37,253 nt of DNA from an uncultured Chloroflexales bacterium (GCA_937967405.1 CALCJV010000052.1:1-37253), one strand, 5' to 3'. Positions 1-37,253 are shown, counted from the stretch's first letter. Numbers and translations are program-made. Notes: generated by a model from the sequence alone, not told the origin.

Positions 1-1300
1 AACGCAACAGCCCCGCGAGCATCAGCAGGCGTGTGCGCTCGCATTCAGCGATTGGCTCGCTGACCAGTATCCGCAGTGGCTGATCCAGCCCAATCCCCCG
101 CTACTGACACGCCAATTTACCCAGCTGCGCGAGATTCTTGCCAGAGACCCGCAGGCGTGTGTGGTTTGGTTGGTGGCCGATGGGCTGACGTGGTGGCAAG
201 GGCAGCAGCTCAGCGAGCTATGCAGCGCACACGGCTTGCATGTGCTCACCCACGACATTGGGGTAGCTGCGCTGCCTTCGATTACCTCGATCTCCAAGCG
301 CGTCCTGATTACCGGACTGCCCGCCACAACACCCGATTCGCGCTCGCTGGCGCAGATCGCACAGGAGCATAGCATCCGCAGCGGACTAGCTGTGCAGGTG
401 TGCCGCGAACTAACCCCGCTTGCGTCAATCCTGCACGCGGAACCAACTGTGCAGGTGGTGCTGGTGCTGTATAATATGCTCGATGTAATTGCCCATAAGC
501 AGGCGAGCTTTACTGATGATCACGGGATACGCGGCTACCTTCAGGAATTGGTCACCTATCTTGCTGATAGCCGCCGCGCTTGCGATGAGTATCACCGCAC
601 CTACCACGCCCTGATCGGGAGCGATCACGGCAGTACCCTGCTCCCCGCCGATGCGCCAGCCCTGCCGTTGCCCCAAGCCACGCTGTGCGTTGATGATCGC
701 AACGATGATGACGTAGCCCAATCCCTACCACCCCGCAGCACCCGTGCCGTTGTTGTGTCACAGCCAGCCCAACTACGGGCAGCGGATCTCACGCAGTGGT
801 ATCGGCTCGATCCGCAACGCTACCAATTGCCGCAGCTGTATCTTGTGCCGCGTGGCTATGGCTATGCAGTGCGACGACCTACGGGCTGGACGCACGGCGG
901 CTTAACGCCTGAGGAAGTGCTTGTGCCTTTGCTGCATGTCGTTGGCCATGCCCCCGCATGGCTTGCGCTAGAAGTGTCGCTGGACGGGCAGCTGCGTGCC
1001 AACCAAGCGGGCACGCTGGAGATGCAGATTGTCAATCCAAACCCATTTCCGGTACGTGTGGGCCAGATCACCCTTGATACAAACCACGACCCTGTCGCAC
1101 CGTTCCAGTTAGCCGCACTGGAGCAGCTCACCCTGACGGTATCGGTGGCAGCTCCGCACACCAATGCCGCCACGCTCCCCGTAGCGTGGACCCTGACGAG
1201 CACCAGCCCAGCTGGACACCATACCCAGCATGGGTCGGCAAATGTGCCGATTCGCCGCTTGCAGACAATTGATCCAAGTTTTGATGATATGTTTGTCTAG
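1..1300 (+). CDS. pglZ: PglZ-family alkaline phosphatase-like protein of a BREX system (5' end outside window)
   Basis: The reading frame is open from base 2, so the start codon lies left of the window; about 432 codons are visible. PglZ is a core BREX phage-defence protein of the alkaline phosphatase superfamily. Seen: a VADGL segment at the start of the fold, PSITSISKR shortly after, a GSDHGS metal-site-like motif, and HGGLTPEEVLVPLL near the end, a layout typical of PglZ. The last ~110 residues look like a beta-sandwich extension. The stop is 9 nt before brxL, so the two are probably co-transcribed. Other BREX genes (brxC and pglX or brxP) would be expected to the left. The BREX subtype cannot be told from this fragment. 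The family call is fairly firm; activity is inferred. Confidence 0.82.
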   Translation, partial: TQQPREHQQACALAFSDWLADQYPQWLIQPNPPLLTRQFTQLREILARDPQACVVWLVADGLTWWQGQQLSELCSAHGLHVLTHDIGVAALPSITSISKRVLITGLPATTPDSRSLAQIAQEHSIRSGLAVQVCRELTPLASILHAEPTVQVVLVLYNMLDVIAHKQASFTDDHGIRGYLQELVTYLADSRRACDEYHRTYHALIGSDHGSTLLPADAPALPLPQATLCVDDRNDDDVAQSLPPRSTRAVVVSQPAQLRAADLTQWYRLDPQRYQLPQLYLVPRGYGYAVRRPTGWTHGGLTPEEVLVPLLHVVGHAPAWLALEVSLDGQLRANQAGTLEMQIVNPNPFPVRVGQITLDTNHDPVAPFQLAALEQLTLTVSVAAPHTNAATLPVAWTLTSTSPAGHHTQHGSANVPIRRLQTIDPSFDDMFV

Positions 1301-1309
1301 GATACGCCA

Positions 1310-2734
1310 ATGAATACTCTCCGCCCCTATGAACAAAAAGCGCAACACCTTTTTGGTGAAGTCTGCATCAATAAAACCCTCGTGCAGCAAGCGGGCTTAG
1401 GGACACGCAGCATCCCTGCCTTTGTCAGTGAGTGGATTGTAACGCGCCACGCGCCCGATGGTGTAATTGACGCGCAGGTGCGGGAAAAGATACGGACGTT
1501 CTTGAATAAGCATCTGCCGACCCGCGATCAGAAGGAGCAGCTCAAAGCCCAGCTTCAGCGCGGCGAGCCGGTTGCCCTGCTCGATCAGTTCAGTGTTACG
1601 GTTGATTTAGCCAGCAATGATCGCCGCTTGACGATCCCGCTGCTGGATGAGACCCGCGCTGGAATTGAGCCAACCCTGCTCGAAACCTACCCGCTGTTGC
1701 TACAGGGCGGGGTGTGGGGCGTGGGTAAGCTGAATTACCAGCCCCCGCCCGATAGCCGTGCGTCGGGGCGGATCTGGATGCGTGATTTTCGCCCGATGCA
1801 AAACGCCACGCTCGATCTTGATTTGTATTGCGAACAACGCCAGCAGTTCACGCTGGATGAGTGGCGGGCGTTGCTCGTAGCCAGTATGGGCTACAACCCC
1901 GAAGCCTACACCACCGCCCAGCAACTGCTCCTGCTCACGCGCCTTGTGCCGCTCGTGCAGGAGCGCGTCAATCTGGTCGAGCTAGCCCCGAAGGGCACCG
2001 GCAAGTCCTATGTTTATCTGAACCTCTCGCGTTATGCCCGCCTGATTTCGGGTGGCAAAGTGACGGCGGCCGCCCTGTTCTACAACAACCGCTCGCGTGA
2101 GGCGGGTTTGCTGGCCCACTACGATGTGATTGTGTTTGATGAAGCGCAGACGCTAGCGTTCGATAATCCGGGTGAGATTATCGGGGTGTTCAAAGATTAC
2201 CTTGAGTCAGGCAGCTTTGCACGGGGCGGCACCCAGAAGATCGAAGCGACAGCGGGCATTGTATTGCTGGCAAATATCCCTTTGGATGAGGACAAACGCC
2301 CTGTGCGGGAAAACTGGTTCGCCGACTTGCCGCCGTTTCTGGGCGAGACGGCATTCATTGATCGGCTGCATGGGATTATGCCCGGCTGGGAACTGCCGCG
2401 CATCCAGCAGACTTCGATTGCAACGGGGATTGGCTTCAAAGCCGATTACTTCGGCGATGTACTGCACCACTTGCGTGCCCGTGCTGGCTATGAGCAACTG
2501 GTACAGCACTACAGCATGATCACGGGGACGAACGACCGCCGCGACATCACGGCCATCCTGCGCTTGGCAACGGGCTACTGCAAGCTGCTCTTTCCGCACA
2601 GCAACGTTGACCGCGCTGAGTTCGTGGCCTATTGCCTGAAGCCGGCTATCCGCCTGCGCCAGCACGTCCGCAATCAGTTATCGCTCCTTGATCCAGAGTA
2701 CCCGCATATGACGATTGGCTGCCATGAAGAATAG
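1310..2734 (+). CDS. brxL: BrxL, AAA+ Lon-like protein of BREX (short form)
   Basis: A 474-aa protein directly after pglZ. Seen: Walker A APKGTGKS with Lys232, Walker B VIVFDEAQ near residue 276, and sensor-like LLANIPLDED around 323. This matches the BrxL ATPase core. BrxL is an AAA+ DNA-associated effector of BREX defence. Many BrxL proteins are ~650-700 aa with a C-terminal Lon-type protease domain. Here the protein ends ~150 residues after the sensor region and no Ser-Lys protease dyad region is visible, so it is a short, ATPase-only form. No frame downstream restores a C-terminus: the overlapping frame stops at 2776. AGGA lies ~8 nt before the ATG. The gene is convergent with the NERD gene, 34 nt apart. 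Confidence 0.85.
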   Translation: MNTLRPYEQKAQHLFGEVCINKTLVQQAGLGTRSIPAFVSEWIVTRHAPDGVIDAQVREKIRTFLNKHLPTRDQKEQLKAQLQRGEPVALLDQFSVTVDLASNDRRLTIPLLDETRAGIEPTLLETYPLLLQGGVWGVGKLNYQPPPDSRASGRIWMRDFRPMQNATLDLDLYCEQRQQFTLDEWRALLVASMGYNPEAYTTAQQLLLLTRLVPLVQERVNLVELAPKGTGKSYVYLNLSRYARLISGGKVTAAALFYNNRSREAGLLAHYDVIVFDEAQTLAFDNPGEIIGVFKDYLESGSFARGGTQKIEATAGIVLLANIPLDEDKRPVRENWFADLPPFLGETAFIDRLHGIMPGWELPRIQQTSIATGIGFKADYFGDVLHHLRARAGYEQLVQHYSMITGTNDRRDITAILRLATGYCKLLFPHSNVDRAEFVAYCLKPAIRLRQHVRNQLSLLDPEYPHMTIGCHEE

Positions 2735-2768
2735 CGAGCGTGCCGTGCCGCCTGCCGTTATACCACCA

Positions 2769-3473
2769 TTACGCTAGATGTGGGGGCTGCGCCAGTGCAT
2801 GCGCCAAATACTGCACCTGTTCATCTGTAAGCCATCGGACACGCTGCTCTCGTAGATAGGTGACAAGGTGCTGTGTCCCCATAAGTACCTTCATGGAGCA
2901 CTGCGTTGCCCGCAGCCACTGAGCATCTGTCATCACCACGATAGGAACAACCCACGCATCCGGCTGTGCTGGAATGCGGGACTGGTCGAGATGGCGCAGC
3001 CATGTATGAAAGATAGTTGCGTGGCGGCGATGCTGCGTGGTAGGGCTGGACGAACAATTCACCCAGTGCTGCCCATCGCGCTGCTGCCACTGATCACGAT
3101 AAGCCTTGAAGGAACCATGCCACGCTTTCGTTTCAATCAGGAAAACTCCCGCTGAACCTATCAGCACATGATCGATCTGGGCAAAGCGATCTATGTTTGG
3201 CTCCAGCACAATATCGCTAAAGAGTATCCAACTTTCTGGCAGTGCATGTATCAGGTGGAAATCAATTTCCCGTTCACCCAGAGTGCCTTTGAATTGACGT
3301 ATCGTTTGTTCGAACTGAAAGAACACGCCCATCATCTGGCTAAGTCCGGACAGCGGCGGGAGAGTTTGGTCTACGTGCTGATGAAAGCTCTCCTGCTCCT
3401 GTTGTCGCTTGCGAGCAACCCACTGCTCGAAGCACGCTTTTGCGTCGGGGTGTTGGTACATGCGACGGGCCAT
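2769..3473 (-). CDS. NERD-domain (nuclease-related) protein
   Basis: A 234-aa protein. The NERD domain lies around residues 60-170. Seen: GEREIDFHLIHALP, an IDHVLIG strand, then GVFLIETKAWHG. This carries the D...E-x-K residues of the PD-(D/E)xK-like nuclease fold. The first ~60 residues are charged and probably helical. NERD domains are linked to DNA processing and often sit in defence islands, which fits the BREX genes next door. The start is supported by GAGGAG ~11 nt upstream. No membrane segment or helicase domain is seen, so it is a stand-alone NERD protein. Its target is unknown. Confidence 0.8.
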   Translation of the reverse strand: MARRMYQHPDAKACFEQWVARKRQQEQESFHQHVDQTLPPLSGLSQMMGVFFQFEQTIRQFKGTLGEREIDFHLIHALPESWILFSDIVLEPNIDRFAQIDHVLIGSAGVFLIETKAWHGSFKAYRDQWQQRDGQHWVNCSSSPTTQHRRHATIFHTWLRHLDQSRIPAQPDAWVVPIVVMTDAQWLRATQCSMKVLMGTQHLVTYLREQRVRWLTDEQVQYLAHALAQPPHLA

Positions 3474-3658
3474 CGCTAATCGTACTCCTCATGAAGAAAC
3501 ACACCCAATATAGTAAATATCATGCAGAAGTACAGCACCCAAAGAGCAATAATATAGTACAAGATATTCTCGCGCTGCGCCCCTACCTCGCTCGCTGTGC
3601 GCTAGAGCTATCCGGCTGAATGCAATGGCGACAGTCAATGGAGTGTAGAAACAGGGGT

Positions 3659-3734
3659 TGGTGGGCGATGAGGGACTCGAACCCCCGACCCCCTCGGTGT
3701 AAACGAGATGCTCTACCAGCTGAGCTAATCGCCC
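3659..3734 (-). tRNA. tRNA-Val (anticodon UAC)
   Basis: The minus strand folds as a full cloverleaf of 76 nt including a genome-encoded CCA. Acceptor GGGCGAT pairs with ATCGCCC, the D-arm is AGCTC..GAGC, the anticodon loop is TTTACAC with TAC, and the T-arm carries TTCGAGT. It lies 12 nt downstream of tRNA-Leu and is probably processed from the same transcript. Confidence 0.96.
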
Positions 3735-3746
3735 CTACAGTGTGGG

Positions 3747-3832
<86 letters not shown>

Positions 3833-3843
3833 TTAACTGCCCC

Positions 3844-3872
3844 ATTATACGGGCCCATGCCCAATCTGTCAA
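3844..3872 (-). promoter_or_regulatory. Perfect sigma-70-type promoter of the tRNA-Leu/tRNA-Val unit
   Basis: On the minus strand the -35 is TTGACA (3872-3867) and the -10 is TATAAT (3849-3844), exactly 17 nt apart. The predicted transcript start (~3837) is only a few bases before the tRNA-Leu 5' end (3832). Full consensus with ideal spacing suits a highly expressed stable-RNA unit. Confidence 0.92.
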
Positions 3873-3927
3873 CCCTGAATCTGCTCCAAATTCTGCCCAC
3901 CGCCGCTTGGGCAATGCGCTTCCCTGC

Positions 3928-6102
3928 TCACTCCACGCCTAGCCCCTGCACCGTAATCGCCTTGATGTTGAAGGTCAACTCGCGGGCATCATCGCTCAAG
4001 CCCAGCGACAAAGGACTGACCCCCGCTGCGGGCGTAAACAGATCAACCTGATTCGCCCCACGCCGCAAATCCAGCAAGAGCTGCACCTCGCGCAGCTGCG
4101 GCCCATTCATCACAACGACACGGCTCGGTGATGCCCCATTAAGCGTCACCTCCAGCGGCAATGGTTCCGGCGCAAGATGATACAGGCGCAGAGTCAACCG
4201 TACCCGTTGCGCGGTGGGAGCATATACCCACAGCGTCGCGCCCTGTTGCGGTAACCAGCGACTCCAGCCCTGTGCGCCAATTTCGAGCGGCTCCCAGCCA
4301 ATATCCAGCCCCACAAACAACGGCAATGGCACGCGCTCGGCTGGCCCCCTAGCCAGCCACATCGCCACCTGATCTACCTCATACGCCACCAACTCCGTAT
4401 CACTGTAGACCTGCGTCAGGCTACCGAGTTGCTCCCGCGCAATCGCTAGCTGCTGCGGGATCAGCTCAGGCTGGCGCGGGTTGGCGTGAAAGATCAGGTA
4501 GCGCAAGCGCAAACCCCGTAAGAGTTGAGTCTGCTGCGCTGCTGTCAGAGCCACAATATCGGCCCGCGCCTCAAGCCGATCTATCGCTTGCAAGGGCGGG
4601 ATACTCTCTGGCGGGAAATGTACCACATCCCGCGAAAGGTGGCCATCGAAGATCGGCTTGCCGTGATGGGCTTGGGTATACATATCCTGCAAGGCCCGAT
4701 CTGGCCGCCCAAACGGAAACTCGACAAGGCTCCACTCGCCCGCCTGCTGCGCCACCTGTGCATAGAATGGCGAGCGGGTTGCATCACGCAGCGGGAACGG
4801 CAAGCGCACCCCCTCTGCCACTAGCAGCCCAATCGCCACCGCCGCCACGCTTGCCGCAACTGGCGGGCGCAGGCGCGGCAACAGGTGCGCCAACCCTACC
4901 GCCGCCACAAGAGCCAGCATAATCGTGGTGTTGGCATTCAGGCGGTAAGGGCCACGAAACACCTCGAAACCGGGTAGCGCACGGAAGAATGCATAGGGCA
5001 GCACAATCCCTGTATCTTGCTGATCCCAATAGAGCGTCGGGCCTAGCGCGAGGATCAAAAAGCCCACCGCGAGCACTAGCCACATACGAGTGGCGCGGGG
5101 GGCTAAGACTACGCCGAGCAGGGCGAGAGCCAATGCCGAAAACGCAAACACGTAGGAGCTGAGCCAATCGGGGGGAACGGGCTGCCAGATGAAGCCAAAG
5201 GTCTGGGCGAGTGGGAGCAGGCGTTGCACTTCGGCACTTGAGACGAGCAGATCATCCTTGCGGGCAAACGGATTGGTCAAGACATCAATCACCCCCGCGA
5301 GCGCAAACGGCGCAATCAAGATCCCCGCTAATCCACCGACGCGCAGCCATACGCCTACCTCGCGCCGCACCGATGCACCGCGTGCAGATGCCGGTGTAGC
5401 CCGCAGCAGGGCAACAACACGCCACACGAAGAGCATGCCAAACAGCAGCATGGTATGGAACAGGTGATACCAATTGTTTAGCCCTGCCAGCCACACCGCT
5501 GCCGCCGCCACTGCCGCACTGCGCCATGTGCGCCGCTCTAGGGCAATCAAGATGGCGAGCAGGGCCAGCATCACGCCGAAGTCATTCCACGTTGCCATAA
5601 GTGAGAGGCGCACCTGATCGAGGCGCAACGGCGAACATTGCACCATCACACCCGCCACAAGGGCCGCGAGATTGCTGCCGGAGACGTGGCGGGCAAGCAG
5701 GAACATTGCCACGCCAGTGCCTGCTAGCGTACTTATGACAATCAGATTGAAGGTGAACACGATCCCCAGCAACGGCACAAGTGGCGCACCCAGCGCATTG
5801 GTGGGCAGATTCAGGGTGTGCAAGCCGAGCGATGCCCCCGTCGGGTAGAACAGTGCATCAGTGAAGTAAGGGTTGCCCGGCTTGACCCACAGCGTCTGGC
5901 GCACCCACCACAGATTCCAGAAGTGCTGCCACACGTCCTGTGCGCGTTCAGTTGGATCGGCGGGCAGGCTGGTATGCATATGGAGAATAAGCGGGAACGT
6001 GATTAGGATGGCCAAGCCCCCGTAGAGGGCTAGTACACCGAGCCATTGGAGCCACGCGAGCGCAGGCGGCATAGGCAAGTGGTCATGTTCAAAAGCATCC
6101 AC
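3928..6102 (-). CDS. Large polytopic membrane protein, GT-C glycosyltransferase-like
   Basis: A 724-aa protein. Residues ~15-440 hold about ten or more hydrophobic segments; the last ~280 residues are soluble and end in a likely beta-sandwich region. An acidic motif (AQDVWQHFWNLWW) follows the first membrane segment, the place where GT-C enzymes carry a catalytic acidic residue in a loop. LNNWYHLFH and LPGFEVFRGPYRLN occur between later segments, as in uncharacterised YfhO-like membrane proteins. GT-C enzymes move sugars from lipid-phosphate donors to acceptors outside the cytoplasm. That role is inferred from topology only. The start is the first ATG; AGGTGG lies directly before it, so the start is less certain than for neighbours. 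Confidence 0.6.
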   Translation of the reverse strand: MDAFEHDHLPMPPALAWLQWLGVLALYGGLAILITFPLILHMHTSLPADPTERAQDVWQHFWNLWWVRQTLWVKPGNPYFTDALFYPTGASLGLHTLNLPTNALGAPLVPLLGIVFTFNLIVISTLAGTGVAMFLLARHVSGSNLAALVAGVMVQCSPLRLDQVRLSLMATWNDFGVMLALLAILIALERRTWRSAAVAAAAVWLAGLNNWYHLFHTMLLFGMLFVWRVVALLRATPASARGASVRREVGVWLRVGGLAGILIAPFALAGVIDVLTNPFARKDDLLVSSAEVQRLLPLAQTFGFIWQPVPPDWLSSYVFAFSALALALLGVVLAPRATRMWLVLAVGFLILALGPTLYWDQQDTGIVLPYAFFRALPGFEVFRGPYRLNANTTIMLALVAAVGLAHLLPRLRPPVAASVAAVAIGLLVAEGVRLPFPLRDATRSPFYAQVAQQAGEWSLVEFPFGRPDRALQDMYTQAHHGKPIFDGHLSRDVVHFPPESIPPLQAIDRLEARADIVALTAAQQTQLLRGLRLRYLIFHANPRQPELIPQQLAIAREQLGSLTQVYSDTELVAYEVDQVAMWLARGPAERVPLPLFVGLDIGWEPLEIGAQGWSRWLPQQGATLWVYAPTAQRVRLTLRLYHLAPEPLPLEVTLNGASPSRVVVMNGPQLREVQLLLDLRRGANQVDLFTPAAGVSPLSLGLSDDARELTFNIKAITVQGLGVE

Positions 6103-6140
6103 CTAGCCGCCACTCACCCTAGCTCGCGTGCTGAACCCTA

Positions 6141-6386
6141 TCATTGTGCATCTACATTTGATTCGGGGAAAAACTGGAGCGTGATCATCTCGGCACACCA
6201 CTGTTGCGCTTCCTCTGGCGCGGTGAACGCATGTGGAGCCATCTGAATAGGAGTGCCTGCTTCTGGCTCGATTTGGGCATAGTAGGTGGCATGTTTAACA
6301 TTCGTTCTTACCACAGCGCGGATCGCCTCAATCTCACTCGTCCAGCTCATTGTTGCGGCATCATAGTGCCAATCCAGTGAAATCAT
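6141..6386 (-). CDS. Small hypothetical protein (81 aa)
   Basis: A clear coding frame with a good ribosome binding site (GAAGGAG, ~8 nt before the ATG), read in the same direction as its neighbours and 38 nt before the large membrane protein. The protein is soluble and acidic, with a Trp-rich N-terminus and no motif I recognise. It is probably a small alpha/beta protein. No function is assigned. Confidence 0.6.
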   Translation of the reverse strand: MISLDWHYDAATMSWTSEIEAIRAVVRTNVKHATYYAQIEPEAGTPIQMAPHAFTAPEEAQQWCAEMITLQFFPESNVDAQ

Positions 6387-6536
6387 CAGGGGTTACTCCT
6401 TCTATCTATCTCTTGTTAGTATCCCTTGCGTATGGCTGCGCTCCCTCGCAATGTGTGCGTCACGCCCCTGTGACGAGATCATTCCAAATTGTACATGATG
6501 AGGGGGCATCTGTCGAAGTTCTGCTGGCCCCTCCTC

Positions 6537-7670
6537 CTATCCTTGCAGCACCAGCAGCTCACGGGGGAAGGTGGTCAAGCTCTCACCGCCCGTTGACGTT
6601 ACCAACAGATCATCCTCAATCCGAACCCCACCAACACCGGCCAGATAGATACCCGGCTCAATCGTGAAGGTCATGCCCGCCACAAGGGGCGTGGTGCTAC
6701 CCGCCACAATATTGGGCAACTCATGCGCTTCCATGCCAATGCCGTGCCCTGTGCGATGGATAAACTGCTCGGCGTAGCCACCCGCCGCAATCACCGCCCG
6801 CGTCGCTGCATCAATCGTTGCACCTGTGGTGCCCGGCTGCACGGCTGCCCGCCCCGCCGCATTTGCCGCCAGCACCACATCGTAGATCGTGCGGGCCGTG
6901 GCAGAGGGCGTACCGAGTGCTACCGTGCGCGTAAGATCCGAGACGTAGCCATGAGCGACTGCGCCACCATCAAGAATAATCAGATCGCCGAGCGCAAACG
7001 GGCGATCACTGTTGGCGTGGTGAGGGTTGGCACTGTTTGGGCCACTGGCAACAATACACCCAAAGGCTTCTGCATCTGCACCGAGCGCAAGCATTGCCGC
7101 CCGCCACTGTGCAGCAAGCTCACGCTCAGTCACACCCACCTTGATCAAGGGAATGATCTGCTGTAACGAGGCCTCGACAATCCGCACCGCTTCGCGTATT
7201 GCCGCCAGTTCGTCAGCATCCTTCACCATCCGCAGCCCTGCGAGAAGGGGGGTTGCATCGGTCGTGTGCAGATCGGGTAGGACAGCTTCCAACGCCCGAA
7301 GTTCCATCACCCGCATCGCCAGATGCTCAACGGCTAGCAACGGAGCCGGGTGTTCACCGAACAGCTGGGCCGTTGCCTGTGCAAGTGCGGCAGTAGGGCC
7401 AGTTTCGTCCTGCCAGCTCACACACCCAATCGGCAAGCCATGAGCTGCGAGAATTGCGCTTGCTCGCGCATGCTCTAGCGCGGGTAGCACTAAGAGCGGT
7501 GGCTGGGGCGTGGCTGGCAGCAGCAGCACGATCAGCCGTTCGTGGGCGTGCATGGCTAGCCCGGTGAGGTAACGCATGCTTGCCCCGCACACCACCGCCA
7601 TGCCATCACATGCAGCCGCCTGCAATGCCGCCCGTAGCCGCGCCAGACGTTCAGGGTAGGGGGTACTCAC
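6537..7670 (-). CDS. M24-family metallopeptidase (Xaa-Pro aminopeptidase/dipeptidase-like)
   Basis: A 377-aa protein of two-domain 'pita-bread' type: a creatinase-like N-terminal domain (~1-130) and an M24 catalytic domain (~140-377). Metal-ligand motifs visible in order: LIILDGGAVAHGYVSDLTRT (two Asp), HRTGHGIGMEAHE (His), TIEPGIY (Glu) and VRIEDDLLVT (Glu). This is the usual dinuclear metal set of prolidase/aminopeptidase P enzymes, which cleave next to proline. No signal peptide, so cytoplasmic. The start is GTG at 7670, immediately after the TGA of the macro-domain gene, with AAAGGA ~12 nt upstream inside that gene. Translational coupling is likely. Confidence 0.9.
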   Translation of the reverse strand: MSTPYPERLARLRAALQAAACDGMAVVCGASMRYLTGLAMHAHERLIVLLLPATPQPPLLVLPALEHARASAILAAHGLPIGCVSWQDETGPTAALAQATAQLFGEHPAPLLAVEHLAMRVMELRALEAVLPDLHTTDATPLLAGLRMVKDADELAAIREAVRIVEASLQQIIPLIKVGVTERELAAQWRAAMLALGADAEAFGCIVASGPNSANPHHANSDRPFALGDLIILDGGAVAHGYVSDLTRTVALGTPSATARTIYDVVLAANAAGRAAVQPGTTGATIDAATRAVIAAGGYAEQFIHRTGHGIGMEAHELPNIVAGSTTPLVAGMTFTIEPGIYLAGVGGVRIEDDLLVTSTGGESLTTFPRELLVLQG

Positions 7671-8261
7671 TCAGTGCGTTCCTTTCTCGTAATATAGCGG
7701 CAGGCTGATGCTATTATACTTGCTCAGCAGCACCTTCAGCGCATCGCTGTAAGCAGCAAAGGTTACAACATCGAAGAGCACAAAGCGTACCAGTTGGAGT
7801 TGCGGGTGCGCTTCCATAAACATGACAACGGTGTTGAGTGCGATGGCTGCCGCCCGTTCGACCGGAAAAGCATAGGTTCCGGTGCTAATCGAAGGGAACG
7901 CAATGCTACGCAAGCCATAGTCGTGGGCAAGGCGCAAGCTCGCCGTGTAGGCACGTGCGAGTAGTGCATCCGCTTGAGGCGCACTGAAGTCGTTCCAAAT
8001 TGGCCCAACGGCGTGGATCACGTAGCGGCAGGGCAGATTGCCAGCCCCCGTCATGCGGGCTTCGCCACGCGGACAGCCATCGGGATATTTGCGCTGAATC
8101 TCTTGGCGAATTGATGCCCCACCGACGCGGTGGATTGCGCCATCTACACCACCACCACCACTGAGAGCACTGTTAGCCGCGTTCACAATCGCATCAGTGC
8201 GCTCCAATGTTATGTCACCTTGCACCAGTTCAAGCGTAGCTTGGTTCACAAATACCCACAT
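7671..8261 (-). CDS. Macro-domain protein (ADP-ribose / O-acetyl-ADP-ribose hydrolase-like)
   Basis: 196 aa from the ATG at 8261. Seen: a macro-domain core starting LVQGDITLERTDAIVNAANS, the GGGGVDGAIHRVGG ADP-ribose-binding loop, YVIHAVGPIW, and SISTGTYAFPVERAA. These match the YmdB/MacroD-like class, which removes ADP-ribose or hydrolyses O-acetyl-ADP-ribose. The frame is open back to 8330, but the domain begins at ~8261 and the extension would run through a perfect hairpin (8285-8309), so the later start is preferred. AAGGAG lies only ~1 nt before this ATG, which is unusually close, so the start is uncertain. It is coupled to the M24 peptidase downstream. Confidence 0.87.
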   Translation of the reverse strand: MWVFVNQATLELVQGDITLERTDAIVNAANSALSGGGGVDGAIHRVGGASIRQEIQRKYPDGCPRGEARMTGAGNLPCRYVIHAVGPIWNDFSAPQADALLARAYTASLRLAHDYGLRSIAFPSISTGTYAFPVERAAAIALNTVVMFMEAHPQLQLVRFVLFDVVTFAAYSDALKVLLSKYNSISLPLYYEKGTH

Positions 8262-8284
8262 ACTCCTTCGGCTCCTGCGTGAAC

Positions 8285-8309
8285 GGGGCAAGCTGTAGTC
8301 GCTTGCCCC
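8285..8309. repeat. Perfect 9-bp inverted repeat with 7-nt loop
   Basis: GGGGCAAGC and its exact complement flank a 7-nt loop. It sits in the 94-nt gap between the glycoside-hydrolase-like gene and the macro-domain gene. There is no T-run on either side, so a classical intrinsic terminator is not supported. It may be an mRNA processing or stabilising hairpin between cistrons. Confidence 0.6.
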
Positions 8310-8355
8310 ACCTGAATACACCTCAGACAATCCTCCGAATCAGACACTTGCTAGG

Positions 8356-11300
8356 CTACTGCCCTCGCACAACAAGGGGCAGATACACCTGCCGGATCAC
8401 CCGCTCGCCTAGTTGCACCGGCGGCAAGGCAATGTTGCGCGGCGGATTGCTTCTCACCGCTACTACGGGCGCATCGCGCAGAGGATCAGGCTGCGCGAGC
8501 ACCTGTGGCGTGGGCGCACCGGCGGTAACGTCGAATGTGTAGCTTGCTGCGCCGCGCCCGTGGATCTCGACTTGGTACGTTCCTGCCGCCAGCGACGGGA
8601 GACTGAGCTGATAGGCAGTATCCGTGCGGCCACTAGCGGCAAGCGTCGCGGCTGCATCCGGCGACCAGACGTAGAAATCTACCGCGCCACCATTCGGGGT
8701 TAGCCTCAGATTGAGGGCTTCGTCGGCCGCAAGCGACAGCCGATACACCTCAACCCCGCCTGCACTAGTCGGCACTGTTTCTGGCACATAGTTGATCCAG
8801 ACACTCTGGGCATCGGCGATATTGCCCGCCCGATCTACCGCCCACACCTGCACAAACTTCAGCCCGGCTGTGGGAAGCAACGTCCAAGAAAGCGGTTGGC
8901 CCACGCGATAGCTAAACCAATCCTGTGAACGCTGTACCGCAATCCATCGCTCTACGCCCCAATTGTACTCGTATTCTACAATATATAGCCCAGCAATGCC
9001 ACTGCTTGGGACGGCATCTTCAATCTCAAGGGCAAGTTCAACCGTCTGATTGCGGGTGATGCGGGCCCCGCCGGCAATCTGGAGGCTGGTAATAGCTGGC
9101 GGGGTCATATCGATGTCCGTTGGCAGCACCGTAATCTGGCGCGTAATGACATTGTTGTTGCGAACAGCATCATTCAGTTGATTGTTCGGATCAATTGTTG
9201 CCCGCAATGTGTATGCGCCCGTTGTCGGCACGACCCGCTCTGTGATACTCGCCTCACCAAACCAACGATCCTGCAATGCGAGTGGAACTGTGCGTGGGTT
9301 CATAGCCCTCCCCCCAGCACCAGTCGCCTCAAAACGCACCTCTGGCGTAATCACGCTCGTATTGCCAATCCGCTCAACCAACTGTCCTACTTGAAACGCT
9401 TGACCAACGCGCACAGTCGCCGGGCGCGTCCACAAGTCATCGGGGCTACCGCGCAGATCAAAGCTCGGCTGGAGCGGGCTGTAGATGGTGAAGGCTGCTT
9501 CACGGCGGGCACTGCTCTGATCTGGATTGACGAGCGTCACGGTGTAATCACCGACAGCGAAAGTATTGGCGGGCAGCGTGAGCATCACGTGTGAGCCATT
9601 GATACGTTGTACGGCAAGGGACACCGTGCCGAGCCGCGCCTGCACCCCTGCTGCAAAATTGCTGCCGTAAATGTGGATGTGGTGACTACGCCCTCCCTGA
9701 CCCGCCGTCGGGCGAATAGCTGTGATTGTTGGTGGGCTTGATGATAACACCGTAAAGGCACGGGTGCGAGTTGCCGCCCAGCCGCCCGGATTGATCACAC
9801 TCACGTCATAGCTACCCACATTTAAACCAGCGGGCACATCCGCCGTCAGCGTCGTGCTGCTGACAAACTGCACATTCCCCAGCACGCGATCACCGAGCCG
9901 CACTTCAAGCGGCTGGATGAAGTTGCTGCCAGTGAGGGTAATCCGCGTCGTGCTGCTGTTGTTGCCTTCAGTTGGGCTGATGCTTGTGAGTTGCGGGAGA
10001 CGGGCTGTATCTATCGGGATCGAGTGAATATAGACCGGACGAAAGCCCACGGGCACAATCGTTGTAGCGGCGTTTGTCTGCGGTGTAATCTGGGCCCCGT
10101 CGCGGCTGAAGGCATTCAAGAAGGCCGCCGAAAGCACCTGCACCTGCTGTGTGGTCGTATCCCGTGACCACAGCACATCCACATAGCTTGTACCGCGATC
10201 AAAGCGATAGGCTTCTACCCCTTCGCCGTAGCTGGTGATCCGCCGGAGCGTGCGCTGCGGCCCCGCCTGCCGGATCAGTTCGCGGTAGGCGTGGTAGGGG
10301 GTGCGGGGCTGGTTCGAGCGATCCAGTAGCCCCGCCGAGAGCCAACCGCTCTCGTGCAGGGTATACCAGCAATAGGCCTGCACCCCAACCGATAATGCCC
10401 GTACCGTCGTCCGCACGATATGGTTGGCCTGCTCATCAAAGAAAGGTTCATTATGAAACTCGGTGTTGAGCAGGAGCGAGGTTTCGTTCATGAAGATCGG
10501 CTTATCCACGCCATACTGCTGCATCACGTTGCGAAGAAACTGCACCTTGCCAAACGTCATGCCGCCCCACGCCTGCCAGCGCGGATCATTCAGATCGGAG
10601 TCGGCTCCAACGGCTTGGAACCACGGGTAGGCATGCACCCCCACCACGTCGAAGCTATCGCCTGCGCCGGCCCGCAAGATGCCCTCGAAGAACCGTTCCG
10701 GCTTGCCCCGCCCCACAATGCGCGTATCGGGGCGATCCAACAGCAAGCCGCCGATGATAATCTTGACATTGGGGTTGGCCGCCCGCATAAACGGGGCGAC
10801 AACTTTCAGCATCTCGCCATAGCTTTCACCGTTGTAGTAGGGATCATCAATATCGCCCCAACAGCCAAAGATATTATCTGGCTGTACAAGGCGGGGGTCA
10901 ATATCAACTTCGTTGCCCAATTCCCAATGCAGCACAGACGGGTAGCGTTTGGCGAGTTCGGCGAGGAACCGCCCATAATCGGCGAAGCGGTCAGCACGAA
11001 TTTCGCTGCACGCATTCGGCGCGATTGTCGCCCAGCGCGGGTAGTCATCCACAATCACCATCGGCGTAAGGTTGGCTGCCGCTGCCGCCGTCAATTCTGC
11101 TTCAAAGCGCACTACCGACGCTGCCGCCCAGTTCCACTGCTCCGGCGGGGTATCTGGATCGGGTTGGATGTCACGCCAGCTGAGCGTATTTAGGCGCACC
11201 CACGTTGCCCCAAGCTCACGGGCGCGGCGGGTTACGTTGGCATTGCTCAGCCGCCCCGAATTCGTTTCAACCCCGAAGATCGGATATTCGATTTGGGCCA

Positions 11301-11517
11301 GTGAGGCGTGTGTCGCTGCAAGCCACGCATCAAACGACGCAGCTGGCTGGTATGGTGGTAGCTCAGCCAAACTCGCGCTATCATCATCTATATCAGCATT
11401 GGGCACGATCTCTAAGAGCGCGTCGCGCCCACTGTTGTCAGGTTCAGCTTGGACAGGCACGCCCGCGAGCAGGAGTGCCACGAGGAGTGGCAGAATAAAA
11501 CGAAAAGAACGTAACAC
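8356..11517 (-). CDS. Secreted clan-A glycoside-hydrolase-like protein with IPT/TIG domains
   Basis: 1053 aa from GTG at 11517, chosen because AAGGAGG lies 9 nt upstream and a signal peptide follows at once (MLRSFRFILPLLVALLLAG, likely cleavage after VQA). Residues ~60-420 look like a TIM barrel with the two clan GH-A glutamates: acid/base in WELGNEVD and nucleophile in IFMNETS. Two IPT/TIG Ig-like domains follow (LTSISPTEG... and ITAIRPTAG...), then a CARDB-like region, a further beta domain and a C-terminal domain resembling bacterial pre-peptidase modules. It probably acts on an external polysaccharide; the substrate is unknown. It lies 28 nt downstream of the DapA-family gene and is likely co-transcribed. 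Confidence 0.78.
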   Translation of the reverse strand: MLRSFRFILPLLVALLLAGVPVQAEPDNSGRDALLEIVPNADIDDDSASLAELPPYQPAASFDAWLAATHASLAQIEYPIFGVETNSGRLSNANVTRRARELGATWVRLNTLSWRDIQPDPDTPPEQWNWAAASVVRFEAELTAAAAANLTPMVIVDDYPRWATIAPNACSEIRADRFADYGRFLAELAKRYPSVLHWELGNEVDIDPRLVQPDNIFGCWGDIDDPYYNGESYGEMLKVVAPFMRAANPNVKIIIGGLLLDRPDTRIVGRGKPERFFEGILRAGAGDSFDVVGVHAYPWFQAVGADSDLNDPRWQAWGGMTFGKVQFLRNVMQQYGVDKPIFMNETSLLLNTEFHNEPFFDEQANHIVRTTVRALSVGVQAYCWYTLHESGWLSAGLLDRSNQPRTPYHAYRELIRQAGPQRTLRRITSYGEGVEAYRFDRGTSYVDVLWSRDTTTQQVQVLSAAFLNAFSRDGAQITPQTNAATTIVPVGFRPVYIHSIPIDTARLPQLTSISPTEGNNSSTTRITLTGSNFIQPLEVRLGDRVLGNVQFVSSTTLTADVPAGLNVGSYDVSVINPGGWAATRTRAFTVLSSSPPTITAIRPTAGQGGRSHHIHIYGSNFAAGVQARLGTVSLAVQRINGSHVMLTLPANTFAVGDYTVTLVNPDQSSARREAAFTIYSPLQPSFDLRGSPDDLWTRPATVRVGQAFQVGQLVERIGNTSVITPEVRFEATGAGGRAMNPRTVPLALQDRWFGEASITERVVPTTGAYTLRATIDPNNQLNDAVRNNNVITRQITVLPTDIDMTPPAITSLQIAGGARITRNQTVELALEIEDAVPSSGIAGLYIVEYEYNWGVERWIAVQRSQDWFSYRVGQPLSWTLLPTAGLKFVQVWAVDRAGNIADAQSVWINYVPETVPTSAGGVEVYRLSLAADEALNLRLTPNGGAVDFYVWSPDAAATLAASGRTDTAYQLSLPSLAAGTYQVEIHGRGAASYTFDVTAGAPTPQVLAQPDPLRDAPVVAVRSNPPRNIALPPVQLGERVIRQVYLPLVVRGQ

Positions 11518-11545
11518 GAGTATATACCTCCTTGTGGTATAGCTT

Positions 11546-12463
11546 TCAGGATATTTCAGGGAATGCGGCCGATGTCGCTGCGGCACGCAACGGTTGCAGT
11601 TGCTGTCTGAGCCGCTCCGCTTCTTTATCGTGCAAATCGCTGAGCGGCACGCGCACGCTGGTACGTGGTAGGCTGGTATACCACGGCATAGCGGCTTTCA
11701 GGGCAGGCGGCGTATTACCGCCAAAGGCCTCGCTCAAGGCCCGCAGGTGCGCTTGTGCCGCAGCCACATCGCCGCCGCTGCGGTGCGCTTGATAGACCGC
11801 CTGCACTGCATCAGGAAAGAGATTGGCAATCGCCGAGATCAACCCGCGTGCGCCGTGTGCGAGGGTCTCAGCCGCAATCCGTTCATTGCCGCCATAGAGG
11901 TACAGCTCGCGGGCATATTGGGCAAATGCTGCAAACGTGGCAATATCGCCACTACTATCTTTAATCCCGAAGAACTGGCGCGGGTGGCTTTCGATCAAGC
12001 CCTGCACTAAGGGCAGCGTAATCGGCACCATTGTCACCTGTGGAATGTGGTAGAGCAGCACCCGCGCCGATTCGGGCAGGGCATCGCAGAGGGCACGGAA
12101 GTAGGTGAGCAAGCCGCCAGTGGGCACATCCTTGAAGAAGAAGGGTGGGGCTACAAGCAGGGCATCGGCTCCACTCTCTATCGCATAGCGGCTCAGGGCG
12201 ATGGTTTCCGGCAGCGAAGCACAGCCTGTCCCAATCATTACCGTCATCTCACCGCGCTGGGTCATCACGGTATCAATAACCTGTTTGCGCTCAGCCATAC
12301 TCAACGAAGGCCCTTCACCGGTTGTACCGAGTGCGAGCAGCCCCCGCACACCTTGCTGCACCAGAAAGCGCATATGGTCTTTGATCCAACCCGTATCTAC
12401 ACTCCCAGTTGGGGTGCGGAACGGGGTTAAGGTTGCCGGAAACACACCTTGAAATTCACGCAT
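11546..12463 (-). CDS. DapA/NanA-family class I aldolase (dihydrodipicolinate synthase-like)
   Basis: A 305-aa TIM-barrel enzyme. Seen: GTTGEGPSLS (the GTTGE signature binding the keto-acid carboxylate), LLYHIPQ with the catalytic-type Tyr, and FFGIKDSSGD with the Schiff-base Lys (~residue 168). The family includes dihydrodipicolinate synthase, N-acetylneuraminate lyase and keto-deoxy-sugar-acid aldolases. Lysine genes are absent and a secreted glycoside-hydrolase-like gene follows 28 nt downstream, so a sugar-acid or sialic-acid-type lyase is as likely as DapA. The start ATG is preceded by GAGAGG. No symbol is given because the substrate cannot be assigned. Confidence 0.85.
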   Translation of the reverse strand: MREFQGVFPATLTPFRTPTGSVDTGWIKDHMRFLVQQGVRGLLALGTTGEGPSLSMAERKQVIDTVMTQRGEMTVMIGTGCASLPETIALSRYAIESGADALLVAPPFFFKDVPTGGLLTYFRALCDALPESARVLLYHIPQVTMVPITLPLVQGLIESHPRQFFGIKDSSGDIATFAAFAQYARELYLYGGNERIAAETLAHGARGLISAIANLFPDAVQAVYQAHRSGGDVAAAQAHLRALSEAFGGNTPPALKAAMPWYTSLPRTSVRVPLSDLHDKEAERLRQQLQPLRAAATSAAFPEIS

Positions 12464-12513
12464 TGCCGTCCTCTCACTTCTGCTTCACACTGATCCCAGC
12501 ACGCGCCTCACCA

Positions 12514-13326
12514 TTAACGCTGGGTACACCGCGCATGATTCCCGAATTGATTAATTGACGCAACTTCCAACGTGGCCACCTGCATCCGTAGCCACCACTG
12601 CTGCGGCGATGCATCAAGGGTGGCGATCCATGCATCAACCCCGCCGGCCGCTGCAATCTCGGCCGGGTAGCGATCCGCTGTCTCAAATTCTAGCCCTTCT
12701 GTGGCATAATACGCAACGATCAGTTCCGGTTGCTGCAATGCACACAGCACCCACGCACAGTCCACACCAATAGTTGGATCAGCACATCGCTCAGCAAGAT
12801 AGACACTGGCCCGCCGCGATAGCCCGCGTGACGCAGCCGTAACATCCCACGCCTGCCCGCTTGCCAGTGCAAAGACGTGATTGATCAACGCTTCAGTGTC
12901 GCGTTGGGTGCGCGGGTGGCTGGCAAAAGCACGCGGTGTGCGCCCCAATACGGTGAAATCGGCATGGGTGATCTGCGCCACCACCTGCGCCAGCTCCTCC
13001 GGATAATGTTCGACCCAGTGGAGGATGCGATCAAAATCGCACAAGTGGACATGGCTGATGTGTGGCGCGTGCTGCCACGCCTGCTGCACGACCATCTGGC
13101 GGACGTGCCCCAACGCGGCCACGCCCGCCGGAAACTGCGCGGGCAATTGCTGGACCGAAAGAGCCGCAGATGGCTTTGTCGGTGCAGCATAGTGGGTGTC
13201 GGCAGAGACAATGATGGCAAGGTGGGCATAGTGTTGCTGAAGCACTGGTAACCACTGCGCGATCTGCCGCTCCATGCGCTGGTCAGGATCGTGATGGGTG
13301 ACCGCAAGTGCAACTGAACTATTCAT
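12514..13326 (-). CDS. Uncharacterised protein, possible GT-A-like fold
   Basis: 270 aa from ATG 13326, which has GGGGGAA upstream. An earlier in-frame ATG (13386) would fall on the predicted transcript start, so it is disfavoured unless the mRNA is leaderless. Seen: an alternating alpha/beta pattern, a VSADTHY strand end, and HVHLCDFDRILHW containing a DxD-like motif as in nucleotide-sugar-binding GT-A folds, then FTVLGRTPRAF. I do not recognise the family firmly. It heads the leftward series that continues with the DapA-family and glycoside-hydrolase-like genes, which may point to carbohydrate metabolism. Confidence 0.55.
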   Translation of the reverse strand: MNSSVALAVTHHDPDQRMERQIAQWLPVLQQHYAHLAIIVSADTHYAAPTKPSAALSVQQLPAQFPAGVAALGHVRQMVVQQAWQHAPHISHVHLCDFDRILHWVEHYPEELAQVVAQITHADFTVLGRTPRAFASHPRTQRDTEALINHVFALASGQAWDVTAASRGLSRRASVYLAERCADPTIGVDCAWVLCALQQPELIVAYYATEGLEFETADRYPAEIAAAGGVDAWIATLDASPQQWWLRMQVATLEVASINQFGNHARCTQR

Positions 13327-13391
13327 CGCAGTTCCCCCATGTTCAATAGCGATGTGGATGGCGGTGCAAAATTGCACCGTATTCATCTGGC

Positions 13392-13400
13392 ATTATAGCA
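13392..13400 (-). promoter_or_regulatory. Extended -10 promoter for the leftward gene series
   Basis: The minus strand has TATAAT (13397-13392) preceded by TG at the extended -10 position (TGCTATAAT). No good -35 is seen at 17 nt. The predicted start near 13385 gives a leader of about 60 nt to the ATG at 13326. Confidence 0.6.
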
Positions 13401-13546
13401 TGCAGATTGGGCAAATTCAGGGTATGCTCAGACCGAAAAAACTGGTATGCTAAAGAGAGCAGGAAATTAGGTGTTGTTGGTAGCTCGCTGATCCGGTATC
13501 ATAGCAAGCTGGATTGCAGTGTGCTGGTGTGTAAGGAAATAGACAA

Positions 13547-15529
13547 ATGAATGAACCTACCCGCAAAGGAACCCACGAAGCCGCCCCAATTCCGTATGGA
13601 CTGTGGCCCAGCCCGTTTGCACCCCGCTCGATGGGCAGCAGCGTGCGCCTGAGTGATGTCCAATGGGATGCAGCGAGTGAGCAGCTGGTGTGGCTAGAAC
13701 ACCGCGCTGGGCAGAGTGTGCTTGTTGCGGCTGATTCACGCAGCCCCGATGCTCCCCGTGACTTGACAGCCGATCTGACCATCCGTGCTCGCGTCGGCTA
13801 TGGTGGTGGCGATTTTGCGGTAGGTGCGGGCAATGTTGTGTTTGTTGAGAAATCTGGGCGGCTGTTCCGGCTCGAGCTAGCTGGAGGCCCAGCCCACCCG
13901 ATTACGCCCGCCTTTGGCCATGCTGCTGCGCCTGCCATTGATCCTAGGGGAATATACGTCATCTATGTGCATAGCTATGAGAATACCGATGTTTTAGCGA
14001 TCACCGATTTGAATGGCATGCGCTGGGGGCAAATTCTGGTGCGTGGGCACGATTTCTACATGCAACCATGCTGGCACCCGAACGCCAAGCAGATTGCCTA
14101 TGTTGCGTGGAACCACCCGCAGATGCCGTGGGATGGCTGCACGCTCTACCTTGCCACCCTACACCAGCCCGAACGCCCGCACACGACCCTGCCAGATGTA
14201 GTCCACACACAAGTGATTGCAGGTGGCGAGTCGGTGAGTGTGTTTCAGCCGAGCTTCTCGCCCGATGGTCGCTGGCTGGCGTATGTCTCAGATGAGCGCG
14301 GCTGGGGTCAAATCCATCTCTACGACATGCACAGTGGCAAGCACCACCAACTGACCCACGCCCACGCCGAACACGGCACACCTGCATGGGTGCAGGGTTT
14401 GCGGACGTATGCGTGGAGCCACGACAGCAGCGTGCTATACGTGATCCGCAATGAGCAGGGCTTTGGGCGGCTGTTCCGCCAATCGGTACACGGTGATCCC
14501 GCCCAGCCGATCAGTGCGCTAGGCGACTATACATGGCTGGAACAGCCTGCTAGCCACCCGCATCAAGCGAGCCTTGCCCTAATCGCTAGCAGTAGCCAAA
14601 TCCCGCCACGCTTGCTGTTGCTCGATGGCCTCAAGCCTGTATCACCCGCATCCCCTGCTACCCACCCTGCCAGCCCACGTACCACACCGCGCATCCTCCG
14701 TCGCACGCAGAGTGAGATGATCGCCGCCGATGCACTGGCGAGCGTACAACCCGTCACATGGAAAGCCAGCAACGGCGCAACCGTGCATGGGTTGCTGTAT
14801 CTGCCGCCGCGTAGCACTACCCGCGCTCCAGCGGGGGAAATGCCGCCCGCGATCATCCGCATCCACGGCGGGCCGACGAGCCAAGCGGTTGCAAGCTGGC
14901 AGCGCGACGCGCAGTTCTTTGCAACACGTGGCTTTGTGGTGCTGTATGTCAATTATCGCGGCAGCACTGGCTATGGACGGGCATATATGGAAGCTCTCCG
15001 CAATAATTGGGGGATCATTGATGTGGAAGATACGCTCAGTGCGGCCCATTTCCTCAGCGATCAGCACCTCGCCGATCCGCAACGGCTAGTGCTGATGGGC
15101 AGCAGTGCGGGGGGCTACACTGTCCTCGAAACGCTGTGCCAAGCGGCTGGCACGTTCCGTGCGGGGATTTGTAGCTACGGTGTGTCCAACCTATTTACCC
15201 TTATCGCCGATACGCATAAATTCGAGGCGCACTACCTCGATAGCCTGATCGGGGAGTTCCCCGCCGCGAGTGAGGTTTACCGCGAACGCTCCCCCGTCTT
15301 TCACGCCGAACAAATCCGCGATCCACTGGCAATCTTTCAGGGCGACGAAGATACCGTTGTGCCGCGCAACCAATCTGATGCGATTGTCGCGGCGTTGAAG
15401 CGCAACGGCGTGCCGCATGAGTATCATATCTTTGCGGGTGAAGGGCACGGCTGGCGCAAGCCGGAAACGATAGAACAGTTCTACACGAAAGTTGAAGCCT
15501 TCTTGCGACAATACGTTTGGTATGCGTGA
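13547..15529 (+). CDS. S9-family prolyl oligopeptidase / acylaminoacyl-peptidase-like protein
   Basis: A 660-aa protein. The N-terminal ~380 residues form a TolB/WD-like beta-propeller (repeats such as FSPDGRWLAYVSDERG). The C-terminal ~270 residues are an alpha/beta hydrolase with IRIHGGPTSQ, nucleophile Ser in GSSAGG, Asp in FQGDEDTVVP and His in GEGHGW, a complete S9 catalytic triad. No signal peptide, so a cytoplasmic peptidase that trims or degrades short peptides. The start ATG has AAGGAA ~9 nt upstream. The stop codon overlaps the -35 box of the following usp gene, so that gene has its own promoter. Confidence 0.92.
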   Translation: MNEPTRKGTHEAAPIPYGLWPSPFAPRSMGSSVRLSDVQWDAASEQLVWLEHRAGQSVLVAADSRSPDAPRDLTADLTIRARVGYGGGDFAVGAGNVVFVEKSGRLFRLELAGGPAHPITPAFGHAAAPAIDPRGIYVIYVHSYENTDVLAITDLNGMRWGQILVRGHDFYMQPCWHPNAKQIAYVAWNHPQMPWDGCTLYLATLHQPERPHTTLPDVVHTQVIAGGESVSVFQPSFSPDGRWLAYVSDERGWGQIHLYDMHSGKHHQLTHAHAEHGTPAWVQGLRTYAWSHDSSVLYVIRNEQGFGRLFRQSVHGDPAQPISALGDYTWLEQPASHPHQASLALIASSSQIPPRLLLLDGLKPVSPASPATHPASPRTTPRILRRTQSEMIAADALASVQPVTWKASNGATVHGLLYLPPRSTTRAPAGEMPPAIIRIHGGPTSQAVASWQRDAQFFATRGFVVLYVNYRGSTGYGRAYMEALRNNWGIIDVEDTLSAAHFLSDQHLADPQRLVLMGSSAGGYTVLETLCQAAGTFRAGICSYGVSNLFTLIADTHKFEAHYLDSLIGEFPAASEVYRERSPVFHAEQIRDPLAIFQGDEDTVVPRNQSDAIVAALKRNGVPHEYHIFAGEGHGWRKPETIEQFYTKVEAFLRQYVWYA

Positions 15530-15554
15530 CATTCCCTGCATTCTGCGCTACAAT
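15526..15554 (+). promoter_or_regulatory. Promoter of the universal stress protein gene
   Basis: The -35 GTGACA (15526-15531) and -10 TACAAT (15549-15554) are 17 nt apart, each one base from consensus. The -35 contains the TGA stop of the peptidase gene. The predicted start at ~15561 gives a leader of ~80 nt containing a strong hairpin. Confidence 0.75.
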
Positions 15555-15590
15555 CAGAACAACTTGAACAACATCCGCGTATGCACAATG

Positions 15591-15620
15591 CCGTGCGTGA
15601 TCACGGCGATCACGGCACGG
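15591..15620 (+). promoter_or_regulatory. Hairpin in the usp leader just before the ribosome binding site
   Basis: A 12-bp stem pairs CCGTGCGTGATC with GATCACG-g-CACGG, interrupted by one bulged G, around a 5-nt loop. It ends ~10 nt before the GGGAGG ribosome binding site. The position suggests an mRNA-stability or translation-control element. There is no T-run, so it is not a terminator. Confidence 0.6.
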
Positions 15621-15642
15621 GCCTATCAGAGGGAGGACTACG

Positions 15643-16059
15643 ATGTTTAAGCGTATTCTTTTGGCAACCGATGGCTCACCCGTTATCGAGCGCATGATCT
15701 TGTATGCGGCGCATCTCGCCCGTAAGGAAGAAGCTGAGATTATTGTGCTGCACGCCTACGAATTGCCCGAACGCTACACCACCTACGCTGGCTATGAAGC
15801 CTTATGCGAACAGTACCGCGCCGTAGCCCAGAGCCTGCTCGATGAAGTCATCCAGCAATTGCGCGAAGACGGGGTCACCGTTGAAGGCGAACTACGGGCG
15901 GGAGCTGCTGCCGAGACGATCATTGCGGCTGCCCGCGATAATCACGTAGACTTGATTGTGATGGGCACTCGCGGCAGCAGCAATCTGCAAGATATTCTCG
16001 GTAGTGTCAGTGTGCAGGTGTTGCAGCATGCGCCCTGTCCGGTGTTGGAGATTCCCTAA
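15643..16059 (+). CDS. Universal stress protein (UspA family)
   Basis: A 138-aa single-domain Usp. Seen: the N-terminal ILLATDGSP strand-loop with the ATP-contacting Asp, and the C-terminal nucleotide-binding motif GTRGSSNLQDILGSVSVQV followed by CPVLEI. This is the ATP-binding G-2x-G-9x-G(S/T) type. Such proteins are stress-associated cytoplasmic ATP-binding dimers of poorly defined biochemistry. GGGAGG lies ~7 nt upstream of the ATG. It is transcribed from its own promoter with a structured leader. Confidence 0.93.
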   Translation: MFKRILLATDGSPVIERMILYAAHLARKEEAEIIVLHAYELPERYTTYAGYEALCEQYRAVAQSLLDEVIQQLREDGVTVEGELRAGAAAETIIAAARDNHVDLIVMGTRGSSNLQDILGSVSVQVLQHAPCPVLEIP

Positions 16060-16072
16060 CGCCAATTTGCGG

Positions 16073-16078
16073 TATAAT
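16073..16078 (+). promoter_or_regulatory. Candidate -10 element (TATAAT) for the serine hydrolase gene
   Basis: A consensus TATAAT lies 13 nt after the usp stop codon and 52 nt before the chosen start at 16131. No convincing -35 is seen at 16-18 nt, so the promoter call rests on the -10 and its intergenic position. Confidence 0.45.
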
Positions 16079-16130
16079 ACAGCGAGTTATTTACATGCTT
16101 GCACCCGTACCGAATGAGGAGTGCCCCGTA

Positions 16131-17636
16131 ATGCCTACCTATTCGCTCCGTATGACCGTGCTCTGGCGCACCTTCATGCTGCTGTTGCTGCCGCTCGTGG
16201 TGCTGCTCAGTGATGCAGCAGGGGTCTTGGTTGCCCCACCACCCACATACGCTGCCGCAGCATATATTGGTGAATACAGCCCCAACACCCGCATTGAGCT
16301 GCGCGGCGACACCATCTGGTTTGTGCGCCCGCCCTATGAATCGCGCATGCTGCCCACCACCGATGGGGTGTATATCTTTGAGGCGGGCTGGCTAGCTGGG
16401 CGGGCAGCCAAATTTGTGAACAACGAAAGTGGCGGGGTCAGCATCCTACTGCGGGCTGACGACGGCAACTGGAATGAGTTTGCCCGCTCCGGCGAAATCT
16501 ACCCTGATCTCGATCCATCGCTGCGGGCAGCATTGGCGCACACCGTCGAGGATCAGATTCGGCTGCGCGGCTTACCGGGTGTGGTGCTCTATGTCCATAT
16601 TGATGGGCAGGGTGAATACATTGTCGCACGTGGTGTAGCAGATCGGGGGCAGGGCATTCCCGCTGTGCCACTGGATCGTTGGCGGGTGGCGAGTGTTTCG
16701 AAAATGTTTCTGGCAGTCACTGTCCTACGCCTGTTTGATCAAGGCATCCTGCGTCTCGATGATAGTGTCGAGCAATGGTTGCCGGGCGTGGTTCCGAATG
16801 GCGCGAATATCACGATTCGCCACCTGCTCAATCACCAGAGCGGGTTGTACAACTACATGGACAACTACTTCATCAGCCTTGTGATGAGCAACCCCTACCG
16901 CGTCTGGTCGCCGTATGAATTAGTCAACTATAGCAATCTGTATGCGCCCCACTTTGCGCCCGGCACGCCCGGTCGCTGGCGGTACTCGAACACGAATTAC
17001 GTGCTGCTAGGCTTGATTGTCGAGCAAGCGACGGGGCAAACTTTGGCGCAGGCGATGCACACTCATTTGATTGATCCGCTAGGGCTAAGCAATACCCGCT
17101 TTGAGCCGGATGAACTGTATCCGGGCAAGATGCGCGGCTATATCGGCTGGCGCGACATCAGCGATTTTAACCTCTCATATGCGTGGGGCTGTGGCAGCAT
17201 CGAGTCGAATGCCGCCGATCTGGGCATCTTTATGCGGGCCCTGATGCACGGCGAACTGCTCTCGCCCTTTGCCACGCAAGAGCTGCTGCGCTTTGTGTCG
17301 GTGGGCGGGGAGTGGAATTCGCGCTTCCTGACCTATGGGCTGGGCGTGATGCGTGACCGGATGAGCATTGCTCCCGACCTCAACGGCAATCCGCGCCCTG
17401 ATGAATTAGGGTATGTGATTGGGCATACCGGCGCACTGGCCGGCTACCGTTCGGCACTCTGGTATCAGCCGCAACGCGGGATTACGATTGCCGTTGGAGT
17501 CAATCAAATGTACACCGATGCGAACTATATTGCCACCGCTGTGCTGGATACGATCTATGCCTACCAAGAACGCACAGGGACGATCTCGGTTCCGGCTGAA
17601 GGCGCGATTGTTGCGCTACCGGCGGCGGGGCAGTAG
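16131..17636 (+). CDS. Secreted or membrane-anchored beta-lactamase-fold serine hydrolase (class C / DD-peptidase-like)
   Basis: 501 aa from ATG 16131, chosen for the GAGGAG 9 nt upstream and the following signal sequence (MTVLWRTFMLLLLPLVVLL). An upstream ATG at 16095 is in frame but less well placed. Catalytic motifs: SVSK (SxxK) in VASVSKMFLAV, YSNTNY (YxN) and HTGALAGY (the KTG-equivalent box). This is the serine beta-lactamase/D-alanyl-D-alanine carboxypeptidase/esterase family (Pfam Beta-lactamase). An N-terminal ~90-residue beta region precedes the catalytic domain. It probably acts on peptidoglycan or small esters outside the membrane; true beta-lactamase activity should not be assumed. 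Confidence 0.9.
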   Translation: MPTYSLRMTVLWRTFMLLLLPLVVLLSDAAGVLVAPPPTYAAAAYIGEYSPNTRIELRGDTIWFVRPPYESRMLPTTDGVYIFEAGWLAGRAAKFVNNESGGVSILLRADDGNWNEFARSGEIYPDLDPSLRAALAHTVEDQIRLRGLPGVVLYVHIDGQGEYIVARGVADRGQGIPAVPLDRWRVASVSKMFLAVTVLRLFDQGILRLDDSVEQWLPGVVPNGANITIRHLLNHQSGLYNYMDNYFISLVMSNPYRVWSPYELVNYSNLYAPHFAPGTPGRWRYSNTNYVLLGLIVEQATGQTLAQAMHTHLIDPLGLSNTRFEPDELYPGKMRGYIGWRDISDFNLSYAWGCGSIESNAADLGIFMRALMHGELLSPFATQELLRFVSVGGEWNSRFLTYGLGVMRDRMSIAPDLNGNPRPDELGYVIGHTGALAGYRSALWYQPQRGITIAVGVNQMYTDANYIATAVLDTIYAYQERTGTISVPAEGAIVALPAAGQ

Positions 17637-17677
17637 CACTCCGCCGATCAGGGTGATTTGTTGAGGAGGAGGAGCCG

Positions 17678-18358
17678 ATGCAGCTAAAGCCCGTCGCCCC
17701 AGATGTCTTTCAGCTTCAGGGATTCCCGCCTAATATGGTCAATGTGTATCTCGCCGAGCAGCTGCTCATTGATGGGGGCACGCGCTTCGATGCCCCAGCA
17801 ATCCTACGCACACTGGCAGGACAGCAGATCCGCGCCCATCTGCTGACTCACGTCCACCCCGATCATCAAGGCGCAAGCCATGCCCTCTGCACAGCGTTAC
17901 ATATCCCGCTCTGGTGCGGGGCAGCAGATGCGGCGGCAATGCAAGCGGGCGATATGGATCGCCAATTCACCTCCCCCTCAAATCCTATTGTGCGAGCAAT
18001 CAATGCCTTCTGGACGGGACCCGCGCATCCGGTAAGCAGGATTCTGCACGAGGATGATCAGGTGGGCAGCTTTACCGTCATCGAAAGCCCCGGCCATACA
18101 CGCGGGCATCTTGCCTTTTGGCGCGAAGCAGATCGCCTGCTCATTCTCGGTGATGCGGCAAACAATATGAATATGCTCTCCGCCCTGCCCGGCTTGCACG
18201 AGACCCCGGCGATCTTCACGACGGATCGGGCACAAAGCCGCGCTAGCCTTCGCAAGCTCGCCGCGCTCCAGCCCGCGACGAGCTGCTTTGGGCATGGGCC
18301 AGTGCTGCGTGATGGGGAAGCGTTTGCGAGGTGGGTGGCGCAACTGCCACACGAATAG
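17678..18358 (+). CDS. MBL-fold metallo-hydrolase
   Basis: A 226-aa metallo-beta-lactamase-fold protein. Seen: THVHPDHQG (the HxHxDH metal motif), GHTRGHLAFW with a later metal His, LILGDAANN with the bridging Asp, and a final FGHGP His. These are the ligands of the glyoxalase II/RNase Z-type superfamily. The substrate cannot be told. A GAGGAGGAGG purine run lies ~8 nt before the ATG. It follows the serine hydrolase by 41 nt and could share its transcript. A 6-bp hairpin without a T-run follows at 18371-18389. The remaining gap up to 18572 shows no gene I can support. Confidence 0.88.
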   Translation: MQLKPVAPDVFQLQGFPPNMVNVYLAEQLLIDGGTRFDAPAILRTLAGQQIRAHLLTHVHPDHQGASHALCTALHIPLWCGAADAAAMQAGDMDRQFTSPSNPIVRAINAFWTGPAHPVSRILHEDDQVGSFTVIESPGHTRGHLAFWREADRLLILGDAANNMNMLSALPGLHETPAIFTTDRAQSRASLRKLAALQPATSCFGHGPVLRDGEAFARWVAQLPHE

Positions 18359-18572
18359 GGGATACCAAAACGCTCCACTCAGGGGAGCGGAGCGCGAACT
18401 GCGCGACACATCATTCATCTGTCCAGATTATGCCAAGCTATGCAGGTAAGCGGATACGTCCGTTATCGTGTCGGTCTATGCCGAACTTAGATCTATGCCT
18501 GCGCTATCACCTTGCGTGTGTGCCTCCGCTCGTTCCACGCTCCACCACAATGGACTCTACCAACGTAACTAA

Positions 18573-18836
18573 CTAACGAACCGCTTCTCCATCTACTTCG
18601 CGGATCTTGGCAGCTTGCTCACGCTTCTGCAAGACCGTCAGGACGAAGTAACAGAGTCCGATCAAGAGGAACGACCCGGGCCATATCAGCGGTTCTACGT
18701 GCAGCAGCACCGTGAGCACAAAGATTGCCGTAAATCCCAGAACAAAAAGCGTTCCGACAATCATATACACCTCAAAGCTGGTGCTATCAATATACACTTG
18801 GTCACGGGGCGTGCGCCGATTTCTCTGGTCTAGCAT
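18573..18836 (-). CDS. Small two-helix membrane protein
   Basis: 87 aa from ATG 18836, chosen for AGGAG 8 nt upstream; an in-frame codon at 18866 lacks this. Seen: a charged N-terminus (~25 residues), two hydrophobic segments (MIVGTLFVLGFTAIFVLTVLL and WPGSFLLIGLCYFVLTVL) and a charged C-terminus. It is an integral membrane protein of unknown function. It has its own extended -10 promoter and a hairpin in the leader. Confidence 0.65.
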   Translation of the reverse strand: MLDQRNRRTPRDQVYIDSTSFEVYMIVGTLFVLGFTAIFVLTVLLHVEPLIWPGSFLLIGLCYFVLTVLQKREQAAKIREVDGEAVR

Positions 18837-18859
18837 GGGATCGTCTCCTTTTCGGCGTA

Positions 18860-18885
18860 CCGCCAATTTGGTTCAAGATTGGCGG
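18860..18885 (-). repeat. 8-bp inverted repeat in the leader of the small membrane protein
   Basis: CCGCCAAT and ATTGGCGG flank a 10-nt loop. It lies between the predicted transcript start (~18924) and the ribosome binding site (~18845). It could be a leader hairpin or an operator; neither is proven. Confidence 0.45.
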
Positions 18886-18930
18886 CAGTTGCGTTCGCTC
18901 CAATTGCTCTGCAACCCTCTGCTTGAGAAT

Positions 18931-18959
18931 ATTCTAGCATAGCCAGACGTATTTATCTA
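18931..18959 (-). promoter_or_regulatory. Promoter for the small membrane protein gene
   Basis: The minus strand has TAGATA (18959-18954), 17 nt, and TAGAAT (18936-18931) with TG at the extended -10 position. Both hexamers are imperfect, but the extended -10 and ideal spacing support it. Confidence 0.5.
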
Positions 18960-19027
18960 GAGGATAAACCCGTGCAATAATAGGCAACTTGATTGCCAAA
19001 AGGTTGACAAGGGGTAAAATCGTTTGC

Positions 19028-21679
19028 CTACGGAGTCGGCGGCAGATCGGTCGGCGTGGGCAGGGGTTCCTCCGTTGGCGGCGGCACGGGTTCCTCCGTC
19101 GGCGTGGGCAGGGGGTCGTCCGTCGGCGTGGGCAGGGGGTCGTCCGTCGGCGTGGGCCTGCCTACGGCGGGATCATCGGTGGCGGTTGGGATTTGGGGCG
19201 TAGCAGTTGCAGGCGGGGGTCTCGTTCCGTCCCCTCCCCCTCCGCCGGAACGACGCGGCGTAGCCGTAGGTTCTAGCGTAGGCTCTGGGATAGCTGTGTC
19301 GGGTGGTGGTGGAGGTGTGGTTGCAGTTGGTGCAGGTATGGGCGGTGCAGTCGGCTCTGGGATCTCTGTGGGCGCAAGCGTTGGCGGCAGCACAATGATC
19401 GGCGGCTGAGTCGGTGGCGCGGCTGGGGGTTCGGTCAATGCGCCGGTTGGCAGGGGCAGGGGCGTTGCAATAGGTGGGGCGGGTTCAGTTGGGAGCGGGG
19501 TTGGTGGCAGCACGATCACGGGCGGGGCGACATCGGTGGGTGTGGCGGGCGGCAGCTGAGCCAGCGGCGTAGGCGTGCGCGTTGGGGGCAGCGGGGTCGG
19601 AGAGACATTGAGCGTACCAAGCGTGGCTTGGCGGGTCGGGGTGCGCCGCGCACGCGGGTCGGGTGTGGAGGTTGACCGTTCGGCTTGGATCGGCAAGGTC
19701 GGGCGCGGCTCTTGGCGATTGCCCGCACCAGTCGGGGTGGGGGTTGGGGTGGCGGTGCGGGTTGCGCGGGCCCACGCGGTTGCGGTTGCATCGCCTGCGA
19801 TACGGATGCGGGTAGCTTCGGGAGCTACGCCGAGCGCATCAGTGAACTCAGCCATGGAGCGCATCTCGGTTGCCCGCACAACAGTTGCCGTGCCCGCGAG
19901 CAGGGCAACATCTGTGCCGACAAGCGCGAGATCGTGCACTACATCTGCCCGTAGCGTGGGATCAGTGCCATTCAGTGCCATCTGTTGCAAGCTCAGATAC
20001 TCCTGCTGCTTCAGCAGATATAGGTTTTGCACCTGTGCTGCATTCGCACCTACGCGCATTGTTGTGCGCCCCCGTTCAAGCAGTTGCAAATAGAGGAACA
20101 GGGCCAGCAGCGCGAAGCCACTTGCGAGCATCGCCAGCACCGCTATCGCCTGATTGCGTCGCCGTTCGCTGCGTTGGCGAGCGCGTAGCTTTTGGCTAGC
20201 GAGCAGAAAATCGCGCTGCACTGGCGCAAGCTGATCGGGGTGATCGGTGGCCCAGCGTTCCGCCTCATGCAAATCGCTGCCGGTGAGCAGGAGTTCATCG
20301 GGACGATCCTCACGCTCCCACCGGGCTGCTTGGCGTTGCAGAATATTCAGCGAACGGGCATACCACGCCTGATTGCGTTCGCGCACGGGATCAATCAGGC
20401 GGTCGTGGGTCAATTCATACCACACCACCCCGCGCCGCTTCTCCGCCCGTACTAGCCGTGTATCAATCAGATCGGCGATCACGGGATTGGGTAAGCCGGC
20501 GGTGGCTTGCTGCTCTTGCAAGACCTGCCCGCGCAAGCCTGCCTCAGTGATCAGTTGGGTATCAAACCACTCGCGTAGCTGCTGTTCGCGGAGTGCATGC
20601 AGACTGGCAATCAAGCCCACCTGCTCATCGTAGTAATCACCGAGCGTCTGAGTTACATCGCCGAGTGCGGTCACATCGCTGATCGTAATGGCGGTATCAT
20701 CCGGCTCTAGCCCAGCCCAGATGCGATAGCAGACAACCTGCAACTGCACCGGCTCAACCACCGTACCGAGTTGCTCCAGCGTGCTGCCATCGGGCTGCTG
20801 CACCCGCACGCGGCGCAGATCATCGAGAATGCGCTGGGCCGCCGACTCCTCGAAGGTTACGCCTGCACGGATGGCGGGCTGGCGGATGGCTTGCTGCGCG
20901 GCGGCTAGCCCCAGCAGATCGAGCCGGAAGGTATTGCGAAAGCGGGTGGGGACGTGGCGGCTATAGGGGTCAAGCCCGGCGATGAACTCCTCGCGCATCG
21001 AGAACAACGCCCAGAACTCGCGGCGCGGTGAACCCGTGCGGGCAGTGCGGCGTGGCGGGCGTAGGGCTTCGCCAAGCTGCTCGAAGAAGACGTTGCGAGC
21101 CGCTTCGTCAGTTGGGTCAATCGTGAGGATCTCCTCAAACTGGTCGAAGATCAGCACAATGTCTTCTTGGACCGTTGCGCTACGCTGACGCAGGTAATCG
21201 TGCAGGGAGAGCGTAGCCAGCTGTTCGAGCGGAATCTGCTGGGCGGGTGGTTGACTTTCTTCGAGGGCCAGCAATGCGCTGAGGATATAGCGATTGGGCC
21301 GGTACAGTGCTGCTGCATCAGCGGTCGCCGGATCGTCAATAATCTGGCGATAAGCATCACCGACCGATAGGCGCGTGGAGGGTGCGCTCGTGGAGTCGCG
21401 CTGCGGCTCGTGCTGCTGGGCTGTGAAATTGTGCGGATGGGCTGCCTCAAAGCGCATGAGCGGCAGGACGTGGAAGCCGCGCTGCTCGAGGCGCGGGATC
21501 AGCATGGCTTGCAGCAGCGAGGTTTTGCCTGCACCGGAGGGCGAGTGGAGCAGCACGATCCGCTCGGCAATCAGTAAGCCGCTCAGGTCAGCGACTTCGC
21601 GGTCACGCCCAAAGAGCAGCTCGCCGCGATTGAATGAGCGTGGGCCAACGTATGGGTTCGGGCGTGGATTGCGTGACAC
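19028..21679 (-). CDS. Transmembrane nSTAND-type NTPase with a Pro/Thr-rich C-terminal tail
   Basis: An 883-aa protein. Residues ~10-200: GPRSF...LFGRDREV, Walker A SPSGAGKTS (Lys52) and Walker B IVLIFDQFEE (~residue 175), typical of novel STAND NTPases. Residues ~200-500: helical ATPase and winged-helix-like region, including WYELTHDRLIDPVRERN. One membrane segment at ~508-530, flanked on its N-side by a basic run (RQRSERRRNQ), implies a cytoplasmic NTPase and an external C-terminus. Residues ~640-883 are low-complexity Pro/Thr, probably exposed or glycosylated, ending in 8-residue repeats. The start is GTG 21679, 21 nt after the CHAT-SIR2 stop; the ribosome binding site is weak (AGGGT), suggesting coupling. 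A signalling or conflict switch role is inferred from the family. Confidence 0.82.
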   Translation of the reverse strand: MSRNPRPNPYVGPRSFNRGELLFGRDREVADLSGLLIAERIVLLHSPSGAGKTSLLQAMLIPRLEQRGFHVLPLMRFEAAHPHNFTAQQHEPQRDSTSAPSTRLSVGDAYRQIIDDPATADAAALYRPNRYILSALLALEESQPPAQQIPLEQLATLSLHDYLRQRSATVQEDIVLIFDQFEEILTIDPTDEAARNVFFEQLGEALRPPRRTARTGSPRREFWALFSMREEFIAGLDPYSRHVPTRFRNTFRLDLLGLAAAQQAIRQPAIRAGVTFEESAAQRILDDLRRVRVQQPDGSTLEQLGTVVEPVQLQVVCYRIWAGLEPDDTAITISDVTALGDVTQTLGDYYDEQVGLIASLHALREQQLREWFDTQLITEAGLRGQVLQEQQATAGLPNPVIADLIDTRLVRAEKRRGVVWYELTHDRLIDPVRERNQAWYARSLNILQRQAARWEREDRPDELLLTGSDLHEAERWATDHPDQLAPVQRDFLLASQKLRARQRSERRRNQAIAVLAMLASGFALLALFLYLQLLERGRTTMRVGANAAQVQNLYLLKQQEYLSLQQMALNGTDPTLRADVVHDLALVGTDVALLAGTATVVRATEMRSMAEFTDALGVAPEATRIRIAGDATATAWARATRTATPTPTPTGAGNRQEPRPTLPIQAERSTSTPDPRARRTPTRQATLGTLNVSPTPLPPTRTPTPLAQLPPATPTDVAPPVIVLPPTPLPTEPAPPIATPLPLPTGALTEPPAAPPTQPPIIVLPPTLAPTEIPEPTAPPIPAPTATTPPPPPDTAIPEPTLEPTATPRRSGGGGGDGTRPPPATATPQIPTATDDPAVGRPTPTDDPLPTPTDDPLPTPTEEPVPPPTEEPLPTPTDLPPTP
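19096..19157. repeat. 24-bp tandem repeat inside the Pro/Thr tail
   Basis: Two identical 24-bp units (19096-19119 and 19120-19143) and a partial third (to 19157) encode the TDDPLPTP octapeptide on the minus strand. Diverged units continue toward 19050. Length variation by slippage is expected. Confidence 0.85.
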
Positions 21680-21700
21680 AGGTTTCTACCCTAACTCAGG

Positions 21701-23818
21701 TCAACGCCGTAGGCGGGCTGCACCGCCACTTCGTGCTTGGCTCCACTCCCCACTGAGTTGCTGCATAAAATCCTCGACACTGCCCCAGAAAATATCAATG
21801 TCAGATTCTTGGAAGTAGGTTTCAAGGTATGCCCGGGCCCGCTCCGGCTCCAACACGCGCCCTTCGTCAGGGGTGATCTGCGCGGCAACGTGGGCATAGC
21901 GTCGCCGCCGCCCGCGCCCTTCTTGACTCATCAGGCTGCGGAACAGCACGCGGAAGGGCCAGTCGTCAATGCGGAAGCCGAGAAACAACAAGCCCGTATC
22001 GGCGAGAGCTTCGCGCACCGCAATCGGGATTAGGTCTTTGTTTGCCGATACGCCGATCAGGAAGTCAAAGTAATCATCCTCCGCTACGACAATCGAGTCC
22101 GCTTCGTTGCTGATGCCAAACAAGTGATACACGAGGGGGTGTTCAATACTCGGTTGATAATCCGGCTCGTGGTCATAGATCGAAGGCAAGCCCTCGAGCT
22201 CCTCGTGCCAGCGACACACTTCGACGTGCGGGTCTTTGCCGGCTGCGCGTAGCTCTTCGGTGAGCAGGTTGGTCAGGTTGGCGGTGATGTAGATGCGGAA
22301 GGGTAACTCGGCGAGGAGGCGATAGGGGTAGTTTGGGCTATGTTGGCGCGAGTGGCTGCTGATCACGCTGAACAGCTCTTCGAGGCTGAGCTGTTCGGCG
22401 GCATCGGGCAGCTTCTCGCGGTGGCGATCCAGCAGGTCGGAGCGGAGCTGTTCGATCAACTCCTCACGCGGGAACTGCGGGTCTTGGTTGATCGCCAGAA
22501 ACTGGGCTACCTGCGGCAAATCTTCGCGCTGGTGCGGAGCCAGCGGAAAGCCGTACTGATCGGCCCAGCGGCGGGCAAAATCACCGAGCGGATCGAGCAT
22601 AGACTCAGTGACACGCTGCCCGATGATCGGGGTGCAATTGCCGCGCTGGATGTTGCGGATCAGGGCGGGCCACTTCTCAAAGTCGCGCCCATCCTCGCCG
22701 AAGCCGGCCACATACCAGATGCGGCCACTCCGCAGCCGCATAAACAGCACCGGCATCCACCAATCGTTGCGCTCCTGAATGCTGCTGCGGGCCACAGCCA
22801 TCGCCCGATCTATGTAGCCATCGCGCTGCAACTCGCGGAAGAAGACCGGCAGAAAGGCTTGCAGGGTCGCAATGGCAACGTTGCCTTGCATGGCAATCAC
22901 GGCGGGCACTCCGGCGGCAGCAAGGCGCGGGCCAAGCGCGGCGAGGGCAAGGTTCCGGCTCTGGGTCGCATCGCTGCCGGGCCCGGCACTCTGGCACGAG
23001 CCAAGCACGACGAGGCGCGGCAAGTGCGGCAGGTCGTGCATACGCCGCACCAGTTCGCTGCTAGCCACAACGGCCGCTTGCCCCTGCTCATCAGCGAGCC
23101 ACAGATACGGCTCGCCTTGCAGCATTGCACCGTGAGCCAGCAGATAGACAATATCGTAGCCCTCACGCAGGTGATCGGTGATGGTGGTCAGGTTGACTAG
23201 CGGGGCATCGCTGATCACGGTGACCGGTAGATCGTGCAAGCTGGTCCGGATCAGGTCGAGTTCGTGGTCTACATCGAAAGGGGTCAAGGGCTGCCCGCCG
23301 GGGCTATAGTCGCCCACGTTGCGCGGATTGGCGATCACCACCAGCGCACGCAGCGCGGAGCGTGAGCGCAGGCGCACGGGCCGCCAATCGGCACTCCGCA
23401 GGTAGCGCGAGAAGTAGACCTGCTCGCTAGTCAGGAGCGTCGCGCTTGTCAGGGGATGGTGCAGCGTTTCCCAGCGCAGGCTATGCAGTTCGGGAGCCGT
23501 CTCATCCAGATCGAGGCGCAGGCGCACCGGCACACCCGCTTGCTGGGCACTCTCGATGGCACGGCACAGGGCGGCGTGCAGCTCAGTATCGGCGAAGAGG
23601 CTGGCAGTGAGGGTGGCCCCATACTGCTGCGGATCAAGCGTGAGGCGAGCCAGTTCATCACGGGGCAGGGTGATGCTAATTGGCGCACCGCGTTGCAGGC
23701 GGATGTCGGCCTCGCTATCGGGCAGCGAGAAGCGCAGATCGAGGGTATAGCTATGCTCATCGCGCCGTCGCAGCGCAAGTTCAAGATCAGCACACCCGCC
23801 AAGAGCTTTCCGCAGCAT
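21701..23818 (-). CDS. CHAT-domain protease fused to a SIR2-like domain
   Basis: 705 aa from ATG 23818, chosen for GGGGAG 5 nt upstream; the frame is open to 23923 but runs through promoter sequence. Residues ~150-380 form a CHAT (caspase-like) domain with His229 in YLLAHGAM and Cys275 in VVLGSCQSAG, a complete dyad, plus GVPAVIAMQ. Residues ~385-690 resemble a SIR2-like domain: TPIIGQRVTE (~395), FRIYITANLTNLL (~509), HPLVYHLFG (~564) and LLFLGFRIDDWPF (~616). The usual GAG nucleotide-binding turn reads GQR here, so NAD hydrolysis is uncertain. The N-terminal ~100 residues are an all-beta region. It is first in an operon with the membrane STAND NTPase. Confidence 0.83.
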   Translation of the reverse strand: MLRKALGGCADLELALRRRDEHSYTLDLRFSLPDSEADIRLQRGAPISITLPRDELARLTLDPQQYGATLTASLFADTELHAALCRAIESAQQAGVPVRLRLDLDETAPELHSLRWETLHHPLTSATLLTSEQVYFSRYLRSADWRPVRLRSRSALRALVVIANPRNVGDYSPGGQPLTPFDVDHELDLIRTSLHDLPVTVISDAPLVNLTTITDHLREGYDIVYLLAHGAMLQGEPYLWLADEQGQAAVVASSELVRRMHDLPHLPRLVVLGSCQSAGPGSDATQSRNLALAALGPRLAAAGVPAVIAMQGNVAIATLQAFLPVFFRELQRDGYIDRAMAVARSSIQERNDWWMPVLFMRLRSGRIWYVAGFGEDGRDFEKWPALIRNIQRGNCTPIIGQRVTESMLDPLGDFARRWADQYGFPLAPHQREDLPQVAQFLAINQDPQFPREELIEQLRSDLLDRHREKLPDAAEQLSLEELFSVISSHSRQHSPNYPYRLLAELPFRIYITANLTNLLTEELRAAGKDPHVEVCRWHEELEGLPSIYDHEPDYQPSIEHPLVYHLFGISNEADSIVVAEDDYFDFLIGVSANKDLIPIAVREALADTGLLFLGFRIDDWPFRVLFRSLMSQEGRGRRRRYAHVAAQITPDEGRVLEPERARAYLETYFQESDIDIFWGSVEDFMQQLSGEWSQARSGGAARLRR

Positions 23819-23848
23819 GCAGGCTCCCCTTATATCACATACTATCGC

Positions 23849-23898
23849 TTGGTGCGGTCGAATCACTACTCTGTGTAAGTATACACGTACCGCACCAA
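23849..23898 (-). promoter_or_regulatory. Promoter/operator region of the CHAT-SIR2 operon
   Basis: A -10 TATACT on the minus strand (23883-23878) lies inside a perfect 10-bp inverted repeat: TTGGTGCGGT (23849-23858) and ACCGCACCAA (23889-23898), 30 nt apart. A second small palindrome GTGTA-AGTA-TACAC (23873-23886) covers the -10. The -35 is poor. The arrangement suggests regulator binding on both sides of the promoter. Confidence 0.6.
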
Positions 23899-23921
23899 AA
23901 TTGCACGGGCAACCCCACACC

Positions 23922-23954
23922 AAAACCGCAGCTACGCATGGTGCGTAGCTGCGG
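23922..23954 (-). terminator. Intrinsic terminator of the tusA-dsrE2 operon
   Basis: A perfect 12-bp GC-rich stem (CCGCAGCTACGC and its complement, 23926-23954) with a 5-nt loop is followed on the minus strand by TTTT (23925-23922). It lies 34 nt after the dsrE2-like stop and upstream of the CHAT-SIR2 promoter, insulating the two operons. Confidence 0.88.
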
Positions 23955-23988
23955 CAAAGTCCAGCCGAAGGATGATAAGGATGGTGGC

Positions 23989-24567
23989 TTAGATAAACAG
24001 GCTCACTTTGGAGCGGGCGGCATCGCCCATGAAGGTGGCTACCCCGCCCAGCTCTAGCCCGCCGATCAATTCATCATCGCGCACGCCGAGCAGTTCGCGG
24101 GACATATCACACACCACCATCCGCACGCCCAGATCCTGCGCCATCTGCACCAGCTCAGCAGGGGTGGTGACATTATGATCCTTCATCAGCTTGTGCATCA
24201 TTGCTGTGCCTGCGCCAAAGAAGTTCAGCTTCGACAAGCCCAGCTTATTGGCTCCGGCAGGCAACATCGCCGTGAAGCCCTTCTCGAACACGTTCTTGCC
24301 TTCGAAGACCTTCTGCTTCTTGACGACACTCAGCCCCCAGAAGGTGAAGAACATCGAGACTTCCAAGCCCATCGCGGCTGCGCCAGTGGCAATAATCAAA
24401 GCCGCCATCGTTTTGTCGAAGTCGCCCGAAAAGACGACCATCGAGAGCCGATCTTCAATCCCCATTGCTGGGGCGGATTCGACCTGTGCGAGCCGCGCTT
24501 CGAGGGTGGCAATCCGCTCCAGCAAAGCGGCGGTGTCGGTCTGTGCTGCTGGCGTTTCAAGCGTCAT
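23989..24567 (-). CDS. DsrE/DsrF-family sulfur-carrier protein (DsrE2-like)
   Basis: 192 aa from ATG 24567, with AGGAG 6 nt upstream; an ATG at 24591 lacks this. An N-terminal short coiled coil (AALLERIATLEARLAQVES) precedes a DsrE-like fold: MVVFSGDFDKTMAALIIATGAAAMG, FFTFWGL, and a Cys in MVVCDMSRELLGV, the typical position of the sulfur-accepting Cys in DsrE2. DsrE2 works with TusA and rhodanese to move sulfane sulfur in the cytoplasm or at the membrane. tusA is directly upstream (57 nt), matching the common tusA-dsrE2 pairing. It probably supports sulfide/thiosulfate use or thiol-cofactor assembly. Confidence 0.85.
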   Translation of the reverse strand: MTLETPAAQTDTAALLERIATLEARLAQVESAPAMGIEDRLSMVVFSGDFDKTMAALIIATGAAAMGLEVSMFFTFWGLSVVKKQKVFEGKNVFEKGFTAMLPAGANKLGLSKLNFFGAGTAMMHKLMKDHNVTTPAELVQMAQDLGVRMVVCDMSRELLGVRDDELIGGLELGGVATFMGDAARSKVSLFI

Positions 24568-24624
24568 GTGTTGCTCCTCAATCATATTCACGCGATCAGG
24601 ATCGTGCTATGTGGATCGCCCAAT

Positions 24625-24876
24625 TTATGCTGTGCGGCGTAGGTAATGCACGTACAGGGCTTGCCCGTTCTCTTGCACCATCTCCTGCGCGATCAACTCT
24701 ACATTCTTGGCGGTCTTAGCCCAGCCCTGAAAATCGGCCACCGAACCACGATCCGTCGAGACAACCTGCAACACGTCGCCAATGGCTAGGTCATTCACGG
24801 CTTTGCGGCTCTTGACAAGTGGCATAGGGCACTTTGCCCCTTTGACATCAAGGGTCTGGTTAAAAGCTACGGCCAT
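24625..24876 (-). CDS. tusA: TusA-family sulfurtransferase
   Basis: 83 aa from ATG 24876, which has AGGAG 10 nt upstream; the GTG at 24885 sits against that site and is less likely. Seen: the TusA motif DVKGAKCPMPLVKSRKAV with the reactive Cys in CPMP, then IGDVLQVVSTDRGSVADFQGWAKTA. TusA carries persulfide sulfur between donors and acceptors such as DsrE-type proteins. It is first in a two-gene operon with the dsrE2-like gene, ending at the terminator at 23922-23954. Confidence 0.93.
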   Translation of the reverse strand: MAVAFNQTLDVKGAKCPMPLVKSRKAVNDLAIGDVLQVVSTDRGSVADFQGWAKTAKNVELIAQEMVQENGQALYVHYLRRTA

Positions 24877-24905
24877 ATCAGTCACGCTCCTTTATTACTT
24901 TATTG

Positions 24906-24919
24906 AGTATAGTATATCA
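24906..24919 (-). promoter_or_regulatory. Promoter of the tusA-dsrE2 operon
   Basis: The minus strand has TATACT (24916-24911) with TG at the extended -10 position, and a second overlapping TATACT (24911-24906). No strong -35 is seen. It lies ~30 nt before the tusA start. Confidence 0.5.
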
Positions 24920-25082
24920 CATTATCCGTAGTCGTCCCGTTTCAAGCGCAATGAATGGATGCGTGAAGTATACCGAATACGTGTACGCCCGATCTACAAG
25001 ATGCTCGCTTCATCCTCTACCAGATCGTCGCCTGCGCCATGCTAATCGTCCTGCTCCTCTCGTTCTCCATCGTTACAGGGTA

Positions 25083-25091
25083 TGCTACAAT
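25083..25091 (+). promoter_or_regulatory. Extended -10 promoter for the flippase-like gene
   Basis: TGCTACAAT is an extended -10 (TACAAT at 25086-25091). It overlaps an in-frame ATG at 25090, which argues that translation starts later, at 25159. No clear -35 is seen. Confidence 0.5.
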
Positions 25092-25158
25092 GCCCACGTA
25101 TGCATCGTATCGCCGCAGTGGGGCAAATGCCTCCCTGCCCTATATTATAGGGTACCTC

Positions 25159-26163
25159 ATGCGAAAATTCTGGTCGTGGATGCTGCGCCTGCTTGGCCCA
25201 GCCTTGCTATTGATCTTTCTGCTCAATAGCAATCTCAATGAACTCTACGCGATCTTGATCAATGCTGACCTGTGGCCGATCATCTGGTCGCTGATCCTGA
25301 TCTTCCCCTTCCTGTTCATCAAGGCATGGCGGTGGAGGGTACTGATGCACACGATGGACATGGACATGCCCCAGCTTACCGCAACGGCCCTGTACAACGT
25401 TGGCATCTATCTCGGCTCGGTTACGCCCGGCCAAGCCGGTGATTTCATCAAGGCGTGGTATCTCAAGGATCGCGGCTACCCGCTTGCACCGGCTCTGCTC
25501 AGCGTGATTCTGGATCGCCTGTGCGACTTGATTGTGATGGCTTCGCTGGCAGTGGTGGGCATCTTTGCCCTAGGCCAGCTGCTGCCGCAGCGGGAACTTC
25601 AGACGGCGGTGACGGTGTTGATGCTCACTGGCTTGGCCGTGCTGACGGTGCTGCTCGTAGCGCAACGCCCGCGTGAGTGGCTGCTGACGGTGGTACTGCC
25701 GCGCATCTTGCCTAAGCGCATGCAAGCGTCGCTGCTGCGCTGGAATGAGCAAATGTCTAGCTTGAGCCTCTCGCCACGCCTGATTGCGCTGGTGATGGGC
25801 GCATCGCTGATCTCGGCTATGTTCACCTTCTACCGCCTGTGGCTGCTGTTCATCTCCGTCGAGGTGTTTGTCCCGCTGTATATCGTGATTGGGGCATCGG
25901 CGTTGATTGCGGTGGCGCAGGTGCTCCCCATCTCGATTGGCGGGGTTGGGGTGCGTGATGCCATCTTGATTGCGGTGGTGACTGCGCCGCAGTATGGCGG
26001 CTATTCAGTGGAGCAGGCCCTCGCTGTCTCCGCCCTGTTCTTGCTGATTACGGTGCAGCATATTGTGTTCGGCTTCATGCTCTCATTCTGGTTTCCCATC
26101 GGGCGGCTGACGGCGGCGGCCCAAACCCCATCGGGGGATGTGCCACAAGCCCCAGTACGCTAA
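25159..26163 (+). CDS. LPG-synthase-TM / YbhN-family membrane protein (flippase-like)
   Basis: 334 aa from ATG 25159; earlier in-frame ATGs fall in or before the promoter. About eight hydrophobic segments are visible. Conserved family features seen: KAWRWRVLM after the second segment, LYNVGIYLGSVTPGQAGDFIKAWYLK (the Gly/Pro-rich loop typical of the family), SVILDRLCDLIV and LPISIGGVGVRDA. This is the lysylphosphatidylglycerol synthetase transmembrane region family (PF03706), which includes MprF flippase parts and AglD-like proteins. There is no synthase domain, so transport or modification of a lipid-linked substrate is inferred. ligA follows after 25 nt. Confidence 0.82.
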   Translation: MRKFWSWMLRLLGPALLLIFLLNSNLNELYAILINADLWPIIWSLILIFPFLFIKAWRWRVLMHTMDMDMPQLTATALYNVGIYLGSVTPGQAGDFIKAWYLKDRGYPLAPALLSVILDRLCDLIVMASLAVVGIFALGQLLPQRELQTAVTVLMLTGLAVLTVLLVAQRPREWLLTVVLPRILPKRMQASLLRWNEQMSSLSLSPRLIALVMGASLISAMFTFYRLWLLFISVEVFVPLYIVIGASALIAVAQVLPISIGGVGVRDAILIAVVTAPQYGGYSVEQALAVSALFLLITVQHIVFGFMLSFWFPIGRLTAAAQTPSGDVPQAPVR

Positions 26164-26173
26164 CACGATCTGA

Positions 26174-28252
<2,079 letters not shown>

Positions 28253-28316
28253 TTGCTGATCCGTTTGGGTGTATACTAATAGAGGCGTTTAATCAGGAAG
28301 TTTCTGCTTCTAACAA

Positions 28317-28343
28317 AAACGGCTGCGAACCAAGCAGTCGTTT
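28317..28343 (+). terminator. Candidate terminator after ligA
   Basis: AAACGGCTGC pairs with GCAGTCGTTT (one G-U pair) around a 7-nt loop, with As before and Ts at the stem end. It lies 65 nt after the ligA stop. The T-run is only three bases long, all within the stem, so termination efficiency is uncertain. It also falls within the leader of ribA and could attenuate that gene. Confidence 0.5.
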
Positions 28344-28405
28344 CGTGTGTCAGAGGGCATGCGAGCGAAGCAGAGTTCATCAGAGTCATTCTGACAAGAA
28401 AGAGT

Positions 28406-29047
28406 ATGAACATCATGGTGCAAAGCGAAGCGCATATAACGCTACCGACTGATTATGGAACCTTTCAGGCTTACGCTTTTCCTGAAGGCGATCTCTGCCA
28501 CATGTGCCTTGTCTACGGCAAACTAGACGTGACTCAACCCGTGCTGGTACGTTTCCACTCCAAGTGTATTACTGGGGATGTGTTTAGTTCGCAACGCTGC
28601 GACTGCCGCTCGCAGTTAGTGGAAGCAATCCGGATCATCCAAGAAGCTGGGAGCGGCATTATCGTGTACCTCGATCAAGAGGGGCGCGGCATTGGCTTGC
28701 TCGCCAAGCTCAAGGCCTACGAGTTGCAAGAGAAGCACGGCTTGGATACCGTAGATGCCAACCTTGCGCTTGGTCATCCGGTTGATGCCCGCACCTACGA
28801 TCTAGCTGTGGAGATGCTCCGTTCGCTGGGAGTCTCGAAAGTCACGCTGCTGACAAATAACCCGCACAAGCTGGCTTCGCTGGAGCAGGCTGGCTTTGAG
28901 GTGGGCCGCCGAGAGGTGTTCACGGGGACATCACCGTTCAATGCGGGCTACCTTGCCACCAAGCGTGAGCGGCTCAACCACCAACTGCCCGTGCTGCTTG
29001 AGATGGCTCCGGTTGAAGCTAATGAGCGGGTGGTAGATGCCCTCTGA
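28406..29047 (+). CDS. ribA: GTP cyclohydrolase II (stand-alone RibA)
   Basis: 213 aa. RibA opens GTP to 2,5-diamino-6-ribosylamino-pyrimidinone phosphate, the first step of riboflavin synthesis. Seen: zinc-ligand set SKCITGDVFSSQRCDCRSQ (C..C-x-C), YLDQEGRGIGL, TVDANLALGHPVDARTYDLA and LLTNNPHKL, all RibA hallmarks. There is no DHBP synthase (RibB) domain, unlike the RibBA fusions common in other bacteria. The ribosome binding site is weak (AAAGAG just before the ATG at 28406). The stop overlaps folE by 11 nt, so the two are probably coupled. No FMN riboswitch pattern is recognisable upstream. Confidence 0.95.
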   Translation: MNIMVQSEAHITLPTDYGTFQAYAFPEGDLCHMCLVYGKLDVTQPVLVRFHSKCITGDVFSSQRCDCRSQLVEAIRIIQEAGSGIIVYLDQEGRGIGLLAKLKAYELQEKHGLDTVDANLALGHPVDARTYDLAVEMLRSLGVSKVTLLTNNPHKLASLEQAGFEVGRREVFTGTSPFNAGYLATKRERLNHQLPVLLEMAPVEANERVVDAL

Positions 29048-29633
29048 CGACCCTCAAATGGATCGGCTGGAGCAGCTGATCAGCGACCTGATCAGCACGC
29101 TCCAGCTTGAGCCATTCCTCGATTCGCACGAATATACCGCCTCGCGGGTCGCGGGGATGTACCGCGAGGTGTTTGCTGGGCGGGACGTGGATGTGGCCGC
29201 TCTGCTGCATCCGCTGATCCCGCTCGAACCAGCCCAGCAAGCCCACCCACAACTCGTGACCATGGCCACGCTCCGCTTCCATTCGATGTGCCAGCATCAC
29301 TTCCTGCCCTTCTTCGGTGCAGTTACGATCAGCTATGTGCCCCACGCGCATGTGATCGGGATCGGCAAAATCGTGAGCCTTGTCCAGATGCTTGCCCGCC
29401 GCCCACAGTTGCAAGAATACTTCGCCCAGCAAATCGCCGATGCGCTCGAAAACGCGCTTCGGCCGCGTGGGCTAGCCGTGCATGTGGTGGCACGGCACAT
29501 GTGCGAGGCAATGCGGGGAACCCGCGAGGATAGCATGATCTTTCACTCGCATGTCTATCGGGGGGTACTCGCCACAGATACGGGCTTGCAACAGGCATTC
29601 CTCCGTACCACGCCAACCAAGCCGGAGGGGTGA
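29037..29633 (+). CDS. folE: GTP cyclohydrolase I
   Basis: 198 aa. FolE converts GTP to dihydroneopterin triphosphate, the entry to folate and biopterin synthesis. Seen: SMCQHHFLPFFGAVTISYVP (Zn Cys and His), IGIGKIVSLVQMLARRPQLQE, and VVARHMCEAMRG with the second Zn Cys. This is the classical zinc-dependent type (FolE1). The ATG lies inside the end of ribA (11-nt overlap). The last codons and stop lie inside the first copy of a 38-bp repeat (29624-29661). It converges with the pteridine-reductase-like gene. Confidence 0.95.
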   Translation: MPSDDPQMDRLEQLISDLISTLQLEPFLDSHEYTASRVAGMYREVFAGRDVDVAALLHPLIPLEPAQQAHPQLVTMATLRFHSMCQHHFLPFFGAVTISYVPHAHVIGIGKIVSLVQMLARRPQLQEYFAQQIADALENALRPRGLAVHVVARHMCEAMRGTREDSMIFHSHVYRGVLATDTGLQQAFLRTTPTKPEG

Positions 29634-29661
29634 TCGGTTTCAGGTATCGGGTTCCTGAAAC
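29624..29661. repeat. 38-bp hairpin repeat, copy 1 (overlaps folE stop)
   Basis: Identical to 29696-29733. It contains GTTTCAGG and CCTGAAAC, able to form an 8-bp stem. The folE stop codon (29631-29633) lies within it. Confidence 0.9.
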
Positions 29662-29695
29662 TGATGGAGTCAGGAGATTGCAATGGATGTCACGA

Positions 29696-29733
29696 GGAGG
29701 GGTGATCGGTTTCAGGTATCGGGTTCCTGAAAC
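29696..29733. repeat. 38-bp hairpin repeat, copy 2
   Basis: An exact second copy, 34 nt after copy 1. Here the stem extends to 9 bp (GGTTTCAGG/CCTGAAACC). It lies between convergent genes. No T-run follows on either strand. Confidence 0.9.
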
Positions 29734-29751
29734 CTCGCCCCCGAACCCTGC

Positions 29752-30492
29752 TCAGTAATTGCCGCGATTGTACGCATCGCCGCCATCAATGTGTAGCACG
29801 GCTCCAGTCACGAAGTCGTTGGTGGCGAGAAACACCACTGCCCGCGCTACATCATCCGGCGTGCCGATGCGCCCGAGCGGAATCTTTTTGCCCGCATCGG
29901 CGGGGTTGTCCTCGGCCGTCACGATGCCCGGCACGATACAGTTGACGCGAATGTTATGCTCGGCGAGAGCCAGCGCGGCATTGTGCGTGAGCATCACCAA
30001 GCCCGCCTTCGAGATGCTGTGGTGCGGGCGGCTCGCCCATGGCTGCACGCCGCCTTTGTCGCTGATGTTGACGATGCTGCCGCCCCGACCACCAGCGATC
30101 ATCAGGCGAGCGGCATGCTGCGTACACAGGAACGGCGCACGCAGATTGGTATTGATTACACTCTCCCACTCGGCAAGATCAATGTCGAGCAGGGGCGTGC
30201 GCTTGAAGTTGGCCGCACTGTTCACCAACATATCCAGCCGCCCATAGTGGCTAGCGATCTGTTGAAACAGATCGGCGATTGCGGTTGGGTCTTCCAGATT
30301 AGCCTTGACAATCAAGGTCTCCACGCCATACGTGCGTGCTTCAGCGGCGGCGTGTTGGGCTTGCACATCCGAGTTGCCGTGATGGATGACAACGTGTGCA
30401 CCCTGTTCAGCACAGGCCAGCATGATTGCCCGCCCAACGCGCCGTGCCGAGCCAGTTACACAGACCACTTTGCCCCGCAGATCAATCAGCAT
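29752..30492 (-). CDS. SDR-family oxidoreductase, pteridine-reductase (FolM/PTR1)-like
   Basis: A 246-aa short-chain dehydrogenase. The N-terminal nucleotide motif TGSARRVGRAI has the Arg seen in pteridine reductases rather than the usual Gly. VNSAANF replaces the NNAG-type motif, NISDKGG carries the catalytic-region Ser, and the C-terminus ends in TGAVLHIDGGDAYNRG. The expected catalytic Tyr of YxxxK is His158 (RPHHSISKAGL, Lys162). The neighbours folE and folB support a pterin substrate. It overlaps the upstream glycosyltransferase by 11 nt with GAGGA as ribosome binding site. Reduction of dihydropterins is inferred; activity is in doubt because of the His. Confidence 0.8.
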   Translation of the reverse strand: MLIDLRGKVVCVTGSARRVGRAIMLACAEQGAHVVIHHGNSDVQAQHAAAEARTYGVETLIVKANLEDPTAIADLFQQIASHYGRLDMLVNSAANFKRTPLLDIDLAEWESVINTNLRAPFLCTQHAARLMIAGGRGGSIVNISDKGGVQPWASRPHHSISKAGLVMLTHNAALALAEHNIRVNCIVPGIVTAEDNPADAGKKIPLGRIGTPDDVARAVVFLATNDFVTGAVLHIDGGDAYNRGNY

Positions 30493-31342
30493 ATTGTTCC
30501 TCTTGGGCTAAAAGCTGTCCAATCACATCCTCAAAAATCAGGTTAGGGTTTGACTCGCGCTGCACCATGTAACGCTGTTCCGCTACCAGCGATGCCCGTA
30601 GAAACGCCTGCACGGCTGCACCGGTTTGGGCATCCTTGAAGCGGTAGTAGCCAGACTCAATGCGGGTCAGCAAGTGGTGCTTGGCCGCAATGAACGGCTG
30701 GCTCGCGGCGGGCGTGCCACTCCACGAGTGGGGCGATTTGAAATACAGGTGCAAGGGTGTATTGATGAAGTAGATTGCATCGGTAAAGGTGAAGCATTGC
30801 AGCAACACCTCAAGGTCTTCAAGATAGGCGACGGTGCGATCCCACTGCACGGGAATGCGCTCACGGTCGTACACAAAGATTGTGTCGCCGGATGGGTTAA
30901 TCCGTTTGTACATGGAGCTAGGCACAAGTCTTTCGGGCAGGTGCGTGCCCAGATCGCGGATCAATGCGCCATGCTCATCGCGCAGGCTGAGGGCACTGGT
31001 CACGATGCTGTGCTGCAAGACGTGTGGTAGGCAACGTTCTAGCTTGGCTGGGGTAAAGCAGTCATCGCTATCGAGCCACGCCACAATCCGCCCGCGTGCG
31101 TGCTGCAAGCCGATGTTGCGTGGGTGGGCTGGGCTGCCGCTGCCATCGTTGCCGGTACGGGCGTGACGGATGCGGGCATCGCTGATGCCCTGCGCCGCGA
31201 GCACCGCCGCATAATCGCAGTGGTCATCAGCCACAATGAGCAACTCCCACGCCGGATAGGTCTGCGCGAGGACGCTCTGCACCGCCCGCCCGATGTGGGC
31301 TTCGGCGCGGTAGGCGGGCATAATCACCGAAACCAATTCCAC
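30482..31342 (-). CDS. Family 2 glycosyltransferase
   Basis: A 286-aa GT-A enzyme. Seen: VSVIMPAYRAEAHIGRAVQSVLAQTYPAWELLIVADD (nucleotide-sugar binding), HPRNIGLQHARGRIVAWLDSDD with the DxD metal motif, and a C-terminal acceptor region. No membrane segments, so cytoplasmic and inverting. The start is GTG 31342, 5 nt after the folB stop, with AGGGG ~9 nt upstream. Its place between folB and a pteridine-reductase-like gene is unusual for a GT2. Glycosylation of a pterin is one possibility, but an unrelated cell-surface role is equally open. Confidence 0.88.
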   Translation of the reverse strand: MELVSVIMPAYRAEAHIGRAVQSVLAQTYPAWELLIVADDHCDYAAVLAAQGISDARIRHARTGNDGSGSPAHPRNIGLQHARGRIVAWLDSDDCFTPAKLERCLPHVLQHSIVTSALSLRDEHGALIRDLGTHLPERLVPSSMYKRINPSGDTIFVYDRERIPVQWDRTVAYLEDLEVLLQCFTFTDAIYFINTPLHLYFKSPHSWSGTPAASQPFIAAKHHLLTRIESGYYRFKDAQTGAAVQAFLRASLVAEQRYMVQRESNPNLIFEDVIGQLLAQEEQYAD

Positions 31343-31347
31343 GCGGC

Positions 31348-31743
31348 TTACCCCTGCTCGGCGGCGTATTCGGCACGGGTACGGCGCACCCGAATCCCAA
31401 CTGCGCCCGCAAAGCGCAGGCCACTCGGCGCAGGCTTGGTAATCTGGAGTTCGACAATCTCAATGCGCGGATCAGTCTCAAAGCTGAGGCGCACCAGATC
31501 ACGGGCGATATACTCTACTAGCTGCGGCTGATGCGCGTTGAAGTAGGCGATGATCTGATTGCCGACAGCGGCATAGTTCACCGTATCGGCGACCTGATCG
31601 GTACGAGCAGGTACGTGCGTTTCAACCCACAACGTGACATCAATCAGGATATTTTGCGGAGCCAGCCGTTCTTCAGGCAGTGCGCCAATGATGCCGCGTA
31701 CCAGCAGATCTTTGATGAACAGTTGGTCAAGAATTTTTGCCAT
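31348..31743 (-). CDS. folB: Dihydroneopterin aldolase
   Basis: 131 aa from ATG 31743. The frame is open to 31962, but the promoter at 31796-31824 and the FolB domain fix the start here. Seen: IKDLLVRGIIGALPEERLAPQ (the typical FolB N-terminus, with Ile at the position often Tyr), NYAAVGNQI and the final EIVELQITKPAPSG with the catalytic Lys. FolB splits dihydroneopterin to hydroxymethyl-dihydropterin and glycolaldehyde, or epimerises it. It is first in an operon with a GT2 and a pteridine-reductase-like SDR. The ribosome binding site is weak (AAGAAAGAA, too far upstream to be ideal). Confidence 0.9.
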   Translation of the reverse strand: MAKILDQLFIKDLLVRGIIGALPEERLAPQNILIDVTLWVETHVPARTDQVADTVNYAAVGNQIIAYFNAHQPQLVEYIARDLVRLSFETDPRIEIVELQITKPAPSGLRFAGAVGIRVRRTRAEYAAEQG

Positions 31744-31795
31744 AGTCTGCGTCAGTTCTTTCTTGCTTGGGCTACACAAGTGGATGAACACAGGT

Positions 31796-31824
31796 AGTAT
31801 AGCGAGGTGTACCGGTTCTGGCAA
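31796..31824 (-). promoter_or_regulatory. Promoter of the folB-GT2-SDR operon
   Basis: The minus strand has TTGCCA (31824-31819), 17 nt, and TATACT (31801-31796); each hexamer is one base from consensus. The predicted start at ~31789 gives a ~45-nt leader to folB. Confidence 0.8.
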
Positions 31825-31877
31825 TCCTCTCAATGAGTGCGGCAGAATCACACAATCCTGCCGCACTGCGCCAACTG

Positions 31878-33050
31878 CTAGCTGACCCGCTCCATCCGCA
31901 CGATCCACTGCGCCGGATTGCGGATTTCGGCGAGGGTGGGCAAATTCTCCGGCTGCTCCCATACCTTGCCCGCAAAGGCAATGCCGCGCTGTGCCACCAC
32001 TGCATTGACAAACGCCTCGCCCTGCTGATACTGCACCAGCTTCAGGTTCATGCCTGTCACCCGAAAAACGATCTGGTCAAGGATCGGGCGGTGCTGTTGG
32101 CGTTCCTGCATGCGCCGCTCAATCTGCACAAACGAGGGCAGCATCTGCTTGCCAATCGCATTCATCACATGGTTGCCGTAGCCTTCGACCACCGACATCA
32201 GGGCTTGCAGCTCATCGAACAAGCGGCGTTGCTCTGGGGTCAGCATAATCTCGATCCAGTGCTGCCCCGTGTTGAGACTCTTGACAAGGCGTTCGAGCAG
32301 CTTCCCTACACCACCGAGCAGGGTGATCTGCTGGTTGAGTTGATCGAAATACTGGCGCACTAAGCCGTTGAAGTGTTCGCGCACCCATGGGTAGGCTTCA
32401 AATTCAAAGACGTGCGTTGTTTCGTGTAGGGCAATCCACAGCCGGAAATCCTCATCATTTAAGCCAAGCCCCTGCTGCACGCGGGCGATGTTCGGCTCGA
32501 CGAAGTATAGCGAGCCGCGTACTGACGGATCGGGCGAGAGCAGGCTCAGATCATACTGACCCAATACCCGCCGCCCTAAGAAGCCGAGCAAGAAGCCCAC
32601 TTGGGCCCCCATCAAGCGACTGTTCGCATCGCGCAGCAGCACGGTCAAGCCATCAGTGCTGGCTGCTTGGCGCAGGTACAGCTCCTCAATCGGGGCGAAC
32701 AGCTTCTCGAATGAGGCGAAATTGGCCGCGAGCCACTCCGGCCGATCAAAGACATACACGCGGCTGATCGGCGCAGGCAGGTTTACACCCATATAGGCTG
32801 CAATGAGCGGCTCGCTCTGCTCCACAAGGCGGGTGTATTGAGCGGTGCGGTACGCCCGATCCAAGGCGGGCGCGTTATCCTCGCGCACCATGCGGAGGGC
32901 GACGTGCTGGGCCTGCTGCCAATCAATCAAGCGTGGAGCCGTATGCGTGTGCCGAGCACGGGTTTCAACATAATAGCGAATGCCGACTCCGGCGACTGCC
33001 CCAAGCAGCAGAAACGCTCCTAGCCGACGCAGATCATAGATAGATGACAC
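31878..33050 (-). CDS. Membrane-anchored zinc metalloprotease (zincin, coenzyme-F420-associated-type family)
   Basis: 390 aa from GTG 33050, chosen for AGGAAGG 8 nt upstream; the open frame extends to 33179 without support. An N-terminal membrane segment (LGAFLLLGAVAGVGIRYYV) is followed by a soluble domain. Seen: WIALHETTHVFEF (HExxH zinc motif) and VVEGYGNHVMNAIG (the downstream Glu/His region), the pattern of the zincin_2 family sometimes annotated 'coenzyme F420 biosynthesis associated'. The substrate is unknown. It is divergent from aroK. Confidence 0.8.
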   Translation of the reverse strand: MSSIYDLRRLGAFLLLGAVAGVGIRYYVETRARHTHTAPRLIDWQQAQHVALRMVREDNAPALDRAYRTAQYTRLVEQSEPLIAAYMGVNLPAPISRVYVFDRPEWLAANFASFEKLFAPIEELYLRQAASTDGLTVLLRDANSRLMGAQVGFLLGFLGRRVLGQYDLSLLSPDPSVRGSLYFVEPNIARVQQGLGLNDEDFRLWIALHETTHVFEFEAYPWVREHFNGLVRQYFDQLNQQITLLGGVGKLLERLVKSLNTGQHWIEIMLTPEQRRLFDELQALMSVVEGYGNHVMNAIGKQMLPSFVQIERRMQERQQHRPILDQIVFRVTGMNLKLVQYQQGEAFVNAVVAQRGIAFAGKVWEQPENLPTLAEIRNPAQWIVRMERVS

Positions 33051-33091
33051 AAGCCAATCCTTCCTGTTGTAGTTGGTAACGCTATTCTGAC

Positions 33092-33121
33092 AGCATACCA
33101 CGCGCAGGGGCGGCTTGTCCA
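33092..33121 (-). promoter_or_regulatory. Promoter of the metalloprotease gene
   Basis: The minus strand has TGGACA (33121-33116), 18 nt, and TATGCT (33097-33092) with TG at the extended -10 position. The predicted start is ~35 nt before the GTG. Confidence 0.55.
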
Positions 33122-33212
33122 ACAGGAGTTTAGGGAGAGTGCCATCCGTGCGCTTAGCCCATCTGAGTTGCTGCAACACGCCGCTCCGGCTGCATCCAGC
33201 CTCTCTAAAGTG

Positions 33213-33221
33213 TGGTATGCT
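33213..33221 (+). promoter_or_regulatory. Extended -10 promoter of aroK
   Basis: TGGTATGCT (TATGCT at 33216-33221) is identical to the -10 region of the divergent metalloprotease promoter. No clear -35 is seen. It lies 32 nt before the chosen aroK start, so the leader is short. Confidence 0.5.
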
Positions 33222-33253
33222 ATACGTACTATATCAACCTCATGGAAGTAGCG

Positions 33254-33802
33254 ATGACCACGCAATCACTGCGCCACACGATTGCCCTGATCGGGCTGAG
33301 TGGGGTGGGCAAATCTACGCTAGGGCAGCAGCTCGCACAACAGCTTGGCTGGAAGTTCGTTGACACCGATGCGATGATTAGCCGTTTTGCAGGCAAGTCA
33401 GTTGCCGAGTATTTTGCCACCAAAGGCGAAGTAGCCTTCCGTAAGCTGGAAAGTGAAGTACTGGGCGCGATGCTCGTTGCTGCTACCTACCACCCGTGTG
33501 TGATCGCAACTGGCGGCGGGATTGTGGTGCAAGCTGAGAACCGCGACCTCTTGCACCAATTCGCGTGGAATGTCTGGCTCGATGCACCGGATCGGGTGCT
33601 CCTCCAGCGGCTCCAATCTGCAACCACCGAAGCCCGCCCGCTCCTACAAGGCGATGACCTGCTCGGCAAGCTCGCGGCAATGCGGGCGGTGCGTGCGCCG
33701 CTCTACCGCGAACTGGCCCACCTGACACTGGATACTTCGCACCTCAGCAACACCGCCATCATCAGCGCGATTACCCGCGAATTCGGGCTACGGGTGCGCT
33801 AG
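33254..33802 (+). CDS. aroK: Shikimate kinase
   Basis: 182 aa from ATG 33254 (GGAAG 5 nt upstream; in-frame ATGs at 33242 and 33212 are less likely). It phosphorylates shikimate in aromatic amino acid synthesis. Seen: Walker A GLSGVGKST, VDTDAMISRFAGKSV (the DxD substrate/Mg motif), GEVAFRKLESEVL, ATGGGIV (shikimate-binding Gly loop) and a lid region around EARPLL. Length is normal. No other aro genes are in the window. A weak hairpin with a T6 tail at 33873-33894 could end its transcript. Confidence 0.95.
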   Translation: MTTQSLRHTIALIGLSGVGKSTLGQQLAQQLGWKFVDTDAMISRFAGKSVAEYFATKGEVAFRKLESEVLGAMLVAATYHPCVIATGGGIVVQAENRDLLHQFAWNVWLDAPDRVLLQRLQSATTEARPLLQGDDLLGKLAAMRAVRAPLYRELAHLTLDTSHLSNTAIISAITREFGLRVR

Positions 33803-33872
33803 GCGACGACCTTGAACCGCCTTCGAGGGCCTAATCAGCATACCAGTATCCTATGCCTTAAACAGTTTACAG

Positions 33873-33902
33873 GTTGAATATTTTCAACTTTTTTGCTATG
33901 AT
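33873..33902 (+). promoter_or_regulatory. bchYZ promoter with overlapping FNR-like palindrome
   Basis: The -35 TTGAAT (33874-33879) and -10 TATGAT (33897-33902, TG at the extended position) are 17 nt apart. A perfect 16-bp palindrome GTTGAA-TATT-TTCAAC (33873-33888) covers the -35. Its TTGAA-N4-TTCAA core differs from the FNR consensus TTGAT-N4-ATCAA by one base per half-site. Six Ts follow (33889-33894), so it could also act as the terminator of aroK. Confidence 0.65.
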
Positions 33903-33970
33903 AGCAGGAGTACCGCGTTCGTTCACCCCAACATTCCACCACCAAATTGGTTCCGGCAAGGAGTGTCACC

Positions 33971-35260
33971 ATGAGCGAAATAATTCCTCTTGCATCAGTT
34001 TCTACAGGCAGTGCAGAACCGTTCCGCGAAAGTGCCTGCAAAACTCACCCCCAGAGCATGTGCCCCGCCTTTGGTGCATTGCGGGTGCTAGCCCGCATGG
34101 AGGGGGTACAGCCCGCAATGATTACCGATACCGGATGCTTATATGGACTAACGTTTGTAACCCATTTCTATGCCGCCCGCAAGAGCATCGTTGCGCCGAG
34201 CTTGGGCACGGCGGAGCTATCCAGTGGGCAGATCCAAGAGGCGGCGAATCTGGCGATTGCCGAAGCTGCCAGTGCCCGCAACGTCAGCGTGATTCCGGTG
34301 ATCTCGCTGTGTGTCGCCGAGACGGCCGGACTCTCGGAAGAGCTGCTGCCGCGAGAAGTAGATGGCAAGCCCGTCATTTTGGTGCGTGTGCCGGCCTATG
34401 CGATCCACTCGCACCCTGAAGCCAAAGATGTTGCCCTTGCCGCCTTGATGCGGCGGCTCACGGTTCCTGATGCCGCGATTGAGCCGCATACGCTAGTGCT
34501 GTTGGGCGAAGTTTTCCCAGCCGATCCCGTGCTGATTGATGGTATCCTGCGGAAGATGGGCGCACGCACGCTCGTCACCATTCCGGGCCGCCACATTGAT
34601 GAACTGATGCTTGCTAGTCGAGGGGCAGCCGTGGCGGCGTTGCATCCATTCTACCGCGATACCGTCAACCTGATCCGCGAACGCGGCACGCCCGTCGTCG
34701 GTGGCGCACCGATTGGTGCAGATGGTAGCGCGGCATGGCTCCGGGCCGTCGGGGCAGCACTGGAGCTAGATGAGCAACGAGTGGAGCAGGTGGCGCAGGA
34801 GGAAGAACAAACCGCCCGCGACTTCCTCGCCCGTCAGCCGCTCAAAGGCGCAACGGTGCTGGTCTCCGGCTACGAGGGCAACGAGATGCTCTATGCCCGC
34901 CTGCTGGTAGAAGCCGGCGCACACGTCCCCTACATCAGCACGAGCATTGGCAAGAGCGTGCACACCGCCGCCGATGAAGCGTGGCTGCGTGCACGCGGGA
35001 CGGAGGCGATTGTCTACCGCAAATCGCTGGAAGATGATCTGAAAGCACTGGACCATTGGCACTTTGATCTCGTGATTGGCACAACCTCAGTGACGGCCGC
35101 ATCGAAAGAGCGTGGGATTCCGTCGGTCTACTACACCAATATCCTGAGTGTGCGCCCGTTGTTCCTCACGGGGGGCATGGTTGCCAGTGTCTCGCTGGCC
35201 CAAGAGCTGCTCGAACGGCGCACCCTGTATACAACGATGCAGAGCTTCTTCCAAGATTAG
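33971..35260 (+). CDS. bchY: Chlorophyllide a reductase subunit Y
   Basis: 429 aa from ATG 33971 (AGGAG 7 nt upstream). BchY and BchZ form the nitrogenase-like catalytic component that reduces the C7=C8 bond of chlorophyllide a, with BchX as electron donor. Seen: SMCPAFGALRVLARM (Cys31), ITDTGCLYGLTFVTHFYAARKS (Cys56) and VISLCVAETAGL (Cys114). Three cysteines with this spacing are the expected [4Fe-4S] ligands from BchY. It is shorter than typical purple-bacterial BchY (~500 aa), mainly at the N-terminus. bchZ follows after 12 nt. Regulation by oxygen is suggested by the promoter palindrome. Confidence 0.93.
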   Translation: MSEIIPLASVSTGSAEPFRESACKTHPQSMCPAFGALRVLARMEGVQPAMITDTGCLYGLTFVTHFYAARKSIVAPSLGTAELSSGQIQEAANLAIAEAASARNVSVIPVISLCVAETAGLSEELLPREVDGKPVILVRVPAYAIHSHPEAKDVALAALMRRLTVPDAAIEPHTLVLLGEVFPADPVLIDGILRKMGARTLVTIPGRHIDELMLASRGAAVAALHPFYRDTVNLIRERGTPVVGGAPIGADGSAAWLRAVGAALELDEQRVEQVAQEEEQTARDFLARQPLKGATVLVSGYEGNEMLYARLLVEAGAHVPYISTSIGKSVHTAADEAWLRARGTEAIVYRKSLEDDLKALDHWHFDLVIGTTSVTAASKERGIPSVYYTNILSVRPLFLTGGMVASVSLAQELLERRTLYTTMQSFFQD

Positions 35261-35272
35261 GAGACCCCTTGT

Positions 35273-36748
35273 ATGCACTTGATCCGTGATATATCTGAGA
35301 GTAGCTCCTACTGGGGCGCGGCGTGGGTGTTTGGCTGCTTGTCCGATGTGCACGTCCTGTGCGATGCCCCAATTGGCTGCTACAACTTGCTGGGTGTCGC
35401 CGTGACCAACTACACCGATGCGGTGACGCACATGCAGAACTTGACCCCGACCAGCATCCGTGAGACCGATGTGATCAATGGAACTGCCTCGGCCCTGAAG
35501 CGCACCCTTGATGAGCTAGGCACGCTCGGCTATCTCGACGGCAAACACCTGATTGTGATGAGTACCGCTGAAAGTGAGATGATTAGTGCCGACCATACCC
35601 GCTACCTAACTACACTTGATCCTGAGGCACGCTTCTTTTGGAGCCAATCGCTGGAACAGGATGAGTGGGTTGGGCGAGATCGGGCGTTGCTGTTCCTCTG
35701 GAATGAATATGGTAAGCCCCATGCGTCTAGTGTTGCGCCGCGTGCTGGCAGTGTCAATATTATCGGGCCTTCGCTCGGCTGCTTCAATGCCGCTGCCGAT
35801 CTACACGAGATTAAGCGGCTGCTCGCCGGAATCGGGGTGCAGGTCAATTTGGTCTACCCATTCGAGGCAACCGCCGCCGATACCCCCCACCTTGCAGCCG
35901 CAGCGGCGAATATTGTGCTGTACCGCGAATTCGGTGAGCCACTGGCACAGGCACTCGGCAAGCCGTATCGGTTTGCACCATTTGGCATCCACGAAACAAC
36001 GAGCTTCCTGTACGATGTAGCCAAGTTAGTCGGCATTGATCACGCACAGGTGGATACGTTTGTGGCAAGCGAGAAGCGCAGCACACTGCGCGTAGTGTGG
36101 GATATGTGGCGGGGCCCGCAGAGCGATTGGTTTGCGACGGTGGACTACGCGGTGGTGGCGGCCCGCAGCTACGTGCAGGGTATGCAGACGTACCTTACGG
36201 GCGAGCTGGGCATGAAGCTGGCATGGGCTTCGAGCCGCCCCTTACAGGCGGGTGAGCCGGACAATATCGAGATCCGCAAGCGGCTACACCAACGCGCTCC
36301 GGCTTTCGTATTTGGCAGCATCAATGAGAAGATCTACCTCGCTGAAGCAAATGCGAAGGCCACCTTCTTCATCCCAGCCACCTTTCCGGGCCCAGTGGTG
36401 CGACGCACGGTGGGCACACCGTTTATGGGCTATAGTGGTGCTGCCTATTTGATGCAGGAACTCGTCAACCGCTTTTACGAGAGTGTGTTCAACTATCTCC
36501 CAGTCGAGACGCTAGATGGCGGCGGCTTGACTGACACTGACAAGGCTGGCAAAGCCTACGTGCAGACCGTGGCGTGGAGCCAAGCGGCAGCCGAGCGGCT
36601 GAACCGTGCTATGGATGATGTGCCCTATCTTGCCCGCATCAGTGCGAGCCGGGCCCTGCGCCTTGCGGCAGAGCAGGTGGCCCGCGCCACCAACGCACCC
36701 GAAGTCACAGTTGCGATGGTTGAAGCGGCACTCCTCACTGAGCGGTGA
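35273..36748 (+). CDS. bchZ: Chlorophyllide a reductase subunit Z
   Basis: 491 aa, usual length. Seen: YWGAAWVFGCLSDVHVLCDA then PIGCYNLLG, where Cys36 is the fourth cluster ligand expected from BchZ; VTNYTDAVTH; a central Rossmann-like region (NIIGPSLGCFNAAADLHEIKRL); and a C-terminal helical region (VPYLARISASRALRLAAEQ) like the protochlorophyllide-reductase C-terminal domain. It pairs with BchY as an alpha2beta2 complex. GGAG lies ~9 nt before the ATG. bchX is not in the window, so the reductase component must be elsewhere. BchB (the dark protochlorophyllide reductase subunit) was considered, but the bchY partner and the Cys36 position favour BchZ. Confidence 0.92.
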   Translation: MHLIRDISESSSYWGAAWVFGCLSDVHVLCDAPIGCYNLLGVAVTNYTDAVTHMQNLTPTSIRETDVINGTASALKRTLDELGTLGYLDGKHLIVMSTAESEMISADHTRYLTTLDPEARFFWSQSLEQDEWVGRDRALLFLWNEYGKPHASSVAPRAGSVNIIGPSLGCFNAAADLHEIKRLLAGIGVQVNLVYPFEATAADTPHLAAAAANIVLYREFGEPLAQALGKPYRFAPFGIHETTSFLYDVAKLVGIDHAQVDTFVASEKRSTLRVVWDMWRGPQSDWFATVDYAVVAARSYVQGMQTYLTGELGMKLAWASSRPLQAGEPDNIEIRKRLHQRAPAFVFGSINEKIYLAEANAKATFFIPATFPGPVVRRTVGTPFMGYSGAAYLMQELVNRFYESVFNYLPVETLDGGGLTDTDKAGKAYVQTVAWSQAAAERLNRAMDDVPYLARISASRALRLAAEQVARATNAPEVTVAMVEAALLTER

Positions 36749-36806
36749 GCGGGTGTCCGCACTCAGCATGAGGCTGAGGTGTGGAGTACGTGTACGAATC
36801 AGTGAT

Positions 36807-36868
36807 TGTCAAGGGGTATTACGCAATTTCAGCAATGCTCAGAATTGATTGCAAAATACCCCTTGACA
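36807..36868. repeat. Long inverted repeat overlapping the rRNA -35 box
   Basis: A perfect 14-bp arm (36807-36820) pairs with 36855-36868; after two mismatches five more base pairs follow (GCAAT 36823-36827 with ATTGC 36848-36852). The right arm ends in the TTGACA of the rRNA promoter. It fits an operator or cruciform-forming site upstream of the rRNA operon. Confidence 0.85.
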
Positions 36869-36891
36869 AGGGCTAATGCGTGTGCTATAAT
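36863..36891 (+). promoter_or_regulatory. Perfect consensus promoter of the rRNA operon
   Basis: TTGACA (36863-36868), 17 nt, TATAAT (36886-36891): full consensus and ideal spacing. It lies ~225 nt before the mature 16S start, with predicted transcript start ~36898. Confidence 0.93.
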
Positions 36892-36897
36892 ATTCAG

Positions 36898-37115
36898 GTA
36901 GCGAAAAACGGTTGAACTTGCGAAAGCGAGGATCGAGACAAGCGAGAAACAAAGCACGGCGAGAAGGATACGATCCGATCACCTGCTAGGGTTGCGAAAG
37001 CGACACTAGTTTTTTGTTTGGTAAAGACCGTTCGTTGAACCTTAACAATCAGCAGACAGTAACATACGTGGGTTCTTTAGTCAATACCATATGATGGTGT
37101 TTGACATCCAACCAA
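36898..37115 (+). other. rRNA operon leader
   Basis: The 36749-37115 stretch between bchZ and 16S has no gene. Besides the palindrome and promoter, the leader holds two small GAAA-loop hairpins with near-identical stems (CTTGC/GCGAG at 36917-36930 and GTTGC/GCGAC at 36991-37004), and a boxA-like stretch (CCTTAACAATC near 37040-37050), as expected for antitermination of rRNA transcription. A partial inverted repeat around 37083-37106 may form part of the RNase III processing stem. Confidence 0.65.
36986..37015 (+). terminator. Terminator-like hairpin inside the rRNA leader
   Basis: CTAG and CTAG form an outer stem around the GTTGC-GAAA-GCGAC hairpin, followed at once by six Ts (37010-37015). 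It looks like an intrinsic terminator or attenuator ~100 nt before mature 16S and before the boxA-like site. Confidence 0.55.
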
Positions 37116-37253
37116 ACAACGCAGAGTTTGATCCTGGCTCAGGACGAACGCTGGCGGCGTGCCTAATGCATGCAAGTCGCACGCACTCTCTTTCGGGGGA
37201 GTGAGTGGCGCACGGCTGAGGAACACGTGGGTACCTACCCCTGTGTGGGGGAC
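37116..37253 (+). rRNA. 16S ribosomal RNA (5' part; continues beyond window)
   Basis: The universal AGAGTTTGATCCTGGCTCAG block starts at 37123 (E. coli position 8), followed by the conserved ACGAACGCTGGCGGCGTGCCTAA-type region and the V1 hairpin. The mature 5' end is set at ~37116 by alignment to E. coli numbering. Only ~138 nt are inside the window. Confidence 0.98.

Follow-up and report, generated by a model that had tools for sequence, protein, structure and literature searches.

Proteases under the control of STAND NTPases are central to animal and fungal cell death, as where Apaf-1 activates caspase-9, and those studied in bacteria respond mostly to signals inside the cell. In Avs5, an active SIR2 domain is fused to a STAND NTPase. 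EACC1 is a membrane-associated two-gene system that is common in multicellular bacteria, with a caspase-fold component and variable parts, and some of its versions have STAND domains (Kaur et al. 2020, PMC7159879). The nSTAND1/EAD peptidase systems have an nSTAND1 protein with a C-terminal sensor and a separate peptidase that is recruited by an adaptor, a small domain carried on both proteins (PMC8195603, PMC10907252).

The locus described here lies in a 37,253-nucleotide stretch of DNA from an uncultured Chloroflexales bacterium, which we call the window, and its features are collected in Table 1. Gene 1 encodes a predicted CHAT protease with a SIR2-fold C-terminal half, and gene 2, which starts 21 nt after the gene 1 stop codon on the same strand, encodes an nSTAND1 NTPase. 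The pair is widespread, with the STAND switch in the membrane and the sensor predicted to be outside. Neither PADLOC nor NCBIfam has a model for the pair, and NCBIfam has none for either protein. Full-text searches, whose coverage excludes subscription papers and preprints, did not find the pair described. The families of the parts are known, and the pair as a system is apparently undescribed within the searchable papers.

Table 1. Coordinates of the gene pair in the window and of features at other loci (L numbers); residues are numbered in the encoded protein.
Feature	Position	Strand	Basis or remark
Gene 1, CHAT - pseudo-SIR2 protein, 705 aa	21701..23818	(-)	ORF, Pfam CHAT + SIR2_2, model pLDDT 86.7
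Gene 1 ends	ATG at 23818, stop 21701-21703	(-)	AGGGGAG ribosome-binding-like site before ATG
CHAT domain, residues 79-352 (Pfam); fold match 8-363	22763..23584	(-)	PF12770 7.9e-27
CHAT catalytic His229	23132..23134	(-)	invariant in 75/75 homologues
CHAT catalytic Cys275	22994..22996	(-)	74/75 homologues; Cys lost in one copy of the L123 tandem pair
SIR2-fold domain, residues 372-697, predicted to lack catalysis	21728..22705	(-)	PF13289 6e-18, ThsA match, catalytic His absent
Asn514, at ThsA Asn112 position	22277..22279	(-)	Asn in window and in 42/75 relatives
Phe567, at ThsA catalytic His152 position	22118..22120	(-)	profile alignment to ThsA and KomC
Gene 2 (883 aa, GTG start): nSTAND1 NTPase, single membrane span, tail rich in Pro/Thr	19028..21679	(-)	ORF, PF20703 4.9e-31
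nSTAND1 NTPase domain with winged-helix part, residues 9-461	20297..21655	(-)	PF20703 4.9e-31
Walker A Lys52	21524..21526	(-)	invariant in 61 sequences
Predicted membrane span, residues 511-529, RARQRSERRRNQ on N side	20093..20149	(-)	hydropathy 2.56 + charge bias
Predicted helical stalk past membrane, residues 530-640	19760..20092	(-)	long model helices, pLDDT about 50-80
Disordered Pro/Thr-rich tail, residues 641-883, predicted external	19031..19759	(-)	composition, pLDDT <50
24-bp tandem repeat in tail-coding DNA	19050-19157		
Small gene downstream of gene 2, about 87 aa	18576-18836	(-)	two hydrophobic stretches
CHAT-SIR2 tandem copy, catalytic Cys replaced	L123:3202-5304		
CHAT-SIR2-TIR fusion, Geodermatophilus	L136:8932-11568		
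Single-chain CHAT-nSTAND1 proteins	L178:2938-5988, L179:3192-6560, L180:3616-8685		
SIR2_2-CHAT and SIR2_2-nSTAND1-HSP70	L183:3217-5115 and 6313-9030		
C25-like (gingipain-type) genes adjoining pair	L143:14856-16853, L105:2017-4047, L107:16199-18199		about 17 more loci
Chloroflexia C25-like cassettes	L254:5541-8688, L255:5856-9071, L256:5789-9195		
Glycosyl hydrolase 108 muramidase adjoining C25-like gene	L105:4140-5090, L166:2912-3916		
190-296 aa family near C25-like gene	L143:16862-17491, L127:15439-16326, L105:7546-8295		
FG-GAP repeat genes	L113:14687-20065, L115:14594-19969, L158:14510-18940		

Gene 1 scores 94.9 bits against the CHAT profile PF12770, for which the Pfam cut-off is 24. 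Its structure, predicted from a 75-sequence alignment with a mean pLDDT of 86.7, has a CHAT half that aligns with Craspase TPR-CHAT at Z = 21.5 over 276 residues, with SAVED-CHAT at Z = 20.9 and with separase at Z = 19.4. The first-pass annotation had read an intact His229/Cys275 dyad from the sequence, and both residues are where it placed them, with the conservation given in Table 1. By predicted fold and His/Cys dyad, gene 1 is assigned to the CHAT family and its product is predicted to be a protease. The one homologue lacking the Cys has Pro in its place, and a Cys-bearing copy is encoded just upstream of it.

Gene 2 scores 109.2 bits against the nSTAND1 profile PF20703 (Pfam cut-off 27.1). 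A GAGKTS-type loop with K52, D179 and E182 in the Walker B region, and H425-D426 are invariant across 61 STAND sequences, and the family profile, the Walker A/B motifs and the winged-helix HD motif together put the predicted protein in nSTAND1. The model of its NTPase, with pLDDT mostly >90, resembles Orc/Cdc6 proteins in Foldseek, with Apaf-1 also among the matches; a sequence search of the PDB with the STAND protein gave nothing useful. The same first reading had described an nSTAND NTPase at this distance from gene 1, with one span and a low-complexity tail of about 240 residues, and this description holds, the tail measuring 243 residues with 52% Pro+Thr and no Lys; the Lys52 that it named is likewise at its stated place. 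The span lies just past the NTPase in 57 of 59 long STAND partners from the homologous loci, and comparing the 20 residues before it with the 20 after it, Lys+Arg are more numerous before it in 50 of the 57, equal in 7 and fewer in 0. By the positive-inside rule, this N-side positive charge would put the NTPase inside and the C-terminal part outside. The membrane anchoring that had been proposed for gene 2 is supported, with a charge bias that is never reversed.

The outer part of the STAND protein has WD40-type repeats in 48 of the 56 readable partners, a Pro/Thr tail in 4 and is unclear in 4, where the WD40 call is a motif count with Pfam confirmation on six representatives. The Pro/Thr tail is carried by the window, its sister and a third genome, which has it at two loci; the tree shows two changes of state. 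As a rare variant of the outer part, the tail was rejected on these counts as the defining sensor. With a Pro/Thr tail in place of WD40 repeats in one clade, the sensor can be examined separately from the switch. On the same strand, the window also has a small gene downstream of gene 2, whose predicted product has two hydrophobic stretches.

The mechanism that we favor, with slightly more belief than doubt, is that a membrane-anchored, Apaf-1-like STAND switch recruits the CHAT protease and activates it in trans, the pseudo-SIR2 domain serving as adaptor. The two genes would make one signaling unit, in which the nSTAND1 protein would be an ATP-dependent switch in the cytoplasmic membrane, with its NTPase toward the cytoplasm and, toward the envelope, an outer part made of WD40-type repeats in most relatives and of a Pro/Thr-rich stalk in the window's genus. 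A signal from outside or at the membrane would cause the NTPase to oligomerize. The cytoplasmic CHAT protease would then be recruited by way of its SIR2-fold domain, which would serve as an adaptor or oligomerization module and cleave no NAD, and clustering would activate the protease to cleave its target, as caspase-9 is activated by Apaf-1. We infer, that is, that the SIR2 domain is the docking part and that the STAND protein activates the CHAT protein, and likewise an outside origin of the signal and cell death or defense as the outcome.

That outcome is what the genomic surroundings bear on. The neighbors of the pair in the window are ordinary metabolic genes, with a DsrE-like protein encoded 5' of the CHAT gene, and among 109 homologue neighbors scanned with PADLOC at 1e-10 there is at most one member per model and no clear defense-island signal. 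No CHAT-SIR2 homologues were found in phages and no full-length ones on plasmids, where the matches are limited to the SIR2 half on two large replicons; a mobile-element origin was rejected on these matches. In eight Chloroflexia loci, the WD40-type STAND gene is followed directly by a gene for a large FG-GAP protein. All of these observations suit a reading of the pair as a regulatory protease system that senses the envelope and serves housekeeping or development, in filament physiology, stress or surface quality control, and not as a suicide or defense device. We regard this as unlikely, though by no means far-fetched. It sits poorly with the patchy distribution, with sensor parts that vary and with genomes that have several copies (two Oscillochloris genomes have three each), and with a list of parts, namely CHAT, STAND, WD40, a TIR fusion (L136), a C25-like protease and a muramidase (L105), of a kind that published surveys have linked to conflict systems (PMC7159879, PMC8195603). 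A defense role for the pair is plausible. The degrees of belief that we attach to these readings overlap, because role and mechanism are separate questions.

A SIR2 fold in the C-terminal half of gene 1, on which the two-component model had been staked beforehand, is borne out by the predicted structure. It matches ThsA with Z = 23.3 over 271 residues (rmsd 3.1), and KomC of KomBC and DSR2 each with Z = 21.3, and Pfam places SIR2_2 (PF13289) at residues 509-668 with E = 6e-18. One possibility is that the domain is a nucleotide sensor, binding NAD or a derivative uncleaved and so gating the CHAT protease, with the STAND protein as a second input. The fold is kept under divergence, with Gly400, Gly568 and Asp581 invariant, and the window's protein, where Asn514 is kept, may still bind NAD. 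But the GAG motif with which SIR2 enzymes bind nucleotides has changed, mostly to G-P-G and in the window to G-Q-R, and in ThsA either N112A or H152A alone abolishes both NAD binding and NAD cleavage, although H152A disturbs oligomers as well (PMC7272460). We consider nucleotide sensing decidedly unlikely, while noting that it is compatible with most of the mechanism favored above.

Less probable again, and in our view very doubtful, is a dual effector, in which CHAT proteolysis and NAD consumption by the SIR2 domain would both kill the cell. The closeness of the fold to the ThsA and KomC NADases and the Asn kept in the window and in 42/75 homologues speak for it. Against it, position 567 is F in 64 of the 75 homologues, L in 7, Y in 2, H in 1 and M in 1. 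Hence the catalytic His is replaced in 74/75, whereas the CHAT dyad is kept in 74/75, and Asn and His occur together in 0/75. Eleven other readable SIR2_2 proteins of the phylum or order keep the His, in motifs such as KLHG, KIHG or HVHG, and a few others from the same phylum have Gln, Arg or Tyr at that position. Since the family as a whole has lost the catalytic His, and the two catalytic residues occur together in no member, the domain is unlikely to be a NADase. We call it a pseudo-SIR2, for which NAD consumption is very unlikely on these alignments; the NAD-consuming effector of the first-pass annotation is therefore given up, an active SIR2 NADase having been rejected on this survey of 75 homologues. 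The pair offers a testable case of an enzyme fold, the SIR2 NADase, reused as an adaptor. The sole SIR2 domain with the catalytic His among the 75 belongs to a CHAT-SIR2-TIR fusion in Geodermatophilus, and there the Asn is absent.

To see how regularly the two genes go together, 84,980 species genomes were surveyed with the CHAT-SIR2 protein alone as query, so that the presence of a partner is unselected, and the best 80 of 322 relatives were taken, a sample leaning to close ones. In the loci of these best 80 of 322, an nSTAND1 gene directly follows the CHAT-SIR2 gene in 71 of 84 cases, and the pair is present in 70 of the 80 loci. The gap has a median of 5 nt, with frequent gene overlaps. The loci span Chloroflexota, Actinomycetota (Cellulomonas, Terrabacter, Jiangellaceae), Acidobacteriota, Pseudomonadota (Cupriavidus) and others, and thus the co-occurrence that had been put forward as a check on the model is found over several phyla. 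Within the family of the window's genome, most genera have full-length CHAT-SIR2 homologues, nearly all of them followed by the same nSTAND1 protein, and the sister genome has a copy of gene 1 that is 97% identical and a partner that is 88% identical. CHAT and STAND distances correlate with r = 0.746, which no permutation of 2000 reaches, and the CHAT and SIR2 halves of one chain correlate with r = 0.718. With STAND distances, those of SIR2 show no closer fit than those of CHAT (partial correlations 0.44 and 0.46), and a tighter SIR2-STAND than CHAT-STAND coupling, which would mark the docking part, was rejected on these figures. Contigs titled Gracilibacteria (L101) and Synechococcaceae (L144) also carry CHAT-SIR2 genes, but the sequence may come from Chloroflexota through misbinning; L101 falls among Chloroflexaceae proteins.

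A directly following partner is missing for 13 of the 84 CHAT-SIR2 genes. These are at contig ends (L110, L136), in tandem copies (L109, L123), in a broken copy (L168), beside inverted neighbors (L124, L169), in L105, where a WD40 fragment is upstream at the contig end, or are real orphans (L114, L116, L125, L137, L166). That the genes are functionally unrelated neighbors by chance, for which one might cite genomes having one gene without the other nearby (L073, L097, L137, L166), deserves virtually no credence, because the sister-genome copy and the recurrence in 70/80 loci exclude chance adjacency, and the pairing across several phyla and the co-divergence run against it as well. The two genes are a conserved unit.

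Related genomes show other arrangements of the same parts. Three single-chain CHAT-nSTAND1 proteins have FGE or WD40 C-terminal parts and no SIR2 domain, and therefore CHAT under STAND control needs no SIR2. In the L183 locus, genes for SIR2_2-CHAT and SIR2_2-nSTAND1-HSP70 proteins lie near each other on the same strand, and both SIR2_2 domains lack the catalytic His. A degenerate SIR2 on both proteins suggests, at the level of sequence, a non-enzymatic adaptor, and the pattern is the behavior of the effector-associated adaptor domain described for such systems (PMC7159879). The STAND partner in the CHAT-SIR2 family has no SIR2 of its own, only the protease carrying that domain.

Flanking genes of the 80 loci were clustered to find further partners. 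About 20 loci, from Anaerolineae, Actinomycetota, Acidobacteriota, Pseudomonadota and Desulfobacterota, have a C25-like caspase-fold protease near the pair (Pfam Peptidase_C25, up to 3.2e-9), and in an alignment of 19 members His278 is invariant and Cys337 is present in 18. It is a candidate downstream protease in these loci of other lineages. Next to the pair in the window no C25-like gene was found, and the genome has homologues on other contigs. The C25-like genes of Chloroflexia stand in a separate cassette, which also encodes a protein of 240-270 aa with no assigned family and one of 107-112 aa whose match is to the C25-like protein's C-terminal tail. The FG-GAP protein is a possible outer partner of the sensor, and its gene is not beside the pair in the window. 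C25-like and FG-GAP neighbors inform the wider system only, and not the window's pair. Two other families were seen near C25-like genes. One is the muramidase, whose tail looks like the C25-like protein tail, as if two effectors had one shared adaptor. The other, of 190-296 aa, has repeated VSFG-like motifs and a hydrophobic C-terminal part, and could be a membrane-acting substrate.

The Apaf-1-like switch that we favor draws on what is seen directly: the pairing (71/84), the co-divergence (CHAT-STAND r = 0.746), the CHAT dyad kept while the SIR2 catalytic pair is lost from a retained SIR2 fold, the Walker motifs, the spans in 57/59 long partners with their N-inside charge bias in 50, and the WD40 repeats past the span in most readable partners. 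It is further supported by the single-chain CHAT-nSTAND1 fusions, the degenerate SIR2 on both L183 proteins and Apaf-1 among the Foldseek matches. Counting against it are SIR2-STAND distances that are not closer, a STAND partner with no SIR2 domain of its own, the real orphan loci, the Asn514 kept in the window, the leaning of the 80 loci to close relatives and the lack of a clear defense-island signal. Going further, and here with more doubt than belief, several phyla may share a bacterial counterpart of the apoptosome that crosses the membrane. In it, a degenerate NADase, the SIR2 domain, would dock the CHAT protease to the STAND switch, whose WD40 or Pro/Thr sensor would be external, and many lineages would add a second, C25-like caspase-fold protease downstream, making an outside-to-inside proteolytic cascade.

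Among known systems, Craspase TPR-CHAT (Csx29) and SAVED-CHAT share the CHAT fold and dyad of gene 1, but here there is no Cas7-11 and no SAVED domain, and control is presumed to be by STAND. Pfam finds no SAVED domain in gene 1, the SAVED-CHAT model matches the CHAT part only (E = 0.0014, residues 223-361), and the ten scanned window neighbors between 12514 and 30492 include no Cas genes, nor is there a TPR match. Thoeris ThsA, KomBC and DSR2 have the same SIR2 fold, with a catalytic His that is replaced here. Avs5 likewise joins a SIR2 fold and a STAND NTPase in one device, whereas here there are two proteins, with SIR2 predicted inactive and CHAT predicted active; the PADLOC Avs models match neither of these two chains at E up to 1. 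Compared with the EAD systems, the SIR2-fold domain is on the protease only, although on both proteins in L183. EACC1 is similar in being a membrane-associated two-gene caspase-fold system with variable parts, but here the membrane protein is a STAND NTPase encoded 3' of the protease, and it is the STAND protein that has the variable part. In EACC1 a membrane domain is encoded 5' of the caspase-fold gene, a position taken in the window by the DsrE-like gene. The Apaf-1/caspase-9 apoptosome shares a STAND NTPase with a WD40 sensor, as in most relatives of gene 2, and a caspase-fold protease as a separate chain. It differs in that here a membrane span is predicted between NTPase and sensor, CHAT stands in for caspase-9 and a SIR2-fold domain for CARD, and activation would follow by analogy. 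Together, the two proteins resemble a bacterial version of the animal cell-death machine Apaf-1/caspase.
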